NCBI RefSeq assembly: GCF_028617075.1
Contig: NZ_JAQKGV010000001.1
Location: 124,001-188,000 of the forward strand
Reading direction: 5' to 3'
Length of the DNA stretch: 64,000 nt
Source of the DNA: Rubrobacter calidifluminis
Lineage (GTDB): Bacteria > Actinomycetota > Rubrobacteria > Rubrobacterales > Rubrobacteraceae
Shown here: piece after piece, positions 1 through 64,000 of the stretch
Position numbering within the stretch: the stretch's first letter is position 1
Layout: the number at the start of each line of letters is the position of its first letter
Program-made: the position numbers and the translations under genes
The notes under the pieces: generated by a model
Seen by the model: the letters and a program-made list of their open reading frames with translations, nothing else
Databases searched by the model: none
What the model was told of the DNA's origin: nothing

Positions 1-1025
1 AGTATCTGCTAGAGGTGAACGACCTGAAGATGCATTTCCCCATCAGGGCGGGCATCTTCAAGCGCACAGTGGGGTACGTGAAGGCCGTCGACGGAGTGAA
101 CCTGAAGGTGAAGCGGGGCGAGACGCTCGGGCTCGTCGGCGAGTCCGGCTGCGGGAAGAGCACGCTCGCCCGCTGCATACTCAGGCTTCTCGAGCCCACG
201 GATGGCGAGGTTGTCTTCGAGGGGGAGAACATCCTCCAGTTCGACCGCCGGCGGATGCTGCGCGTCCGCCGGGACATGCAGATCATCTTCCAGGACCCCT
301 ACGCCTCGCTCAACCCCAGGATGACCGTCGGCAGCATCATCGCCGAGCCGCTGAAGACGCACAAAGTCGAAGGCGACCACAAGAAACAGGTTCAGGAGCT
401 CCTGGAGATGGTCGGGCTCTCCCCGGAGCACTACAACCGCTACCCGCACGAGTTCTCTGGCGGACAGCGGCAGAGGATAGGCGTGGCCCGCGCCATAGCC
501 CTGCGTCCGAAGCTGATCATCTGCGACGAGCCGGTCAGCGCGCTCGACGTCTCGATCCAGGCCCAGATCATAAACCTTCTCGAGGATCTGCAGAAGGAGC
601 TCGACCTGACCTACATCTTCATCGCCCACGACCTCTCCGTCGTCAAGCACATCTCGGACCGGGTGGCGGTGATGTACCTGGGCCGGGTCGTCGAGACCGG
701 CAGCCGCCGGGATATCTACGACTCACCGCGACACCCCTACACGAGCTCGCTGCTCTCGGCCATACCGATTCCGGACCCGGAGAAGGAGCGCGAGAGGCGG
801 CGCATAGTCCTGACGGGCGACGTCCCCTCTCCGGCGAACCCTCCTTCAGGGTGCACCTTCCACACCCGCTGCCCGCGCGCCCGCGACTACTGCGCGGAGC
901 ACGTCCCCACGCTGGAACCGCAGGACAACGAGGAGCATCTCGCCTCCTGCTTCTTCCCGGTCAGGCAGGGCCAGCGGATAGAGGAGAAGGTCGAGAGCAC
1001 GCCCTACCGGGTGGGAGGGGAGTAG
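1..1025 (+). CDS. Oligopeptide/dipeptide ABC transporter ATP-binding protein, 5' end outside the window
   Basis: This is the ATPase subunit of a peptide-type ABC importer of the OppF/DppF class, acting on the cytoplasmic face with two permeases and a binding protein that must lie upstream. The frame is open to the window edge and reads [14 protein letters not shown], so the GTG at position 15 is probably an internal codon and the true start is before base 1. Visible motifs are Walker [10 protein letters not shown], signature [14 protein letters not shown], Walker [13 protein letters not shown] and the H-loop AHDLSVV. The C-terminus carries the OppF/DppF tail with [14 protein letters not shown]. 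No other transporter subunit follows; the next gene is an unrelated protease homologue 49 bases downstream. The ligand cannot be told from the sequence. Confidence 0.93.
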
Positions 1026-1074
1026 CCGCGCGGGGGCCTCTCCGCCCGCCAACCAGGGAAGATAGAATCAGGGT

Positions 1075-2343
1075 GTGAGAGGCAAATTCCGGACTGGCTC
1101 GCGGCGCCGCCTTCCCGTGCGGTACGTCGTGCTGGTCCTTTTTTTCACCGCCGCGGTGGCTGGCGCCTACCTCTACGGGCGTTCCCAGAGCCCGGCGGGG
1201 ATGGGCCCCGGGGAGCAGAACAGCGTGAAGCTCTACGCCCAGGCGCTCAACATCGTCCGCAACCACTACGTCGAGCAGAGCGCGATAAAGCCGAAAAAGA
1301 TGACCTACGCGGCCATCCAGGCGATGCTCAACACGCTCGGCGACAGGGGACACACCCGCTTTCTCACCCCCGAAGAGGTGAAGAGCAACCAACAGGAGCT
1401 CTCCGGGAAGTACGTCGGCGTCGGCATCCAGCTCGAGCAGAGGGGCGACCGGGCGGTTATCGTCGCCCCGATAGACGGCTCGCCGGCGGCGAAAGCGGGC
1501 ATACGACCGGGGGACGTGATCGTGGCCGTGAACGGTGCGAGCGTCCGCGGGGAGGACATCTCGAAGGTGGCGAGGAGAGTTCGGGGGCCGAAGGGGACGA
1601 CCGTGAGGATCACCGTGAAGCGCGGGGGTGGGTTGCACACCTACGTCCTGCGGCGTGAGGAGGTCAACGTTCCGGCGGCTTCCTGGGCGCTGCTCGGAGA
1701 CCACGTCGCCGACGTGAGGCTCTCGTCGTTCTCCAGGGACAGCGCTTCACAGCTGAGGAAGGCCGTCCAGGCGGCGAGAGCGGCGGGGGCGAGGCGTTTC
1801 ATCCTTGACCTGCGGGACAATCCGGGCGGAGAGGTGGACCAGGCGGTGCAGGCGGCGGGCGTCTTTCTAGAACCCGGGCGGGTCGTCTACATCCGCAGGG
1901 ATTCTTCCGGGGCCCGCCAGAAGATCCGGGTGCCCGACGACGCGCACCCCGTGAAGGCGCCGCTGGCGGTTCTGGTGAATCACGGCACCGCCTCGAGTGC
2001 TGAGATACTCGCCGGAGCGCTGCGGGACGACGGTCGGGCGAAGGTGATAGGCACGAGGACGTTCGGCACCGGGACCGTGCTCGCGGAGTACAGCCTGAGC
2101 GACGGCTCGGCGATCCTGATCGGTGTGGCCGACTGGCTCACCCCCGACGGCGACTTCATCCGCAAGAGTGGGATCGAGCCGAATGTCGTCGTGAAGCTGG
2201 GTAAGGGCGACCGTCAGATCATCCCGGCCCAGCTCAGGCACACCAGCCAGAAAGAGGCGTTGCGGAAGGATCCCCAGCTCGCGCGGGCCTGCGACGAACT
2301 GGTTCCCCGGTCCAGGTCGGGGGTGGGCGCGACCTCCCGCTGA
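1075..2343 (+). CDS. S41-family C-terminal processing peptidase homologue with altered catalytic motif
   Basis: The 422-residue protein has an N-terminal membrane anchor (about residues 17-37), a PDZ domain (about 95-180, VGVGIQLEQRG, AGIRPGDVIVAVNG) and a tail-specific protease (S41) domain, so it should act outside the membrane. The nucleophile region GTASSAEIL gives Ser307. The residue 25 positions later, which in Prc/CtpA is the general-base Lys of FGKG, is Thr332 (FGTGTVL), and the usual following Gln is Leu336. By family knowledge this removes the Ser-Lys dyad, so it may be a non-canonical or inactive member. It starts at GTG 1075, because the in-frame region upstream is short and lacks a better start. 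It stands alone between the ABC gene and a tiny membrane protein. Confidence 0.88.
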   Translation: MRGKFRTGSRRRLPVRYVVLVLFFTAAVAGAYLYGRSQSPAGMGPGEQNSVKLYAQALNIVRNHYVEQSAIKPKKMTYAAIQAMLNTLGDRGHTRFLTPEEVKSNQQELSGKYVGVGIQLEQRGDRAVIVAPIDGSPAAKAGIRPGDVIVAVNGASVRGEDISKVARRVRGPKGTTVRITVKRGGGLHTYVLRREEVNVPAASWALLGDHVADVRLSSFSRDSASQLRKAVQAARAAGARRFILDLRDNPGGEVDQAVQAAGVFLEPGRVVYIRRDSSGARQKIRVPDDAHPVKAPLAVLVNHGTASSAEILAGALRDDGRAKVIGTRTFGTGTVLAEYSLSDGSAILIGVADWLTPDGDFIRKSGIEPNVVVKLGKGDRQIIPAQLRHTSQKEALRKDPQLARACDELVPRSRSGVGATSR

Positions 2344-2397
2344 ATTCGGGTTAGGATTCGGGCTGCAGGAAGCAGACAGCGAAGAGAGGTGGAAGAA

Positions 2398-2493
2398 GTG
2401 GGTAACCTGACGATGTGGATCCTTATAGGGCTGATAATCGTGGCCCTCGTCGCCGTCTTCGTCCTGAACCGCACGCTCACCTCGAGGAGGTGA
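2398..2493 (+). CDS. 31-residue single-pass membrane protein
   Basis: A short open frame starts at GTG 2398 after the purine-rich GAGAGGTGGAAGAA and encodes about 31 residues. It has a polar N-terminus (MGNLTMW), one hydrophobic segment of about 17 residues (ILIGLIIVALVAVFVL), and a basic C-terminus (NRTLTSRR). This is the shape of a small inner-membrane protein with its N-terminus outside. An internal ATG at 2413 is an alternative start. It lies between the S41 gene and the convergent sigma factor gene. No family is recognised. The evidence is only the ribosome binding site and the composition, so existence as a gene is likely rather than certain. Confidence 0.5.
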   Translation: MGNLTMWILIGLIIVALVAVFVLNRTLTSRR

Positions 2494-2511
2494 TGCCCGG
2501 CGCGCCGGACC

Positions 2512-3606
2512 TCAGTCGAGGAGGTCTCTGAGCCCCGGCGCGTGAGGGCCGCTCTTTATCTTGGCCAGCGCGGTGAGCTGTATCTGGCGGATCCTCTCGC
2601 GCGTCACGTCGAAGCGCTCGCCGACCTCCTCGAGCGTCTTCGGCTGGCCTCCGGTGAGGCCGAAGCGGTACTCAAGCACCTGCCGCTCCCTCTCCGGGAG
2701 GCCGTTCAGGGCCTCTCTCATGCGGGCCTTCAGCAGCGAGGACCGCGCGAGGTCGTGCGGCGACTCCGACTCCTCGTCGGCGATGAAGTCCCCGAGCTCG
2801 GAGGTGTGATCCTCGCCGACCGGGGTCTCCAGAGAGATCGAACGCCGCGAGACCTGACGGATGTGCTCTATCTCCTCCACGTCTAGGCCCATCGCCCGGG
2901 CGATCTCGGAGTCGGTCGGGTCCCGGTTGAGCTCGCTCGCCAGGTTGCGCTGGACGCGGTAGTACTTGTTGATCTTCTCGACCATGTGTACCGGGATGCG
3001 GATGGTGCGCCCCTTGTCCGCTATCGCCCGGGTCACGGCCTGCCTGATCCACCAGGTGGCGTACGTGGAGAACTTGTAGCCGCGGCGGTAGTCGAACTTC
3101 TCGACCGCCCGCATCAGCCCGATGTTGCCCTCCTGGATCAGGTCGAGCAGCGAGACGCCCCGGCCGGCGTACTTCTTGGCTATCGAGACAACCAGACGCA
3201 GGTTCGCCCGCGTCAGATGCGCCTTGGCCTTCTCGTCGCCGCGCTCGATGCGTTTGGCGAGGTAGATCTCCTGCGACTTGGTGAGCAGCGGGGTCTTGCC
3301 GATCTCGTCGAGGTACATCTGGACCGTATCACCCGTGTAGCGGCTCTTGAGGTCGCCCTCGAGCACCTCCTCGACGAGCTTGGTGTCCTCGTCCTCTTTG
3401 AGCGTCTGGTCGATGAACTCGGAGTCGACGATCTCGACCCCCTGATCCTTCAGGAGGCTGTAGACCTGGTGTATCTCCTCGGTGGAGAGATCCACCTCCT
3501 GCAGGAGGTCAAGTACCTCGCTCGATTCAAGCGCCCCGGCCTGCTGGCCGGTCTCGAAGAGTTCTCGAACCTCCTCTATATCCCGCAGATCGCGATGAGG
3601 CTGCAA
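2512..3606 (-). CDS. sigA: Primary RNA polymerase sigma factor (SigA/RpoD type)
   Basis: This is a group 1/2 sigma-70 factor that directs core RNA polymerase to housekeeping promoters. It has an acidic N-terminus, region 1.2 ([17 protein letters not shown]), region 2 ([47 protein letters not shown]), region 3 ([12 protein letters not shown]) and region 4 ([18 protein letters not shown]). The frame is open up to TTG 3690, but a good promoter (TTGATC, 16 bp, TATATT) lies inside that extension. I therefore place the start at TTG 3606, preceded by GAGGG with an 8-base spacer, giving 364 residues. It is divergent from the DUF697 gene and convergent with the S41 group. Function is certain at family level; primary rather than alternative status is inferred from complete regions and region 1.2 quality. 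Confidence 0.95.
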
Positions 3607-3662
3607 GGTAGAACCCTCTGAACTTCCTTCTCTGGACTGCAACCCGCTTGTTGCTGCTACGT

Positions 3663-3690
3663 AATATATCTGAAAAAGGCCGAAGATCAA
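3663..3690 (-). promoter_or_regulatory. Promoter of sigA
   Basis: On the minus strand TTGATC (3690-3685) is separated by 16 bp from TATATT (3668-3663), a close match to the sigma-70 consensus. Transcription would begin near 3656, leaving a leader of about 50 nt before TTG 3606. Confidence 0.55.
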
Positions 3691-3726
3691 TTAATATTGT
3701 CCTCGTCAGCGAATGGGAGGGGCGTT

Positions 3727-4482
3727 TTGTACGGCCTGAGACACATATACCGGGCGTGGGGGGAGTCCCGCCGCGCTGCGAGGGGCGAGGTCAGGCTGGG
3801 CGTGTTGGGCGATGAGGAGGCCGCCGCGAGGGTGGCGGGGGCCATCGGAGCCGGACGGAGCGGGCGTGGCGCCGGGGTCGTGATCTCAGTAGACAGAGAC
3901 GGGGCGGTTGTGATCTCCGGTCCGGCGGTGGAGCGGGAGCAGAGATTCTTGCTCTCCAGTCTCTCGGAGGAATCGGTGCGCCGGGAGCTCGTGCCTCGCG
4001 TGGCGCGCGCCGTGGGTGATGACCACCTCGTCTCGCTGGGCCGTTCTTATCCGGGGCTCCGCCGGGCGGTATGCGAGGAGATAGTGCACAAGAACGCCCG
4101 CCAGAACGCGGTGGTGGGTGCGATCCCGGTTCCCGGAGCGGACATGCCGGTGATGACCGCCAACCAGGCCCGGATGGTGCTCATGATCGCGGCGGTCCAC
4201 GGCGAGGAGCTCTCGTTGCAGAGGGCCCGAGAGCTCGCCGGGGTGCTGGCGGCCGGCTTCGGGCTGCGTTCGCTCGCCCGGCAGGCCGTCAAGCTGGTGC
4301 CGGTGGGCGGTTGGGCTGCGGCCGGGACGATCGGGTACGCCGGGACGCTCGCGATGGGCCGGGCGGCAATACTCTACTTCGAGCGTGGCAAACGGCAGCC
4401 TTCCGAGCGGGAGCGGGACGAGATCTGGCGCCGGGCGAGGCGGGAGGCGGAGGAGATCTCGGCCCGGCTGCGGCGGCGCTGA
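3727..4482 (+). CDS. DUF697-family (YcjF-like) protein
   Basis: The C-terminal half shows the DUF697 signature, with NAVVGAIPVPGADMPVMT followed by NQARMVLMIAAVHG and two hydrophobic stretches (about residues 130-160 and 185-220), suggesting membrane association. In other bacteria the domain follows GTPase domains; here there is no P-loop, only a basic N-terminal region of unknown role. The frame is open from TTG 3697, but TTG 3727 has a strong ribosome binding site (GGGAGGGG, 3715-3722), so I prefer it. The next gene is cardiolipin synthase 15 bases downstream, so both may be involved in envelope functions. The precise function is unknown. Confidence 0.75.
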   Translation: MYGLRHIYRAWGESRRAARGEVRLGVLGDEEAAARVAGAIGAGRSGRGAGVVISVDRDGAVVISGPAVEREQRFLLSSLSEESVRRELVPRVARAVGDDHLVSLGRSYPGLRRAVCEEIVHKNARQNAVVGAIPVPGADMPVMTANQARMVLMIAAVHGEELSLQRARELAGVLAAGFGLRSLARQAVKLVPVGGWAAAGTIGYAGTLAMGRAAILYFERGKRQPSERERDEIWRRARREAEEISARLRRR

Positions 4483-4497
4483 TGGTATGATCCCGGC

Positions 4498-5769
4498 ATG
4501 CCTGCTCGCGTGAACCACGCCCTCCAGGATGGCCTCTCCGGGCTGCGCCGGGCGGCGGTGCGCTCGGGGCTCGCGCTTGCCGGTGTACAGGCGGCGACGC
4601 TCGCCACTCTCACCTTGATGAGCGAGCTGAGAAAACGCCGGGAGGGGCCGCACGAGGGATTCCCCTGGGAGGAGCAGCCGGAGGTCGAGGTCGAGTCCGG
4701 AGGCAGCAGCCTCAAACTCTTCCCCTACGGGGTGAGGCTCTACGAGGAGATGCTCTCGGAGATCGCCTCGGCGCAGGACCACATCTTTCTCGAGACGTTC
4801 ATCTGGAAGGGGGACGAGCTCGGCAGGCGCTTCGTGGAGGCCCTCGCGCGCAAGGCGCGCGAGGGGGTCGACGTCTACGTGATCTTCGACGGGTTCGCCA
4901 ACCTGGTCGTACCGGCGAAGTTCAAGCGCTTCCCGAAAGAGATAAAGACCCTGCACTTCCGGCCCTTCGACCACCCGGTGAGCCTCGTGGACCCGCGCAA
5001 CGTCTTCCGCGACCACCGCAAGATACTCTGCGTGGACGGGCGGGTCGGCTTCGTGGGCGGGTACAACATAGGCGGGCTTTATGCCCGCAGCTGGCGGGAT
5101 ACGCACCTGCGAGTGCGCGGTGAGGAGGTGTGCGAGCTCGAGAACGCCTTCATAGACTTCTGGAACACACACAAGACCGGGGCCCTCCCGCCGATAAAGC
5201 CCGGCCGTGAGCGCTCCTGGAGGCCGGAGATCCTGCTCCGTCGCAACGACCCCTACCTGCGCATCTTCCCGATCCGCGCGATGTACCTGGAGGCTATAGA
5301 CCGGGCCAACCACCACATCTACCTCACCCACGCCTACTTCGTTCCGGACCGGGCTTTCAAAGCCGGCCTGATAGAGGCCGCCTCGCGGGGGGTGGACGTG
5401 CAGATCCTTTTGCCCGAGCACTCGAACCACGTCACGGCCGACTGGCTCGCCCGGCGCCACTTCTACGAGCTGCTGGCGGCGGGGGTGAGGATCTTCCGTT
5501 ACAAGGACCTCATGATCCACACCAAGACCGCGACCATAGACGGGGTGTGGTCGACCGTCGGGACGGCGAACATAGACCGCTTCAGCATGCTCGGCAACTA
5601 CGAGATCAACCTGGAGATCTACAGCCGCCGCTTCGCCGCCCAGATGGAGCGGATGTTCGAGCTGGACAAGACGAACGCCGAGGAGCTGACGCTGGAGGCC
5701 TGGGAGCAGAGGCCGCTGCCGGCGAAGGCCGTCGAGCGCACGCTCGCCTCCCTGAGCCCGCTGGTCTGA
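4498..5769 (+). CDS. cls: Cardiolipin synthase (phospholipase D superfamily)
   Basis: The 423-residue protein has an N-terminal hydrophobic segment (about residues 20-40) and two HKD catalytic motifs of the phospholipase D superfamily: DHRKILCVDG near residue 170 and IHTKTATIDG near residue 340, each followed by the usual GGYNIG or GTANIDR element. By family it condenses phosphatidylglycerol (or PG with a CDP-lipid) to make cardiolipin at the membrane. Spacing to the preceding DUF697 gene is 15 bp. The start ATG 4498 lacks a clear ribosome binding site; ATG 4618 would cut off the membrane segment, so the longer form is preferred. Other PLD-family transfer activities cannot be excluded. Confidence 0.88.
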   Translation: MPARVNHALQDGLSGLRRAAVRSGLALAGVQAATLATLTLMSELRKRREGPHEGFPWEEQPEVEVESGGSSLKLFPYGVRLYEEMLSEIASAQDHIFLETFIWKGDELGRRFVEALARKAREGVDVYVIFDGFANLVVPAKFKRFPKEIKTLHFRPFDHPVSLVDPRNVFRDHRKILCVDGRVGFVGGYNIGGLYARSWRDTHLRVRGEEVCELENAFIDFWNTHKTGALPPIKPGRERSWRPEILLRRNDPYLRIFPIRAMYLEAIDRANHHIYLTHAYFVPDRAFKAGLIEAASRGVDVQILLPEHSNHVTADWLARRHFYELLAAGVRIFRYKDLMIHTKTATIDGVWSTVGTANIDRFSMLGNYEINLEIYSRRFAAQMERMFELDKTNAEELTLEAWEQRPLPAKAVERTLASLSPLV

Positions 5770-5780
5770 GCGCGGCTCTG

Positions 5781-5786
5781 TATAAT
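5781..5786 (+). promoter_or_regulatory. -10 box upstream of recJ
   Basis: A perfect TATAAT lies 42 bases before recJ, in a window where such hexamers are scarce. No good -35 is present at 16-18 bp, so the assignment rests on the -10 alone. Confidence 0.35.
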
Positions 5787-5827
5787 CGCTCGAAGAGAAG
5801 ATCATCGTCGCAGGGGAGGAACCGATC

Positions 5828-7489
5828 TTGGCGCGCTGGCGTATGCTCGAGCCGGAGGAGGGGCTCGTGGCGGAGCTCGAACGGCTGGAGGGCATCGACG
5901 CCCTCTGCGCCCGCGTGCTCGCTAACCGCGGCGTACCTCCGGAAGAGGCGTCCTCCTTCCTCTCGCCCTCGCTCCTGACCGTGCGCAGGCCCGAGGAGGA
6001 GCCCTGGATCGCGGCGGCGCGCCGGATCGCCCGGGCGGTGAGGGACCGGGAGCGGATAGGCATCTTCGGGGACTACGACACCGACGGTATCACCTCGGCG
6101 GCGCTGCTCTACGAGGCACTCTCGCGCTACACGGAGAACCTGCTCGTCAGGCTCCCGACCCGCCAGACGGGCTACGGGTTGCTCGAGCCCTACGTGAGGG
6201 ACCTCTTCGCCGAGGGAGTCGACCTCCTCATCACCGCCGACTGCGGCATCTCGAACCGCCGGGAGGTGGAGCTCGCGGCGTCTTTGGGGATGGACGTTAT
6301 CGTGAGCGACCACCACATCCCGCCCGAAGACCCGCCGGGGGCGGCCGTCGCGGTGCTCGACCCCAAGCTCTGGGACCCGGAGGACCCGCTCGCCGGGGTC
6401 GGGGTGGCCTGGAAGCTCGCGTGGGCCGTGGCGAGGGAGCTCGGCGGCCCCGAGGAAGGGCGACGCCTCCTCAAGAGTTCGCTCGACCTGGTCGCGCTCG
6501 GGACCGTAGTGGACATAGCGCCGCTCGTCGGAGACAACCGGGCGCTCGCCAGCACCGGGCTGCGCTACCTGAACGAGAGCCTGCGTAAAAGGAGCATCCG
6601 GCCCGGGCTGCGGGCCCTGGTGGACGTGGCCGGGGTGAGGGGTGCTCTGAACGAGGAGGATCTCGGCTGGCGCATCGGGCCCAGGATCAACTCCATCGGG
6701 AGGATGAAGGATCCCACGCCCGCGCTGAGGCTGATGCTCACCCGCGACCGCGTGGAGGCGGCCCGGATAGCCTCGGAGCTCGATCATCTGAACGCCGAGC
6801 GCCAGCGCAGGACGCAGCGGGCGGTCGAGCTCGCGCTCGCGGAGGTCGATCCGGAGCAGGATCTGAAGGTGGTGATCTCGGAGGAGATCGGGGGGATCGC
6901 CGGGCTCATAGCGGGGAAGGTGGCCGCGGCGACCGGGCGCCCGGCGGCCGTCCTGAACCGCAGGGCCGACGGCTCCTACGGGGGGTCGGCCCGCGCCGGG
7001 GAGACCGACGTGGACCTCTACGGGGCGCTTCTGCGTGTGCGGCACCTGATGGGCGAGTGGGGCGGACACCGCAAGGCCGCCGGCATCTCGGTGAGGCCGG
7101 GCAGGCTGGAGGAGTTCTCGCGCGGGGTCAACGCGGCGGTGCGCGCCCAGCACGAGGCCAACCCGGAGATCTTCGAGCCCGCGCTGGAGGTTGAGGCCGA
7201 GGTGCCGCTCTCCGCGCTCTCGAACGGTTTCCTGGGGTGGCACGAGCGGCTGGCCCCCTTCGGGAGCGGCAACCACCGGCCGCTCTTCGTGAGCGGCGGG
7301 CTCGTGGTCGAGGGGGTCCGGCGGCTCTGGGAGGGGATGTGCCTCCTCAGGGTGAAGGACGGACCGGCGGCGAGGCTCGCCGCCCCGCCCGAGGCGCTGC
7401 CCGAGGGACCCTTCGACGCCGCCTACACCGTCTACCGCAGCGCCTACGGCGGGGGGGCCGAGATCGAGATCCTGGACTGGAGGAAGTAG
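5828..7489 (+). CDS. recJ: Single-stranded-DNA-specific exonuclease RecJ
   Basis: RecJ is a 5'-3' single-strand exonuclease of the DHH phosphoesterase family, working in recombination, mismatch and base excision repair. The 553-residue protein shows the DHH motifs in order: GDYDTDGITSAALL (about 79-92), LITADCGIS, VSDHHIP with the DHH triad, and VALGTVVDIAPL, then the GPRINSIGRM element and the DHHA1 region with GGHRKAAG. Length is typical. The start is TTG 5828, 9 bases after GGGGAGGA. RecJ stops at 7489 and the next gene starts 3 bases later, so they are co-transcribed. Confidence 0.95.
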   Translation: MARWRMLEPEEGLVAELERLEGIDALCARVLANRGVPPEEASSFLSPSLLTVRRPEEEPWIAAARRIARAVRDRERIGIFGDYDTDGITSAALLYEALSRYTENLLVRLPTRQTGYGLLEPYVRDLFAEGVDLLITADCGISNRREVELAASLGMDVIVSDHHIPPEDPPGAAVAVLDPKLWDPEDPLAGVGVAWKLAWAVARELGGPEEGRRLLKSSLDLVALGTVVDIAPLVGDNRALASTGLRYLNESLRKRSIRPGLRALVDVAGVRGALNEEDLGWRIGPRINSIGRMKDPTPALRLMLTRDRVEAARIASELDHLNAERQRRTQRAVELALAEVDPEQDLKVVISEEIGGIAGLIAGKVAAATGRPAAVLNRRADGSYGGSARAGETDVDLYGALLRVRHLMGEWGGHRKAAGISVRPGRLEEFSRGVNAAVRAQHEANPEIFEPALEVEAEVPLSALSNGFLGWHERLAPFGSGNHRPLFVSGGLVVEGVRRLWEGMCLLRVKDGPAARLAAPPEALPEGPFDAAYTVYRSAYGGGAEIEILDWRK

Positions 7490-7492
7490 CCC

Positions 7493-8449
7493 CTGAACGC
7501 CGTCGGGGTGGACGTGGGGGGTACCAAGATCGCCGCCGGGGTAATAACCCCACAGGGCGAGGCGCTCAGCCGGGTCCGTTACCCCACCTCCTCTTCAGCG
7601 GAGATTCTGCTTTCGACCCTCGTCCGCGCGATAAACGAGGTGCGGGAGGGCTTCGAGGTGGGAGGGGTGTGCCTCTCGGTGCCGGGGTTCGTCTCCGAGC
7701 GGGAGAACCGGGTGGTCTACTCCCCGAACCTGCGCGCGGTCGAGGGGATACCCCTCAAGGAGGTGCTCGAGCCCCGGATAGGGCTCCCGCTGACCGTTGA
7801 GAACGACGCGAACGCGGCGGCCTGGGGCGAGCTGCGCTTCGGGCTCGATCGCAGGGTCGAGCACCTGGTGATGGTGACGCTCGGCACCGGCATCGGTGGG
7901 GGTGTGGTCTCGCACGGCATGCTTTTGCGCGGGGCGCAGGGGGCCGCCGGGGAGCTCGGACACGTGACCGTACTCCCCAGCGGGCCGCGCTGCGCCTGCG
8001 GCAACCGCGGTTGCCTGGAGGTGATGGCCTCCGGGACTTCGATCGGGAGGCGCGCGAGGGAGATCGCCGCCAGGTATCCCGGCTCGGCGCTCGCGGAGCT
8101 CGCGATGGAGCGTAAGATCTTCGGCGAGGACGTGAGCCGCCTGGCCGCTGCGGGCGACGAGGGAGCGCTGGCGGTGCTCGAGGAGACCGGACGGTGGCTC
8201 GGGATAGGGCTCGCATCCTTTGTCAACGTCTTCAACCCGGAGGTCGTCGCCATAGGGGGCGGGGCCGTCGACGCCGGGGAGCCGCTGCTCGGGCCGGCGC
8301 GCGAGGAGGTGCGTCTGAGGGCGCGTCCTCCCTCACGCGACCTCGTGGTCGTCAAGGGGGCCACCCTCGGCCCCGAGTCGGGGATGTTCGGGGCGGCGGC
8401 GCTCGCCCGCGACCCAAAGACCGGCCGCTACATCCTCGACGAGGCGTAG
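7493..8449 (+). CDS. ROK-family sugar kinase (glucokinase-like), probable CTG start
   Basis: The protein is a ROK (repressor, ORF, kinase) family kinase without a DNA-binding domain, so an enzyme, most likely glucokinase making glucose 6-phosphate from ATP and glucose. It contains the phosphate loop VDVGGTKIAAG, the catalytic Asp region VENDANAAAWGE, LGTGIGGGVV and the zinc motif CACGNRGCLEV. The first GTG (7508) would start inside beta-strand 1. CTG 7493 gives the family-like N-terminus MNAVGVDVGGTK and is 7 bases after GGAGGAA, so I take CTG as the start. It follows recJ by 3 bases and precedes rsmI by 4. Sugar specificity is inferred. Confidence 0.88.
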   Translation: MNAVGVDVGGTKIAAGVITPQGEALSRVRYPTSSSAEILLSTLVRAINEVREGFEVGGVCLSVPGFVSERENRVVYSPNLRAVEGIPLKEVLEPRIGLPLTVENDANAAAWGELRFGLDRRVEHLVMVTLGTGIGGGVVSHGMLLRGAQGAAGELGHVTVLPSGPRCACGNRGCLEVMASGTSIGRRAREIAARYPGSALAELAMERKIFGEDVSRLAAAGDEGALAVLEETGRWLGIGLASFVNVFNPEVVAIGGGAVDAGEPLLGPAREEVRLRARPPSRDLVVVKGATLGPESGMFGAAALARDPKTGRYILDEA

Positions 8450-8453
8450 CGGG

Positions 8454-9260
8454 ATGCCGCTCGTCGTCGTCCCGACCCCGATAGGCAACATGGAGGACAT
8501 AACGCTGCGCGCCCTGAGGGTCCTGCGCGAGGCGGACGTCATAGCCTGCGAGGACACCCGGCGAACCGGGAGGCTCCTCGCCCGTCACGGCATAGAGAAC
8601 CGGCTTCTGGCCTACCACGAGCACAACGAAGACCGGCTCGCCCCGAGGCTCTGCCGCGAGGCGCGTGAGAAGACCGTGGCGCTCGTTTCAGACGCCGGGA
8701 TGCCGCTCGTCTCGGATCCCGGATACCGGCTGGTCCGCTGCTGCATCGAGGCGGGCGTAAGGGTCGAGGCGCTCCCCGGTCCCTCGGCGCTCACCACGGC
8801 GCTCGCCGTCTCCGGGCTGCCGGCCGACGTGGTGATCTTCGCCGGTTTCGTACCCCGCAGGGGGAAGGGGCGCGAGGAGCTGCTGGATAAGGTACGCCGG
8901 GAGAGGGCGACCTTCGTGCTCTTCGAGTCCCCGAACCGCCTCGCCAGGACGCTCGAGGAGCTGCCCCCGGAGGCCCCGGTCGCCGTCTGCCGGGAGCTCA
9001 CCAAGCTGCACGAGGAGGTCTTCCGGGGCACGGCGAAGGAGGCCGCGGAGCGCTTCGCCGCGGGTGCGAGGGGCGAGGTCGTGGTCGTGGTGCGGGGTGG
9101 GGAGGGGTTGGGGAGGGACGATCTCGAGGAGGCGCTCGCGGACGCCCGGCGGTATGTCTCGCAGGGGGAGAGCCCATCCCGCGCCGCCTCCCGCGCCGCG
9201 CGTGGCAGGGGGGTGAGCAGGGGCGAGGTCTACGACCGGCTGGTCCGGAGGGAGGGGTGA
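8454..9260 (+). CDS. rsmI: 16S rRNA (cytidine(1402)-2'-O)-methyltransferase RsmI
   Basis: RsmI methylates the 2'-hydroxyl of C1402 in 16S rRNA with S-adenosylmethionine. It belongs to the tetrapyrrole methylase fold. The N-terminus has VVVPTPIGNMEDITLRAL, followed by ACEDTRRTGRLL, LVSDAGMPLVSDPGY, PGPSALTTALAVSGL and FVPRRGKGR, all characteristic of the YraL/RsmI family. At 268 residues the length is normal. The ATG 8454 lies 4 bases after the ROK kinase stop, so translation is probably coupled. It ends the first run of the recJ operon; a -10 box follows before tatD. Confidence 0.94.
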   Translation: MPLVVVPTPIGNMEDITLRALRVLREADVIACEDTRRTGRLLARHGIENRLLAYHEHNEDRLAPRLCREAREKTVALVSDAGMPLVSDPGYRLVRCCIEAGVRVEALPGPSALTTALAVSGLPADVVIFAGFVPRRGKGREELLDKVRRERATFVLFESPNRLARTLEELPPEAPVAVCRELTKLHEEVFRGTAKEAAERFAAGARGEVVVVVRGGEGLGRDDLEEALADARRYVSQGESPSRAASRAARGRGVSRGEVYDRLVRREG

Positions 9261-9274
9261 TGAGCTTCTCTCTG

Positions 9275-9280
9275 TATAAT
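9275..9280 (+). promoter_or_regulatory. -10 box upstream of tatD
   Basis: TATAAT lies 35 bases before the tatD ATG in the short gap after rsmI. A matching -35 is not visible because the upstream 17 bp are the G-rich end of rsmI. It is probably an internal promoter of the run. Confidence 0.35.
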
Positions 9281-9315
9281 TCCCTTGCCATGAGAACCGG
9301 AGAGACAGGTCCCGG

Positions 9316-10077
9316 ATGCTCGTAGACTCCCACGCGCACCTCCTCATGCTCGACGTCTCCCCCGAAGAGGCCGTGGAGGAGGCCAGGGGTGCCGGGGTCG
9401 GGGTGGTGGTGAACATCGGGACCGATGCGGAAGACTCCAGGAAAGGAGTGGCGCTCGCCGCTGCGCTGCCCCACGTCTGCACCACCGTCGGCATCCACCC
9501 TCACAACGCACATGCCTACACGGCCTCGGATCTGGAGACCGTGGCGGAGCTCTCCGAGTCGCCGGGGGTCGTCGCCATCGGCGAGGTCGGGCTGGACTAC
9601 TATCGGGGCCGGGAGACCGGCGAGGCCCAGCGGGCGCTCTTCGAGGACGAGATCTCGCTCGCCAACGACCTCAGGATGCCGCTCGTCATCCACTGCCGCG
9701 AGGCCTTCGAGGATGTGATGTCGCTGCTCTCGGGGGCGAGGGTGCCGGTCGTGCTCCACTGCTTCGAGGGGGGACGCAGGGAGGTCGAGGAGGCGAAGGA
9801 GCGCGGCTACTACATAGGCCTCACCGGTAACGTCACCTACAAGAACAGCCGGACGGCGGGAGTACTGGGCCTGATCGATGCGGAGCGCCTCCTTTTGGAG
9901 ACGGACTCCCCGTACCTGAGCCCCCGTCCGGTGCGCGGCAGGAGGAACCGACCGGCCAACGTCGTCCACACCGCCCGGTTCGTCGCGGAGCGACTCGGGG
10001 TGCCGGAGGAGGAGATCGCGCGCACCACCACGGCCAACGCCCGGCGTCTGTTCGGGCTGCCCCCGGAGGTCGAATAG
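9316..10077 (+). CDS. TatD-family metal-dependent deoxyribonuclease
   Basis: This is a TatD/YcfH hydrolase, a TIM-barrel metalloenzyme with DNase activity in characterised members. It opens with LVDSHAHL (metal-binding HxH), has AIGEVGLDYY, VIHCREAF, VLHCFEGG and LLETDSPYLSPRP, and ends with ANARRLFGL. The 253-residue length is typical. ATG 9316 is favoured because it begins just before the HAH strand. It is followed after 3 bases by rsmA, the same order as in many Gram-positive genomes, where tatD sits beside rsmA. Its physiological role may be tRNA or DNA quality control. Confidence 0.92.
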   Translation: MLVDSHAHLLMLDVSPEEAVEEARGAGVGVVVNIGTDAEDSRKGVALAAALPHVCTTVGIHPHNAHAYTASDLETVAELSESPGVVAIGEVGLDYYRGRETGEAQRALFEDEISLANDLRMPLVIHCREAFEDVMSLLSGARVPVVLHCFEGGRREVEEAKERGYYIGLTGNVTYKNSRTAGVLGLIDAERLLLETDSPYLSPRPVRGRRNRPANVVHTARFVAERLGVPEEEIARTTTANARRLFGLPPEVE

Positions 10078-10080
10078 CGT

Positions 10081-10851
10081 TTGACGCGGCCGGAGAGGCC
10101 CAAGAAGCACCTCGGGCAGCACTTCCTCAAAGACCCGAACACCGCGCGCATCGTCGCCGGGGGGATCACGCGGGAAGACGTGGTGCTCGAGATCGGGGCC
10201 GGCAGGGGCTTTCTCACGGCCTTCCTGGCCGAGAGGGCGCGACTGGTGCACGCGGTGGAGCTGGACCGGGACGTGATCCCGGCGCTCCGCGAAGCCGTGA
10301 GGGATCGTGAGAACGTCATCGTCCACCGGGCCGACGCCCTGCGCATGGATTTTTCCTCGCTCCGTCCCCTGCCGAACCGTCTCGCCGCCAACCTGCCGTA
10401 CAACATCGCCTCCCCGCTCGTCCTCAGGCTGCTCGAGGAGGCGCCCTTCGTCGGGTGGATGCGTTTCATGGTGCAGCTCGAGGTGGCGAGGAGGATGGCC
10501 TCCCGACCCGGGAGCAAGGACTACGCGGCCTACGCGGTGCTCATGCAGCTGCTCGGGGAGGTGAGGATCGTCCACCGCGTCCCCCCATCCGTCTTCGAGC
10601 CGCCGCCGCGGGTCTGGTCGGCGGTCGTGGAGGTACGGCGCAGGGAAAGACCGGAGGATTACGAGGCGATCAAAGAGTTCGTCCTCGCGGTCTTCTCCAG
10701 CCGGCGCAAGCGGCTCGTCAACAACCTGCCGCACGAGGTCCGCGACCGGACCGAGGTGGCCCTGCGGGAGCTCGGCCGTCACCCCGATGTCAGGGCCGAG
10801 GAGCTTCAGCCCGAAGAGCTCGCCGCGCTCCACCGGGCGTCGAGCAGCTGA
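10081..10851 (+). CDS. rsmA: 16S rRNA dimethyladenosine transferase RsmA (KsgA)
   Basis: RsmA dimethylates the two adjacent adenosines (A1518/A1519) at the 3' end of 16S rRNA during small-subunit maturation. The protein contains KKHLGQHFLKDPNTA, the SAM motif VLEIGAGRGFLT, the acidic VHAVELDRD and the catalytic NLPYNIASPLV. It has 256 residues, a usual size. The start is TTG 10081 with GGAGG upstream in the end of tatD, from which it is separated by 3 bases. The C-terminal helical domain is present (SSRRKRLVNNLP). It is followed by a tRNA-Gln with its own promoter. Confidence 0.95.
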   Translation: MTRPERPKKHLGQHFLKDPNTARIVAGGITREDVVLEIGAGRGFLTAFLAERARLVHAVELDRDVIPALREAVRDRENVIVHRADALRMDFSSLRPLPNRLAANLPYNIASPLVLRLLEEAPFVGWMRFMVQLEVARRMASRPGSKDYAAYAVLMQLLGEVRIVHRVPPSVFEPPPRVWSAVVEVRRRERPEDYEAIKEFVLAVFSSRRKRLVNNLPHEVRDRTEVALRELGRHPDVRAEELQPEELAALHRASSS

Positions 10852-10877
10852 CGGCCCGAGGCGCCTTCCGGTATAAT
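10848..10877 (+). promoter_or_regulatory. Promoter of tRNA-Gln
   Basis: CTGACG (10848-10853), an 18-bp spacer and TATAAT (10872-10877) form a sigma-70-like promoter overlapping the rsmA stop codon and placed 29 bp before the tRNA. Confidence 0.5.
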
Positions 10878-10905
10878 CGCTCGCGTTCGGGAGTAGGCCC
10901 GGTTT

Positions 10906-10979
10906 TGGGGCGTAGCCAAGCGGCAAGGCACCGGGTTTTGGTCCCGGGATCGCAGGTTCGAATCCTGCCGCCCCAGCCA
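10906..10979 (+). tRNA. tRNA-Gln (anticodon TTG)
   Basis: A full cloverleaf can be folded by eye: acceptor TGGGGCG/CGCCCCA, a 3-bp D stem GCC/GGC, anticodon stem CCGGG/CCCGG around the loop TTTTGGT with anticodon TTG, and T arm GCAGG-TTCGAAT-CCTGC. The discriminator base is G (10976) and CCA is encoded (10977-10979). This reads CAA, and CAG by wobble. It lies between rsmA and glmU and probably reads through into glmU. Confidence 0.95.
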
Positions 10980-11042
10980 CACGACGCCGCTTTGCGGGTC
11001 TTAGGGCAACGAGGAGAACTTCTTTTGAGCAGCGGAGGCCCC

Positions 11043-12431
11043 ATGTCGCATCGAGGTCCCATCTTCGCCGTGGTCCTGGCGGCGGGCAAGGGAACGAGGA
11101 TGAAATCCAACCGCGCCAAGGTCCTGCACACCCTGTGCGGGGTTCCGATGGTCAACTACGCGATAGAGGCGATAAGACCACTCTCTCCCGAGAGGCTCCT
11201 CGTCGTGGTGGGCCACCAGGCGGAGGAGGTGAAAAAGGTGCTCCCGCCCGACACCGAGCCGGTCCTGCAGCGCGAGCAGCTCGGCACCGGGGATGCGGTG
11301 CGGGTCGCGCTCGAGGCGATAGAGGAGAGGGATGGGATTCTGCTCGTCGTCAACGGCGACGGTCCGCTCATCTCCGCGCGCACGCTCGTGGGGCTCGTCG
11401 AGCGGCACCGCTCGGCGGGGGTCGGAGCCACGGTGCTGGTCGCGGAGCTGCCCGACCCGGGCGGGCTCGGGCGGGTGATGGAGGACGCCGGCGTGGTGCG
11501 GATAGTCGAGGAGCGGGACGCGAGCGAGGAGGAGAGGAAGATAAGGCTCGTCAACCTGGGGCTGTACTCCTTCGAACTCGGGGAGATAAGACGGGCCATC
11601 GGCCTCCTCGGCGCGGACAACGAGCAGGGTGAGCTCTACCTGACCGACGCGCTGGAGATCATCGGCCGGCGGGCGCGGGCCGTGACCTACCTTCTGGAGG
11701 ACCTGGAGGAGGCCAACCTGGTCAACGACCGCTCACACCTGGCCCGGGCGGAGGAGATCCTCCGTCGGCGCATCCTGGACGCCCACATGCGCGAGGGGGT
11801 GACGGTGCGCGACCCGGCGAGCACGCACATCGAAGCCGGGGTCGAGATCGGGCGGGACACGGTGATCCTGCCGGGCACCTTCCTCAGGGGCAGGACGAAG
11901 GTCGGATCGGACTGCGTGATAGGCCCCTTCTCCGATCTCTCGGACACGACGGTGGGGGACGGGGCGGTCGTCGAGCACTCCGTCGGGCGGGGGGCGGAGA
12001 TCGGGGACAGGGTGAGCGTCGGGCCCTTCGCCTACCTGCGTCCGGGTACGGTGCTCGAGGAAGGCTCGAAGGTCGGGGCGCACTGCGAGGTGAAGAACAG
12101 CCGCGTCGGACGCGGGAGCAAGGTCCCGCACCTCTCGTACGTGGGGGATGCGGAGATCGGGGAGGGCGTCAACCTCGGCGCCGGCACGATAACCGCCAAC
12201 TACGACGGCAAGAACAAGAACAAGACCAGCATAGAGGACGGGGCCTTCACCGGGGTCAACACGAGTTTGATCGCCCCGGTTACAATAGGGAGAGGCTCCT
12301 ACCTCGGGGCCGGGAGCGTGGTGAACAAGGACGTGCCGCCGGGCAAGCTCGCCGTAGGTGCTCCGGCCCGCGCGATCCGGGACATCTCCGGGGCGGGTGG
12401 CGAGAAGAGTGAGGCTGGCGAGGAGGAATAG
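11043..12431 (+). CDS. glmU: Bifunctional N-acetylglucosamine-1-phosphate uridyltransferase / glucosamine-1-phosphate acetyltransferase GlmU
   Basis: GlmU makes UDP-GlcNAc for peptidoglycan: the C-terminal domain acetylates glucosamine 1-phosphate and the N-terminal domain transfers UMP. The pyrophosphorylase half shows VVLAAGKGTRMKS, LGTGDAV and NGDGPL; the C-terminal half is a left-handed beta-helix of hexapeptide repeats with YLRPG, HLSYVGDAEIG and GAGTITANYDGKNK. At 462 residues it is full length. ATG 11043 is taken as start, but TTG 11025 lies 8 bases after GAGGAG and would add six residues. Next to prs (14 bp), as in many Gram-positive bacteria. Confidence 0.96.
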   Translation: MSHRGPIFAVVLAAGKGTRMKSNRAKVLHTLCGVPMVNYAIEAIRPLSPERLLVVVGHQAEEVKKVLPPDTEPVLQREQLGTGDAVRVALEAIEERDGILLVVNGDGPLISARTLVGLVERHRSAGVGATVLVAELPDPGGLGRVMEDAGVVRIVEERDASEEERKIRLVNLGLYSFELGEIRRAIGLLGADNEQGELYLTDALEIIGRRARAVTYLLEDLEEANLVNDRSHLARAEEILRRRILDAHMREGVTVRDPASTHIEAGVEIGRDTVILPGTFLRGRTKVGSDCVIGPFSDLSDTTVGDGAVVEHSVGRGAEIGDRVSVGPFAYLRPGTVLEEGSKVGAHCEVKNSRVGRGSKVPHLSYVGDAEIGEGVNLGAGTITANYDGKNKNKTSIEDGAFTGVNTSLIAPVTIGRGSYLGAGSVVNKDVPPGKLAVGAPARAIRDISGAGGEKSEAGEEE

Positions 12432-12445
12432 GGCAGAGGACGCGC

Positions 12446-13438
12446 ATGGAGAACGGATACCTGACTCAGACCACCGAGAAGCGGCTGATGCTTTTTTCAG
12501 GCCGGGGATATCCCGAGCTGGCCGAGCGGATCGCCGAGCGTCTCGACGTACCCCTGGGCGAGGTCGAGCTGGAGACCTTCCCCAACGGGGAGGTCTACGC
12601 CCGCTACCTGGAGTCCGTCCGGGGGGCGGACGTCTTCATCATCCAGTCGCTCGGGGACCCGGTCAACGAGAACCTGATGGAGCTTCTGGTGATGATCGAC
12701 GCGGCGCGACGGGCCTCGGCGAAGCGGATCACGGCCGTCATCCCCTGGTACGCCTACTCCCGCCAGGACCGCAAGACCAAGCCGCGCGAGCCGATCTCCG
12801 CGCGGCTGGTGGCGAACCTGATCGCGGCGGCCGGTGCCGAGCGGGTAATGACGATGGACCTGCACGTCGGGCAGATCGAGGGGTTCTTCTCCTTCCCGGT
12901 CGACCACCTGACCGCGATGCACACCTTCGTCGACTACTTCGTCGAGGCGGGCTTCAGGGGGGCTGATGACGCCGTGGTCGTGGCCCCGGACACGGGGGAG
13001 GTGAAGATGGCCAAGGCTTTCGCCGGGCATCTGGAGCTCCCCTGGGCCATCCTGAGCAAGACCCGGCACGCCGCCCGCCAGTCGGAGGTCACCCACGTGA
13101 TAGGGGAGGTGGCCGGCAAGCGGGCGATCATGATAGACGACGTGATCGGGACGGCCGGGACGCTGGTCGGGGCGGCGGAGAGGCTCGTGCAGGAGGGGGC
13201 GCGGGACATCCGGGCCGCGGCCACCCACGGGGAGTTCTCGGGTTCGGCCTACGAGAAGATAGAGGACTCTCCCATAGAGGAGGTCGTGGTGACCGACACC
13301 CTCCCGCCGAAGCGGGGGAAGACCTCGAAAAAGATAAGGCGCCTGACGATCGCCCCGATTTTGGCCAGCACGATACGCAACGTGTTCACCGACGACTCGG
13401 TGAGCGCGGTCTTCATGGGCGAGAACCAGCTCTTCTAG
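12446..13438 (+). CDS. prs: Ribose-phosphate pyrophosphokinase (PRPP synthetase)
   Basis: The enzyme makes PRPP from ribose 5-phosphate and ATP for nucleotide, His and Trp synthesis. Class I features include FSGRGYPELAERIA with LETFPNGEVYARYLESVRG, the ATP loop YAYSRQDRK, and the PRPP-binding loop IMIDDVIGTAGTL. The usual PDxGGxxRA segment reads VAPDTGEVKMAKAFA, a slightly divergent form. It has 330 residues. ATG 12446 follows glmU after 14 bases with AGAGG upstream. rplY follows 27 bases downstream with its own strong ribosome binding site, giving the common glmU-prs-rplY-pth order. Confidence 0.94.
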   Translation: MENGYLTQTTEKRLMLFSGRGYPELAERIAERLDVPLGEVELETFPNGEVYARYLESVRGADVFIIQSLGDPVNENLMELLVMIDAARRASAKRITAVIPWYAYSRQDRKTKPREPISARLVANLIAAAGAERVMTMDLHVGQIEGFFSFPVDHLTAMHTFVDYFVEAGFRGADDAVVVAPDTGEVKMAKAFAGHLELPWAILSKTRHAARQSEVTHVIGEVAGKRAIMIDDVIGTAGTLVGAAERLVQEGARDIRAAATHGEFSGSAYEKIEDSPIEEVVVTDTLPPKRGKTSKKIRRLTIAPILASTIRNVFTDDSVSAVFMGENQLF

Positions 13439-13465
13439 AGAACGCGAGAGAAGGAGGTAACTTTC

Positions 13466-14143
13466 ATGCCGGAGAACGTCAGCCTGCGGGCCGAGGAGCG
13501 CGAGCGCAGGGGTAAGAACGATGCCCGACGGCTGCGGGCCGCCGGGATGCTGCCCGCCGTACTCTACGGGAACGGGCCTGACGGTGGACGGGTAATGGCC
13601 GTACCCGCCAAGATCGTGGACCATACCCTGCACCATCTGGGGGACAACGCCCTCTACGACATAGAGCTGCCGGACAGCGGCCGGGCGACGGCGAGAATCG
13701 TCGACGCGCAGCGCGACCCGCTGACAGGGAGGCTGTTGCACGTGGACTTCGCCCCGGTCAACATGACCGAGCGCATCGAGGTGACGGTCCCGCTCGTCGT
13801 CTCGGGCGAGGCGCCGGGGGCCAAGGAGGGCGGCGTGCTGCAGCAGGTGCTCTACGAGGTGCAGGTGGAGTCGCTCCCGGGCAACATCCCGCAGGAGCTC
13901 GAGATCGACGTCTCGAATCTCGGCATTGGCGAGAACCTGACGCTCGGCGACATCGAGCTGCCGGAAGGTGTCGCCCTGATCTCCGACCCGGATGAGGTCG
14001 CGGTTACCGTGACCACGCCGACCGAGGTCACAGAGGAGGAGATGGCACAGGCCGGCATAGTCGAGGAGCAGCCGGAGGAGGCGCGCACCGACGAGGAGGA
14101 GGCGCCCTCCGGGGAGGAGCAGGGGGAGACCCCCGCAGAGTAG
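13466..14143 (+). CDS. rplY: 50S ribosomal protein L25/general stress protein Ctc
   Basis: This is the long (CTC/TL5) form of L25, which binds 5S rRNA in the large subunit. The N-terminal L25 domain (about 1-95, with RRGKNDARRLRAAGMLPAVLYG) is followed by a beta-rich domain (about 96-185, PLVVSGEAPGAKEGGVLQ) and an acidic tail rich in Glu (about 200-225). ATG 13466 is 7 bases after GAAGGAGG, the best ribosome binding site in this run, matching the high expression expected of a ribosomal protein. It sits between prs and pth in the conserved order. Confidence 0.94.
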   Translation: MPENVSLRAEERERRGKNDARRLRAAGMLPAVLYGNGPDGGRVMAVPAKIVDHTLHHLGDNALYDIELPDSGRATARIVDAQRDPLTGRLLHVDFAPVNMTERIEVTVPLVVSGEAPGAKEGGVLQQVLYEVQVESLPGNIPQELEIDVSNLGIGENLTLGDIELPEGVALISDPDEVAVTVTTPTEVTEEEMAQAGIVEEQPEEARTDEEEAPSGEEQGETPAE

Positions 14144-14158
14144 CTCCGGGGGACCGCA

Positions 14159-14713
14159 CTGGATACCGAAAGATGGGTCGTGGCCGGGCTCGGTAATCCG
14201 GGGCGGCGCTACGCGAACACCCGCCACAACGCGGGTTACATGGTGGTGGACGAGCTCGCCGCCCGCCACGGCGGCGCCTGGCGCAGGCGGAAGCGGGCCG
14301 AGGAGGCGGAGATCCGTCTGAACGGGGTTTCGGTCGTGCTCGTCAAGCCGACCACCTTCATGAACGATTCTGGGCGTGCGCTCGTCGCCTATTCCGGCGA
14401 CCGTCTCCTGGTCGTCCACGACGACCTGGACCTGCCCGCGGGCGCCGTGCGGGTGAAGGTTGGGGGGGGCGCTGGCGGTCACAACGGACTGCGCTCGGTG
14501 ATCGGGAACCTCGGGCCCGAATTCGTCCGCGTGAGGGTCGGGATAGGCCGGCCCCCGGAGGGCGTGGAGGTGATCGACTACGTGCTCGGGCGGATGGACG
14601 GAACGGTGAGGGAGGCGGTCCCCCGCGCGACGGACGCCGTCGAGGTGGTGGTGGAGGAGGGGGCCGAGGCGGCCATGAACCGCTTCAACGCCCGCAGCCG
14701 GGCCAGCCGGTAA
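14159..14713 (+). CDS. pth: Peptidyl-tRNA hydrolase, probable CTG start
   Basis: Pth recycles peptidyl-tRNAs that drop off ribosomes by hydrolysing the ester bond. Motifs are VVAGLGNPGRRYANTRHN with the substrate Asn and catalytic His of the family, KPTTFMNDSG and VHDDLDLPAG, then GGAGGHNGLRS. The first ordinary start is GTG 14180, which would begin in the middle of beta-strand 1 (AGLGNPG). CTG 14159 gives MDTERWVVAGLGNPG, like other family members, and follows GGGGGA. The protein is then 184 residues. It ends the glmU-prs-rplY-pth run and faces the GntR gene tail to tail. Confidence 0.9.
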   Translation: MDTERWVVAGLGNPGRRYANTRHNAGYMVVDELAARHGGAWRRRKRAEEAEIRLNGVSVVLVKPTTFMNDSGRALVAYSGDRLLVVHDDLDLPAGAVRVKVGGGAGGHNGLRSVIGNLGPEFVRVRVGIGRPPEGVEVIDYVLGRMDGTVREAVPRATDAVEVVVEEGAEAAMNRFNARSRASR

Positions 14714-14728
14714 CGACCGCCCAGTCGG

Positions 14729-14744
14729 GCCGCCCCGCGGCGGC
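14729..14744. terminator. Hairpin between convergent pth and gntR
   Basis: GCCGCC, a 4-base loop CCGC and GGCGGC form a perfect 6-bp hairpin midway between the two convergent stops. There is no T tract on either side, so it is at most a weak bidirectional terminator. Confidence 0.3.
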
Positions 14745-14750
14745 TCCATC

Positions 14751-15695
14751 TCACCGGGATGCTCTCCGGGATGTCTCCCCCCGCAGCATCCTGCCCAGCA
14801 GCTCTATGCCACCCCGGCTCAGGGTGCGCCCCTGCAGGATCACCTCCACACCCTTCGGGAGGTCGAGCTCTTCGAGCCGATGCGCCGCCGGGTTGCCGCA
14901 CACCACCACCCGCGTTCCCTCCCTGACGTCGGCGGAGCTTTCGATCTTGTAGAAGCTCAGGTGGGTGAGCCCCGCACCCTCCAGCGAGCGCAACAGGTTC
15001 TCGGCACAGGTCCGCGAGCCACCGACCACGCCCACAATCGTGCCCTCCGGGAGCTCCGCCAGCCTCCTCAGGCTCTCGATTGTGGCGACCGAGAGCAGCG
15101 CCACCGTCTCGATGCCGCGCGGCTCCATCACCCTGCCCACCTCGCCGACGTGGTAGAAGGTCGTGACCGCGAGCCGCCACGGCAACTCCTCCAGCGTAGC
15201 CACTCTCTCTTCCAGCTCGTCGACCAGCACACCCTCGACCTCGACCGGTAGCCTCTCCTCCAGCTCCGCCGAGAAGCTCGCGAGCTCCGGCTCGTTGCAC
15301 TCGACGAAGAGCACAGGGACCTTCTCCACCACCGCCGAGACCCCCGCCCGCGCCAGCAGCGCGTATCCCAGATCCTCCGCAGAAACCCCCTGCTCCGCCG
15401 CGAGCTCCATCACCCGCTCCAAAAGCTCCTGCCTGCGCATCTCGGCCTCGTCCACCGGCGGCTCGAGCACGTATACCCCGCTCCCCCGCCGGCTCTCCAC
15501 GTACCCCTCCCGCTCCAGCTCCGAGAACACCCGCGCTACCGTGTTGCGGTTGATCCTCAGATACCCGGCGAGCTCCCGGATGCTCGGCAGCCGCTCCCCG
15601 GGACCAAAGCTGCCCGCGAGGATGAGGTGCTTGATCTGCTCCTCCAGCTGTACATGTACCGGTACATGGCTCTTCGAGTCTACCCTCAATCCCAT
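14751..15695 (-). CDS. GntR-family transcriptional regulator with an unassigned C-terminal domain
   Basis: The N-terminal 75 residues form a GntR winged helix (VPVHVQLEEQIKHLILAG, LPSIRELAGYLRINRNTV, REGYVESRRGSGVYV). The remaining 230 residues form an alpha/beta domain with alternating hydrophobic strands and acidic helices that I do not match to the usual FCD, UTRA or aminotransferase effector domains. The start is ATG 15695 (MGLRVDSKSH). The frame is open to TTG 15728, but that extension runs through a clear operator and shared promoter. The gene is divergent from the GNAT gene, which is the likely co-regulated target. Effector unknown. Confidence 0.85.
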   Translation of the reverse strand: MGLRVDSKSHVPVHVQLEEQIKHLILAGSFGPGERLPSIRELAGYLRINRNTVARVFSELEREGYVESRRGSGVYVLEPPVDEAEMRRQELLERVMELAAEQGVSAEDLGYALLARAGVSAVVEKVPVLFVECNEPELASFSAELEERLPVEVEGVLVDELEERVATLEELPWRLAVTTFYHVGEVGRVMEPRGIETVALLSVATIESLRRLAELPEGTIVGVVGGSRTCAENLLRSLEGAGLTHLSFYKIESSADVREGTRVVVCGNPAAHRLEELDLPKGVEVILQGRTLSRGGIELLGRMLRGETSRRASR

Positions 15696-15700
15696 CAAAA

Positions 15701-15754
15701 GTCCTATTGTCCTAGGCCATAAGGACAATTATAATTGCCCTGCGTATATAGGAC
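15701..15754. promoter_or_regulatory. Divergent gntR/GNAT promoter with operator repeats
   Basis: For the rightward gene TTGTCC (15707-15712), 17 bp and TATAAT (15730-15735) form a near-ideal promoter. The -10 sits in AATTATAATT, which is its own reverse complement, so it also offers a -10 to the leftward gene. A perfect inverted repeat ATTGTCCT (15706-15713) / AGGACAAT (15722-15729) occupies the spacer, and an outer pair GTCCTA (15701) / TAGGAC (15749-15754) repeats the half-site. GntR-family autoregulation is the inference. Confidence 0.7.
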
Positions 15755-15803
15755 GATTTTACCTAGTCGAGGGAGTTCTGCGGTGGTTGAGGAGGTGAGG
15801 CAG

Positions 15804-16277
15804 ATGGGTGAGCTGGAGGTCAGGTGGTCGCAGCCGGAGGATCGGGCGAGGATAGCGGATCTGCTGGAGGTCGAGGATCTGCCGCGTTGGCTCGCGTGGA
15901 GGGAGCAGTTCCTCGTTGCCGAGCGTGGTGGTGAGATCGTGGGGGCGCTCGAGTACCGGATGGCGCATGGGCAGATCGTACTGGGTATCATGGCCTCTGA
16001 TCTTTTCGTGGACGAGCGGGCGGTGGCGCGGGCTCTGTACTCCGAAGCGCTCGCGATGGCGTGGGTGGTCGGGGCGCGCCAGGTCCGGGCGCTGCCGACC
16101 ATGAGGGGAGATTACCCGGCGGAGGCCGGATACCGGAAGTGGAACCGCGTCTGGCGTGGCGGCCCCGTCCGTCCACCACGGCACGACGGGAGCCACGGAC
16201 GAGAGGGCGGTCTGGTAAGGAGGGTGCTGTACCTGCTCGGGCGCTCTCCCTCCGCAGAGGGATGCGAGGCGGGATGA
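15804..16277 (+). CDS. GNAT-family N-acetyltransferase-like protein
   Basis: The 157-residue protein has the alpha/beta outline of a GNAT acetyltransferase: an N-terminal strand and helix (LEVRWSQPEDRARIADLL), a central meander FLVAERGGEIVGALEYRM, then a helix rich in Ala (LYSEALAMAWVVGARQVRALP). The acetyl-CoA loop is weak, so activity is uncertain. ATG 15804 is chosen because AGGAGGTGA lies 5 bases before it; GTG 15783 is an upstream alternative. Promoter and operator are shared with the divergent gntR, so it is probably controlled by that regulator. Substrate unknown. Confidence 0.7.
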   Translation: MGELEVRWSQPEDRARIADLLEVEDLPRWLAWREQFLVAERGGEIVGALEYRMAHGQIVLGIMASDLFVDERAVARALYSEALAMAWVVGARQVRALPTMRGDYPAEAGYRKWNRVWRGGPVRPPRHDGSHGREGGLVRRVLYLLGRSPSAEGCEAG

Positions 16278-16297
16278 GGGATCCTAGCCGCGATCCC
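16278..16297. terminator. Inverted repeat at the convergent GNAT/MFS junction
   Basis: GGGATC and GATCCC (16278-16283 and 16292-16297) flank an 8-base loop exactly where the two stop codons meet. No T tract is present; a bidirectional termination role is possible. Confidence 0.3.
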
Positions 16298-17465
16298 CGA
16301 GCGCCGGGGCTGCCAGGATGAGCCCGCCGGCGAGCGCCGCGCCCGCTGCGGCGAGCAGCGCCGGGGTGAAGGAGTTCCCGAGGGCTGCGGGGAGCAGGGG
16401 GCCTACCACCTGCCCGAGCCCGAAGGCCGCGGTGAGCAGCCCGATCACCCGCGAAGAACCTCCGGTCTTGCGGCTGGCGTAGGTGATGACGAGGGCGGTG
16501 ATGCCCATGAAGGTGCCGCCGAAGAGGACGGCGGATAGCGCGGCAGCCCACTCCGAGCCGGAGAGTACCGGCAGGGCTATCCCTGCGGCCTGCAGCGGGT
16601 AGGCGACGCAGAGGGCGCGCAGGTATCCGATTCGGGAGGATACCCCGGCCCAGAGCACCGTGGAGGGTGCGGCAGCCACGCCGACCAGTACCCAGGCCGC
16701 AGTCCCGACCCCGTTCAGCCCCGGCGTGTCCTCCACTATCTTGACCAGGAACGTGCCGCTCACGATGTACCCCGCTCCCTCCAGGAAGTAGGAGATCCAG
16801 AGCAGGGAGAGCAAACGTCCCAGGCCACGCTCCGCATCCGCTCCGGACGCGCCGGAGACCGGAGCTTCGCCCTCCGGGAGCCACGCCCGGCACACCACCG
16901 AAAGCACTGCGGCGAGGACCGCGAGGGAGACCCAGTCGGCTCTCCAGCCCGTTCCCCGGCTCCCTGCACTGCCTATGAACAGGACCAGAAGCCCGGAGAG
17001 GGCTATACCGATCCCGACCCCGCTGTAGAGCCACCCCGAGAGGCGGGCGCCGCGCCTGCGCCGGAGCGCCTCCAGGACCGCTCCGGAGGCGAGGACGAAG
17101 ACCCCCGCGCTGGCCACCCCCGCCAGGAACCTCAGCCCGAGCCAGACCGCGAAGTTGCCGGTGGCCGCCATGAGCCCGGTGGTCAGCGCGGTGGCCGCAA
17201 GGCTCGCCCGCAGTGCGGCCCCGTGATGGTGCGCCCGCGGAGGCACCACGGTGAGCAGCGCCGCGCCGGACAGGTACCCCAGGTAATTGCTGGAGGCCAG
17301 AAGCCCGCTCTGACCGGTGCTGAGGCCGAAGGCTTTCTGCATGTAGGGCAGGATCGGGGTGTAGGCGAAGCGTCCGATGCCCATCGCCACCACCAGGGCG
17401 AGGATCCCGGAAGCGAGCGGACGGAAGGCAGACCCCGGGGCCTGCCCGTCCTTTCTCTCCTGCAC
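16284..17465 (-). CDS. YbfB/YjiJ-family MFS transporter
   Basis: A 12-segment major facilitator protein of about 393 residues. The N-terminus (LALVVAMGIGRFAYTPILP, then FGLSTGQSGLLASSNYLGYL) is the hallmark of the YbfB/YjiJ group, whose substrates are poorly known. The start could be ATG 17504 or GTG 17465; the latter follows GGAGGGGAA closely and is used here. The EamA gene lies just upstream on the same strand, so the two are probably co-transcribed and controlled by the adjacent LysR regulator. Export of a small metabolite is inferred from context only. Confidence 0.85.
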   Translation of the reverse strand: MQERKDGQAPGSAFRPLASGILALVVAMGIGRFAYTPILPYMQKAFGLSTGQSGLLASSNYLGYLSGAALLTVVPPRAHHHGAALRASLAATALTTGLMAATGNFAVWLGLRFLAGVASAGVFVLASGAVLEALRRRRGARLSGWLYSGVGIGIALSGLLVLFIGSAGSRGTGWRADWVSLAVLAAVLSVVCRAWLPEGEAPVSGASGADAERGLGRLLSLLWISYFLEGAGYIVSGTFLVKIVEDTPGLNGVGTAAWVLVGVAAAPSTVLWAGVSSRIGYLRALCVAYPLQAAGIALPVLSGSEWAAALSAVLFGGTFMGITALVITYASRKTGGSSRVIGLLTAAFGLGQVVGPLLPAALGNSFTPALLAAAGAALAGGLILAAPALGDRG

Positions 17466-17550
17466 TTCCCCTCCTCTGCGAGCGGATACCAGGCTCCCGG
17501 CCATTATGGCACCCGCCTCGCGGCACGGGTGTGAACGGTTTGTATCCTTT

Positions 17551-18444
17551 TCAGGACGCAGTGTCCCGCTGCGAGAGAACCACGAGCCCGCAGAATAAGA
17601 GGGCGCCGCCCAGCAGTTCGAGCGGTGTGAGGTGCTCGCCAAGCACGAAGACCCCAAGGAGGGCAGCGGTCAGTGGCTCGGCGAGCGAGAGGGTCGTCGC
17701 GGTCGCGACCGGGATCAGTCTGAGTCCCCGGCCGAACAGGAAGTACGCCGCGGCGGTAGCCACGAGTCCCAGATGCAGCGCCACCCCGATTCCTCTGCCC
17801 TCTAGGAGCCATCCCGCACCGGAGAGCACCAGCACCGGCGAGAGCAGCACCGCCCCTCCGGTGAAGATGACGGCCATCACCACCTCCGGCGGGATGCGTT
17901 CCAGCAGGCCCTTGCTCGCGGTGGCGTAGGCCGCGTAGGAGGCGCCTGCACCTAAAGAGAGCACGATACCCAGGGGATCGACGGAGATGCCGCCGCCGGC
18001 GCCGATCAGTAGTGTACATCCGACGACCGCGAGCGCCGTAGCGGTTGCCCACCGGGATGAGAGGCGCTCGCCCCGGACCAGAAAACCTGTGATGCCTCCG
18101 AAGATCGGAGCGCTCCCGATGGCGACGATCGTGCCTATAGCCACCCCGGTCCTCGATACACCGCTGAAGAACAGCACCTGGTAGGCTGCCACCCCCGCAC
18201 ACCCCGTTGCCGTTTCGAGGAGGGGCCACCGGTGTCCGCGCAGCGTGCCGCGCCACAGCGTGACCGCCAGCAGCGCCAGGCCCCCCACCGTGACCCTCGC
18301 CGCCCCGATGGCCTCCGGTGTGGCCGAGGGCGGGGCGAAGGCCCCGGCCGTCCCGGTCGTACCCCAGAGCACGGCGGCGAGCAGTACCGGGTAGTTTCCG
18401 GGAATCGCCCTACCCCGCTCCTCCGCGCCCGTGTTCTTGCTCAT
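17551..18444 (-). CDS. EamA/DMT-family transporter
   Basis: A 10-segment drug/metabolite transporter with two EamA repeats: first repeat about residues 15-140 (VLLAAVLWGTTGTAGAFA), second about 155-285 (GAGASYAAYATASKGLLE, LSLAEPLTAALLGVFVLGE). Members export amino acids or other small metabolites, or import sugars, so direction is not fixed by sequence. ATG 18444 overlaps an inverted repeat and lies 6 bases after a -10-like CTAAAT on the minus strand, with TTGGAC 18 bp further up, so the mRNA may be nearly leaderless. It is divergent from the lysR gene and upstream of the MFS gene. Confidence 0.88.
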   Translation of the reverse strand: MSKNTGAEERGRAIPGNYPVLLAAVLWGTTGTAGAFAPPSATPEAIGAARVTVGGLALLAVTLWRGTLRGHRWPLLETATGCAGVAAYQVLFFSGVSRTGVAIGTIVAIGSAPIFGGITGFLVRGERLSSRWATATALAVVGCTLLIGAGGGISVDPLGIVLSLGAGASYAAYATASKGLLERIPPEVVMAVIFTGGAVLLSPVLVLSGAGWLLEGRGIGVALHLGLVATAAAYFLFGRGLRLIPVATATTLSLAEPLTAALLGVFVLGEHLTPLELLGGALLFCGLVVLSQRDTAS

Positions 18445-18499
18445 GGCTACATTTAGCCATCCGGGAGTAATCGTGTCCAACGAACGTGTTCGATAGAAT
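18443..18499. promoter_or_regulatory. EamA/LysR divergent regulatory region
   Basis: It holds a perfect 7-bp inverted repeat ATGGCTA (18443-18449) / TAGCCAT (18454-18460) over the EamA start, TTGGAC on the minus strand (18475-18480), the palindrome CGAACGTGTTCG (18481-18492) and TAGAAT (18494-18499) before lysR. These are plausible LysR binding and promoter elements, inferred from position. Confidence 0.45.
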
Positions 18500-18526
18500 G
18501 GATCGAGGTAAAAGATCGGGTGAGGG

Positions 18527-19492
18527 ATGGTGCAGATCCGGCAGCTTAAGACCTTCCTGGTGGTGGCGAGGACGCTGAGCTTTACCCGGGCGGCCTCCGA
18601 GCTGGGCTACGTGCAGTCGAGCGTCACGGCGCAGATACAGGCGCTGGAGAGGGAGCTCGGCGTGCCGCTCTTCGACCGGATGGGCCGGCGGGTTTTCCTG
18701 ACGGACGCCGGCAAGAGGCTCCTGCCCTACGCGGAGAGGATGCTCGATCTGGAGTCGGAGGCCCGCCTTGCGGTCTCTGGTGATGGGGAGCCGGCGGGGT
18801 CGGTCGTCCTGAGCGCCTCGGAGACGCACTGCGCTTACCGCCTGCCGGGGCTGCTGAGCGGTTTCAGGCGGCGCCATCCGCGCGTGGATCTCAAGCTCAA
18901 GCCCAGCCCGGTCGGCGCGCTGGATACCGGGCTCCGGCAGAGTCTGGCTTGCGGCGAGGTGGATCTCGCGTTCGTTATGGAGGAACCGCTGCCTCCGGAG
19001 GAGCGACTCGAGGTGGAGCCGCTCGTCGCAGAGCCGGCGACGTTCGTCGCGGCCCCCGGCCACGACCTTGCGGGCCGGTCCGGTTTCGGGCCGGAGGATC
19101 TCGAGTGTCGGACGGTACTCGTGACCGAGGAGGGCTGCGCCTACCGGAGGGTGTTCGAGAGAGCTCTGTCTGAGGCTGGGGTGCGCCGGGTCACACTGCT
19201 CGAGTTCGCCAGCGTCGAGGCGATAAAGCGCTGCGCCGAGGCGGGGGTCGGGGTGGGAATGGTCTCAAGGAGCTCGGTGACGCAAGAGATAGATCGGGGA
19301 AGCCTCGAGGAGCTGCCCTGGGAGGGGCCGGGCTGCGGCGTCCTGACCCAGGTGGTCTGGCGGAAGGACAGGTGGATCTCTCCGGCGCTCGGCGCGTTCA
19401 TCGAGGCTGCGAGGGAGGCCCTTCGCTGCGGAGACGGAGGGGAAGCCCCGGGCTTTTCTCAGGGTCGGAAGAGCAGCTCGTACCCGAGGTAG
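18527..19492 (+). CDS. LysR-family transcriptional regulator
   Basis: The protein has the LysR winged helix at residues 1-60 (RQLKTFLVVARTLSFTRAASEL, SSVTAQIQALERELGVPLF, TDAGKRLLPYAERML) and a periplasmic-binding-like effector domain (about 90-295, starting SVVLSASETHC). It is 321 residues, slightly long, with a polar tail after residue 300. ATG 18527 follows GTGAGGG. It is divergent from eamA and convergent with lysE, its last 34 bases overlapping the lysE 3' end. Position suggests control of the EamA-MFS pair; the ligand is unknown. Confidence 0.9.
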   Translation: MVQIRQLKTFLVVARTLSFTRAASELGYVQSSVTAQIQALERELGVPLFDRMGRRVFLTDAGKRLLPYAERMLDLESEARLAVSGDGEPAGSVVLSASETHCAYRLPGLLSGFRRRHPRVDLKLKPSPVGALDTGLRQSLACGEVDLAFVMEEPLPPEERLEVEPLVAEPATFVAAPGHDLAGRSGFGPEDLECRTVLVTEEGCAYRRVFERALSEAGVRRVTLLEFASVEAIKRCAEAGVGVGMVSRSSVTQEIDRGSLEELPWEGPGCGVLTQVVWRKDRWISPALGAFIEAAREALRCGDGGEAPGFSQGRKSSSYPR

Positions 19493-20073
19493 AGGGCGCT
19501 CGCCCACATCACGACCGCCGAAACGCGGTTGAGGACGCCGCGTGTGGCGCCCGTTTTACCCAGCAGCCTTCCGACCAGCGCCAGGAAGAAGAACCACAGC
19601 CAGGAGACCGTTATGCTCGCGAAGGTGAAGACCACCCTCGCGGTGCCATGGTAGGCCAGGGAGCTCGTGCCGATGACCCCCACGGTATCCAGGATGGCAC
19701 CCGGGTTGAGCAGCGACACCGACAGGGCGAACAGCACCTGCTGACGGGTGGACAACCCGACGCCGCGCTCCAAGGCTTCGTCTGAAACGGGACCGGCGCG
19801 CCAGTTGGTCCAGCCCAGGTAGAGCAGGAAGAGCACCCCACCTGCCGCCAGCGCGATCTTCACCCAGGGGAGGGAGAGGACGGCGACCGAGACCCCGAGC
19901 ACAGCTGCGAGGATGAGCGTGGTGTCCGACAGAGAAGCGGTGAGCACCGCGGGCAGAGCACCCAGCAGGCGGGACCGGGTCGCTCCCTGGGCCAAAACGA
20001 ACATGTTCTGGGGCCCGAGGACGACGATCAGGCCCAGAGCCAGCACGAACCCGTGTACGAAAGGCAAGATCAA
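19459..20073 (-). CDS. LysE/ArgO-family amino acid exporter
   Basis: About 204 residues with six predicted membrane segments. The N-terminus carries the LysE-family signature LGPQNMFVLAQGA after a first hydrophobic helix, and the middle has SVSLLNPGAILDTVG, matching the conserved NP of the family. Members export basic or other amino acids. The start is uncertain: TTG 20073 (or TTG 20067) fits the length of the family N-terminus; there is no strong ribosome binding site. It converges on lysR with a 34-bp 3' overlap. A much longer open frame continues upstream antisense to mfd and is not coding. Confidence 0.83.
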   Translation of the reverse strand: MILPFVHGFVLALGLIVVLGPQNMFVLAQGATRSRLLGALPAVLTASLSDTTLILAAVLGVSVAVLSLPWVKIALAAGGVLFLLYLGWTNWRAGPVSDEALERGVGLSTRQQVLFALSVSLLNPGAILDTVGVIGTSSLAYHGTARVVFTFASITVSWLWFFFLALVGRLLGKTGATRGVLNRVSAVVMWASALYLGYELLFRP

Positions 20074-20135
20074 GCCCGGAGATGTTACCCATCGGGTCTC
20101 AACCTGGCAAGGCCGGGGGAGAGCTGAGCCCCGCG

Positions 20136-20163
20136 TTGGAAAGCGTGCGCGACGGGTTAAAAT
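20136..20163 (+). promoter_or_regulatory. Promoter of mfd
   Basis: TTGGAA (20136-20141), a 16-bp spacer and TAAAAT (20158-20163). The predicted start of transcription falls on or within a base or two of the GTG start codon at 20170, so the transcript may be leaderless. Confidence 0.5.
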
Positions 20164-20169
20164 TGCCGG

Positions 20170-23100
20170 GTGAGAAACCCTCTCCGTACGAGATCCGTAC
20201 AGGCACCACACCGTATCCGAGCCTACCTCGCCGCCACCGCAGAGAGCCCCGTCGTGCTCGTGGCGGGAAGCGAGGAGTCGGCCGAGCGCTACGCCCGCGA
20301 GGCGGCGTGTTTCACGCAGGATGCGGTCGTGCACCTGCCCTCGCGCGGGACTATCTACGGGGACGTCTTCGACCCGCCCGCCGCGAACGTCGGCAGGAGA
20401 CAGCGGGCGCTGCACGCTTTGGGCCGGGCGCGCATCGTCGTGGCCGGACCACTCGCGTTCGCCGAGAGGACCCCGATCTACGAGCCACTTGAGCTCTCCG
20501 GCGGCGTGGAGCTGGAGTTCGACGAGGCTCTGGAGAGACTCGCCCGGCTCGGGTACGAGCGGGTGGACAGGATCTCGCGTCCCGGGGAGTTCGCCGTGCG
20601 CGGCGGGATCGTGGACCTCTTCCCGAGCACCCGGCGCTCCCCGGTGCGCGTCGAGTGGTGGGGGGACGAGGTGGAGAGCGTGCGGGTCGTCTCCCTGGCG
20701 ACCCAGCGGGTCGTGAAGGATCTGAAGGCGGTGACGGTCTACGCTGCGCGCGAGGCCGACCTGGCGGCGCTCGCCGCGGAGAGCGGGGAGGAGCTGCCCG
20801 AAGAGGTGCTCCGGGGGGTGAGGGTGCCGGGGCTCGACCGGCTGCTCCTCGGCCTCGATCCCGTCTCGCCGCGCGAGCTTTTGCCGGAAGGTGTCGAGAT
20901 CTGGCGCGAGGAGCCGCAGGAGGCGCTGCCGGAAGACCTGGGCGGTCTGGTGCGCGAGCTCTACGACACGGCGCCCGAGCCGGATCTCGAGTTCACCGGT
21001 GCGGAGGATGGTGAGGCGGTCCTGGCGCCGCCGGTGGTGGCGTTCGGGGGCGGGCTGCGAGAGGTCGCCAGGAGGCTCGAGGCGCTCGTCGCGGACGGGC
21101 TTGCGGTTTTCATCGCCTGCGGTTCGGGGAGCGAGGTCAAGCGCACCGTCTACGCCTTCGGCGAGATCGGACGCGAGGTGAGAGAGGCCGCCCGCGTGGA
21201 CGCGAACCTTCCTCCCGGGCTCTACGCCGTACCCGGCGAGGTAGAGGAGGGTTTCGTCTACCCGGAGGACGGAATCGCGGTCGTCAGGCGCGGGGATTTC
21301 CTGGGGAGGAGGGTGAAGAGCCGCAGGGGCGGCCGGACGCCGACGAGCTTTGCCGATCTCAAGCCCGGAGATCTCGTTGTGCACGACACGCAGGGTATCG
21401 GGCGCTTCGAGGGGCTCGTGGCGCGGGAGGCCCTGGGTGTCACCCGCGACTACATGGAGGTCAGCTACCGGGGCGGGGACAGGCTGTTCGTGCCCTACGA
21501 GCAGATGGACCTCTTGCACAAGTACGTGGGCGGCGAAGGGGCGCGGCTGGACCGGCTCGGCGGGAGTTCGTGGGCGCAGGTCACCGAGAGGGTCAGGAAG
21601 CGGGTCAAGGCGCTCGCCGGGGAGCTGCTGCGGCTGCACATCGTGCGCGCCTCGGCCGAAGGGTTCGCGTTTCCGGAGGACACGGAGTGGGAGCGGGAGC
21701 TCGAGGAGAGCTTCCCCTACCAGGAGACCCCGGACCAGCAGGCCGCGATCGCCGCGGTCAAGGCCGACATGCAGAGGCCGAAGCCGATGGACCGGCTGGT
21801 GTGCGGGGACGTGGGCTTCGGGAAGACCGAGGTCGCGGTCAGGGCGGCGTTCAAGGCGGCGCTCGCGGGCAAGCAGACGATGATGCTCGCGCCGACCACC
21901 CTGCTCGTCCAGCAGCACGAGCGCACCTTCCGCGAGCGGCTGGAGCGCTTCGCGGTGCGCGTCGAGAGCCTCTCGCGGTTCACATCCCCGGCGGAGAGGA
22001 GGCGTATCCTCGAAGGGTTCGCCGCCGGGGAGGTAGACATCCTCATCGGGACGCATGCCCTGCTCGGGGCGGAGGTGAGGCCGAAGGATCTCGGGCTCGT
22101 CGTGATCGACGAAGAGCAGCGCTTCGGGGTCGAGCACAAGGAGAGGATCAAACAACTCAAGGCCTCGGTCGACGTACTCACGCTCACGGCCACCCCGATC
22201 CCGCGCACGATGCAGATGGCGCTCTCCTCCCTGCGGGACATAAGCGTGATCGAGACGCCGCCTGCGGGGAGGAGGCCCGTGCTCACCCATGTCGGGCCCT
22301 ACGACGAGGACATCGTGCGGCGGGCGGTAGAGCGCGAGCTCGGACGGGGCGGTCAGGTCTTCTTCGTGCACAACCGCATCGAGACCATAGAGGAGAGGGC
22401 CGAGCAGCTGCGCGGGCTGGTCCCCGGAGCGCGTTTCACGGTGGTTCATGGTCGGATGCCCGAGCGGGAGCTCGAGGGCAAGATGCGCTCGTTCCTCGAA
22501 GGAGAGGTGGACGTGCTCGTCGCCACGACGATCATCGAGACAGGGCTCGACGTGGGGACGGCGAACACGCTCATCGTCGAGCGGGCGGACGCTCTGGGGC
22601 TTGCGCAGCTCTACCACCTGAGGGGAAGGATCGGACGCTCCTCCGAGCAGGCCTACGCCTACCTCTTCGCGCCGCTCGGGGCGACGCGGGAGGCCCAGAG
22701 GCGGCTCGAGGCGCTTCTGGACTTCACCGAGCTCGGGAGCGGGTTCGCGGTCGCGATGCGGGACCTCGAGATCCGGGGCGCGGGCAACCTGCTCGGTGCG
22801 GAGCAGTCGGGGCACATAGCGGCCGTGGGCTTCGAGATGTACCTGCGGCTTCTGGAGGAGGCCGTCGAGGAGGCCCGGGGGAGGCCCGCAGCGCGGAGAG
22901 ACGAGGCGCCGGTCGTGGTCGAGGTGCCGCTCGACGCGTACCTGCCGCCGGATTACGTGCAGGACGAGATAGAGCGGGTCTCCCTCTACCAGCGGGCCTC
23001 CGGCGCAGGGAGCATCGAGGAGGTCGGGGAGCTCGCCGAAGAGCTCGCCGACCGCTTCGGGGAGCCGCCTGCTCCCGCGCTCAACCTGCTCGGGATCACG

Positions 23101-23331
23101 CGCGTCAAGCTGCTCGCGAGGAGGGTGGGGGCCAGGTCCGTCTCCTACCGGCAGGGGACGCTCACCATCTCCGGGGTCACGCCCGATGCCAGGGCCGTTT
23201 CGGCCCTCGAGCGGACGACCGGAGCAGAGGTGAGCGGTCGGGCCGGGCGCCTGAGCCTGCGCGGGGTGGAGGGAGAACCGCTCGAGGTCGCCGAGCGGGC
23301 GCTCGGGGCGCTCGGGCGCACCATGCTATAA
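20170..23331 (+). CDS. mfd: Transcription-repair coupling factor Mfd
   Basis: Mfd removes RNA polymerase stalled at DNA lesions and recruits UvrA. The 1053-residue protein has the UvrB-like N-terminal module (about 1-330, FPSTRRSPVRVEWWGDEVES), the RNA-polymerase-interacting domain (about 395-460, GDLVVHDTQGIGRFEGL), the RecG-like helicase with Walker A CGDVGFGKTEVAVRAAF, DEEQ box VIDEEQRFGV, TATPIPRTMQ and GRIGRSSEQAYAYL, and a C-terminal D7 domain. It is shorter than E. coli Mfd (1148). The start is GTG 20170, supported by the promoter just upstream. It precedes a foldase lipoprotein gene, a neighbour order often seen in Gram-positive bacteria. Confidence 0.96.
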   Translation: MRNPLRTRSVQAPHRIRAYLAATAESPVVLVAGSEESAERYAREAACFTQDAVVHLPSRGTIYGDVFDPPAANVGRRQRALHALGRARIVVAGPLAFAERTPIYEPLELSGGVELEFDEALERLARLGYERVDRISRPGEFAVRGGIVDLFPSTRRSPVRVEWWGDEVESVRVVSLATQRVVKDLKAVTVYAAREADLAALAAESGEELPEEVLRGVRVPGLDRLLLGLDPVSPRELLPEGVEIWREEPQEALPEDLGGLVRELYDTAPEPDLEFTGAEDGEAVLAPPVVAFGGGLREVARRLEALVADGLAVFIACGSGSEVKRTVYAFGEIGREVREAARVDANLPPGLYAVPGEVEEGFVYPEDGIAVVRRGDFLGRRVKSRRGGRTPTSFADLKPGDLVVHDTQGIGRFEGLVAREALGVTRDYMEVSYRGGDRLFVPYEQMDLLHKYVGGEGARLDRLGGSSWAQVTERVRKRVKALAGELLRLHIVRASAEGFAFPEDTEWERELEESFPYQETPDQQAAIAAVKADMQRPKPMDRLVCGDVGFGKTEVAVRAAFKAALAGKQTMMLAPTTLLVQQHERTFRERLERFAVRVESLSRFTSPAERRRILEGFAAGEVDILIGTHALLGAEVRPKDLGLVVIDEEQRFGVEHKERIKQLKASVDVLTLTATPIPRTMQMALSSLRDISVIETPPAGRRPVLTHVGPYDEDIVRRAVERELGRGGQVFFVHNRIETIEERAEQLRGLVPGARFTVVHGRMPERELEGKMRSFLEGEVDVLVATTIIETGLDVGTANTLIVERADALGLAQLYHLRGRIGRSSEQAYAYLFAPLGATREAQRRLEALLDFTELGSGFAVAMRDLEIRGAGNLLGAEQSGHIAAVGFEMYLRLLEEAVEEARGRPAARRDEAPVVVEVPLDAYLPPDYVQDEIERVSLYQRASGAGSIEEVGELAEELADRFGEPPAPALNLLGITRVKLLARRVGARSVSYRQGTLTISGVTPDARAVSALERTTGAEVSGRAGRLSLRGVEGEPLEVAERALGALGRTML

Positions 23332-23332
23332 T
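23324..23332 (+). promoter_or_regulatory. Extended -10 promoter of the foldase lipoprotein gene
   Basis: TGCTATAAT (TGn plus TATAAT) overlaps the end of mfd and is 39 bases before the next start. The TGn extension compensates for the absence of a -35 element. Confidence 0.5.
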
Positions 23333-23371
23333 CGCGGGCGTTTTGGGATCCAACCAGCTCGAGGTGAGATC

Positions 23372-24430
23372 TTGCGTTTTCTGAGCGGATCGTGGCGCCA
23401 GAGATCTCTGGTGACGTGGGGGTTGATCCTGTTCCTCGCCGCGGTGCTCTCCGGTTGCTCCGCCGCTTCCACGGTCGCCAACGTCGAGACGGGCTCGAGG
23501 AAGGTGGCCGTCTTCGACGGCGGTCAGATCACGCAGAGCGAGGTACAGAAGCAAATCGACGCGCTCGCCCGCCAGAGCGGGCTCAAGGAGGCGCCGCAGC
23601 CCGGCTCCGCCCAGTACAAGGCCGCCGTCTCGCAGGTCATGCCCCAGCTGGTGGACACCAAGATCGCCGAGGCCTACGCCAGAGAGCACGGGATCTCCGT
23701 CTCCAGCGGAGAGGTCCAGAAGGCCCTCGAGAACTTCAAGAAGCAGGCCGGTCAGCAGGCCCGGCAGCAGTTCGGCACCAACCTCAGCGACGAGGAGGCC
23801 TTCCGGCAGGTGCTCAAAGGTTACGGGATAAACGAGAGCCAGGCCCGGCAGCAGATCCGGGTGGGGCTTCTCGTACGGAAGGTCGAGGACAGGGTCACGG
23901 GGAACGTGAGCCCCTCCGAGAAGCAGATAAAGAGCTACTACGAGAAGAACAGGGCCCAGTTCAAAGTTCCCGAGCGCCGTTGCTTCAGCGCGATAGTCTT
24001 CGCCCCGGACAAGAAAAAGCAGAAGGAGCAGGCCGAGAAGGTGAAGGGCAAGCTCGAGAACGGCGGGGACTTCGCGAAGCTCGCGAAGAAGTACTCCCAG
24101 GACCCCCGCAGCGCGAAGAAAGGGGGGAAGGTGGGGTGCGTCAGCGAGGGGCAGATCTCCCTCTCCGCGCTGGACAAGGCGATCTTTTCGGCGAAGAAGG
24201 GGAAGGTGGCGGGGCCCGTCGAGGTCAAGAACCTCGGCTACTACCTGATCGAGGTGACGAAGATAGAGCCCGGGCACACCACGCCGCTCGAGAAGGTCGC
24301 CCCGCAGATAAAGCAGCACCTCGCGCAGCAGGAGCGGGCCAGGGCCTTTCAGCGGTGGCTCGAGCAGCAGAAGAAGTCGCGTGACGTGAAGTACCTGCCG
24401 GACTACAGGCCGCAGGGATCGACCTCCTGA
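23372..24430 (+). CDS. Peptidyl-prolyl isomerase lipoprotein, PrsA/SurA type
   Basis: A 352-residue extracytoplasmic folding factor. The signal peptide (LILFLAAVLSGCS) ends in the lipobox LSGC at about Cys27, so it should be lipid-anchored on the outer face of the membrane. Next come a SurA-like chaperone region (about 45-185, with VFDGGQITQSEVQKQI) and a parvulin/PPIC rotamase domain (about 195-310, with AKKYSQDPRSAKKGG and VKNLGYYLIEV). The start is TTG 23372 after GAGGTGAGA. It follows mfd, a common arrangement. It assists folding of secreted proteins; which ones is unknown. Confidence 0.92.
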   Translation: MRFLSGSWRQRSLVTWGLILFLAAVLSGCSAASTVANVETGSRKVAVFDGGQITQSEVQKQIDALARQSGLKEAPQPGSAQYKAAVSQVMPQLVDTKIAEAYAREHGISVSSGEVQKALENFKKQAGQQARQQFGTNLSDEEAFRQVLKGYGINESQARQQIRVGLLVRKVEDRVTGNVSPSEKQIKSYYEKNRAQFKVPERRCFSAIVFAPDKKKQKEQAEKVKGKLENGGDFAKLAKKYSQDPRSAKKGGKVGCVSEGQISLSALDKAIFSAKKGKVAGPVEVKNLGYYLIEVTKIEPGHTTPLEKVAPQIKQHLAQQERARAFQRWLEQQKKSRDVKYLPDYRPQGSTS

Positions 24431-24462
24431 AGGCTCTGGCGCTCTGCGTCCTGAAGGCGTAG

Positions 24463-25803
<1,341 letters not shown>

Positions 25804-25807
25804 AGAG

Positions 25808-27232
25808 ATGCGGCGCACCAAGATAGTCGCGACTTTAGGGCCCGCGACCTCCTCCGAGGAAGCCATAGAGGCGATCCTGCGCGCCGGCGTCGACGTGGTG
25901 CGGTTCAACTTCAGCCACGGGGACCAGGAGATGCACCGGCACAACGCAGAGGTCGTGCGCGGGGTCTCCGCACGGCTCGGACGCAACGTGGCGATCATGC
26001 AGGACATCCAGGGCCCGAAGATACGGACGGGGGAGGTCGAGGGGGACACCGAGCTCGTCGAGGGACACCGGGTGGTGATCGCGCCGGGGGATTTCGTCGG
26101 GGACGCGAGCCGGCTGCCGACCTCCTACGAGCGGATCGCCGAGGACGTCGAGCCCGGGCACAGGGTGCTCATAGACGACGGCCTGATCGGGCTCGAGGTC
26201 GAGGAGATAAAGAACGGCGAGGTCGTCTGCAAGGTGATAGAGGGCGGGCCCGTCTCCTCGCACAAGGGCCTCAACTTCCCGGACTCCTCGCTCTCGATCC
26301 ACGGCCTCACCGAGAAGGACGTGGAGGATCTGCGCTTCGGGGTCGAGGTGTTGAAGCCCGACTGGATCGCCGCCTCCTTCGTGCGCACTGGCCAGGAGGT
26401 GCGCGACATAAAGCGCCTCATAAAGGAGTTCGGCGGCGACGTCCCCGTGATCTCCAAGATAGAGAAGCACGAGGCCATAGACGACATCGAGGAGATCATA
26501 GAGGCCTCCGACGGGGTGATGGTCGCGCGGGGGGACCTCGCCGTCGAGCTCTCGGCCGAGCGGGTGCCGATCGAGCAGAAGCGCATCGTCGCCCGCTGCC
26601 GGCGGCTGGGACGCCCGGTGATCGTCGCGACCCAGATGCTCGATTCGATGATCCGCAACCCCCGTCCGACCCGCGCCGAGGTCTCCGACGTGGCGAACGC
26701 GATCTTCGACCGCACCGACGCGGTGATGCTGAGCGGGGAGACGGCGGTGGGCCGCTACCCGGTGCAGAGCGTGGAGGAGATGGACCGGGTCTGCCGGGCG
26801 GCGGAGGCGGCGATCAACTACGGGAGGGACATCGCCGCCTCGGCTTCCTGGGGGCGGGGCGACCGTTACGACGCGGTCACCCACGCGGCCTGCGAGCTGG
26901 CCGAGGTGCTCGACGCGGAGGCGATCCTGACCGCCACCCAGAGCGGGCTCTCGTGCATCCGGGCGGCGCGCTTCCGGCCGCCGAACCGCATCCTCGCGGT
27001 GAGCCCCGAGGAGAGGACCGTGCGCCGCCTCGCGCTGGTCTGGGGGGTGACGGCCATCCAGGGGGAGCAGGCCGGCTCGCTCGCGGAGCGCTTCCGGGAG
27101 GCGATCGAGGCGGCCGAGAGCACGGGGTGCGTGAAGGAGGGGGACGAGATCATCGTGATCGGGGGGACCGCCGGGCCCGTGCCGGGCTCGACCAACACCC
27201 TGCAGGTCCACACGGTGGGCGAGGACCGGTGA
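25808..27232 (+). CDS. pyk: Pyruvate kinase
   Basis: Pyruvate kinase makes pyruvate and ATP from phosphoenolpyruvate. Motifs include TKIVATLGPATSS, VVRFNFSHGDQEMH, IMQDIQGPKIRTG, the active-site stretch VISKIEKHEAIDDIEEI, DGVMVARGDLAVEL and ATQMLDSMIRNPRPTRAE. The C-terminal domain is present, 474 residues in all. ATG 25808 follows the eno stop by 4 bases with an AGAG purine stretch. The stop overlaps the start of the ftsB-like gene in GTGA, so translation is coupled. Confidence 0.97.
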   Translation: MRRTKIVATLGPATSSEEAIEAILRAGVDVVRFNFSHGDQEMHRHNAEVVRGVSARLGRNVAIMQDIQGPKIRTGEVEGDTELVEGHRVVIAPGDFVGDASRLPTSYERIAEDVEPGHRVLIDDGLIGLEVEEIKNGEVVCKVIEGGPVSSHKGLNFPDSSLSIHGLTEKDVEDLRFGVEVLKPDWIAASFVRTGQEVRDIKRLIKEFGGDVPVISKIEKHEAIDDIEEIIEASDGVMVARGDLAVELSAERVPIEQKRIVARCRRLGRPVIVATQMLDSMIRNPRPTRAEVSDVANAIFDRTDAVMLSGETAVGRYPVQSVEEMDRVCRAAEAAINYGRDIAASASWGRGDRYDAVTHAACELAEVLDAEAILTATQSGLSCIRAARFRPPNRILAVSPEERTVRRLALVWGVTAIQGEQAGSLAERFREAIEAAESTGCVKEGDEIIVIGGTAGPVPGSTNTLQVHTVGEDR

Positions 27233-27528
27233 GACGGCGCGCCCGGCACCGGTACCGTCCGGCGGCCGTGATGCTCTACGCCGTGCTCATCGGGCTGCTC
27301 CTGTCGTCCTACGTCTCGCCGCTGCGCCAGATCTTCGTGGACCGCTCGGAGATCTCTTCCCTCCAGCAGAGCCTCGCGCATCTGCGGGAGCGCAACACGC
27401 GGCTGACCGATCAGGCGCGGAGCCTCCAGACCCCATCCGGGATAGAACGGGCCGCGCGCGAGCGCTACGGGATGATAAAACCGGGCGAGAAGGTCTACAT
27501 CCTGCGCGAGCGTGGTGGAGAGAAGTAG
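27229..27528 (+). CDS. FtsB/DivIC-family septum formation initiator
   Basis: A 99-residue single-pass membrane protein. The N-terminus is strongly basic (RRRARHRYRP), followed by one membrane helix (about 15-33, MLYAVLIGLLLSSYVS), a coiled coil (about 43-70, LQQSLAHLRERNTRL) and the DivIC-type tail RERYGMIKPGEKVYIL. Family members form the FtsQ-FtsL-FtsB subcomplex of the divisome. The start GTG 27229 overlaps the pyk stop (GTGA). The order eno, ftsB-like, DUF501 is typical of actinobacteria, here with pyk inserted after eno. Confidence 0.9.
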   Translation: MRRRARHRYRPAAVMLYAVLIGLLLSSYVSPLRQIFVDRSEISSLQQSLAHLRERNTRLTDQARSLQTPSGIERAARERYGMIKPGEKVYILRERGGEK

Positions 27529-27949
27529 CCCGCAGGAAAGGGAGATCGTGGCGCGCCAGCTCGGGCGCGAGCCCCGGCCCTTCCGGGTCGCCGCCCGCTG
27601 TCCCTACGGCGCGCCGAGCGTGATCGAGAACGAGACCGGACGCGAGATGCCGACCCGCTTCTGGCTGACCTGCCCCAGTCTGGTGCGGGCCGTCTCCCGG
27701 GTGGAGTCCGCCGGAGGGGTCAGGCAGGCCTGGCGGGAGGTCGGTCCCGGGGTGGTGGAGGGGATCCACGAGGAGCACCGCGCCCGCTACGGGAGCCGGG
27801 TCGCCGGCGTCGGGGAGGGGGGCGGCGTGAAGTGCCTGCACGCCTTCACCGCGCTCCACCTCGCCGGGGCCATCCCCAACCCAGTCGCGGAGTGGACCCT
27901 CGATCGGGTGGACGAACCGTACCCGAAGGACGGGTGTTGCTCGCTCTGA
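27512..27949 (+). CDS. DUF501 domain protein
   Basis: A cytoplasmic-looking protein of 145 residues matching the DUF501 family: VARQLGREPRPFRVAARCPYG, VIENE, PTRFWLTCP, RVESAGGV, GVKCLHAF and NPVAEW. Three conserved Cys (CPYG, TCP, KCLH) are notable, and a metal or redox role has not been shown. In actinobacteria it follows ftsB and precedes an exopolyphosphatase gene; that last gene is not here, a tRNA follows instead. It starts at GTG 27512 and overlaps the ftsB-like gene by 17 bases. Molecular function unknown. Confidence 0.88.
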   Translation: MVERSSPQEREIVARQLGREPRPFRVAARCPYGAPSVIENETGREMPTRFWLTCPSLVRAVSRVESAGGVRQAWREVGPGVVEGIHEEHRARYGSRVAGVGEGGGVKCLHAFTALHLAGAIPNPVAEWTLDRVDEPYPKDGCCSL

Positions 27950-27956
27950 GGCGGCT

Positions 27957-27985
27957 TTGGCCGCCGGGTTCGTTGCTGGTATATT
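27957..27985 (+). promoter_or_regulatory. Promoter of tRNA-Leu
   Basis: TTGGCC (27957-27962), exactly 17 bp, then TATATT (27980-27985), 12 bp before the tRNA. A good match for the vegetative sigma factor. Confidence 0.6.
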
Positions 27986-27997
27986 CTTGAACGACCC

Positions 27998-28071
27998 GGG
28001 GGCGTAGCCCAATCGGCAGAGGCAGCGGACTTAAAATCCGCCCAGTGTGGGTTCGAGTCCCACCGCCCCTA
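27998..28071 (+). tRNA. tRNA-Leu (anticodon TAA) with a short variable loop
   Basis: The cloverleaf is complete: acceptor GGGGGCG/CGCCCCT (first pair G-T), D stem GCC/GGC, anticodon stem GCGGA/TCCGC around CTTAAAA (anticodon TAA at 28032-28034), variable loop CCAGT of only 5 bases, and T arm GTGGG-TTCGAGT-CCCAC with discriminator A (28071). CCA is not encoded. The anticodon and A73 point to leucine, but bacterial tRNA-Leu normally has a long variable arm, so charging is uncertain. Confidence 0.85.
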
Positions 28072-28159
28072 CTCCACCCCTTCTTGCCTATCCAGGCGGG
28101 CCCGGGGTCTCTGCGGGACGCTAATCGTTTTCTCAGGATCGCGGATTGCAATCCCGGCT

Positions 28160-30694
28160 ATGAAGGCTCCTGAGCTGAAGCGTGGGAGGGTATTGGAGCC
28201 GGCGGGTGATCTCCGGGACGGGACGGCTCCCACCGTCTCCCGCAGGGGCTTCCTGAAGCTGGGCCTCACGCTGGCGGGCGTGGTCGGATTTCTCGGGGCC
28301 GACGGGAGGATACCTCCACCTGCTCCACATCGAACGGGACGGGCGAACGCGCATGTCTCACCCGCCGTACTCGAGCTGAACGACGGCTGGGAGTACGGGC
28401 GGCTCGAGGAGCCCGGGCTCTGGCCTTACCGGGGGCCTTCCCGCTACGAGGAGGCCGTGCTCCCGCACACCGTCGTGCGTCTCTCGTGGTGCGACTGGAG
28501 GCCCGAGCGCTGGCAGCACCTGTGGGTCTACCGGCGGGAGGTGATCGCCGACGGGAACGCCCTCGCCGGGCGCGTGTTCGTGGAGTTCGCCGGGATCCTG
28601 ACCGGGGCCCTGCTCTACGTTAACGGGCGCTTCGCCGGCAGGCATCTCGGGGGATACGTGCCGTTCGAGCGGGAGATCACGCGCTTTCTCAGACCCGGGA
28701 AGAACGAGCTCGCCGTGGTCGTCGATGCCCGCTGGGGGCAGAACGTCCCGCCGGACAGGCCCCGGCCCTACGGGCCCGCCTCCATCGACTACTGGCAGCC
28801 GGGGGGCATCTACCGGGAGGCGTACCTCAGGGTGTACCCGCAGACGTTCCTGGCGTACCCGTTCGCCCGTCCGGCCGACGTTCTCGACCCGGCGCGCAGG
28901 CGTCTAGAGGTCGAGTGCCTGATCGACTCGGCGCAGAGGACGCCTTCTCCCGTGCACGTGAGGGCCGAGCTTCTTCAGGGCGGGAGCGTGATCTCTGAGA
29001 GTACCGTCCGACTCCCGGGGTTGGAGCCGGGCCGCAGGAGGGTGCACCTCACGCTCACCTCTCTCGGAGACGTGAAGCTCTGGGACGTGCGGAGCCCGAA
29101 CCTGTACGACGTCGCCCTCAGCCTGATCCTGGCGGGACGAGTCGTCCACCGCCTCCAGACCCGGACCGGCTTCCGGGAGGCACGCTTCACCAGGGAAGGT
29201 TTCTTCCTCAACGGGCACCGCCTGAAGCTCTTCGGTCTCAACAGGCACCAGTTCTATCCCTACGTCGGGGGGGCGATGCCCGCGCGGGTGCAGCGCAGAG
29301 ACGCCGAGATCCTCAAAAGAGAGCTTGGCTGCAACATGGTCCGCTGCTCGCACTATCCGCAGTCGGAGGCCTTCCTCGACGCCTGCGACGAGCTCGGGCT
29401 GCTGGTCTGGGAAGAGGCCCCGGGCTGGGACTACATCGGCGATGCGAGCTGGCGGGGCTACGTACTGCGGGACGTGCGGCGCATGATCCTGCGGGACCGC
29501 AACCACCCCTCGATCGTCATCTGGGGGACGCGCCTCAACGAGACGCGCAACGACCCCGCGCTCTACCGCAGGACGCGCGAGATCGCGCGGGATCTCGACG
29601 GCTCGCGTCCCACGACCGGCGCGGTCAAGCGCGCCCCCGAGGAGTCCGGGGGGATCAAGGAGAGCCGGAAAGGAAGGGAAGAGGACCCATACTCGACGCG
29701 GAGCTTTGCGGAGGATGTCTTCTCCTTCAACGACTACACCAGGAAGTACGTCCGGAGCAGGACGGGGAACTTCCGGCTGCCGGTGCTGAGGCCGCCGAGG
29801 GTGGACATGCCCTACCTGGTGAGCGAGGCGATAGGTGCGATAGTCGGTCCGCACTTCTACCGCAGGATCGACACCGGGCGCGTGCAGCAGGAGCAGGCGA
29901 TACTGCACGCCGCGGTGCACGACCGGGCCGCCTCCGACGAGCGCTACTGCGGGCTGCTGGCGTGGAGCGCATTCGACTACCCCTCGGGCCACGGCTACTC
30001 TTTCCGGGGGGTAAAGTGGACCGGCGTCTGCGACGTCTTCCGGGTTCCCAAGCCGGGGGCGGCCTTCTACCGCGCGCAGGTCGATCCTTCGGTGCGCCCC
30101 GTGATCGAACCGGCCTTCTACTGGGACTTCGGGCCGTACGCGCCCCCGGGAGGACCCGGCCGGAAGTCCACCATCTGGTCCAACTGCGAGCGGCTGGAGG
30201 TCTTCGTCGGGGGGAGGCACTTCGCCTCGCTGCTCCCGGACCGCGCGGACTTTCCCCACCTCGAGCACCCGCCTTTCGTCGTGGACCTCACCGTGGACGG
30301 TTCGGGGTACCCCGAGCTCAGGATAGACGGCTACGTCCGGGGCCGGCGTGTCATCACGCGCAGGTTCTCCTCCGACCCTTCGGGGGACCGTCTGCTCCTC
30401 AAGCTCGACGACGATCGTCTCCTCGCGGACGGCTCGGACATGACCCGGGCTTACTTTCAGGTGGTGGATCGCTACGGCGCGCCCCGGTACCGCGCCTCTG
30501 GCCGGGTCTACCTCCACCTCAGCGGACCCGCGCTGTTGGTCGGAGACAACCCGTTCGACCTCGGAGCCAACGGGGGAACGGGGGCCGTCTGGATCAGGTC
30601 GAAAAAGGGTGCTCCGGGACGGGTGCGCCTCGTGGCGAGATGTCCGCTGCTCGGCTCTTCCTCCGCGAGCCTCTACGTCCTCCCGGCCGGGTAG
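28160..30694 (+). CDS. Tat-exported glycoside hydrolase family 2 protein
   Basis: An 844-residue enzyme with a twin-arginine signal (SRRGFLKLG, about residues 27-35, then a hydrophobic stretch), so it should be exported folded. Next come the GH2 sugar-binding domain (about 60-230, GALLYVNGRFAGRHLGGYVPFE), the immunoglobulin-like domain (about 235-350) and the TIM barrel (about 355-660, KLFGLNRHQFYPYVGG). The acid/base is probably Glu461 in WGTRLNET, where most relatives have WSLGNE, and the nucleophile probably Glu556 in LVSEAIG. Beta-galactosidase, mannosidase or glucuronidase activity cannot be separated. The start is ATG 28160 with a weak ribosome binding site. No sugar transporter lies next to it. 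Confidence 0.85.
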   Translation: MKAPELKRGRVLEPAGDLRDGTAPTVSRRGFLKLGLTLAGVVGFLGADGRIPPPAPHRTGRANAHVSPAVLELNDGWEYGRLEEPGLWPYRGPSRYEEAVLPHTVVRLSWCDWRPERWQHLWVYRREVIADGNALAGRVFVEFAGILTGALLYVNGRFAGRHLGGYVPFEREITRFLRPGKNELAVVVDARWGQNVPPDRPRPYGPASIDYWQPGGIYREAYLRVYPQTFLAYPFARPADVLDPARRRLEVECLIDSAQRTPSPVHVRAELLQGGSVISESTVRLPGLEPGRRRVHLTLTSLGDVKLWDVRSPNLYDVALSLILAGRVVHRLQTRTGFREARFTREGFFLNGHRLKLFGLNRHQFYPYVGGAMPARVQRRDAEILKRELGCNMVRCSHYPQSEAFLDACDELGLLVWEEAPGWDYIGDASWRGYVLRDVRRMILRDRNHPSIVIWGTRLNETRNDPALYRRTREIARDLDGSRPTTGAVKRAPEESGGIKESRKGREEDPYSTRSFAEDVFSFNDYTRKYVRSRTGNFRLPVLRPPRVDMPYLVSEAIGAIVGPHFYRRIDTGRVQQEQAILHAAVHDRAASDERYCGLLAWSAFDYPSGHGYSFRGVKWTGVCDVFRVPKPGAAFYRAQVDPSVRPVIEPAFYWDFGPYAPPGGPGRKSTIWSNCERLEVFVGGRHFASLLPDRADFPHLEHPPFVVDLTVDGSGYPELRIDGYVRGRRVITRRFSSDPSGDRLLLKLDDDRLLADGSDMTRAYFQVVDRYGAPRYRASGRVYLHLSGPALLVGDNPFDLGANGGTGAVWIRSKKGAPGRVRLVARCPLLGSSSASLYVLPAG

Positions 30695-30855
30695 GAAAAG
30701 CTTTATCGAATGTTTACCTCCCTCTCAGGAAATTCTAAGGCTGCGTCTGCAGACTCATGGTTCGCCATGCGGGAGAGACCGGACGGACGGGTTCCAGGGC
30801 GACTCCCCGGCGGGGAGCCGGGAGGGAGTGCCGCCGGTGTGTCCTGTGGTCCGAG

Positions 30856-31530
30856 ATGAGCGAGAACGTGCTGCAGACGGGTGATTCAATCCGGGCCCCT
30901 GGTCCCGCCTGGGGGCTGCGGACCCGGCTGGTTCTGGCGGGGGTCGGCGTAGAGGCCGATGCGGCCGTCGTGGAGCTGGTGGATGCCCTGGAGAGACACA
31001 GCGCGCAGACCGCGGAGCACTCCCGCCGCGTGTGCTCGCTCGCGGGCAGGATCGCCCTCGCCATGGACCTCTCCTCCGAAAGAGTCCGCGCCGTGGCTCT
31101 CGCGGCCCTCCTGCACGACGTCGGGAAGCTCTTTGTCCCGAAAGACCTGCTCGCCGGGGAGGGGGCGCTGGACGAGCGGGGGTGGGCCCGCATGAGGCTC
31201 CACCCGGAGCTCGGCGCGGCGCTGGTGCGCGAGGTTTTGCCAGGGACGGAAGTCCCGGGCGCCGTGCTCTCCCACCACGAGAGGCTCGACGGCAGCGGGT
31301 ACCCGTCGGGGCTCAGGGAGGGAGAGATCCCGCTCGAGGCCCGGATCGTCGCCGTGGCGGACGCCTACGATGCGCTGGTGGGCGATAGGCCCTACCACCG
31401 GCCTCTGGGCTCGAAAGACGCGCTCGACGTGCTGGGTGCTGCGGCGGGCCTCACGCTGGACGGGTGCGTTTTCGACACCCTCTCCGCCCTGATATTGCAG
31501 GACGTGCGCCGGGAGGCGGGTTCGCCGTGA
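30856..31530 (+). CDS. HD-GYP domain protein, putative cyclic-di-GMP phosphodiesterase
   Basis: The 224-residue protein is almost only an HD-GYP domain: ALLHDVGKLFVP gives the HD pair, then the HPELGA metal ligand, SHHERLDGSGYPSGL with the GYP signature, and VAVADAYDALVGDRPY. Characterised HD-GYP proteins hydrolyse cyclic di-GMP. There is no sensor or receiver domain. ATG 30856 is chosen; the frame is open to ATG 30757, but the extra 33 residues are low-complexity and without a ribosome binding site. Its stop overlaps the esterase start (GTGA), placing it at the head of the operon with the MprF-like pair. Confidence 0.85.
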   Translation: MSENVLQTGDSIRAPGPAWGLRTRLVLAGVGVEADAAVVELVDALERHSAQTAEHSRRVCSLAGRIALAMDLSSERVRAVALAALLHDVGKLFVPKDLLAGEGALDERGWARMRLHPELGAALVREVLPGTEVPGAVLSHHERLDGSGYPSGLREGEIPLEARIVAVADAYDALVGDRPYHRPLGSKDALDVLGAAAGLTLDGCVFDTLSALILQDVRREAGSP

Positions 31531-32435
31531 AGCGCCGGAGGGTGGCGACGTTCTTCTCCGTGGCCGCCGTGCTGCTCGTACTGGGGGGCGGGGCCTTCGC
31601 CGGCTACAACTACTACATGTACCGCACCTTCTGGGGTGACCCCAACGTCAACCACGGCGCATCGGGGACCGTACAGACCCACTACTTCTACTCCAGGGCC
31701 CTGGGGGAGACGGTGCGGTATCTCATCTACCTGCCCCCGGGCTACGGGGCTCTGCAAAACCACTTCGAGCACTACCCCGTCGTCTACCTGCTGCACGGCT
31801 CCCCCGGCCGCCCCGAGGACTGGGTGAACGTCGGCGGGATCAAAGACAGGATGGATGCCCTGATCTCCGAGGGCAAGGTCCGGCCCATGATCGTGGTCAT
31901 GCCCCAGGGCAACCCCTCGCAGTTCTCCCCCTCCTCGGAGTACGTGAACGGAGCGGAGGGAGATTGGGCGACGTACATCACCCGGGATCTCGTGCGGCAG
32001 ATAGACGAGCACTACCGCACGGTGGATGGCCCCGGCGGGCGGGCGATAGCCGGTCTCTCGGAGGGAGGATTCGGAGCCGCCAATTTGGGCCTCAAACACC
32101 GCGGCGAGTACGGGGTGATCGGGAGCTTCTCCGGGTATTTCAAGATGTTCCCGAACGACGCCAGGCGTCTCTTCGGGCACCGGGCCCGCGTGGAGGCCCT
32201 CCGCAACAGCCCGATGGACTACCTGAGCCATCTGAAGGGAAAGCTCCCCGCCTTCTACCTCTACGCCGGCAGGAGCGACGGCGTGTTCCTCCGCCAGACC
32301 GGGCGGTTCGCGCACGAGCTCGAGCGCAGGCACGCGGACCTCTCCTTCCATGTCTACAGTGGCGGACACTCGTGGGCTCTGTGGAGGGCACACCTCTCGG
32401 CTTTCCTGATCTTCGCGAGCAGGCATCTGGAGTAG
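31527..32435 (+). CDS. Secreted or anchored alpha/beta-hydrolase of the esterase-D-like family
   Basis: A 302-residue protein with a basic N-terminus and one membrane helix (about 6-24, ATFFSVAAVLLVLGGGAFA), so the catalytic domain is outside the membrane. The fold matches PF00756-type esterases: VVYLLHGSPGRPEDW, the nucleophile elbow GLSEGGFGA, and the catalytic His in GGHSWALW. The start GTG 31527 overlaps the HD-GYP stop. It is 16 bases before an MprF-type aminoacyl-phosphatidylglycerol synthase gene. In other bacteria such hydrolases remove the amino acid from aminoacyl-PG, so that role is suggested by context and not by sequence. Confidence 0.85.
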   Translation: MKRRRVATFFSVAAVLLVLGGGAFAGYNYYMYRTFWGDPNVNHGASGTVQTHYFYSRALGETVRYLIYLPPGYGALQNHFEHYPVVYLLHGSPGRPEDWVNVGGIKDRMDALISEGKVRPMIVVMPQGNPSQFSPSSEYVNGAEGDWATYITRDLVRQIDEHYRTVDGPGGRAIAGLSEGGFGAANLGLKHRGEYGVIGSFSGYFKMFPNDARRLFGHRARVEALRNSPMDYLSHLKGKLPAFYLYAGRSDGVFLRQTGRFAHELERRHADLSFHVYSGGHSWALWRAHLSAFLIFASRHLE

Positions 32436-32451
32436 AGGGGGCTTTCTTGCT

Positions 32452-34203
32452 GTGAGAACGGAGATCGAGAAACGGCCCCTGCGCAAGAGGATCGGCCCTC
32501 TGGTGGAGACGCTGTCCGGGCACATCCTGCCGTGCACGGCGAGAAGATGGGCCGTCCGGCTGGTCGCGCTCGCGGCCCTTTACAACGGCGTGCTGGAGAT
32601 ACTCTGGGTCCAGATCGTGCGGGTGCCGGAGAGAAACATCTCCTCCAGCCTGCCCTTCGGTCTGCACTACTGGAACCGGACCCTGAGCCTCGTCTTCGGG
32701 CTCGCCCTCGTCTACCTCTCGCTCAACCTCTGGCGACGCAAACGTGTCGCCTGGCAGCTGGCCACCGCCAGCTCGGCCGCGATCATCGTGGGGCACCTGT
32801 TCTTCCGGGCGATGAAGCTCTACCGGGGGGTGCCCCACCACGTGCACCATCCGGAGCACTGGTTCGTCGTGCCGGCGTTGACCCTCGCCCTTTTGCTCGC
32901 CTTCCGCGGGGAGTTCACGGTCCGCAGCGAGCCGCGCAGCATGAAGCGCGGCCTACTGCTGATGGGGGGGAGCCTGCTGTTCGCGCTCGCCTACGGCACG
33001 CTCGGCTTCTGGCTCCTCGACCGGCGGGACTTCGGGACGAACTTCAGGCTCGCCGCGTCGTTCGTGCAGACGCTGCGTGCCTACGCCCTGCTCGGGACCG
33101 GACTTCCCAGACCCCGTACGGCGCAGGCGGAGTGGTTCTTGGACTCGCTGGGCTGGACCGGCCTGATGAGCGGCGCGTTCGCCGCCTACAGCCTCTTCAG
33201 GCCGCTCTCCTACCGGTACAGGGTCCTTCCGCACGAGCGGGAGAGGGCCGGCAAGCTGCTGCACCGGTACGGGGGGACCTCCCTCGACTACTTCAAGCTT
33301 CAGCCGGACAAGTCCTACTTCTTCTCGAAGGACGGCTCCGCTTTCATTGCTTACGGTGTGGCCCGGGGTGTCGCGCTCGTGCTGGGCGATCCCTCGGGCC
33401 GTCGGGAAGCCTTCGCGGGGCTCGTAAAGGACTTCCTCGATTTCTGCACCGACAACGGGTGGATGGCGGCGTTCTACGAGGCCGAAGAGCATCTCCTGCC
33501 GCTCTACGAGTCTTTCGGGATGCAGGCGGTGCTCATAGGTGAGGAGGCCATCGTGGACCTCGACCGTTTCGGCGAGCGGACGTCGCATCGCAAGTGGTTC
33601 CGCTACGTGGTGCGCAGGCTCGAGCGGGAGGGGTACACCTTCGAGCGGGCGGAGCCCCCGCACCGGGGGCCTCTGCTGTCGGAGGTGGAGGAGGTCTCCC
33701 GCGCCTGGCTCTCGCTGCCCGGCAGGAGGGAGCGGGGCTTCACGATAGGGTCCTTCTCCCCGGAGTACGTCGGCGGCACGCCGCTCTTTTTGGTCCGGGA
33801 CCCGGACGGCCGCGTCGTGGCCTTCGCCAACGAGGTCCCCTCCTACAGGGAGGGCGAGGCCACGATAGACCTCATGCGCCACAGGCCGGAGGTGCCCAAC
33901 GGCACGATGGACTACCTGCTCACGAAGACCATGCTCCACCTGAGGGAGCGGGGATACAGGACCTTCGATCTGGGGCTCGCCCCTCTCTCCGGTACGGGGG
34001 GGCGTCCCGGTGCGCCGCTGGAGGAGAGGATCCTCGGGCAGCTCTCCGAGCCTCTCACGCGCTTCTTCTCCTACAAGGGGCTGAAGAACTACAAGGCGAA
34101 GTTCGAGCCTCGTTGGGAGAGGCGCTTTCTGGTCTACAGGGGGAGGTTGAGCGGACCGACCAGGGTGGTGCTCGCGCTGGTGATGCTCACCGAGGGTGGA
34201 TGA
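32452..34203 (+). CDS. Phosphatidylglycerol lysyltransferase-like protein (MprF catalytic half)
   Basis: The 583-residue protein has about six membrane segments in residues 30-235 and a C-terminal cytoplasmic DUF2156 domain (about 265-575), the part of MprF that transfers an amino acid from aminoacyl-tRNA to phosphatidylglycerol (SKDGSAFIAYGVARGVALVLGD, FYEAEEHLLPLYESFGM, ATIDLMRHRPEVPNGTMDYL, FDLGLAPLS). Full MprF would also have a flippase half at its N-terminus; here that function is in the next gene, 3 bases downstream. The start is GTG 32452. Lysine, alanine or arginine specificity cannot be read from sequence. Confidence 0.88.
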   Translation: MRTEIEKRPLRKRIGPLVETLSGHILPCTARRWAVRLVALAALYNGVLEILWVQIVRVPERNISSSLPFGLHYWNRTLSLVFGLALVYLSLNLWRRKRVAWQLATASSAAIIVGHLFFRAMKLYRGVPHHVHHPEHWFVVPALTLALLLAFRGEFTVRSEPRSMKRGLLLMGGSLLFALAYGTLGFWLLDRRDFGTNFRLAASFVQTLRAYALLGTGLPRPRTAQAEWFLDSLGWTGLMSGAFAAYSLFRPLSYRYRVLPHERERAGKLLHRYGGTSLDYFKLQPDKSYFFSKDGSAFIAYGVARGVALVLGDPSGRREAFAGLVKDFLDFCTDNGWMAAFYEAEEHLLPLYESFGMQAVLIGEEAIVDLDRFGERTSHRKWFRYVVRRLEREGYTFERAEPPHRGPLLSEVEEVSRAWLSLPGRRERGFTIGSFSPEYVGGTPLFLVRDPDGRVVAFANEVPSYREGEATIDLMRHRPEVPNGTMDYLLTKTMLHLRERGYRTFDLGLAPLSGTGGRPGAPLEERILGQLSEPLTRFFSYKGLKNYKAKFEPRWERRFLVYRGRLSGPTRVVLALVMLTEGG

Positions 34204-34206
34204 GGC

Positions 34207-35253
34207 ATGAGCCGGTGGAAGGTTCTGGCGGGTGTGGCGCTCCTCGCCGTCGCCATCCCGGCGGGGGCCGTCCTGGTCGTACAGGCCCGGGGTGATGTGA
34301 GCGGGGTGCTCGTACGGGCCCGGCCCTGGCCGGTCGGCGCGGCGTTGCTGCTCACCGCGGCATCCTACCTCTTCCTCAGCGGATCGTTCGCCGTGCTCGG
34401 ACGCGTCTTCGGCGTCTCCCTGGCCCGGAGGGAGCTGTTTACGGTAGGGTTCGTCTCCTGCGCGCTCGGTTACCTCACCTCTGCTGGAGGGGCCGCGGGC
34501 TACTCGCTCAGGGTGCTCGTGGCGAGGCGCCGCGGCCGGCCGGCGGAGAACATGCTCGCCGCCTCGATGGCCCACTCGGTGATGAACAACCTGATCCTGG
34601 TGCTGCTCGTCCCGGCCGGGGGGATCCTGCTGCTCGGCAGCGCCCGCCTTTCGGCGGGGTGGGGGGCGGATGGGAGGGGGGTCGTGCTCTTCGCCGGGAT
34701 CCTGGCGGCGCTGGCGGCGCTCGTCTCGGTTCGGAGGGTCAGGCTTCCATTGTGGCGTGCGTTGCAGGGGACGTTCGCGGGGGGGTTCCTCGGGCGGCTG
34801 TGGGGCGAGATCCGCGGAGGGGTCGCCCTGCTCCGCTCCAGACCGCGCAACGCCCTCGTGCCGCTCGCCCTCTCGGTCGCCGACTGGGGGTGCAGTGCGG
34901 GAGCGCTCTGGTTCTGCTTCGACGCGTTGGGGTACCACCTCGCACCCGCCGTCCTCCTCGCCGGCTTCGTCCTCGGGGCGGTGGCCGGCGCCGCCTCGAT
35001 GGTTCCCGGCGGGCTCGGTGTGCAGGAGGCGTCGATGTCCGCGCTCTTCGCTCTGCTCGGCGTACCTCTGGGCAAGGCGGTTCTCGCCGCGTTGCTGTTC
35101 CGGATCGTCTACTACGTGCTGCCGTTCATGGTGAGCCTGCCCCTGTACCGGGGGCTTCTCCGCCGAGAGGCCGTCACCAGGGTGCCGGGTGTCGGGTATA
35201 TAATCCCCGCCGGAGAAGAAAGCTGCCCGAAAGAGGAGGTGAGCGATCCTTGA
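34207..35253 (+). CDS. Lysylphosphatidylglycerol flippase-like membrane protein (UPF0104/LPG synthetase TM region)
   Basis: A 348-residue protein with about eight to nine membrane segments. The sequence GYLTSAGGAAGYSLRVLVARRRG and GAASMVPGGLGVQEASMSALF carry the glycine-rich signatures of the lysylphosphatidylglycerol synthetase transmembrane family, equivalent to the flippase half of MprF. It begins at ATG 34207, 3 bases after the synthase gene, so the two are almost certainly co-translated. The 3' end contains a -10 box for the next transcript. Lipid translocation is a family inference. Confidence 0.85.
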   Translation: MSRWKVLAGVALLAVAIPAGAVLVVQARGDVSGVLVRARPWPVGAALLLTAASYLFLSGSFAVLGRVFGVSLARRELFTVGFVSCALGYLTSAGGAAGYSLRVLVARRRGRPAENMLAASMAHSVMNNLILVLLVPAGGILLLGSARLSAGWGADGRGVVLFAGILAALAALVSVRRVRLPLWRALQGTFAGGFLGRLWGEIRGGVALLRSRPRNALVPLALSVADWGCSAGALWFCFDALGYHLAPAVLLAGFVLGAVAGAASMVPGGLGVQEASMSALFALLGVPLGKAVLAALLFRIVYYVLPFMVSLPLYRGLLRREAVTRVPGVGYIIPAGEESCPKEEVSDP

Positions 35254-35448
35254 GCCACGCGGACGAAGGCCCGAGTAGTAGAGGGTCGCTCGCCTCGCGT
35301 CCGATCACCGGGTAGCGGCCCGCTCCCCACCGGAGCGTCATCCCACCCCGGGGAGGGCGTGGTTGGTCGACCATCCTGCTTCCCCGGGGTCCGTGCTCGA
35401 AGGATCCTCGCCTCCTGAGTCGATGCGCTCACGGAGAGGAGGTGGAGA
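35199..35448 (+). promoter_or_regulatory. Promoter and structured leader of the duplicated-permease ABC operon
   Basis: TATAAT (35199-35204) lies inside the end of the flippase gene, giving a predicted leader of about 240 nt before GTG 35449. The leader can form a long stem GAGGTGAGCGATCC (35235-35248) with GGGTCGCTCGCCTC (35283-35296, two G-U pairs), a 6-bp hairpin CGCTCC/GGAGCG (35321-35337), and ACCCCGGGGAGG (35345-35356) with CTTCCCCGGGGT (35379-35390), with TGGTCGACCA in its loop. No T tract follows. Candidate cis-acting RNA; no known riboswitch class is recognised. Confidence 0.5.
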
Positions 35449-37203
35449 GTGTCTCAGAGAGTGCGGACTTTCCCGAGCCGGCAGGCTCTCGGGAGGATGC
35501 CCTTCGGGATGGTGGACGTCGTGGTGCTGGCGGGCATCTTCCTGTTGCTGTTCGCGGTGGTGTGGGCCGGACGGGGTATGGTCTCCTCTTTCACCCCCTC
35601 GCGGCCGGTGCGGGTGAGCACCGATCCGGCCGAGCTTCCCTACTATGCGCTGCGCAGCGCGATCCGGATGTTCGTGGCCCTGTTTTTCTCGGTCGTGTTC
35701 ACGCTGGGCTACGGATATCTCGCTGCTAAGAGCCGCAGGGCCGAGAAGGTTCTCGTGCCGGCTCTGGATATCCTGCAGTCGGTGCCCGTGCTGGGCTTCC
35801 TCTCTGTGACCGTCACGGGGTTCATAGCGCTCTTCCCCCACAGCATGCTGGGCCTGGAGTGTGCTTCGATCTTCGCCATCTTCACCGCACAGGCCTGGAA
35901 CATGACGTTCAGCTTCTACCACTCGGTCAGGGCGCTGCCGCGCGAGCTCGACGAGCTGAGCCGGATGCTCAGGCTCACCCGCTGGCAGCGCTTCTGGAAG
36001 ATCGAGGTGCCGAACTCGATAGTCGGGTTGGTGTGGAACGGGATGATGAGCTTCGGTGGGGCGTGGTTCTTCCTCGCCGCCTCCGAGTCGATCAGCGTGC
36101 TCAACCACGACTACCAGCTGCCGGGTGTCGGCTCGTTCGCCGCCGAGGCGATAAGGAGGGGGAACCTGGGTGGGGTGGTCCTCGCGATAGTCACGATGGC
36201 CTTCATGGTCGTCGCGATAAACTTCCTGTTCTGGCGCCCGATCACCGCGTGGGCCGAGCGCTTCAAGGTCGAAGAGGCGGAGGCCGCCGAGGTGCAGAGA
36301 TCCTGGGTGCTGGAGGTGCTGCGGCGTTCGATCTTCGCGTCTCTCGCCGGGTCAGCCTGGGCGGTCGTGACCGAGCCGCTCGGCAGGATGATGCGGATAC
36401 TGGGGCGCGATGGGGAGTATCCGTCGGGGGGCGGGTTGCCTGGCGGAAGGAAGCTCCCCGGGCGTACAGGGGACTTTATCTTCGCCGCCTTCGTACTCCT
36501 CCCGATAGCTTACGGGATCTACCGCATGGCTGACTACGTGCTCAGGGGGGTGGGGCTGGGTGGTCTGGGTGGGGCTTTCCTGCTCGGCGCGTTCACGCTC
36601 GGACGGGTTTTCGCCGTGCTCGTTTTCGCGACCCTCGTCTGGGTGCCGGTAGGGGTTTGGATCGGGCTCAACCCCAGAGTGGCACGCCTGGCACAGCCGC
36701 TGATACAGGTTCTGGCGAGCTTCCCGGCCAATCTGCTCTTCCCCTTCGCTACGCTGCTCTTCTTGAAGTACGGTATCAGCCTGAACCTCGGCGGCATCCT
36801 TCTGATGGCACTGGGTTCGCAGTGGTACATCCTGTTCAACACCATAGCAGGGGCCATGGCCATACCGACCGACCTGCGGGAGGCAGCCGAGGCGAGCGGG
36901 CTCAGAAGGTGGAAGAGGTGGCGGTACCTGATCCTCCCGGGCATATTCCCGGCGTACGTGACGGGGGGGATCACGGCGGCCGGAGGGGCCTGGAACGCTT
37001 CGATCGTGGCCGAGGTTGTGCGCTACGGTGGCACCACGCTCACCGCCTCCGGCCTCGGGGCTTACATCACCCGGGCGACGGCGACCGGGCAGTGGCCTCA
37101 GATCCTCACCGGCGTTGCGGTGATGAGCCTCTACGTTGTGGCCTTCAATCGCCTGCTCTGGCGCAGGCTCTACGCTCTGGCAGAGACCCGTTACTCGCTG
37201 TAG
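35449..37203 (+). CDS. ABC transporter permease with duplicated membrane domains (anion type)
   Basis: The 584-residue protein has two BPD-type permease modules in tandem, each with five or six membrane segments, so one chain provides both halves of the channel. The cytoplasmic EAA-like loops are visible as ELDELSRMLRLTRWQRFWKIEVP in the first half and DLREAAEASGLRRWKRWRYLILP in the second. This is the architecture of COG4986, predicted anion transport. GTG 35449 is preceded by AGGAGGTGGA. The ATPase follows after 9 bases. No solute-binding protein gene is nearby, so the substrate is unknown; nitrate, sulfonate or bicarbonate relatives are the nearest functional guesses. Confidence 0.85.
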   Translation: MSQRVRTFPSRQALGRMPFGMVDVVVLAGIFLLLFAVVWAGRGMVSSFTPSRPVRVSTDPAELPYYALRSAIRMFVALFFSVVFTLGYGYLAAKSRRAEKVLVPALDILQSVPVLGFLSVTVTGFIALFPHSMLGLECASIFAIFTAQAWNMTFSFYHSVRALPRELDELSRMLRLTRWQRFWKIEVPNSIVGLVWNGMMSFGGAWFFLAASESISVLNHDYQLPGVGSFAAEAIRRGNLGGVVLAIVTMAFMVVAINFLFWRPITAWAERFKVEEAEAAEVQRSWVLEVLRRSIFASLAGSAWAVVTEPLGRMMRILGRDGEYPSGGGLPGGRKLPGRTGDFIFAAFVLLPIAYGIYRMADYVLRGVGLGGLGGAFLLGAFTLGRVFAVLVFATLVWVPVGVWIGLNPRVARLAQPLIQVLASFPANLLFPFATLLFLKYGISLNLGGILLMALGSQWYILFNTIAGAMAIPTDLREAAEASGLRRWKRWRYLILPGIFPAYVTGGITAAGGAWNASIVAEVVRYGGTTLTASGLGAYITRATATGQWPQILTGVAVMSLYVVAFNRLLWRRLYALAETRYSL

Positions 37204-37212
37204 GAGGAGAAG

Positions 37213-38544
37213 ATGGCATCCGTCACGACGACGTCCAAAGTTATCATCTCGGTATGCAACCTCAGGAAGGATTTCGAGACACCCTCCGGTGGGAACCTCC
37301 CGGTGCTGGAGGGGATAGACCTCGAGTTGCACGAGGGGGAGATCGTGGCCCTCCTCGGGAGGTCCGGGTCTGGTAAGTCTACGCTGCTGCGCTGTATCGC
37401 GGGGCTCATACCGCCTTCGGAGGGTAACGTCTTCTACCGGGGCAGGCCCCTCTCCGGCTCCAACCCGGGCACGGCGGTGGTCTTCCAGACCTTCGCGCTC
37501 CTGCCCTGGCTCACGGTGCAGCAGAACGTCGAGATCGGACTCGAAGCCCGCGGCGTGCCGCGTGAGGAGAGAAGGAAGAGGGCGCTCAAGGTGATAGACC
37601 TGATCGGGCTCGACGGGTTCGAGTCGGCCTACCCCAAGGAGCTCTCGGGGGGGATGCGCCAGCGGGTGGGCTTCGCCCGGGCTCTGGTCGTCGAGCCGGA
37701 CGTGCTGCTCATGGACGAGCCGTTCAGCGCGCTCGACGTGCTCACCGCCGAGAACCTCAGGACCGAGATCCTCGAGCTGTGGCAGGCCGGTGAATTTCCC
37801 GCGAGGTCCATACTGCTCGTCACCCACAACATCGAGGAGGCCCTGCTCTTCGCCGACCGGGTGGTGGTGCTCGGGACCAACCCCGGTCGCATAAAGCACT
37901 CTCTGGTGGTCGGCCTGCCGCGTCCGCGCGACCGGCGCTCCGCTGCTTTCGAGGCGCTGCTCGACAGAACCTACGGGGTGATGATGGGGCGTGAGGAGGA
38001 GCTGCGCGGGGAGCTGGAGGGTGAGACGGAATCCGGGAGCGAGAAGGGGGTATCCCCCGGCATGATCCCCCACGCGAGCGTCGACGGGTTGTCGGGTTTT
38101 CTGGAGATACTGCAGGCCGAGGGCGGGGTGGCGGACCTGGCGGACCTCGCCTCCGACCTCGGCCTCGAGGTCGACGACATGGTGCCCCTCGTCGACGCCT
38201 GCCAGCTCCTCGGGTTCGTGAGGACCGAAGGCGGGGAGGTGCACATGACCGAAGTGGGCCACGAGTTCGCATCGGCGGACATCCAAATCTCCAAACGTCT
38301 CTTCGCCCGACAGGTGAGGGAGCGGGTGTGGCTCGTGCGGGTGATCGAGAGGGTCATAGGACGAGCTTCCGACGGAGCGCTGCCCGAGGGGCTCTTCCTG
38401 GACATTCTGGGCAACCACTTCAGCCCCGAGGAGGCGCGCCGGCAGCTCGAGGTGGCCGTGGACTGGGGCAGATACGCCGAGCTGTACGAGTACGACGCCG
38501 CCCGCAGGGAGATCCGCACCCCGAACTTCGACGAGCGGAGATAA
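37213..38544 (+). CDS. ABC transporter ATP-binding protein with C-terminal AAA-associated domain
   Basis: The first about 260 residues form a NitT/TauT-type ATPase: Walker A LLGRSGSGKSTLLR, Q-loop AVVFQTFALLPWLT, signature LSGGMRQRVGFARAL, Walker B VLLMDEPFSALD and H-loop VTHNIEEALLFADR. The last about 160 residues (from DGLSGFLEILQAEGGVADLA) match the C-terminal AAA-associated domain, which has two winged-helix-like parts and is found fused to this ATPase group. It pairs with the duplicated permease upstream (9-bp gap). The start is ATG 37213 with GGAGGAG upstream. The extra domain may sense a ligand or couple subunits; not known. Confidence 0.88.
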   Translation: MASVTTTSKVIISVCNLRKDFETPSGGNLPVLEGIDLELHEGEIVALLGRSGSGKSTLLRCIAGLIPPSEGNVFYRGRPLSGSNPGTAVVFQTFALLPWLTVQQNVEIGLEARGVPREERRKRALKVIDLIGLDGFESAYPKELSGGMRQRVGFARALVVEPDVLLMDEPFSALDVLTAENLRTEILELWQAGEFPARSILLVTHNIEEALLFADRVVVLGTNPGRIKHSLVVGLPRPRDRRSAAFEALLDRTYGVMMGREEELRGELEGETESGSEKGVSPGMIPHASVDGLSGFLEILQAEGGVADLADLASDLGLEVDDMVPLVDACQLLGFVRTEGGEVHMTEVGHEFASADIQISKRLFARQVRERVWLVRVIERVIGRASDGALPEGLFLDILGNHFSPEEARRQLEVAVDWGRYAELYEYDAARREIRTPNFDERR

Positions 38545-38682
38545 GGCCGCCTGTCCCGCCGAGGAACGGGGTTTCACGACCCGAGGCCACGTTTTAGCGA
38601 CTATTTTACGTGTCGGGCGTAATCATGGTAGGCGAGCGCCCCGGTTCCATGCTCGAGGGAGGTCGAAGCTGCTGCGCCGGTT

Positions 38683-40851
38683 GTGGAGAATGTCGACGTG
38701 AAGGTCTATCGTGGTCGAATGAGGTTCGTGGGCGCCAGGAGGCGCCAGAAGAGGAAAGAGTTCCGCAAGCGCCTCTATCGCAGGCGCAGATGGTTCGGCC
38801 TCTTCGTCCTGGGGGCGGTGGTCCTGATCTGTTTCGCCGCGATAAAGGCCGAGGGCACGATAAAGGACGGGCCGATCCCGCCGGGGTTCTTCGCCGCCCA
38901 TCCTTCCCTCGACCAGAGCAGCGTGATCTACGACTCCTCCGGCCATCCGGTGAGCTACGTCTTCGGGTCCGAGAACAGGATCGTGGTTCCCCTGAGCAAG
39001 ATGTCGCCGTATCTCCCGGAGGCGCTCATCGCCATAGAGGACAACAACTTCTACGAGTTCCCGGCGATAGATCCCAAAGGGATAGCCCGCGCGATAGTCG
39101 TGGACATCACCCACGGGGCGCCGAGGCAGGGGGGCTCGACGCTCACCGAGCAGCTCATGAAGCAGCTCTACATAAAGCAGAACCTGCGGGGACAGAAGGA
39201 CATCTGGCGGGTTCTGGCCGAGGCGGCGCTCTCGGTCCCCTACGCGATGAGCCACACCAAGCACCAGATCCTGCAGAACTACCTCAACACCGTCTACTTC
39301 GGGCATAACGCCTACGGAGCGCAGGCTGCGTCCCTGACTTACTTCGGGGTACCCGCGAACAAGCTGAGCCTGCCGCAGGCGGCCACCCTGGCCGGGTTGG
39401 TCAACGCACCGACGTCCCTCGACCCGCTCAAGAACCCGAAGGCCGCCACCCAGAGGCGAAACGCCGTCCTCAAGGCGATGTTCGAGCAGCACATGATCTC
39501 CCGCTCCCGCTACGAGAAGTCGGTGAAGACCCCGCTGCAGACTCACCCCTACGATTTCTCGGCCCCCGCTCAGGATGAGGCGTACACCACCGCGGTGAAG
39601 AACCTCCTCTTCAGGAAGCTCGGCCAGAAGAAGCTGGAGACCGGAGGCCTCAAGATCTACACCCCGATGAAGGAGAGCTTCCAGAAGAACACCTACGACT
39701 CCGCCAAAGCTCTGCTGCCCGACCCTTCGGTGGATCCCTCGGCCGCCTCGGCGGTGGTCCAGCCGGGCACCGGGGCGGTCCTCTCGCTGCAGGGTATCAC
39801 CCCCGGTGGGTTCGACCTCGCCACCCGAGGATACAGGCAGCCGGGCAGTTCCTTCAAGACCTTCGTGCTCGCCGCCGCGGTGAAGGACGGCATAGACCCG
39901 GCCAGGAGCGTGTTCGTCTCGAGGAACCTGCAGTTCTCCTGGAACGGTACCCCGGCGAGCATCCACAACTTCGCCTACAGGCAGCGGGGGCCGATGACGC
40001 TGGAGAAGGCGACCGAGATCTCCGACGACTCAGTCTTCGTTCAGCTCGGGCTCCTGGTGGGGCTGGACAACGTGATCCGAACCGCCCACCAGATGGGGAT
40101 CACCTCGTCCCTCAACCGGGATCCCTCGATGCTCCTCGGCGGGCTGCAAAAGGGGGTGACGGTGCTCGAGATGGCCTCGGCCTACGCGACGCTCGCCGAC
40201 GGGGGCGTCTACCACTCACCGTACGTCGTGAGCAAGGTCGAACAGAACGGCCGGGTCATCTGGACGCCGCACCACACCTCCCGTCGGGCGCTCACGAAGA
40301 ACCAGGCCGCCGTCGTGGACTCGGTTCTCGAAGGGGTCATGAAGAACGGCACCCCCAGATGGTTCCACGACGCCGACGCCGAGACCGAGCATACCATCGC
40401 CGGTAAGCCCGGCATCTCGAGCAACGACAACGACGCCTACTTCGCGGCCTACACCCCTCAGTACTCGATGGCCGTCTGGGTCGGCTACCCACAGGGGGGC
40501 TCGATGGCGAACGTGCCGGGGATAGGCTACGTCTACGGCGAGAGTATCCCGCAGGAGATCATGATCCAGCTCTTCAAGGAAGCCCTCCGGAACGAGCCGA
40601 ATGTCGGTTTCCCGAAGCCCGACTTCTCCGGGCTGCACGCGATCTACGTGCCCCCGAACGACATCCAGAACCTGGCGGACAACGGCCTGCGCGGCACCAG
40701 CATAAACGCCTTCTCACCCCCGCCGGTCCATCCGGCAGGCAGCATTGCCGGCCGGGGAAAGCAGGGGATCCTCCCCGAAGGCAGCGGGGGTACAAGCCTC
40801 CTGCGGGGGCTGCACCGGCTCCTCAGGAGCATCCAGAAGAGCCTCCCGTGA
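38683..40851 (+). CDS. Class A penicillin-binding protein with divergent active-site motifs
   Basis: A 722-residue bifunctional peptidoglycan synthase. A very basic N-terminus and one membrane helix (about 36-55) precede a GT51 transglycosylase domain (about 75-245) with Glu119 in AIEDNNFYEF and GGSTLTEQLMKQL, then a transpeptidase domain (about 320-655). The transpeptidase SxxK is Ser389-Lys392 (SSFK). The SxN motif is SDD (447-449) and the KTG motif is KPG (575-577). In the transglycosylase the usual EH(x)G and TQQ are EF and TEQ. The start is GTG 38683 with no strong ribosome binding site; GTG 38698 or ATG 38719 are possible. Function in cell-wall synthesis is inferred from overall similarity. 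Confidence 0.86.
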   Translation: MENVDVKVYRGRMRFVGARRRQKRKEFRKRLYRRRRWFGLFVLGAVVLICFAAIKAEGTIKDGPIPPGFFAAHPSLDQSSVIYDSSGHPVSYVFGSENRIVVPLSKMSPYLPEALIAIEDNNFYEFPAIDPKGIARAIVVDITHGAPRQGGSTLTEQLMKQLYIKQNLRGQKDIWRVLAEAALSVPYAMSHTKHQILQNYLNTVYFGHNAYGAQAASLTYFGVPANKLSLPQAATLAGLVNAPTSLDPLKNPKAATQRRNAVLKAMFEQHMISRSRYEKSVKTPLQTHPYDFSAPAQDEAYTTAVKNLLFRKLGQKKLETGGLKIYTPMKESFQKNTYDSAKALLPDPSVDPSAASAVVQPGTGAVLSLQGITPGGFDLATRGYRQPGSSFKTFVLAAAVKDGIDPARSVFVSRNLQFSWNGTPASIHNFAYRQRGPMTLEKATEISDDSVFVQLGLLVGLDNVIRTAHQMGITSSLNRDPSMLLGGLQKGVTVLEMASAYATLADGGVYHSPYVVSKVEQNGRVIWTPHHTSRRALTKNQAAVVDSVLEGVMKNGTPRWFHDADAETEHTIAGKPGISSNDNDAYFAAYTPQYSMAVWVGYPQGGSMANVPGIGYVYGESIPQEIMIQLFKEALRNEPNVGFPKPDFSGLHAIYVPPNDIQNLADNGLRGTSINAFSPPPVHPAGSIAGRGKQGILPEGSGGTSLLRGLHRLLRSIQKSLP

Positions 40852-40860
40852 CCCCCTGCC

Positions 40861-41328
40861 TCAGCCCACTCGTTTCCAGACGGCGGCGGTGACACTCCGC
40901 ATGAAGAGCGCCGCAGCCCTGCGCTCCTCTTCGTCCATCCGCCCGGCTATCTCCCGGATCTCCTGCACGAGCGGCCGGAGGTGCCGCCGGGCCTCCGCGA
41001 CCCCCTGCGGGGTGGCCCGTAGCAGGGAGCTGCGGCGGTCGTTCGGGTTCGGGTGCCTCTCCACGAAGCCGGCCTTTTCCAGACGGTCCACCAGAGCGGT
41101 CACGGCCCCGGAGGTCATCGAGAGCCGACGTCCCAGCTCCTTCGGGGTCATCTCCCCCGCACCCAGGTGTTCCAGCGCCGCCACCTCCGAGAGCCCGAGC
41201 CCGACCCTCCGGGCCACCGCCGCAGTGTACGAGAGGACCGCCGAGATTTCGTCGCGCAGCAACACCACCAGATCCTCAGGATCGTATCCCGGGTTTCTAC
41301 CGGCCTCGCTCTCGTGACGGTCGTCCAT
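40861..41328 (-). CDS. MarR-family transcriptional regulator
   Basis: A 155-residue protein with the MarR winged helix: LGLSEVAALEHLGAG, TPKELGRRLSMTSGAVTALVDRLEKAGFVERHPNPNDRRSS, which includes the recognition helix and wing. Start ATG 41328; the frame is open further upstream but lacks a ribosome binding site there. It is divergent from a second MarR gene, with a 154-base gap containing a 19-bp tandem repeat and an operator-like inverted repeat. It converges on the PBP gene (9-bp gap). It may control itself and the neighbouring exporter operon. Ligand unknown. Confidence 0.88.
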   Translation of the reverse strand: MDDRHESEAGRNPGYDPEDLVVLLRDEISAVLSYTAAVARRVGLGLSEVAALEHLGAGEMTPKELGRRLSMTSGAVTALVDRLEKAGFVERHPNPNDRRSSLLRATPQGVAEARRHLRPLVQEIREIAGRMDEEERRAAALFMRSVTAAVWKRVG

Positions 41329-41358
41329 GGGGGTGTTGTAGCACGCCTCCTCTCCCTT

Positions 41359-41396
41359 TGTGAACCCTGTATCCGAGTGTGAACCCTGTATCCGAG
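41359..41396. repeat. Perfect 19-bp tandem direct repeat between divergent marR genes
   Basis: The unit TGTGAACCCTGTATCCGAG occurs twice back to back (41359-41377 and 41378-41396) with no mismatch. It lies just upstream of the leftward marR gene and is not part of either coding region. It could be a duplicated binding site for one of the regulators or a recent slippage duplication. Confidence 0.9.
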
Positions 41397-41412
41397 CCGC
41401 AAAAATTTCTGA

Positions 41413-41448
41413 TGCAATGATTGAAATTGCAAGTAAATCTCGTATACT
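41413..41448 (+). promoter_or_regulatory. Promoter and MarR-type operator of the marR-exporter operon
   Basis: TTGAAA (41421-41426), 16 bp, TATACT (41443-41448) is a strong promoter. The inverted repeat TGCAAT (41413-41418) / ATTGCA (41426-41431) overlaps the -35, as expected of a MarR repressor site. Confidence 0.65.
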
Positions 41449-41482
41449 CTCCAGGCTGTTACGGAACGTTACGAGGTGTTCC

Positions 41483-41944
41483 ATGTCCGGGTTTTTGCGG
41501 AACGACGAGAAGGAGGCCGGGGTAAGGATCTTCGTTGGCGAGGAGCCGCTTCTGGAGCAGCTTGCGCTGGCCTTCAAGCGGACGCTCGGTGCGATCGAGC
41601 GGGAGGGCGGCATCGGTGCGATGAAGCTGTTCGTGCTCTCCGAGATCGGACGTGGGGATGGGGTGAGCCAGGCTGCCATCTGTCAGGAGCACGGGCTCGA
41701 CCCTTCGCGGGTGACGCGTTTCGCGCAGGCGCTGGAGGGGGAGGGTTTGATCTTTCGGGAGCGCGATCCCGAGGACAACCGGGTGGTCAGGATGTACCTC
41801 ACCAGCGAGGGGAGGAGGCTGCTCGAGGTGGTACCGGCGCTCGAAGAGGGGCTGGGGCGACGGGTGTCTGGCGCCATGAGCGAGCGGGAGGTAGAGGAGC
41901 TACGACGCCTGCTCGGGTTGCTCGCCGAGGCGATGAAGAAGTGA
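41483..41944 (+). CDS. MarR-family transcriptional regulator, likely repressor of the downstream exporter
   Basis: A 153-residue winged-helix regulator: GAMKLFVLSEIGRGDGVSQAAICQEHGLDPSRVTRFAQALEGEGLIFRERDPEDNRVVRMYLTSEG shows helix, recognition helix and wing. ATG 41483 is preceded by GAGGTG and lies 35 bases after a strong -10. The downstream DHA2 exporter is 61 bases away, with a small reading frame between, so regulator and pump form one operon as in EmrR/EmrAB or QacR-like systems. An operator overlapping the promoter suggests autorepression, relieved by the exported compound. Confidence 0.88.
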   Translation: MSGFLRNDEKEAGVRIFVGEEPLLEQLALAFKRTLGAIEREGGIGAMKLFVLSEIGRGDGVSQAAICQEHGLDPSRVTRFAQALEGEGLIFRERDPEDNRVVRMYLTSEGRRLLEVVPALEEGLGRRVSGAMSEREVEELRRLLGLLAEAMKK

Positions 41945-41970
41945 TCGGATTTCAGAGGAAGGATTTAGAG

Positions 41971-42009
41971 ATGAAGGGTTTTATGTTCAGAAGAGGGGCG
42001 GGAGGATGA
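41971..42009 (+). CDS. 12-residue upstream reading frame before the DHA2 exporter
   Basis: ATG 41971, preceded by AGAGGAAGGA at a suitable distance, opens a 12-codon frame (MKGFMFRRGAGG). Its TGA (42007-42009) overlaps the exporter start in ATGA. This is the layout of a translational coupling peptide or an attenuation leader; whether the peptide itself matters is unknown. Confidence 0.45.
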   Translation: MKGFMFRRGAGG

Positions 42010-43862
42010 GCCGTCTGAAGGAGCCCGGGGTCAGGGCTCAGGTGTTGGCGGTGGCCGGGCTGATGCTCGCGCTCTTTCTGGTGGCGCTAGATCAGACGGT
42101 GGTCGGGACGGCGATGCCCAAGATTATCGCCGACCTCAAGGGTTTCGACATGTACGCGTGGGTAACTACCTCGTATCTGCTCGCCTCCACCGCGATGATC
42201 CCGGTCATCGGCAAGCTCGGCGACATCTACGGAAGAAAGTGGTTCATCTTCTCCGGGATAGTGGTCTTCCTGGCGGCGAGCGCCCTCTCGGGGGCCTCCT
42301 GGGGGATGAACGAGCTGATCGTCTTCCGCGGGCTGCAGGGGCTTGGGGCCGGGATGATCTTCTCGAACATCTTCACTTCGGTCGCGGACATCTTCCCCGA
42401 CCCGGCCCGCCGCTCCCGCTACCAGGGCGTCTTCTTCAGCGTGTTCGCGCTCTCCAGCGTCATTGGCCCGACTTTAGGCGGTTGGATCACGGACAACCTC
42501 TCCTGGCGGTGGGTGTTCTACATCAACCTGCCTCTGGGCATCTTCTCTCTGTTCGTGCTGCCCTTCGTGCTGCCGCAGAGCAGCCAGCGCCGCCGGACAA
42601 AGATAGACCTTGCCGGGGCCGCCACGGTGACCGCTGCCGTCGTCGCGCTCCTGCTCGCCCTCTCCTGGGTCGGCCAGGGCTACAACTGGAGCTCCGACCG
42701 CGTCGTCGGCGGGCTCGTCGCCTCCGCCCTCCTCTTCGCCGCCTTCGTGCCGCTGGAGCTGCGCGCCGCAGAGCCCGTCATCCCGCTCTCGCTCTTCAAG
42801 AGCCGGGTCTTCGCCTCCGCGTCTGCGCTCATGTTCCTCCTGGGCATCGGGATGTTCGCGGTCATCCTCTACACCCCGCTCTTCGTTCAGGGCGTCCTCG
42901 GCAAGACCGCGACCGGCTCGGGGACCATCCTCACCCCGCTGGTTTTGACCATGACCGGGATGGGTATCGTCGTCGGCCAGCTCGTCGCGAAGTTCAAGCG
43001 CACCAAGCCCTTCATGGTGCTCGGGACCGTGGTGATGGCACTCGGCCTCTACCTGCTCAGCACGCTCGACGTCCACTCTGGCGAGGGGACCGTCGCGCTC
43101 TACCTCATCATCACCGGACTCGGGCTCGGCCCGCTCATGCCCACATCCACCCTCTCGGTACAGAGCACGGTGGAGAGGAAGATGCTCGGGGTCGCGACCT
43201 CGGCCACCCAGTTCATTCGCTCCATAGGCTCCACCGTCGGTACCGCTGTCGTCGGCTCGATAGTCACCCGCGGCTACGCCGACAAGCTTGCCAGCGACGC
43301 CCCGCCGCAGGCTCCGGAACGGCTCGTCAAGGCCCTGCAGAACCCGCAGGCGCTCGTCAGCGAGCAGGCTCGCCGCGCCCTCGCCCGCGCCGTCTCGGCC
43401 TTCCCCGGCGGCGAGCAGCTCCTGGCCGCGGTAATACAGACCGCCCGTGCCGCCCTCGCGCATTCGATCCACGAGGGCTTCCTCTTCACGCTGGTCGCTA
43501 TCCTGCTCGGGTTTATAGCCGCGCTCGCGATGAAGAATATCCACCTCGACGACGCGAGTCTCCCGGGACGCGCACCCGAGATGCAGCAGCCCGACCGGGA
43601 GCGGCAACGGGCGATCCTCACCGGCATCACCCTGGAGTACCTCGCCCGCAGGGTCGAGAGCGCCAACGGTGAATCTCCGGGCCTGATCTCGGCCGCCTCC
43701 AGGCTCGTCCCCGAGTCTAAAGGCACCGAGAAGGAGCGCGCGGTGATCGCCGCGAGGGAGGTGCTGCGTCCCCTCGCCGTGCAGGTCCTCCTCTCCGGGA
43801 TGCGCCGGGATGCAGATGACGACGGCACCTCCTCCTTGAGGGAGGAGGCCCGGACCGGATGA
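42006..43862 (+). CDS. DHA2-family (EmrB/QacA) multidrug MFS exporter
   Basis: A 618-residue major facilitator with about 14 membrane segments. Motifs: LDQTVVGTAMPKIIADL, the A-motif-like GKLGDIYGRKWFI, FRGLQGLGAGMIFS and IGPTLGGWITDNLSWRWVFYINLPLG (motif C region). It is a proton-driven drug or metabolite exporter. A C-terminal hydrophilic tail of about 110 residues (after the last helix at about 508) is unusual and may be regulatory. ATG 42006 overlaps the TGA of the small leader frame and GGGAGG precedes it. It is controlled probably by the MarR gene upstream. Confidence 0.9.
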   Translation: MSRLKEPGVRAQVLAVAGLMLALFLVALDQTVVGTAMPKIIADLKGFDMYAWVTTSYLLASTAMIPVIGKLGDIYGRKWFIFSGIVVFLAASALSGASWGMNELIVFRGLQGLGAGMIFSNIFTSVADIFPDPARRSRYQGVFFSVFALSSVIGPTLGGWITDNLSWRWVFYINLPLGIFSLFVLPFVLPQSSQRRRTKIDLAGAATVTAAVVALLLALSWVGQGYNWSSDRVVGGLVASALLFAAFVPLELRAAEPVIPLSLFKSRVFASASALMFLLGIGMFAVILYTPLFVQGVLGKTATGSGTILTPLVLTMTGMGIVVGQLVAKFKRTKPFMVLGTVVMALGLYLLSTLDVHSGEGTVALYLIITGLGLGPLMPTSTLSVQSTVERKMLGVATSATQFIRSIGSTVGTAVVGSIVTRGYADKLASDAPPQAPERLVKALQNPQALVSEQARRALARAVSAFPGGEQLLAAVIQTARAALAHSIHEGFLFTLVAILLGFIAALAMKNIHLDDASLPGRAPEMQQPDRERQRAILTGITLEYLARRVESANGESPGLISAASRLVPESKGTEKERAVIAAREVLRPLAVQVLLSGMRRDADDDGTSSLREEARTG

Positions 43863-43907
43863 AGCGTGCCGGTCAGGCCTCCGGTGTGGCCGCCGGGGGT
43901 GGAGGGG

Positions 43908-44675
43908 CTAGAGGCTTCCGGACTGCCGCATCATCCCGCCGTCGACGAAGTAGGTGCTGCCGGTGACGTAAGAGGCGGCGTCCGAGGCGAGGAAGACCGC
44001 GACCGAGGCGACGTCCTCCGGCTGGCCGATTCTCCCGAGCGGTATCTCCTCGAGGAGCTGCTTCATCTGGTCGGGATTCTCTTTCAGGTTCTGGTTTATC
44101 GGGGTCTCGATTGCGCCGGGGCCGATGTTGTTCACGGTGATCCCGTACGGGGCGAGCTCGACGGCGATCGTGCGCATGAGCATCTTCAGCCCGCCCTTCG
44201 CCGCGCAGTAGGGGGCGTTGGTTGGCATGGTTATCTCCTCGTGGATGCTGGAGACGTTTATGATCCTGCCGCCGCCCCCCTGCGAGACCATCTGCTTCGC
44301 CGCCTCCTGGCAGCAGAGCCACACCCCGGTGAGGTTCACCGCGATGACCTTCTCCCAGGTCTCGAGCGGCGTCTCCAGGAACGGCTTCTTCTCCTCGATC
44401 CCGGCGTTGTTCACCATTATGTCGAGCCGTCCGAACTCCTCGACCGTCTTGCCGACGAGCTTCTTTATGTCCTCGGGCTTCGAGACGTCGGCCTGCACGG
44501 CGATGGCCCGACCGCCGGACTTCTCGATCTCCTCGACGGCCTCCTTCGCTTCGTTGGGGTGGCTGCGGTAATCGACCGTGACCTTCGCGCCCTCCCGTCC
44601 GAAGGCCTTCGCGATGGCCTTGCCTATCCCGAGCGAGGAACCCGTCACGATCGCGACCTTGTCCTTGAGCTGCAT
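43908..44675 (-). CDS. SDR-family oxidoreductase, glucose-1-dehydrogenase-like
   Basis: A classical short-chain dehydrogenase of 255 residues: cofactor loop TGSSLGIG, DYRSHPNEAKEAV (an Arg at the adenosine site fits NADP), NNAG, the catalytic Ser in INVSSIHE, and YCAAK with Tyr and Lys. The nearest named activity is glucose 1-dehydrogenase, but SDR substrates are hard to predict. ATG 44675 is preceded by AAAGGAG. It sits 15 bases after the GH63 gene in the same direction and may be co-transcribed; a joint role in sugar or compatible-solute turnover is possible. It converges on the DHA2 gene. Confidence 0.85.
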   Translation of the reverse strand: MQLKDKVAIVTGSSLGIGKAIAKAFGREGAKVTVDYRSHPNEAKEAVEEIEKSGGRAIAVQADVSKPEDIKKLVGKTVEEFGRLDIMVNNAGIEEKKPFLETPLETWEKVIAVNLTGVWLCCQEAAKQMVSQGGGGRIINVSSIHEEITMPTNAPYCAAKGGLKMLMRTIAVELAPYGITVNNIGPGAIETPINQNLKENPDQMKQLLEEIPLGRIGQPEDVASVAVFLASDAASYVTGSTYFVDGGMMRQSGSL

Positions 44676-44690
44676 CTCTTTCGGCTCCTT

Positions 44691-46010
44691 TCAGCCCTCT
44701 TCGTCCATCACGGTATCCAGATAGAGCGCGGCCGTCCACGAGAAGAAGACCGAGCCGTGCCCGCTGCCGTCGAACGGGTCGAAGTACTCGTGGAAGCCGG
44801 AGTCCTCGACGAGGTTCGCGATGCTCTCCCGCAGGCGACGTGCCTCTTCGTCGTGCCCGTAGCGCTCGAGCCCGCGCATCAAGAACCAGTTTATGTTTAT
44901 CCAGACCGGCCCCCGCCAGTACTGCACCGGCGAGAAGCCGAAGCCGTGCACGTCGTAGCAGGGGATCGGGATGACCTTCTCGTTCTCCAGGTCGAAGTAG
45001 CCCTTCAGGCTCTCGACCATCCGTCTGGCCTGCTCCTCGTCCGGCACCCCGGCGTAGAGCGGGACGAAGTTCGGGGTGACGTACGCCTGGATCTCGCGCT
45101 CCGAGACCAGGTCGTAGTCGAGGTAGATGGCGTGCTCTTCGTCCCAGAGCTTCTCGTTCATCGCCCTTCTGGTCTTCTCGCCGCGTTCCTCCATCGGGGA
45201 AGGGTCCTCCCCCAGGATGCGCGCGATCTCGGCGAGATCCTGGTCGGCCCGGTACAGCAGCGCGTTGAAGAGCACGTCCTGCACCAGAAACGGACAGTCT
45301 TCCCGGATCTTCGCCTCGTCGTACTCCCGCTCGGCGAAGAACCTGACCAGCCAGGCGAAGCGGTCGTAGGCGCTGCTCGTCGGGCGGTCGGCGGCGGAGA
45401 CGGTGTGGGTGTCGGCGCGGTGGTAGCGCGGAATTTCCTCCGGCCGCAGGTGCATGCCGAGCATGATCGCGTCCCACAGCGGCGAGTTGTCCATCCCGCT
45501 CTCCCACGGGTGGCGGATGTAGACGAGACCCTCGTCCTCCGGGTCACGTTCCCGGTAGAGGTAGTCGTGCCAGCTCCTGAGGTGAGGATACGCCTCTTCG
45601 AGGAACCTCCTGCCCTCCTTCTCGTCTTGCGCGTGGCGGTAGGTGTGCAGCACGGCAGTGGCGTGCACCGGCGGCTGGACCACGCCCGAGGTCTTGTGAT
45701 GCTCGGGTGCGTCCGGGCTCTCCTTGGCGTGCCAGAACCCGGGACCCGGGAAGTAGTTCCCGAACTCGGGGTTGAAGACGATCTGCGGCAGGAGCCCGTT
45801 CTTCCACTGCGCGCTGAAGAGGTGGCGCAGCTCGCGCACCGCCCGGGAGGTGTCGTAGCGGGCGTAGCCGAAGGCTATGAGACCGGAATCCCAGGACCAC
45901 TGGTGCGGGTAGAGCCTCGGCCCCGGCTGCGTGTAGCTGCCGGTCCAGTTGAAATCCAGTATCTTCCTGGCCTGCTCGATCGAGATCCTGCGACTCTTTT
46001 CACTCGCCAA
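44691..46010 (-). CDS. mgH: GH63-type mannosylglycerate/glucosylglycerate hydrolase-like protein
   Basis: The 439-residue protein is an (alpha/alpha)6-barrel glycosidase. YPHQWSWDSGLIAFG (about 34-48), FWHAKESPD, IRHPWESGMDNSPLWD, YWRGPVWININWFLMRGL and FHEYFDPFDGSGHG match the group that includes the bacterial mannosylglycerate hydrolase MgH (Thermus, Rubrobacter), which releases the sugar from glycerate compatible solutes. Specificity is inferred from family. The frame opens at GTG 46019, but TTG 46010 lies 8 bases after GGAGG and is preferred. The SDR gene follows in the same direction. If correct, it recycles osmolytes when salinity falls. Confidence 0.72.
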   Translation of the reverse strand: MASEKSRRISIEQARKILDFNWTGSYTQPGPRLYPHQWSWDSGLIAFGYARYDTSRAVRELRHLFSAQWKNGLLPQIVFNPEFGNYFPGPGFWHAKESPDAPEHHKTSGVVQPPVHATAVLHTYRHAQDEKEGRRFLEEAYPHLRSWHDYLYRERDPEDEGLVYIRHPWESGMDNSPLWDAIMLGMHLRPEEIPRYHRADTHTVSAADRPTSSAYDRFAWLVRFFAEREYDEAKIREDCPFLVQDVLFNALLYRADQDLAEIARILGEDPSPMEERGEKTRRAMNEKLWDEEHAIYLDYDLVSEREIQAYVTPNFVPLYAGVPDEEQARRMVESLKGYFDLENEKVIPIPCYDVHGFGFSPVQYWRGPVWININWFLMRGLERYGHDEEARRLRESIANLVEDSGFHEYFDPFDGSGHGSVFFSWTAALYLDTVMDEEG

Positions 46011-46074
46011 AGCGCCCACCTCCGTCTCGTACCAGAAACAGGATAATACCTTCGGGGTGGGGATGCGGGGTCGT

Positions 46075-46947
46075 TCAGCGGGAGACGCCCTTCTCCCTGC
46101 TCGCCTCCCTCACCCGGCGGATGAGAAGGGCCAGGCTTACGAGCGCCACCAAGAGCGCCATAAGCCTGAGGAATGGCCAGCCGGAGAATGCAGGGCCCCC
46201 TGCACCGTTGAAGGTGTCCCAGAGGGCGTGCAGGATCACCGCGGCGACGAACGACCCTACCACGCGCCGGTTCATCACCGGGCGGCCCGCCATCAACCGC
46301 TCGCGCCAGAGCGAGGAGCACACCAGCCCCGTCCAGGCGGCGTGACCCGCCGGGGAGAGGAGCCCGCGCGCGAGCAGCACCGTGTTCAGCACCGCGATGT
46401 TCCCGCCCGATCTCAGGAGCAGCACGAAGGCGTAACCCATCGTCTCGAGCGCGGCGAACCCCATCGCGGTCGCCACCCCGAGGACGATCCCGTCGGCCTC
46501 CGAACGGTAACGCCCCACCAGGTAGAAGGCCACCGGGACGACTAGCTTGGCCCCCTCCTCGATCAGCCCGACCCCGAGCAGCGGCAGGAAACCCAGGCTC
46601 AGCAGCACCCGGTACTCGAACACGCCGGCGAGGACGGTGCCTAGCACCCCGCCCCACAGAAAGCAGGCGGCGAGCGAGGGGAACGGAACGTCCCAGTCCG
46701 GCATTCTCTCGTAGAGGTAGGCGGTGAAGCTCACCGGGACGAGGAAGGCCCCTATCATGATCACCGAAGGGACGTAGTTCGGGTTCCCGGTCCGGACGAG
46801 GGCGTTCTCGAGCAAATAGAGCAGTACGATACCGCTCACGAAGATCTGCAGCCACCGGCGCTTCAGGATGTTCAAGTAAGACCCCGCAGCCTCTCGAGGG
46901 AAGGTTTGCTCCGTCGCCAAGATAACCGGCGCCGATACCCCGGTCAA
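46075..46947 (-). CDS. PrsW-family intramembrane metalloprotease
   Basis: A 290-residue integral membrane protein with about eight helices. PrsW signatures are present: LIEEGAKLVVPVAFYL (Glu-Glu), MGFAALETMGYAF, and the His of SPAGHAAWTG and VILHALWDTFNG, which supply the putative metal ligands. Members cleave anti-sigma factors or other membrane proteins. The TTG start at 46947 overlaps the stop of the preceding flippase-like gene (TTGA), showing translational coupling. No anti-sigma gene is visible nearby, so the substrate is unknown. Confidence 0.86.
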   Translation of the reverse strand: MTGVSAPVILATEQTFPREAAGSYLNILKRRWLQIFVSGIVLLYLLENALVRTGNPNYVPSVIMIGAFLVPVSFTAYLYERMPDWDVPFPSLAACFLWGGVLGTVLAGVFEYRVLLSLGFLPLLGVGLIEEGAKLVVPVAFYLVGRYRSEADGIVLGVATAMGFAALETMGYAFVLLLRSGGNIAVLNTVLLARGLLSPAGHAAWTGLVCSSLWRERLMAGRPVMNRRVVGSFVAAVILHALWDTFNGAGGPAFSGWPFLRLMALLVALVSLALLIRRVREASREKGVSR

Positions 46948-48056
46948 GCACGGTGCCGTCGCCTGCGGGATTTCCTCTGCCCCAGGTTCAGCGTGGGATA
47001 GAGCACCGCGGCGAGCGGTATCGGGAGCCAGAAGTTCAGGATCCGGTATCCCAGCACCGGGACGACGGCCTCAGATCCCGTGCCGAGCAACGCGAGTGTT
47101 CCGAGCATGAGCGTCTCGAAGACCCCGATGCCGCCGGGTGTTATCGGGAGCGAGGCAGCGGTGGTGGCCAGGCCGTAGGAAACAAGCAGCCCGACCGTCC
47201 CCGCCCGAACCTCGAAAGCGCGGAACATCAGGATCAGGCAGAGTGCGTCGAAGGCCCAGTATCCGCAGGCCAGCGCCACCAGCCGCCACGCCTCGGCCGG
47301 ATCCTCGCCGACCTGCCGGAACATCGCCCGGAGCTCTTCCCTCGTACGATCGACGATGCGGGCGGCCCTGAGCCTCGCCGGCTCCCGACCACCACCGAGG
47401 CCGGGTATCCTGCGCGAGAGCTCTATGGCCCGCGCCAACGCCTTCTCCGAGACCCCGGGGTTTCTGTACGCCGCGTATCCGCCGCAGAGCAGCACCGCCG
47501 CCACGAAGAGCCCTGCGAAAGCGGTGCCGAGGCTCGCCGCCCCATGTTCCCCGTGGGCGAGCATGTAGGCGGCGCTCGCCGCGAAGAGCACTCCCAGGGT
47601 GGCATACGAGAGTGCGGTCGCAGCGGCGAGCGCGAGCCCGGCCCGGCGCGGGGGTACGTTCTTCTTCCTCAACCCGCCGTAGGTGACGGTCGCGGCGGCG
47701 GCCCCCCCGCCCGGCAGCACCTTGGACGCCCCGAGCCCGGAGAGCGTGAGGCGCAGCATGTACCAGAAACCTATCCCGGACTGCCTCCTGGACCCTGGCG
47801 AGGCCCCGATGCCGGCCGCGGTTCCAACCGAGCGCCCGAGGAGCTCCGAGTAGCAGACGTTCCTCAGTATCTCCGAGAGGAAGGCCGCAACCATCGCCGG
47901 CGTGTCGGCGTGGAGCACGAGCCGCACCGAGCGCGTGATGCCCGGGAGCTGGGGCAGGAGCAGGTGCAGCGCGAGGCCTACCGAGACCAGGTAGAGTATG
48001 TTGCGCAACAGCGAGCGCAGATGTTCCTCCTCGGCCGTGTCATTCAGGGACGCCAC
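46944..48056 (-). CDS. UPF0104/lysylphosphatidylglycerol synthetase TM-region family protein
   Basis: About 370 residues with eight or so membrane segments. GLGASKVLPGGGAAAATVTYGGLRKK and LATTAASLPITPGGIGVFETLML are characteristic of the family of flippase-like membrane proteins that includes the N-terminal half of MprF. There is no synthase domain here. It begins at GTG 48056, divergent from the ArsB-like permease gene, and its stop overlaps the prsW start. This is the second member of the family in the window (compare 34207-35253). Lipid transport is likely but the lipid is unknown. Confidence 0.82.
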   Translation of the reverse strand: MASLNDTAEEEHLRSLLRNILYLVSVGLALHLLLPQLPGITRSVRLVLHADTPAMVAAFLSEILRNVCYSELLGRSVGTAAGIGASPGSRRQSGIGFWYMLRLTLSGLGASKVLPGGGAAAATVTYGGLRKKNVPPRRAGLALAAATALSYATLGVLFAASAAYMLAHGEHGAASLGTAFAGLFVAAVLLCGGYAAYRNPGVSEKALARAIELSRRIPGLGGGREPARLRAARIVDRTREELRAMFRQVGEDPAEAWRLVALACGYWAFDALCLILMFRAFEVRAGTVGLLVSYGLATTAASLPITPGGIGVFETLMLGTLALLGTGSEAVVPVLGYRILNFWLPIPLAAVLYPTLNLGQRKSRRRRHRA

Positions 48057-48086
48057 AAGATAACAGCATCGGGGCGCCCGTGTGTG

Positions 48087-48092
48087 TATCAT
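48087..48092 (+). promoter_or_regulatory. -10 box of the ArsB-like gene
   Basis: TATCAT is 7 bases before the GTG at 48100, so the predicted transcript starts at or next to the start codon. No Shine-Dalgarno sequence is present, in agreement with a leaderless mRNA. Confidence 0.4.
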
Positions 48093-48099
48093 CACTTGC

Positions 48100-49365
48100 G
48101 TGAGCGGGCTCTTCGCCGGATTGATCTTCGTAGTGACGCTCGCCCTGATCCTCACCCGCCCCCACGGCATCGGCGAGGTTTGGTGGGCTGCCGCGGGAGG
48201 GGTGGCCGTGCTTGTCTTCGGGCTGGTCTCTCTGCAACAGCTCGAGGACATCCTCGAGACGACCCAGGATGCACTGATCTTCCTGATCGGGCTGATGGCG
48301 GTGAGTGCGGTGGCCGAGCGGGCGGGGTTCTTCGAGTGGGTCGCCACCCGGGCCGCCCAGGCAGGGGGTGGGAGCGCGCTCAGGCTCTACGTATTCGTCT
48401 TCATGGCTGGCACCCTCGTCACGGCCTTCCTCTCGCTGGACTCGACGGCGATCGTTCTGACCCCCGTCGTCTATGTGATGGTTTCCCGGCTGCGGCTCCC
48501 TCCGCTGCCCTTCATGTTCGCCTGCACCTACACCGCGAACACCGCCTCGCTGTTCCTGCCGGTCTCGAACCTGACCAACCTGCTCTTCTACAACGCGCTC
48601 GGCCTGGGGTTTTTGCGCTTCTCCCTGGTGATGTTGCTGCCGGCTCTGCTTGCGGTGGTGGCGAACGCGGCGGTGTTCTTCTGGCTCTTCCGGCGGGAGA
48701 TCAGGGGTTCTTACGGTGCGAAACCGGGCCTGTTCATTCCGCGGGAACCGGCGTTTTTCCGGCTCGCCGCGGCGGGTGTCGCGGTTCTGCTCGCCGGTTT
48801 TTTCGTGGCCTCCGCCCTCGGGGTCCCGATCGGGGTGGTCTCGCTGTGCGGTGGGGTGCTGCTGGTGGCCACGGCCCGCTGGCGCGGGTGGGTGGGGCTG
48901 CGCGAGGTCGCTGGCTCTGTGTCCTGGGGGCTCGTCGTGCTCGTGGTCGGCCTTTTCGTGGTGGTGCGGGCGGTCGAGAACGCGGGACTTTCTGAGGTGG
49001 TGCGGGCCGCCTACACCGCGGCGGGTTCCTGGGGTGGCCCGGCCGGCATCCTCGTCGTCGCCGCCGGGACGGCACTTGGGGCCAACCTGGTCAACAACGT
49101 GCCCATGGCGGTGGTCTCGCTCGGGGTGCTCCCGGAGGTCCACCACCCTGCTCTGGCCTACGCCTCGCTGCTCGGGACCAACATCGGCCCCAACCTCACG
49201 GTCGTCGGGTCGCTGGCGACCCTGATCTGGTTGTCCATCGTCCGCGGGCGCGGGATGGAGATAACCTCCCGCGAGTATCTCAGGGTGGGGATGGTTGCCA
49301 CCCCGGTGATCCTGGCGGCCGCATCGCTCGGGCTCTGGATCTCGCTCGGAATCTTCGGTCCTTAG
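48100..49365 (+). CDS. ArsB/SLC13-like ion transporter superfamily permease
   Basis: A 421-residue protein with about 11 membrane segments. Family features: LIFLIGLMAVSAVAERAGFFEWVA, VTAFLSLDSTAIVLTPVV, YTANTASLFLPVSNLTNLL and ANLVNNVPMAVV with LLGTNIGPNLTVVGSLA, the duplicated hairpin motifs of the ArsB and citrate/sodium superfamily. ArsB exports arsenite; other members exchange anions or sodium and protons. No arsR or arsC is adjacent, so arsenic is only one possibility. The frame is open from GTG 48082 but GTG 48100 fits the promoter. The universal-stress gene follows 12 bases downstream. Confidence 0.83.
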   Translation: MSGLFAGLIFVVTLALILTRPHGIGEVWWAAAGGVAVLVFGLVSLQQLEDILETTQDALIFLIGLMAVSAVAERAGFFEWVATRAAQAGGGSALRLYVFVFMAGTLVTAFLSLDSTAIVLTPVVYVMVSRLRLPPLPFMFACTYTANTASLFLPVSNLTNLLFYNALGLGFLRFSLVMLLPALLAVVANAAVFFWLFRREIRGSYGAKPGLFIPREPAFFRLAAAGVAVLLAGFFVASALGVPIGVVSLCGGVLLVATARWRGWVGLREVAGSVSWGLVVLVVGLFVVVRAVENAGLSEVVRAAYTAAGSWGGPAGILVVAAGTALGANLVNNVPMAVVSLGVLPEVHHPALAYASLLGTNIGPNLTVVGSLATLIWLSIVRGRGMEITSREYLRVGMVATPVILAAASLGLWISLGIFGP

Positions 49366-49377
49366 GGGGTGCTCTCT

Positions 49378-50082
49378 TTGCGCGCGATGGTCTGTATCGA
49401 GGTGAGAGACCGGGAGCGGGTGGTGTACGGTTGTTCCCGGTACCTGGCGGGGGTGCGGGAGGTCCTGCTCACGCACGTTCTGGACGAGAGGGCCCTCCGG
49501 GGCTACGACCTCGCGTTGCAGGGGCTGCTGGGGAGACGCCAGCCGCGGCCGGACGAGCTGCTCAGGGAGGCGGAGTCCGCCGCGCTGGAGATGCTGGAGG
49601 AGGCACGGGCTCTGCTCTCCACCCTCCTCCTGGAAGGGACGGAGATCGAGGGCCTCCTGCTGCACGGCAGGCCGGAACACGAGCTGGTGCGTGCCGCCGC
49701 GGCGCGGGAGGTGTCGGCGCTTATCCTGGGCCGCGGGGGCGCCGACGGCGAGTCGGCCGTGGTTTCCGGCAGGATCTCCGGCTGGCGCCGCAACCCCCAC
49801 GGCGAGATCGATGGTTTATACCTGGAGGACGGAACGGAGGTACGCTTCCCCCCGCACCGGGGAGCACAGATCGAGACCGCCCTGCACGAGGGCGAGAACG
49901 TGGAGGTCCGGGGCGAGCGACGCCCCCGACACGTCCACGCCCGCCTGATCACGTCCCTCGACTCCGGGCGTTCCCTCGAGGCCCACCCACCCCCCCAGCA
50001 CGAGCCACCCAGGCGTCACCTGGGGCACGTGGCACGTTTCGTAACCGACCACGCCGGTTGCGACGTGGTGCTTCTGGGCTGA
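49378..50082 (+). CDS. Universal stress protein-like with an inserted OB-like domain
   Basis: The ends of the protein look like one UspA domain: RYLAGVREVLLTHVLDE, LEEARALLSTLL, GRPEHELVRAAAAREVSALILGRGG, then at the very end RHLGHVARFVTDHAGCDVVLLG. Between them about 75 residues (SGRISGWRRNPHGEIDGLYL, EDGTEVRFPPHRG, EGENVEVRGERRP) form a small beta-rich domain reminiscent of OB folds. In normal USPs the segment between ILGRRG and the terminal helix is about 12 residues. The ATP-binding GxxG is only partly kept. TTG 49378 follows GGGGGTG; GTG 49369 is an alternative. It follows the ArsB-like gene by 12 bases. Confidence 0.75.
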   Translation: MRAMVCIEVRDRERVVYGCSRYLAGVREVLLTHVLDERALRGYDLALQGLLGRRQPRPDELLREAESAALEMLEEARALLSTLLLEGTEIEGLLLHGRPEHELVRAAAAREVSALILGRGGADGESAVVSGRISGWRRNPHGEIDGLYLEDGTEVRFPPHRGAQIETALHEGENVEVRGERRPRHVHARLITSLDSGRSLEAHPPPQHEPPRRHLGHVARFVTDHAGCDVVLLG

Positions 50083-50100
50083 GTTTGGGAGTGGCCCGGG

Positions 50101-50340
50101 CTAGAGCCCGAGTTTCTCGCTGATCCTGCGCCGGTCGAACCCTATTATCACCTCGCCGTCTATGACGGTGGTCGGGGTCGCCTGCGAGTTCATCCGAACC
50201 ATCTCCTGCATCGCGTCGAGGTCGGTACGGATGTTCTTTTCGGTGAACTTCACGCCCTTCTGAGATAGAAACTCCATCTCCTGATGGCAGGCGGGTCAAC
50301 CCGGCTGGGTGTAGACGATTACCTCATGCTCTTCGGTCAT
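50101..50340 (-). CDS. Glutaredoxin/NrdH-like protein with UGA-encoded selenocysteine (probable)
   Basis: Read through one in-frame TGA, this frame gives a complete 79-residue thioredoxin-fold protein: VIVYTQPG, Sec15 in the UxxC motif (GUPAC, Cys18), a helix EMEFLSQKGVKFTEKN, the cis-Pro loop ATPTTVIDG (Pro56) and FDRRRISEKLGL. The TGA (50296-50298) lies exactly where relatives have TGC for the first catalytic Cys. The ATG 50340 is 8 bases after GGGAGGA. A stem-loop starts 15 bases after the TGA (see below). Such proteins reduce disulphides or ribonucleotide reductase. Codon 15 could alternatively be a nonsense mutation, making it a pseudogene. Convergent with the USP gene and divergent from corA. 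Confidence 0.8.
50262..50280 (-). promoter_or_regulatory. Candidate bacterial SECIS element
   Basis: Downstream of the UGA the minus strand reads GAGATGG-AGTTT-CTATCTC, a 7-bp stem (one G-U pair) with a 5-nt loop. The loop begins 22 nt after the UGA, and has G at its second position, which agrees with the published bacterial SECIS pattern (16-37 nt, G in the first two loop bases). Structure read by eye only. Confidence 0.55.
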
Positions 50341-50398
50341 GCGCTTTTCCTCCCTGTCTTGTGTCCACGTGGTGTTACTACCCGGCTCCCGCTTCGGT

Positions 50399-50404
50399 TA
50401 CACT
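50399..50404 (+). promoter_or_regulatory. -10 box of corA
   Basis: TACACT is 7 bases before the ATG at 50412. With no Shine-Dalgarno sequence before that ATG, a leaderless transcript is likely. Confidence 0.35.
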
Positions 50405-50411
50405 CTTGCTC

Positions 50412-51479
50412 ATGCCGGGGAGGCCGGTAAAGAGGGCAGGACGTGGGCACCTGGGGGTCTGGGACCCGACGGGCGGTGAGGCGCGGCGTGGGAGCGGCCT
50501 CCCCGTCGAGGCCGGGGAGGAGGAGATCTCCATCCTTGCGCGGGCCGGGGGGCGGGTGTGGGAGGTGGAGGCGGAGGGCCTCGCCGGGACACTCCGCGAG
50601 GCGGAGATGGTCTGGATCGACCTGCTCCGGCCCCACGACCGCTCGAGGGCGATCCTGGAAGAGGTGCTCGAGCTCGCTCCGCTCACCGTCGAAGACTGCC
50701 TCTCCCCGCTGCGCATGCCCAAGGTCGACTTTTTCGGTGGCGGGGCCTTCGTTGCAGGCTTCGCTGCCCGCCTGGAGGGGGATGGGCCGGTCCGGTTGAG
50801 CGCCGTAGAGGTCGACCTGGTCTTCGGCGAGAGCTGGCTGGTCACCGTGCGCGACGGGCCCCTCGAGGAGGTACGCGCACGGATCGGGCAGAGGCTGGCG
50901 TCGCCCGCCGGTACCGGAACCCCGGGCGCCGAGCTGGCCTACCGTGCTCTGGACGCGCTCGTGGACGGTCACCTGCCGGCGCTCGTGCGGGTCGCGGCTG
51001 CCGCAGAGGAGCTCGAGTCCAGCCTGGACCCCACGCGCGAGCGCGCCTCGCTCGGGGCACTGGAGGCTCTGATCTCGATGAAGCGCGACCTGCAGGCGTT
51101 CCGGCGGCTCGCGGTGGCCCAGCAGGAGGTGATCCGACGCCTCGGGCGGAGCTTCCGGGAGCAGCGCGAGTACCTCTCTGACGTCTCGGACAACCAGCGC
51201 GAGGCGGTGGACATGGCCGATGCAACCCGCGACTACGTGGACGGGGCGATAGAGGCCTACAGGATGCGCCGCGACGAGCGCAGCGAGCTCGGCATCCGGC
51301 GCCTCACCGTGCTCGCCGCCCTGCTCGGCCCGCTGAGCGTCCTCGCCGGATGGTACGGGGTGAATTTCAAGCACCTTCCCGGCCAGGACAACCCCGCCGG
51401 CTTCTGGGTCTTCATCGCCGTGCAGCTCGTCTTCGTCCTGGTCTCCGCCCTCTACCTGCGCCGCCGGGGGCTGCTCTAG
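50412..51479 (+). CDS. CorA-family divalent cation transporter with GVN instead of GMN
   Basis: A 355-residue CorA/MIT protein. The soluble N-terminal part (about 1-240) has EMVWIDLLRPHDRSRAILEE and the long helical stalk LGALEALISMKRDLQAFRR; two C-terminal membrane helices frame YGVNF (316-318) where the selectivity motif is normally GMN. Naturally altered motifs occur in ZntB and other subgroups and may change ion preference, so Mg2+ is likely but not certain. The start ATG 50412 fits the -10 box just upstream. Divergent from the selenocysteine glutaredoxin gene. Length is typical. Confidence 0.86.
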   Translation: MPGRPVKRAGRGHLGVWDPTGGEARRGSGLPVEAGEEEISILARAGGRVWEVEAEGLAGTLREAEMVWIDLLRPHDRSRAILEEVLELAPLTVEDCLSPLRMPKVDFFGGGAFVAGFAARLEGDGPVRLSAVEVDLVFGESWLVTVRDGPLEEVRARIGQRLASPAGTGTPGAELAYRALDALVDGHLPALVRVAAAAEELESSLDPTRERASLGALEALISMKRDLQAFRRLAVAQQEVIRRLGRSFREQREYLSDVSDNQREAVDMADATRDYVDGAIEAYRMRRDERSELGIRRLTVLAALLGPLSVLAGWYGVNFKHLPGQDNPAGFWVFIAVQLVFVLVSALYLRRRGLL

Positions 51480-51508
51480 GAGGCCGCCCGCGCCGCCCTC
51501 GCTTCCGC

Positions 51509-51514
51509 TATACT
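51509..51514 (+). promoter_or_regulatory. -10 box of plsY
   Basis: TATACT lies 9 bases before GTG 51524 and no ribosome binding site separates them. This suggests a leaderless mRNA. Confidence 0.4.
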
Positions 51515-51523
51515 CTCAGGGCT

Positions 51524-52120
51524 GTGTCCGGAGTGTTGCTCATCCTGTTCGGGTACCTGCTCGGTTCGATCCCGACTGGCCTTCTGGTCGGGCTGGCCCG
51601 CGGCGTCGACGTACGCAAGGTGGGAAGCGGCAACATCGGTACCGCGAACGTCCTCAGGAGCGCCGGCAGGTTCGCCGCCTTCCTGACCCTGCTGGGCGAC
51701 ATGTTCAAGGGACTCGTCCCGGTCGTCGTGGCGCGCGGTCTGAGCGATTCGGAGTGGGTCTGGGCGCTCACCGCCCTCGCCGCCATCGTCGGACACTGCT
51801 GGCCGGTCTTCCTCCGCTTCCGCGGAGGAAAGGGGGTCGCGACCGGGGCCGGGAGCGGCCTCGCGCTCGTTCCTCCGGTTGGCCTGGGGGTCTTCGTGCT
51901 GTGGTGGATCATCGCGTTCGCCTTCCGCTACACCTCGCTCGCCGCGATCGTCGTCTCGGTGGCGGCGCCGGTGGGGTACCTGATCACGGGTCAGCCCCTG
52001 CCGTACCTGGTCTACGCGTTCGTCGGGGCGGCGGTGGTGCTCTGGCGGCACCGGGAGAACGCACGGGCCCTGCTGGAGGGGCGCGAGCGGAGGTTCGGCC
52101 AGAGGAGGAGAGGTGGATAG
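51524..52120 (+). CDS. plsY: Glycerol-3-phosphate acyltransferase PlsY
   Basis: PlsY transfers an acyl group from acyl-phosphate to glycerol 3-phosphate, the first step of phospholipid synthesis, in the membrane. The three family motifs are visible: GSIPTGLLVGLARGVDVRKVGSGNIGTANVLR (motif 1), FLRFRGGKGVATGAG (motif 2) and YTSLAAI (motif 3). It has five membrane segments and 198 residues. The start is GTG 51524, supported by the -10 box. The last 8 bases overlap the start of the acyl-CoA reductase gene, linking it to acyl-chain conversion to alcohols. Confidence 0.94.
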   Translation: MSGVLLILFGYLLGSIPTGLLVGLARGVDVRKVGSGNIGTANVLRSAGRFAAFLTLLGDMFKGLVPVVVARGLSDSEWVWALTALAAIVGHCWPVFLRFRGGKGVATGAGSGLALVPPVGLGVFVLWWIIAFAFRYTSLAAIVVSVAAPVGYLITGQPLPYLVYAFVGAAVVLWRHRENARALLEGRERRFGQRRRGG

Positions 52121-54359
52121 GCCGCTGCGTGAGCTCTACGCGGGGCGCTCGGTGCTTCTGACCGGTGCGACCGGCTTCGTGGGGACGGCCCTCTGCGAGA
52201 AGATCCTGCGCTCCCTGCCACAGATAGGCCGGCTCTACGTGCTGGTGCGCCCGGCGCGCGAGAGGAGCGCCCGGGAGCGCTTCGAGCGTGAGGTGCTCGG
52301 TTCGGCGGCCTTCGGGGGGTTGCGCGAGCGGCTTGGGGATGGCTTCGAAGGGCTCGTCTCGCAGAAGGTGCGGGTGCTGGAGGGGGACGTGGGCGCCCCC
52401 GCGCTCGGCCTCGGGGAGAGTGAAGTCGAGGAGCTCTCCCGCGAGGTGGACGTCGTCATCCACTCGGCGGCCTCGGTCGTCTTCGACGCCCCGCTCGACG
52501 CCGCGCTGGCCTCGAACGTGCACGGGACGCTCGGGCTCTTGCGTCTGGCCCGCTCCTGGAAGAAGAAGCCGCTCTTCGTGCACGTCTCGACGGCGTACGT
52601 CGCCGGGATGACCGACGCCCTCGTGCCGGAGGAGCTGCCGGGGGAGAGCTCTCCCTCCGGCGCCCCGATCGACGCCCGCCGCGAGGTCGAGGAGATAGAG
52701 CGTGTGATAGCCCGAACCGATCGGGATTCCCGCGCTACGAAGCTGCTGCGCGCCTTCGAGGAGGAGGCTCGCCAGAGCCTCGGGATGGTCGGCTCCGAGG
52801 AGGAGGTCTCGGAGAGGGTCGAGCAGCTCCGGCGGGCCTGGGTGCGCGACCGGCTCGTTGAGCGCGGCTCTGAGCGGGCGAAGGAGCTCGGCTGGCACGA
52901 CGTCTACACCTACACCAAGTCGCTCGCCGAGAGGCTGATCCTGCTCGAACGGGGGGATCTGCCGCTCGTCATCGTGCGTCCGGCGATCATCGAGAGCAGC
53001 CTCCGCGAGCCCTACCCCGGATGGATCCAGGGCTCCAAGATGGCGGACCCCCTGATCATGGCTTACGCCAAGGGCATCCTGCGCGAGTTCCCCGGTGACC
53101 CGGAGAGCATCGTGGATTTGGTGCCGGTGGACCACGTGGTCTGCGCGATCCTCGCCGCCGCGGCGAGACGCCCCGCGAAGCCCGAGGTCTTCCAGGTCGC
53201 ATCGAGCGAGCGCAACCCGCTGCGCTACCGCGAGATGCACGCCTACGTGAGGGAATACTTCCTCGAGAACCCGCTCAGAGACCCTAGCGGGCGGCCGATC
53301 CGGGTCCCCGAGTGGGACTTCCCGGGCAGAAGACGGGTCGAGGCGAAGCTCCGGGCCGAGCTTCTGGGGCTCGGGGTGGCCGGGTCTATCCTCTCCCGGC
53401 TGCGGGAGGGGCACGTGGTCTCGGATCTGCGCACCCGGGCCTCGCGCGCCGAGAAACGGGCGAGGATGGTGCTCTACTACAGCAGGATCTACGGCGGCTA
53501 CGCCACGATGTCCGCACGGTTCTCCACCCGCAACACCCGCGCGCTCCTCGACTCACTCACCCCCGGGGACCGACGCGAGTTCTCCTTCGACATCGACGAG
53601 GTCGACTGGCGGCGCTGGATGCAGGAAGCGCACCTGCCCTCCCTGACCGCGAAGCCGGGGCGCCGGGCGAGGCGCCGCACCGCGCCGGAGAGGGCCGGGG
53701 AGGTCGCCGCGATCTTCGACGTGGACGGCACGCTCGTGGGCTCCAACGTCGTCTCGTACTTCGCGCACCTCAAGCTGCGCAGCCTGCCTCCGGCCGCGCG
53801 CCCGCTGTGGCTGGCATCCTTCCTGCCCCGCATCCCCTACTACTGGGCGCTGGACAGGGTGAGCCGGGCGCACTTCAACCGCGCCTTCTACCGCAACTAC
53901 CGCGGCTGGAAGCCGTCCGAAGCCCGCCGCCTCGGGCTGGAGAGCTTCGCCGGGTACACGCTGGAGAGAATCTACCCGGAGGCGCTCGAGTGCCTGTGCG
54001 AGCACCGCCGGGCCGGGCACCGCATCGTGCTTCTCTCCGGAGCCCTGGACTTCATCCTGGAGCCGCTCGAAGACCTCGCCGACGAGGTGCTCTGCGCCCG
54101 TCTGGTCGAGGAGGACGGGGTGTACACCGGCGAGATCTCCGGTGCGCCGGTCGCCGGGGAGGCCCGGGCGCGGATGCTCGCCTCCTTCGCCCGCAAGCGA
54201 AACCTGGACCTCTCCCGCTCCTACGCGTATGCGGATTCGATCTCGGATCTCCCGATGCTCGAGACGGTGGGCAACCCGGTCGCCGTGAACCCCGACCGCC
54301 GGCTCGCCGCGGTGGCGAAGGAGCGGGGCTGGGAGGTCCGCAACTGGGAGGTTCGCTGA
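52113..54359 (+). CDS. Fusion of a fatty acyl-CoA reductase (extended SDR) with a HAD-type phosphatase
   Basis: A 748-residue protein in two parts. Residues 1-390 form an extended SDR of the fatty acyl-CoA reductase (male-sterility) type: NAD(P) loop LLTGATGFVG, GDVG, HVSTAYVAG and the catalytic YTYTKSLAE (Tyr and Lys), followed by the sterile-domain region (390-500). Residues 530-748 form a HAD family IB hydrolase: FDVDGTLVGSN (Asp536, Asp538), LLSGALDFILEP and ADSISDLPML. The first should reduce acyl-CoA to an alcohol or aldehyde; the phosphatase substrate is unknown. Start GTG 52113, overlapping plsY. The zinc dehydrogenase follows 4 bases after the stop. Confidence 0.85.
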   Translation: MDRPLRELYAGRSVLLTGATGFVGTALCEKILRSLPQIGRLYVLVRPARERSARERFEREVLGSAAFGGLRERLGDGFEGLVSQKVRVLEGDVGAPALGLGESEVEELSREVDVVIHSAASVVFDAPLDAALASNVHGTLGLLRLARSWKKKPLFVHVSTAYVAGMTDALVPEELPGESSPSGAPIDARREVEEIERVIARTDRDSRATKLLRAFEEEARQSLGMVGSEEEVSERVEQLRRAWVRDRLVERGSERAKELGWHDVYTYTKSLAERLILLERGDLPLVIVRPAIIESSLREPYPGWIQGSKMADPLIMAYAKGILREFPGDPESIVDLVPVDHVVCAILAAAARRPAKPEVFQVASSERNPLRYREMHAYVREYFLENPLRDPSGRPIRVPEWDFPGRRRVEAKLRAELLGLGVAGSILSRLREGHVVSDLRTRASRAEKRARMVLYYSRIYGGYATMSARFSTRNTRALLDSLTPGDRREFSFDIDEVDWRRWMQEAHLPSLTAKPGRRARRRTAPERAGEVAAIFDVDGTLVGSNVVSYFAHLKLRSLPPAARPLWLASFLPRIPYYWALDRVSRAHFNRAFYRNYRGWKPSEARRLGLESFAGYTLERIYPEALECLCEHRRAGHRIVLLSGALDFILEPLEDLADEVLCARLVEEDGVYTGEISGAPVAGEARARMLASFARKRNLDLSRSYAYADSISDLPMLETVGNPVAVNPDRRLAAVAKERGWEVRNWEVR

Positions 54360-54363
54360 GAGG

Positions 54364-55569
54364 TTGCGCGCCCTCGTCTACCACAAGTCCGCCCCGCGCT
54401 ACCTGCTGGTGCGTGCCGCTGCCGGGCGCATCGAGAGGATCGAGACCTCCCGCCTCTCACCGCTGAACCTCGAGGACGTCCCGGAACCCCCGCTCCCCGC
54501 GCCGGGGTGGGTGCGCGTGAAGCCCCGCCTCTCGGGTATCTGCGGCTCGGATCTCGCGACCCTCCTCTCGAAGAGCTCGCCCTACTTCTCCCCGCTGACT
54601 TCCCCGCCCTTCGTCCTCGGGCACGAGATCGTGGGAGAGGTGGCCGAAGACGCCTCCGGTTTCACCGCCGGAGAGCGCGTCGTCGTCGAGCCGGCGCTCG
54701 GCTGCGAGGTGCGCGGGATAGATCCCCCCTGCCGGATGTGCGCCGCCGGGGAGTACGCCCTCTGCACCAACGTGACCGGGGGAGACCTCGCCCCCGGCAT
54801 CCAGACCGGCTTCTGCCGCGACACCGGGGGCGGGTGGTGCGAGGGGACGCTCGTCGCGCATCCATCCCAGCTGCACCGCGTCCCGGAGGATCTGCCCGAC
54901 GAGGCGGCGGTCGCCGTAGAGCCCCTGGCCTGCGCGGTGCACGCCGCGCTCCGCGCAGAACCGGGAGAGACCGTCCTCGTCCTCGGGGCGGGGAGCGTCG
55001 GGCTGCTGGTCGTCGCCACGCTGCGGCACCTCGGGCGGCCGGGGCGCATCGTCTGCATCGCAAAGCATCCGCGCCAGCGCGAGGAGGCGCTGCGCCTGGG
55101 GGCCGACGAGGTCGCATCTCCGGGCGAGCTCTACGGTGAGCTTCCCGCACGGCTCGGCGCGAGGGTCGAAAAACCCGAGCTCGGGAAGCCCGTCGTCCTC
55201 GGCGGCGCGGACCGAACCTTCGAGTGCGTCGGGGTTTCCGGGACCGTCGAGGACGCCATCAGGCTCACCCGCCCCGGTGGGGAGGTCGTCTTCGTCGGGA
55301 TGCCGGGGGCCCGCAGCCGCCTGGACCTCACCCCGCTCTGGCACGGGGAGGTCGGTCTCGCCGGGAGCTACGCCTACGGCTACGAGGAGTACGCGGGAGA
55401 GCGGGTGAAGAGCTTCGCGCTCGCGCTGCGCCTCGCCCGGGAGTTGGATCTTCAGAGCCTGGTCGGGCCGCTCTTCCGGATCGAAGCCTACCGGGAGGCC
55501 GTAGCCGCCGCCCGCTCCGCCGGCAGGAAGGGGCTGGTCAAGGTCGCCTTCGACCTGCGTCCTATCTGA
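54364..55569 (+). CDS. Zinc-binding alcohol dehydrogenase (MDR family)
   Basis: A 401-residue medium-chain dehydrogenase. The catalytic zinc site is GICGSDLATL with GHEIVGEV, the structural zinc is CEVRGIDPPCRMCAAGEYALC, and the nucleotide site is LVLGAGSVGLLVVATLRHLG. The enzyme interconverts an alcohol and an aldehyde or ketone with NAD(P). It starts at TTG 54364, 4 bases after the reductase/HAD fusion, so it is in the plsY operon. It may handle the alcohol or aldehyde products of that enzyme. Substrate not readable from the sequence. Confidence 0.88.
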   Translation: MRALVYHKSAPRYLLVRAAAGRIERIETSRLSPLNLEDVPEPPLPAPGWVRVKPRLSGICGSDLATLLSKSSPYFSPLTSPPFVLGHEIVGEVAEDASGFTAGERVVVEPALGCEVRGIDPPCRMCAAGEYALCTNVTGGDLAPGIQTGFCRDTGGGWCEGTLVAHPSQLHRVPEDLPDEAAVAVEPLACAVHAALRAEPGETVLVLGAGSVGLLVVATLRHLGRPGRIVCIAKHPRQREEALRLGADEVASPGELYGELPARLGARVEKPELGKPVVLGGADRTFECVGVSGTVEDAIRLTRPGGEVVFVGMPGARSRLDLTPLWHGEVGLAGSYAYGYEEYAGERVKSFALALRLARELDLQSLVGPLFRIEAYREAVAAARSAGRKGLVKVAFDLRPI

Positions 55570-55708
55570 GGGTCTGGGATTACTGGCCGACGGGAATTTT
55601 TCCGGCTTCGATCATCCCCACTATACCAGGATTTTTCAGTAGCCCCGCACGCAGAATCCTTCTGGAGACCGCCGTAGACTCCACTTGCCAGATAGAGAAG
55701 GAGAGCGT

Positions 55709-56644
55709 GTGGGAGTCATCTACACGGGGAATGGGACCTACTGCTACTCGGACAGCCTGCACATGAGCCTGTTGGCCTCCGGAGCGGACAAACGAGAGTT
55801 GCCCGGGCCCGGGTTCCTGGAGTGCCTGACGACGATGCCGTTCGGGAACACTTACCTGCGGCTGGAGGAAGGACCGCTGGTCTTCTTCTCCGGCCCCGAC
55901 CCCGACCGCGGGCTTCGGCGGGCTCTCGGTGCTCTGGGCTGGTCGTGCGACGAGTGGTACGGTGGGAGCGGCGAGGAGGCCCTGGAACGGTTGAGGGAGG
56001 CGGTAGAGGCGGGGCCGGTGCTGGCCGGTCCTCTGGACATGGGGTACCTCCCGTACAACCCGGAGGCCGCCTACGTGCGCGGTGTCGACCACTTCGTCGT
56101 CGTTCTGGAAGTGATCGGGGACCAGATCCTGCTACACGACCCGGCCGGATATCCCTGCGCCGTGATGGATGCCGCCGAGCTGCTCGAAGCCTGGAGGGCG
56201 GATGCCATAGACTACAAGCGTGGCCCGTATACCTTGCGCAGCGGTTTCCGCCGGGTGGAGGAAGTCCGCAGGGAGGAGTCCATCTCCCGGACGCTGCCCC
56301 TGGCCTGGGAGAACGTCGAACACGATCCAGGCGGTCCCGTAGCATACGGCGGTCCGCGGGCGCTGCGGATGCTGGCCGGGGACCTGCGCAGGGAGATGCC
56401 GCCGGTGCTCGTCGGACACCTGACCCATTTCGCGCTGCCGCTCGCCGCTCGGCGCGGCCTCGACGCCGCCCGTTTCTTGCGGGAGGCTTGCAGGGAGGAA
56501 GCTGCCGGAATCCTGGAGGGGCAGGCCCGGCTCTTCGGTGAGGCGCAGTACCTCGCTGTACGGAGGCGCTGGCCCGAGGTGGCCGCCGTCGTCGAGCGGC
56601 TTGCCGGGATGGAGGAGGAACTCGCGGGCCTTCTGCGGGGTTAG
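55709..56644 (+). CDS. BtrH-like (C39-peptidase-like N-terminal domain) protein
   Basis: About 311 residues. The N-terminal 150 residues resemble the BtrH/DUF4872-type cysteine-peptidase fold: TGNGTYCYSDSLHMSLLAS with a Cys near residue 13, VDHFVVVLEV with a His, and LLHDPAGYPC with Asp. Members include acyltransfer enzymes of antibiotic synthesis (BtrH) and many of unknown role. The C-terminal half is helical. The start is GTG 55709 after AAGGAGAGC; the frame is open a little further upstream. Its TAG overlaps the TAA of the convergent amidohydrolase. No peptide or antibiotic cluster is next to it. Function unknown. Confidence 0.7.
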   Translation: MGVIYTGNGTYCYSDSLHMSLLASGADKRELPGPGFLECLTTMPFGNTYLRLEEGPLVFFSGPDPDRGLRRALGALGWSCDEWYGGSGEEALERLREAVEAGPVLAGPLDMGYLPYNPEAAYVRGVDHFVVVLEVIGDQILLHDPAGYPCAVMDAAELLEAWRADAIDYKRGPYTLRSGFRRVEEVRREESISRTLPLAWENVEHDPGGPVAYGGPRALRMLAGDLRREMPPVLVGHLTHFALPLAARRGLDAARFLREACREEAAGILEGQARLFGEAQYLAVRRRWPEVAAVVERLAGMEEELAGLLRG

Positions 56645-57936
56645 AGAGAGCCTTCCGGGTTGCGCGAGAAGTCCACGCTCTCCTCTCCGCCGCCGCGGTA
56701 GAGCGTGGTGCGGGAGGGCTCGGTTTCGGCCACGATCCTGCCGTCCTTCACCACCCACAGGCGGGCGGGGTCGAGGCGCAGCGCGTCGAACGTGCCCGGC
56801 GCGTCGAGGACGACGAAGCTCGCTGGTCTGCCCTCCTCTATGCCGTATCCATCCTCCACCCCCAGAGTGCGGGCGGCGCGGTTCGTGACCAGCTCGAGCA
56901 TCTCCCCAATCTCCTCCTCGCCGCTCATCTGCAGGACGTGCAGCGCGAGGGAGGCGGCGCCGAGCATGTCGCCGCGCCCGAGCGGGTACCAGGGGTCCAT
57001 GATCGAGTCGTGCCCCAACGAGACGTTGACACCCCCCTCGAGGAGCTCCTTCACCCGCGCCATCCCGCGCCGCTTCGGGTAGGTGTCGAAGCGGCCCTGC
57101 AGGACGGTGTTGTCGAAGGGGTTCGCGACGACGTTGATGCTCGATCTGGCGAGCAGCCGGATCAGCTTGAACGCGTAGGCGTCGTCGTAGGAGTGCATCG
57201 CGGTACAGTGGCTCGCGGTGGCCCGGCTCCCGAAGCCGCCCTCGACGGCCTCCCACGCGAGGACCTCGGTGAAGCGGGAGTTCGGGTCGTCTGTCTCGTC
57301 GATGTGCAGGTCGAGGGGCCGCGCGTACTTCTTCGCGAGCTCCGAGGCGAGGTGGACGTCCCTCTCGCCGAGCGCGCGGGTCGGCTCGTGGTGGGGGATG
57401 CCGCCGACCACGTCCGCCCCGAGCCGCAGCGCCTCCTCCATGAGCGCGGGACCCCCGGGCGTGGCGTAGATCCCGTCCTGCGGGAAGGCGACGAGCTGCA
57501 GCTCGACGAGATCGCGCACCTCCTCGCGCAGCTCGATCAGAGCCCTGAGCGCGGTGAGCTCCGGGTCGCAGACGTCGACGTGGCTGCGGATGAAGAGCGT
57601 CCCCTGCGCCACCTCCCACTTTATCGCCTCCAGGGCCCGGTGTTTGACGTCGTCTCTGCTCAGGCTCTGCTTGCGCTCACCCCAGATCTCGATCCCTTCG
57701 AGCAGCGTCCCGCTGCGGTTGAAGCGCGGCTCTCCGACGGTGAGCACCGCATCGAGGTGGACGTGGCTGTCTATGAAAGGGGGAATCGTGAGTCGACCCC
57801 TCGCGTCCAGCTCCCGCTCCGCGTCGAGCTCCAAATCTTCACCGATCCTGATGAAGACACCCCCGTCGATCCCCAGATCCACCAGGCGTCCGTCCGTCAG
57901 ACGGGCGTTGCGCAGGAGGAGGTCGGCCCGGCTCAT
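56641..57936 (-). CDS. Cytosine-deaminase-like amidohydrolase
   Basis: A 431-residue metal-dependent hydrolase of the CodA group: the metal-binding DSHVHLD (His58, His60), SHVDVCDPE, the Glu of LHIDETDDPNSR, the His of SHCTAMHSY, and the Asp of SLGHDSIMDPWYPLG. CodA-type enzymes deaminate cytosine, isoguanine or related N-heterocycles. Its ATG overlaps the Rieske oxygenase stop (ATGA), so it is the second gene of that operon; a purine/cytosine-type NCS1 permease is divergent, which supports a nitrogen-heterocycle substrate. The exact substrate is inferred, not shown. Confidence 0.84.
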   Translation of the reverse strand: MSRADLLLRNARLTDGRLVDLGIDGGVFIRIGEDLELDAERELDARGRLTIPPFIDSHVHLDAVLTVGEPRFNRSGTLLEGIEIWGERKQSLSRDDVKHRALEAIKWEVAQGTLFIRSHVDVCDPELTALRALIELREEVRDLVELQLVAFPQDGIYATPGGPALMEEALRLGADVVGGIPHHEPTRALGERDVHLASELAKKYARPLDLHIDETDDPNSRFTEVLAWEAVEGGFGSRATASHCTAMHSYDDAYAFKLIRLLARSSINVVANPFDNTVLQGRFDTYPKRRGMARVKELLEGGVNVSLGHDSIMDPWYPLGRGDMLGAASLALHVLQMSGEEEIGEMLELVTNRAARTLGVEDGYGIEEGRPASFVVLDAPGTFDALRLDPARLWVVKDGRIVAETEPSRTTLYRGGGEESVDFSRNPEGSL

Positions 57937-58949
57937 AACTGCTGCGGGATGCCGAGTTCCTCAAGCCACTTCTGGTAGGAGATCAGCGGCAGGTCGGCGG
58001 GTCGGATGTAGAGCATCATCCGCGAGCTTAAGGGCGGCAGGAGCCAGGGCCGCTGGCTTTCGACGACGGGGCGGTCCTGCTCCTGGATCTCGTCCTGCAG
58101 CCGCTCGTAGTCCGGGTCGCGATCCGCCCCCCTGTCGAAGGTACGCGCCTGGTAGGAGAAGACGAGGGTCTCGTCCCACGAGATCGGGGAGGATGCCTGC
58201 CAGATCACGTAGGTGCCGGCGGCGCTCTCCTTGACTAGCCGGATGCTCGTGGGGGTCAGGTGGTTGGTGTAGGTGACCTTCTCGAGCGCCGGCCGATCCT
58301 CCCCGCTCGCGACTGTGTCGTTGTCGGGCTGGAGCATTGTGTAGGTGGAGAGGAGGCGGCCGTCCTCCCGCCAGACCTCGTGCTCAGGGGGGTCGGGCTG
58401 GGATGGGTCACCCAGGATGCCGGGGTGCACCCAGGGGAAGTGGGTATCGTCGAGCGCGGCCATCACCACCCGCGGCACGCTCGCCCGCCACGGTCCGTAT
58501 GTCCTCAAGGGGCCTTTGTGGAACTCTTCGTCCCTGTACTCGGGGAACGGCGGGATATCGTGCTGCGGTTCGCCGGCCAGGCACACCCAGACGATCCCGT
58601 ACGCCTCCCGGGTGTGGAAGCGCCTCACCTTCGCCTCGCGAGGTATGGGGCGTCCGCGCCTGGCCGGGATGTCCACGCAACGGCCAGTGCGATCGTAGCT
58701 CCAGCCGTGGTAGCGGCAGCGCAGGTGACACCCCTCGACGACGTCCCCGATCGAGAGCGCCGCGCCGAGATGGCGGCACAGATCCTCGAACGCCACCGCC
58801 TCTCCTTCGAGGCGGGCGAGGACCAGCCGCCGGTCGAGCAGCCTCACTCCGAGCGGACTCTCTACCAGGTCTGCGGAGCGTGCTACGGGATGCCAGAAGG
58901 CCGAGAGGGCGTCGTAATAGGCTTCTATCTTGTCCTCTGGGACTCTCAC
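57933..58949 (-). CDS. Rieske non-haem iron oxygenase, VanA/NdmA-like single-subunit type
   Basis: A 338-residue Rieske oxygenase: the [2Fe-2S] ligands are Cys58-His60 (CRHLG) and Cys78-His81 (CRYHG), and the mononuclear iron region is ALDDTHFPWVHPG (Asp, His, His). The layout resembles vanillate O-demethylase and caffeine N-demethylase rather than the large ring-dioxygenase alpha subunits. No reductase gene is adjacent. GTG 58949 lies 8 bases after TATCAT on the minus strand and fits a leaderless mRNA; an ATG at 59003 is the alternative start. Its stop overlaps the amidohydrolase start. Demethylation or hydroxylation of a ring substrate taken up by the NCS1 permease is an inference. Confidence 0.86.
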   Translation of the reverse strand: MRVPEDKIEAYYDALSAFWHPVARSADLVESPLGVRLLDRRLVLARLEGEAVAFEDLCRHLGAALSIGDVVEGCHLRCRYHGWSYDRTGRCVDIPARRGRPIPREAKVRRFHTREAYGIVWVCLAGEPQHDIPPFPEYRDEEFHKGPLRTYGPWRASVPRVVMAALDDTHFPWVHPGILGDPSQPDPPEHEVWREDGRLLSTYTMLQPDNDTVASGEDRPALEKVTYTNHLTPTSIRLVKESAAGTYVIWQASSPISWDETLVFSYQARTFDRGADRDPDYERLQDEIQEQDRPVVESQRPWLLPPLSSRMMLYIRPADLPLISYQKWLEELGIPQQL

Positions 58950-59251
58950 GGATCCACATGATAGTGCACGGCTCGTCCCGACGGTAGTCTCCGCGCGGGG
59001 CATATTCTCGTCTTCTACACCAGGCCTGATCTTGCGGGTGTACGGTGGATGATCTCTGGCCCGCCGTACAAGGCGTGGGGGCCTGGCGTCCTCTACCCTG
59101 GATGGCTGATGACCCGCGTGGACCGAGGGTTTAAACTTCACCCGTCGATCGCCCGCCGGAACAACCTGTGCAGGTTTTCGGGGAGTTTTCGGTGGGGAGA
59201 GTGTGCGTCGTGCCGCTCCCGCTGGGACGGCCTGTTTTGTGGAGGAACCGC
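58950..59251. other. 302-bp divergent intergenic region, Rieske oxygenase/NCS1 permease
   Basis: No convincing gene is seen. The minus-strand -10 TATCAT for the oxygenase lies at 58958-58963. GTACGGTGG and CCGCCGTAC (around 59040-59070) form an imperfect inverted repeat with one mismatch, and GTTTAAAC (59129-59136) is a palindrome near the middle. GGAGG precedes the permease ATG. A regulator site is possible, but no regulator gene is nearby. Confidence 0.4.
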
Positions 59252-60640
59252 ATGGCAGACGTCGTAGAGATTCCAGAAGAAGAAGGCATAGAGACCCACG
59301 GCATCGAGCGTGTCTCACCCAAAGCTCGGGTGCACGTCAGGATACTGGACAACTTCACGATGTGGTTCTCGGCGAACCTGGTCCTCTCGACTGTGTCGCT
59401 GGGTGCTCTCGCGATACCGCTCTTTGGGCTCGGGTTCTGGGACAGCATCGTGATCATAGTGCTGTTCAACGCGCTCGGGGTGCTGCCGGTCGCGTTCTTT
59501 TCCACGCTGGGACCCAAGCTGGGCCTCAGGCAGATGACGATCTCACGATTCTCCTTCGGTTGGGTGGGTGCCGCGATCATGGCATGCTTCAACGTCGCCG
59601 CGTGCATCGGCTGGTCGGCGGTGAACGTGATAATCGGCGGGCAGCTCGTCGCCGCGGTCACGCACGATGCGGTTCCCCGCTGGGCGGGGGTACTCATCAT
59701 CGCTGCGCTGACCACCCTGGTGAGTATCTACGGCTACCGCTACGTCCACCGCTACGAGCGCTACGCCTGGATCCCGATGGCGATAATCTTCCTGATCATC
59801 ACCGCCGTCGCCGCACCGCACTTCAGGATCGTCCCCACCCCCGCGCTGCATACCGCCGAGATAGCCTCGATGGTCTCCTTCGGGGGTGCGATCTACGGCT
59901 TCGCGACCGGCTGGAGCTCCTACGCCGCCGACTACAACGTCAATCAGCCGGAGGATACCCCAGCCCGCCGGGTTTTCGCGATGACCTATCTGGGTGTCTT
60001 CCTCGCCTGCGTCCTGCTGGAGACGCTTGGCCTCTTCCTCACGACGGTTCCCGCACTCAAGGGCAAGGAGGGTGGGGAGCTGCTCGCTGGCGCGGTGGCT
60101 CCGCTCGGTGGCTTCGGAGACGTGCTCGTCGGGCTTCTGGCCCTGAGCGTCGTCGCGAACAACATCCCCAACGACTACAGCCTTGGGCTCTCGATGCAGG
60201 TCATAAGCCGCTCGTTCCAGCGCGTTCCCCGCTGGGTGTGGACGCTCGCCGGCGCCATACTCTACGTCCTCATCGCGCTGCCGGCGTCACAGAGCTTTGG
60301 TGCTACGCTCGACGGATTCCTCCTGATCATCGCCTACTGGCTCGGGCCCTGGTCGATAGTGCTCATCCTGGAGCACCTGCTCTTCCGCCGCGGCAGCTAC
60401 AACGCCGATGACTGGAACCGCCGCTCGCGGCTGCCGCTCGGCTGGGCGGCGCTCTGCGCGATGGCCGTCGGGCTCTTCGGCGCGTTCCTCGGGATGTCGC
60501 AGGAGTACTTCGTCGGGCCGGTCGCAGACCTCGTCAACAAACCCTACGGCGTGGACGTGGGCTTCGAGCTTGGCATAGTCCTCGCCGCGGTCGTCTACGT
60601 GATCCTGCGCCCGATCGAACTGCGCCGGACGGGTCGCTGA
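59252..60640 (+). CDS. NCS1-family purine/cytosine permease
   Basis: A 462-residue 12-segment transporter. WFSANLVLSTVSLGALAIPLFGLGF, FFSTLGPKLGLRQMTISRFSFG, IGWSAVNVIIGGQL and WSSYAADYNVNQPEDTPARRVFA are NCS1 signatures, typical of CodB-type importers of cytosine, purines, allantoin, hydantoins or vitamin B6 precursors. ATG 59252 is 6 bases after GGAGG. It is divergent from the Rieske oxygenase/amidohydrolase pair, so the three may take up and break down one heterocycle. Direction is inward by family. Confidence 0.9.
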   Translation: MADVVEIPEEEGIETHGIERVSPKARVHVRILDNFTMWFSANLVLSTVSLGALAIPLFGLGFWDSIVIIVLFNALGVLPVAFFSTLGPKLGLRQMTISRFSFGWVGAAIMACFNVAACIGWSAVNVIIGGQLVAAVTHDAVPRWAGVLIIAALTTLVSIYGYRYVHRYERYAWIPMAIIFLIITAVAAPHFRIVPTPALHTAEIASMVSFGGAIYGFATGWSSYAADYNVNQPEDTPARRVFAMTYLGVFLACVLLETLGLFLTTVPALKGKEGGELLAGAVAPLGGFGDVLVGLLALSVVANNIPNDYSLGLSMQVISRSFQRVPRWVWTLAGAILYVLIALPASQSFGATLDGFLLIIAYWLGPWSIVLILEHLLFRRGSYNADDWNRRSRLPLGWAALCAMAVGLFGAFLGMSQEYFVGPVADLVNKPYGVDVGFELGIVLAAVVYVILRPIELRRTGR

Positions 60641-60723
60641 GCGACCCTGCGGGGTTTGCGCCTCCGCCGGGGAAGGGCTAACCTCTGCAGGAGCCTGGAA
60701 GCGGCAATTGCAGGAGGTCTCAC

Positions 60724-61206
60724 ATGGCTGTGGCAGGGAGCGAAGACCGCGAGCTCAAGGAGAGGATCTCGCACCTCGTCTCCTCCAGCGCGCCAGACCG
60801 AGAGGTCCTGGAGGAGGTGGTGCGGCTGCTGCACGAGTCGCACCCGCGCTGGCACTGGACCGGCATCTACCTGCTGAAGGGAGACGAGCTCGTGCTCGGG
60901 CCCTGCAGCGCCCCGGCCTCGCACGAGAGGATCGCAGTCGGCGAAGGCGTCTGCGGCACCGCCGTCGCCGAGGGCGAGAACCAGCTCGTCGGCGACGTGC
61001 GCGAGGTCGAGAACTATCTGGCCTGCTCGCTGAGCACCCGCTCGGAGATCGTGGTCCTGATCCGCCACGCGGGCCGTATCGTCGGCCAGTTCGACGTCGA
61101 CAGCGACGAGGTCGGCGCCTTCGGCGAGGAGGACGAGACACTCCTCGAGGATGCCGCCCGCATCGTCGCCCCGCGGGTCGCCGCGCTCGCCGCGAGCGCC
61201 GGATGA
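60724..61206 (+). CDS. GAF-domain protein, free methionine-(R)-sulfoxide reductase-like
   Basis: A 160-residue stand-alone GAF domain like fRMsr, which reduces free methionine-R-sulfoxide. VLGPCSAPASHERIAVGEGVCGTAV and YLACSLSTRSEIVVLI carry Cys61, Cys77 and Cys101. In E. coli fRMsr the reactive Cys are in ACVRIPVG-GVCGTA and HIACD; here the first (position 66 region) is Ser/His, while the other two are kept, so activity is plausible but not certain. ATG 60724; GAGG upstream in GCAGGAGG. Its stop overlaps the MOSC start (ATGA). It may repair oxidised methionine. Confidence 0.82.
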   Translation: MAVAGSEDRELKERISHLVSSSAPDREVLEEVVRLLHESHPRWHWTGIYLLKGDELVLGPCSAPASHERIAVGEGVCGTAVAEGENQLVGDVREVENYLACSLSTRSEIVVLIRHAGRIVGQFDVDSDEVGAFGEEDETLLEDAARIVAPRVAALAASAG

Positions 61207-61934
61207 CGGGTTACGCGGCCCGGGTCCTGGGCGTGAACCTCGGGCGCGTGGCCCGTCTGGAGGGGCGTCGAAAGAGCGTGCCGAGCGCGATCTTCAAGGC
61301 GCCCGCCCCCGGGGCGGTGTGGCTCAGGCGGGAAGGTTTCGCCGGCGACGAGCAGGCCGACCGCAAGAACCACGGCGGGCCCGAGAAGGCCGCGCTCGTC
61401 TACCCCACGGAGCACTACGTACGCTGGCGGAGGATGCTCGGCCGGGAGATCGGCCTCGCCGCCTTCGGCGAGAACCTCTCCACCCGGGGTGTCACCGAGG
61501 AGGACGTCCACCTAGGGGACGTCTGCCGGCTCGGGGGGGCGGTGGTGCAGGTGAGCCAGCCGCGACGCCCCTGCTACAAGCCCGCCTGGCGCCACGGTGT
61601 CCGGAACATCGCCCTCCTCACCCAGCAGAGCGGGATGACCGGCTTCTACCTGCGGGTCCTGGAGGAGGGAGAGGTGAGAGCCGGCGACGCACTCCTCCTG
61701 CTGGACCGTCCGCCGGGGACCGTGAGCGTGGAGGAGGCGAACAGGGTCATGCACCGGGACCGGGACGATGCGGAGGGGATCGAAAACCTTTTGTCCTGCC
61801 GCTGGGTACCGACCTCCTGGCGGAGGGACCTCCGCCGCCGGCTCGCCGGGATGGAGGAGGACGCCGCGCGGAGAGGCTCGAAGGGCCCGTCTGAACCAGG
61901 ACCTTGCCAGCCGGGGACTGCGGCCTCAGAATAA
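61203..61934 (+). CDS. MOSC domain protein (YiiM-like)
   Basis: A 243-residue MOSC protein: VNLGRVARLEGRRKSVPSAIFK, GFAGDEQADRKNHGGPEKAALVYP, EHYVRW, GENLSTRGVTEEDVHLGD and the Cys of QPRRPCYKPAWRHG, which is the likely sulfur or molybdenum-cofactor contact. MOSC enzymes handle sulfurated molybdenum cofactor; YiiM-type ones reduce N-hydroxylated compounds. The extra C-terminal helix (about 160-205) is the YiiM 3-alpha domain. ATG 61203 overlaps the GAF gene stop. Partner proteins are not obvious nearby. Confidence 0.86.
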   Translation: MTGYAARVLGVNLGRVARLEGRRKSVPSAIFKAPAPGAVWLRREGFAGDEQADRKNHGGPEKAALVYPTEHYVRWRRMLGREIGLAAFGENLSTRGVTEEDVHLGDVCRLGGAVVQVSQPRRPCYKPAWRHGVRNIALLTQQSGMTGFYLRVLEEGEVRAGDALLLLDRPPGTVSVEEANRVMHRDRDDAEGIENLLSCRWVPTSWRRDLRRRLAGMEEDAARRGSKGPSEPGPCQPGTAASE

Positions 61935-61964
61935 GGTCCGCCCGAGAGAAGACGTGGAGGTGAG

Positions 61965-63542
61965 ATGAGCCGGCCCAGCCAGACGATATACCTGGAGAAG
62001 ACGAGCCCGCCGATGATGTTCAACGCCGGGGACGGCTTCCACTACGAGAAGCTGCCCGAGGGCACCCGCGTCATCTACGCCCCGGGACCGCTGGAGCCGC
62101 TGCCCGACGAGAACGTCGCCATAGAGCGCGCGCTGCTCTCCCCGCTGGAGATGGAGCCTTTGCACGAGCTTCTACACCCCGGCATGAAGCTCACCATCGC
62201 CTTCGACGACATCTCGCTGCCCCTGCCGCCGATGCAGCAGCCCGACATAAGGCAGCTCGTCATCGAGAAGGTGCTCGAGAAGGCCTACGCCAGGGGGGTC
62301 GAGGACATACACCTGATCGCGGCGCTGGGGCTCCACCGCAGGATGACCCGCAAGGAGCTCGAGCACTGCCTGGGCAAGAAGATAATAAGCGCCTTCTACC
62401 CCGAGAGGCTCTACAACTACGACGCCGAAGACCCGGAGGGCAACGTCCCGATAGGGAAGACCGAGAAGGGCGAGGAGGTCGTCGTGAGCCGCCGGGTCGC
62501 CGAGAGCGACCTGCTCGTCTACGTCAACATCAACTACATCCCGATGGACGGCGGGCACAAATCGGTGCACACCGGGCTCTCGCCCTACGCCTCGATCCGC
62601 CACCACCACAACCCCGAAACCCTGCACCACAGCCGCTCCCTGATGGACCCGCCCAACTCCGCACTGCACGCCTCCGTCGCGCGGATGGGGCGCCTCTTCG
62701 AGGAGCACGTCAGGGTCTTCCACATCGAGACGACCCTCAACAACGCAGCCTTCCCGCCCGTCTTCGACTTCATGGAGAAGCCCGAGCACGAGTGGAGCCC
62801 CATCACGAAGGCCAACTTCCTGGCCAACCACGCCGCCACGAAGAGGCTGCCGAACGCGATCCCGCACCGCATCTTCCACTCCATAAAAGCCCCCCACCGC
62901 ATGACGAGCATCCAGGCCGGGGCCACGGAGCCGGTGCACGAGAGGACCCTCGAGAACTGCCACCGCCAGCAGCTCGTCCCCGTCGAGGGGCAGGCCGACG
63001 TGCTCTTGATGGGCATACCCTACCTCGGCCCGTACAACGTGAACTCCATCATGAACCCGCTGCTCGTATTCAACATGCTCCTCGGCTACCTCTTCAACCT
63101 CTACAGGGGCAAGCCGCTGGTGCGAAAGGGCGGGGTCCTCATCGGCACCCACCCCATGCCGGAGCAGTTCCACAAGATCCACCACCCGGCCTACCTGGAC
63201 CTCTACAACGAGGCGTTCTCCGAGACCCACGACATCCGCGAGATCGCCCGCCGCTACGAGGAGAAGTACGCGACCGACCCCTGGTACCGCACCCTCTACC
63301 GCAACTCCTACGCCTACCACGGCGCCCACCCCTTCACCGTCCTCTACTGGGGCGCCCACGCCCTCGACCATCTGGGGGACGTGATCGTGGTCGGCGCGAA
63401 CCCGAACGCCGCCTCCCGCATGGGCCTGAGGCGCGCGGACACCATCGCCGAGGCGCTTGAGATGGCGGAGGACACCGTCGGGCCGAGCCCCGAGATCACC
63501 TACATGCACCTGCCGCCGCTGTTCATGTGCGAGGTGAGCTGA
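61965..63542 (+). CDS. LarA-family (nickel-pincer-type racemase/epimerase) protein
   Basis: A 525-residue protein related to lactate racemase LarA (DUF2088): an N-terminal Asp-rich motif AFDDISLPLPPM (LarA DDxTRP), the loop ALGLHRRMTRKEL (LarA TGTHR), and GGHKSVHTGLSPYASIRHHHN (LarA GGxK...H region with Lys and His). In LarA these residues bind the nickel-pincer cofactor. Members racemise or epimerise diverse 2-hydroxy acids. The maturation genes larB, larC and larE are not in the window. Start ATG 61965, 30 bases after the MOSC gene, with GGAGGTGAG at 6 bases. Substrate unknown. Confidence 0.8.
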   Translation: MSRPSQTIYLEKTSPPMMFNAGDGFHYEKLPEGTRVIYAPGPLEPLPDENVAIERALLSPLEMEPLHELLHPGMKLTIAFDDISLPLPPMQQPDIRQLVIEKVLEKAYARGVEDIHLIAALGLHRRMTRKELEHCLGKKIISAFYPERLYNYDAEDPEGNVPIGKTEKGEEVVVSRRVAESDLLVYVNINYIPMDGGHKSVHTGLSPYASIRHHHNPETLHHSRSLMDPPNSALHASVARMGRLFEEHVRVFHIETTLNNAAFPPVFDFMEKPEHEWSPITKANFLANHAATKRLPNAIPHRIFHSIKAPHRMTSIQAGATEPVHERTLENCHRQQLVPVEGQADVLLMGIPYLGPYNVNSIMNPLLVFNMLLGYLFNLYRGKPLVRKGGVLIGTHPMPEQFHKIHHPAYLDLYNEAFSETHDIREIARRYEEKYATDPWYRTLYRNSYAYHGAHPFTVLYWGAHALDHLGDVIVVGANPNAASRMGLRRADTIAEALEMAEDTVGPSPEITYMHLPPLFMCEVS

Positions 63543-63558
63543 TCCCGGTGGGGTGAGG

Positions 63559-64000
63559 ATGAGCAAGACGCACGAGGTCTTCAACCAGGTCCCACCCCTC
63601 GTCGACTACGACGCCTCCGACGACCCGGCGCTGCTCGAGGCGCTGCGCCGCGAGGGTGCAGGAGAGGCGGAGGTGCGCAAGCTGGGCCGGCTCGTCGGAT
63701 CGGCCCGCATCCAGGAGCTTGTGCGCCTGGCGAGCGAGTACCCGCCAGTCCTCCACACCCACGACCGCTACGGCCACCGCATCGACGAGGTCGAGTACCA
63801 CCCGGCGTGGCACGAGCTCATGCGCACGGCGGTCTCGCTCGGTCTCTCGGGAGGGCCGTGGCGCGACCCCGTCCCCCGCGCCCACCTCGTGCGCGCGGCG
63901 AAGTACCTGGTCTGGGCGACGCAGCCCGAGCAGGGCAACTGCTGCCCCGTGACGATGACCTACGCCGCCGTTCCGGCCCTGCGCTCCGAGCCGGAACTCG
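63559..64000 (+). CDS. AidB-like acyl-CoA dehydrogenase family protein, 3' end outside the window
   Basis: The visible 147 residues match the N-terminus of AidB, a DNA-alkylation-response flavoprotein of the acyl-CoA dehydrogenase family: KTHEVFNQVPPLVDYDASDDP, LVRLASEYPPVLHTHDRYGHRIDEVEYHPAWHELM and a helix AHLVRAAKYLVWAT. FAD-binding residues lie beyond the window. ATG 63559 follows GGGTGAGG and is 16 bases after the LarA-like gene, so the two are probably co-transcribed. An ordinary acyl-CoA dehydrogenase is possible but the VFNQVPPLVDYD sequence is AidB-like. Confidence 0.86.
   Translation, partial: MSKTHEVFNQVPPLVDYDASDDPALLEALRREGAGEAEVRKLGRLVGSARIQELVRLASEYPPVLHTHDRYGHRIDEVEYHPAWHELMRTAVSLGLSGGPWRDPVPRAHLVRAAKYLVWATQPEQGNCCPVTMTYAAVPALRSEPEL

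Follow-up and report, generated by a model that had tools for sequence, protein, structure and literature searches.

A glutaredoxin-like gene with an in-frame TGA codon

The window analyzed here is a 64,000-nt stretch of a Rubrobacter calidifluminis contig, from a genome of 3.09 Mb that is 96% complete. The original prediction placed a selenoprotein gene on its minus strand, and the following features were assigned at that locus.

50101–50340, minus strand: very probable selenoprotein glutaredoxin-like gene, 79 amino acids, ATG to TAG, with U as residue 15 (TGA=U translation, Pfam, AlphaFold2)
50296–50298, minus strand: in-frame TGA, inferred selenocysteine (Sec), first position of the UxxC active site (aligned TGA/Cys codons)
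50262–50280, minus strand: predicted bacterial SECIS stem-loop GAGATGG-AGTTT-CTATCTC, 7 bp, 15 nt after the TGA (pairing, covariation, rare codons)
50348–50354, minus strand: Shine-Dalgarno-like GGGAGGA, 7 nt before the ATG (from sequence)
50361–51479, plus strand: CorA-family Mg2+/Co2+ transporter, divergent neighbor (Pfam PF01544, 150.6 bits)
49369–50082, plus strand: universal-stress-protein domain protein, convergent neighbor (Pfam PF00582, 24.9 bits)

Re-translation of minus-strand positions 50340 to 50101 gave the predicted 79-residue glutaredoxin frame, MTEEHEVIVYTQPG-U-PACHQEMEFLSQKGVKFTEKNIRTDLDAMQEMVRMNSQATPTTVIDGEVIIGFDRRRISEKLGL-stop, which runs from an ATG to a TAG and contains one TGA. 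This single in-frame TGA is codon 15 (50298–50296) and falls, as proposed, on the first Cys site of a CxxC motif (G-U-P-A-C). The GGGAGGA ribosome-binding sequence was also located (50354–50348), with a spacing of 7 nt to the ATG. Ordinary gene callers tend to shorten selenoprotein genes of the glutaredoxin kind, and standard annotation would probably miss or truncate this one.

The protein resembles known selenoprotein glutaredoxins

The protein, with its Sec scored as Cys, passed the Pfam Glutaredoxin model (PF00462; 48.9 bits, gathering cut-off 22.9). The second half of the earlier description "glutaredoxin/NrdH-like" was loose: NrdH-redoxins (TIGR02194) are alike in size, fold, and possible thioredoxin reductase dependence, but the score of 39 bits is far below the cut-off of 85.75. 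The best NCBIfam match was the YruB family (TIGR02196), which aligned over nearly the full length but at 70.8 bits did not reach the cut-off of 88.55, and the score against the NCBIfam Grx3 model was likewise below cut-off. The Uxx-star family (NF041212) also comprises small glutaredoxin-like proteins whose first active-site position is Sec; the window protein is not filed as a member because its 58.2 bits (again with Sec as Cys) fall below the curated cut-off of 66. With both YruB and Uxx-star below their cut-offs, the selenoprotein glutaredoxin is claimed by no NCBIfam model searched, and by sequence it is a slightly divergent member of a known Sec-glutaredoxin kind.

An AlphaFold2 model built from the alignment (pLDDT 94) had standard glutaredoxin topology, with a thioredoxin fold, an active site preceding helix 1, and a Thr-Pro loop. 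P56 and the second active-site Cys are invariant in the alignment, and T55 is nearly so. The best solved-structure match was Clostridium oremlandii Grx1 (PDB: 7c10; TM 0.90, 51% identity), which was also matched by phmmer (E 1.9e-19); judged by these comparisons, the nearest characterized protein is this selenoprotein glutaredoxin-1. According to the paper on that structure, both C. oremlandii cGrx1 and MsrA, its partner and proposed substrate, occur natively as selenoproteins (PMC7642778). The window protein shares the U-P-x-C site and the Trx/Grx fold of cGrx1 (PDB: 7c10, 7c12, 7c13); reduction of Sec-MsrA, with glutathione as the reductant of the glutaredoxin, is proposed for cGrx1, whereas for the window protein the likeness is one of sequence and model. 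The thioredoxin-like protein BC3987 (PDB: 3zij, 3zit) has the same fold (TM 0.87–0.90, 36%–38% identity) but was deposited as a thioredoxin-like protein and, unlike the window protein, gave no sign of being a selenoprotein in the search output.

Sec-glutaredoxins are already known as a protein kind; what is new here is the Rubrobacteraceae gene. The family table of a 2006 survey includes three Sec-glutaredoxins from bacteria; the survey also credited Rubrobacter xylanophilus with five selenoproteins, with SelD named in the loss table (PMC1794560). A 2026 review counts glutaredoxin among the known selenoprotein families and describes the UXX-star families (PMC13188914). No description of the Rubrobacteraceae Sec-glutaredoxin gene was found in the literature searched. 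The gene adds a well-supported selenoprotein and SECIS element to the actinobacterial lineage of Rubrobacter.

The genome encodes the selenocysteine machinery

A search for selA, selB, selC (tRNA-Sec), and selD, as proposed in the original prediction, found all four in the genome, so a lack of Sec machinery does not count against the selenoprotein reading. The selA (518 bits) and selB (335 bits) genes are adjacent on contig C16 and are directly followed by the tRNA-Sec gene, which scored 69.7 bits (gathering cut-off 47) and was called as tRNA-Sec(tca) by ARAGORN. The selD gene (352 bits) is on a different contig from these three and has its own in-frame TGA near the N terminus (KAG-U-AS; L021, G000:C2:170543–171460); SelD is therefore probably a selenoprotein itself, and the genome thus probably encodes one or more selenoproteins besides the glutaredoxin. 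Across the family, selA was present in all 22 good-quality genomes, and the tRNA-Sec model matched above cut-off in 29 of 39 genomes.

TGA is conserved at codon 15 among relatives

Relatives were drawn from whole genomes of the family, a phylum sample, and public genomes, and the aligned codon was read in each. TGA is located at exactly codon 15 in 20 sequences of the close subfamily: 14 from Rubrobacteraceae, including Rubrobacter marinus, and 6 MAG sequences from Methylomirabilota (NC10), Nitrospirota, and Chloroflexi. The protein is strongly conserved on both sides of the codon in this close Sec subfamily, and the neutral decay of the frame that would have spoken against the prediction was not seen. 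Cys homologs have TGT or TGC instead and were found in two genomes of the window's genus (G026 and G027), in G015, and in two Alphaproteobacteria. Both same-genus genomes use TGT. Loss of the Sec machinery was considered as the reason and ruled out, as selA is retained in G026 and G027, and G027 also has an above-cut-off tRNA-Sec. Because these two genomes use Cys despite the machinery that they retain, Sec is not indispensable. The Cys versions (L026 in G027, L027 in G026) occupy a different locus from that of the window gene and have a broken SECIS stem; CorA/PlsY neighbors were not found at L026 or L070. This clear Sec/Cys contrast inside a single genus, in which a Cys codon goes with a broken stem, provides a clean natural control of SECIS function.

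A second Sec subfamily, mostly with the motif QPG-U-[LM]FC, comprises 10 Rubrobacteraceae sequences (L041–L043, L046, and L064–L069) with TGA at the same codon. Its stem is slightly shifted in register, with 6–7 bp and an [AG]GTT loop ([AG]GUU in RNA). Both Sec-glutaredoxin subfamilies co-occur in several Rubrobacteraceae genomes. A tree of 74 columns resolved the number and direction of Sec/Cys switches poorly.

The window's genome also has a Cys glutaredoxin paralog with a +2-nt frameshift (L002/L004; G000:C4:193825–194048). The surrounding 2.2-kb stretch is 99.7% identical to one in G016, a genome of another genus in which the frame is broken in the same region, and 99.3% identical to one in G015, where the frame is intact. 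Such near identity suggests either recent horizontal transfer or assembly cross-contamination.

A conserved stem-loop follows the TGA

The predicted 7-bp stem-loop, starting 15 nt after the UGA and with G in the second position of the loop, was borne out. Its arms lie at 50280–50274 and 50268–50262, and the AGUUU loop is at 50273–50269. Taken from this one gene, the stem is weak evidence and is not relied on, because 3.3% of synonymous-codon randomizations (668 of 20,000) yielded a comparable stem-loop and the single-sequence folding z-score was only −1.2, which is not unusual. An Rfam scan of the window returned two tRNAs as the only RNAs and no SECIS match.

Comparison among relatives argues that the stem is beyond chance, through conservation in 20 sequences with compensatory changes. 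In the stem alignment (A1; 20 Sec sequences, 19 of them distinct), the seven base pairs were paired in 98.5% of cells. Column pair 23–33 was U-A in 11 sequences, A-U in 5, and C-G in 2, and pairs 22–34 and 24–32 alternated between A-U and G-U. The covariation score was 0.274 versus 0.159 in shuffles, and none of 500 shuffles equaled the real alignment in percentage of paired cells, number of double-changed cells, or covariation; these covariation counts are inflated by kinship among the aligned sequences, and the signal consists of one column pair with double changes plus wobble changes. Pairing dropped to 74% or less when one arm was slid as a control. The codons of the 3′ arm offer independent support for the stem: of the 14 Rubrobacteraceae genes, 12 have CTA and 13 have TCT there, whereas in eight window genes CTA makes up 0.8% of Leu codons and TCT 6.1% of Ser codons. 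The stem was broken in all five Cys homologs examined, with two to four of the seven pairs lost. On these comparisons, the SECIS record of the glutaredoxin gene is unusually clean.

Proposed mechanism

At the sequence level, it is near certain that the gene encodes a selenoprotein glutaredoxin, and the active-site TGA is very probably read as Sec. The original interpretation is supported by the machinery genes, the TGA in 20 orthologs, the covarying stem, and the loss of that stem in Cys forms. We are highly confident that the product is a Sec-containing, glutaredoxin-like thiol/selenol-disulfide oxidoreductase with Sec placed at residue 15 via SelB and the SECIS element, where both insertion and catalysis are inferred. 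SelB carrying Sec-tRNA-Sec would bind the stem-loop that starts 15 nt after the UGA, and the ribosome would then put Sec at residue 15 in place of termination. In this scheme, a disulfide or other oxidized substrate would be attacked by the selenolate of G-U-P-A-C, and the resulting selenenyl-sulfide would be resolved by Cys18. Three features favor dithiol-type selenol/thiol-disulfide exchange: the UxxC site, the second Cys, which is invariant, and the loop with T55 and P56. Regeneration would most likely proceed through thioredoxin reductase/NADPH or a low-molecular-weight thiol. A thioredoxin reductase is encoded in the genome (410 bits), and the profile for the mycothiol ligase MshC gave only a below-cut-off match, probably to the paralogous cysteinyl-tRNA synthetase.

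Alternative explanations

Three alternatives do without Sec. The first is that the TGA is a sequencing error, or that a Cys glutaredoxin gene is decaying and has newly acquired a nonsense codon; in its favor, the TGT of G026 and G027 is one base from TGA. The conservation pattern already refutes this explanation, and we give it almost no weight: the 20 sequences with TGA at this codon come from many genera and several phyla, the frame is otherwise intact, and the covarying stem exists in the TGA forms only. That UGA is a true stop, ending a short leader that is followed by a second product with its own start, is very improbable. In-frame starts do exist downstream (ATG at residue 22), but a product of this kind would lose β1 of the glutaredoxin fold and the catalytic residue, whereas the sequence on either side of the TGA aligns over its full length with intact Cys homologs. 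Nor would a true stop account for a stem of the SECIS type in a genome that has selABCD. Readthrough by a near-cognate tRNA or by tRNA suppression could insert Trp, Cys, or another residue in place of Sec, and the existence of Cys homologs means that Cys would be functional at this position. Such readthrough is exceedingly unlikely given the full Sec pathway in the genome and a stem that has the spacing of a SECIS element and a conserved G-U loop, which the Cys forms have lost.

A further alternative accepts Sec but sees the protein mainly as a ligand for metals or metalloids (Hg, As) or a partner in organometal detoxification rather than as a general disulfide reductase. Five NC10/Nitrospirota relatives have a homolog of MerB (alkylmercury/organomercurial lyase) just upstream of the glutaredoxin gene on the same strand, and one of these MerB homologs has an in-frame TGA itself. 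The window's genome also has a MerB homolog, on a contig other than that of the glutaredoxin, and together these two observations make a metal-related role possible, albeit at low probability. For UXX-star proteins, the 2026 review raises the possibility that Sec binds metals (PMC13188914). Against this, the genes that adjoin the glutaredoxin in several Rubrobacteraceae genera are CorA, PlsY, and/or FAR-like rather than mer genes, and the UxxC site and fold are of the redoxin type; we therefore consider a mainly metal-related function unlikely. The oxidoreductase reading is preferred, and the Rubrobacteraceae neighbors point to no partner or function for the gene.

MerB homologs beside the glutaredoxin gene in other phyla

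The gap between the MerB match and the glutaredoxin gene is about 20–60 nt in L083, L085, L087, and L088, where the glutaredoxin lies at about 3001, 1662, 2431, and 3001 of each locus, respectively, and about 260 nt in L084. One speculative extension, which we hold to be improbable, is that the UxxC glutaredoxins of Rubrobacteraceae, NC10, Nitrospirota, and Chloroflexi form a distinct and widely shared subfamily that works with organomercurial or metalloid detoxification enzymes such as MerB, with Sec serving as a metal/organometal ligand or as reductant of the lyase. The in-frame TGA of the L084 MerB homolog (L084:2608–2610) aligns with a conserved Cys (SRCP..FFC in relatives) and precedes an 8-bp stem whose loop is UGUA; this homolog is thus a candidate Sec-containing MerB. 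At the window locus, an ArsB/CitMHS-type transporter (48082–49365) lies two genes from the glutaredoxin, an arrangement common to G001 (L071) and not seen at the other loci examined.
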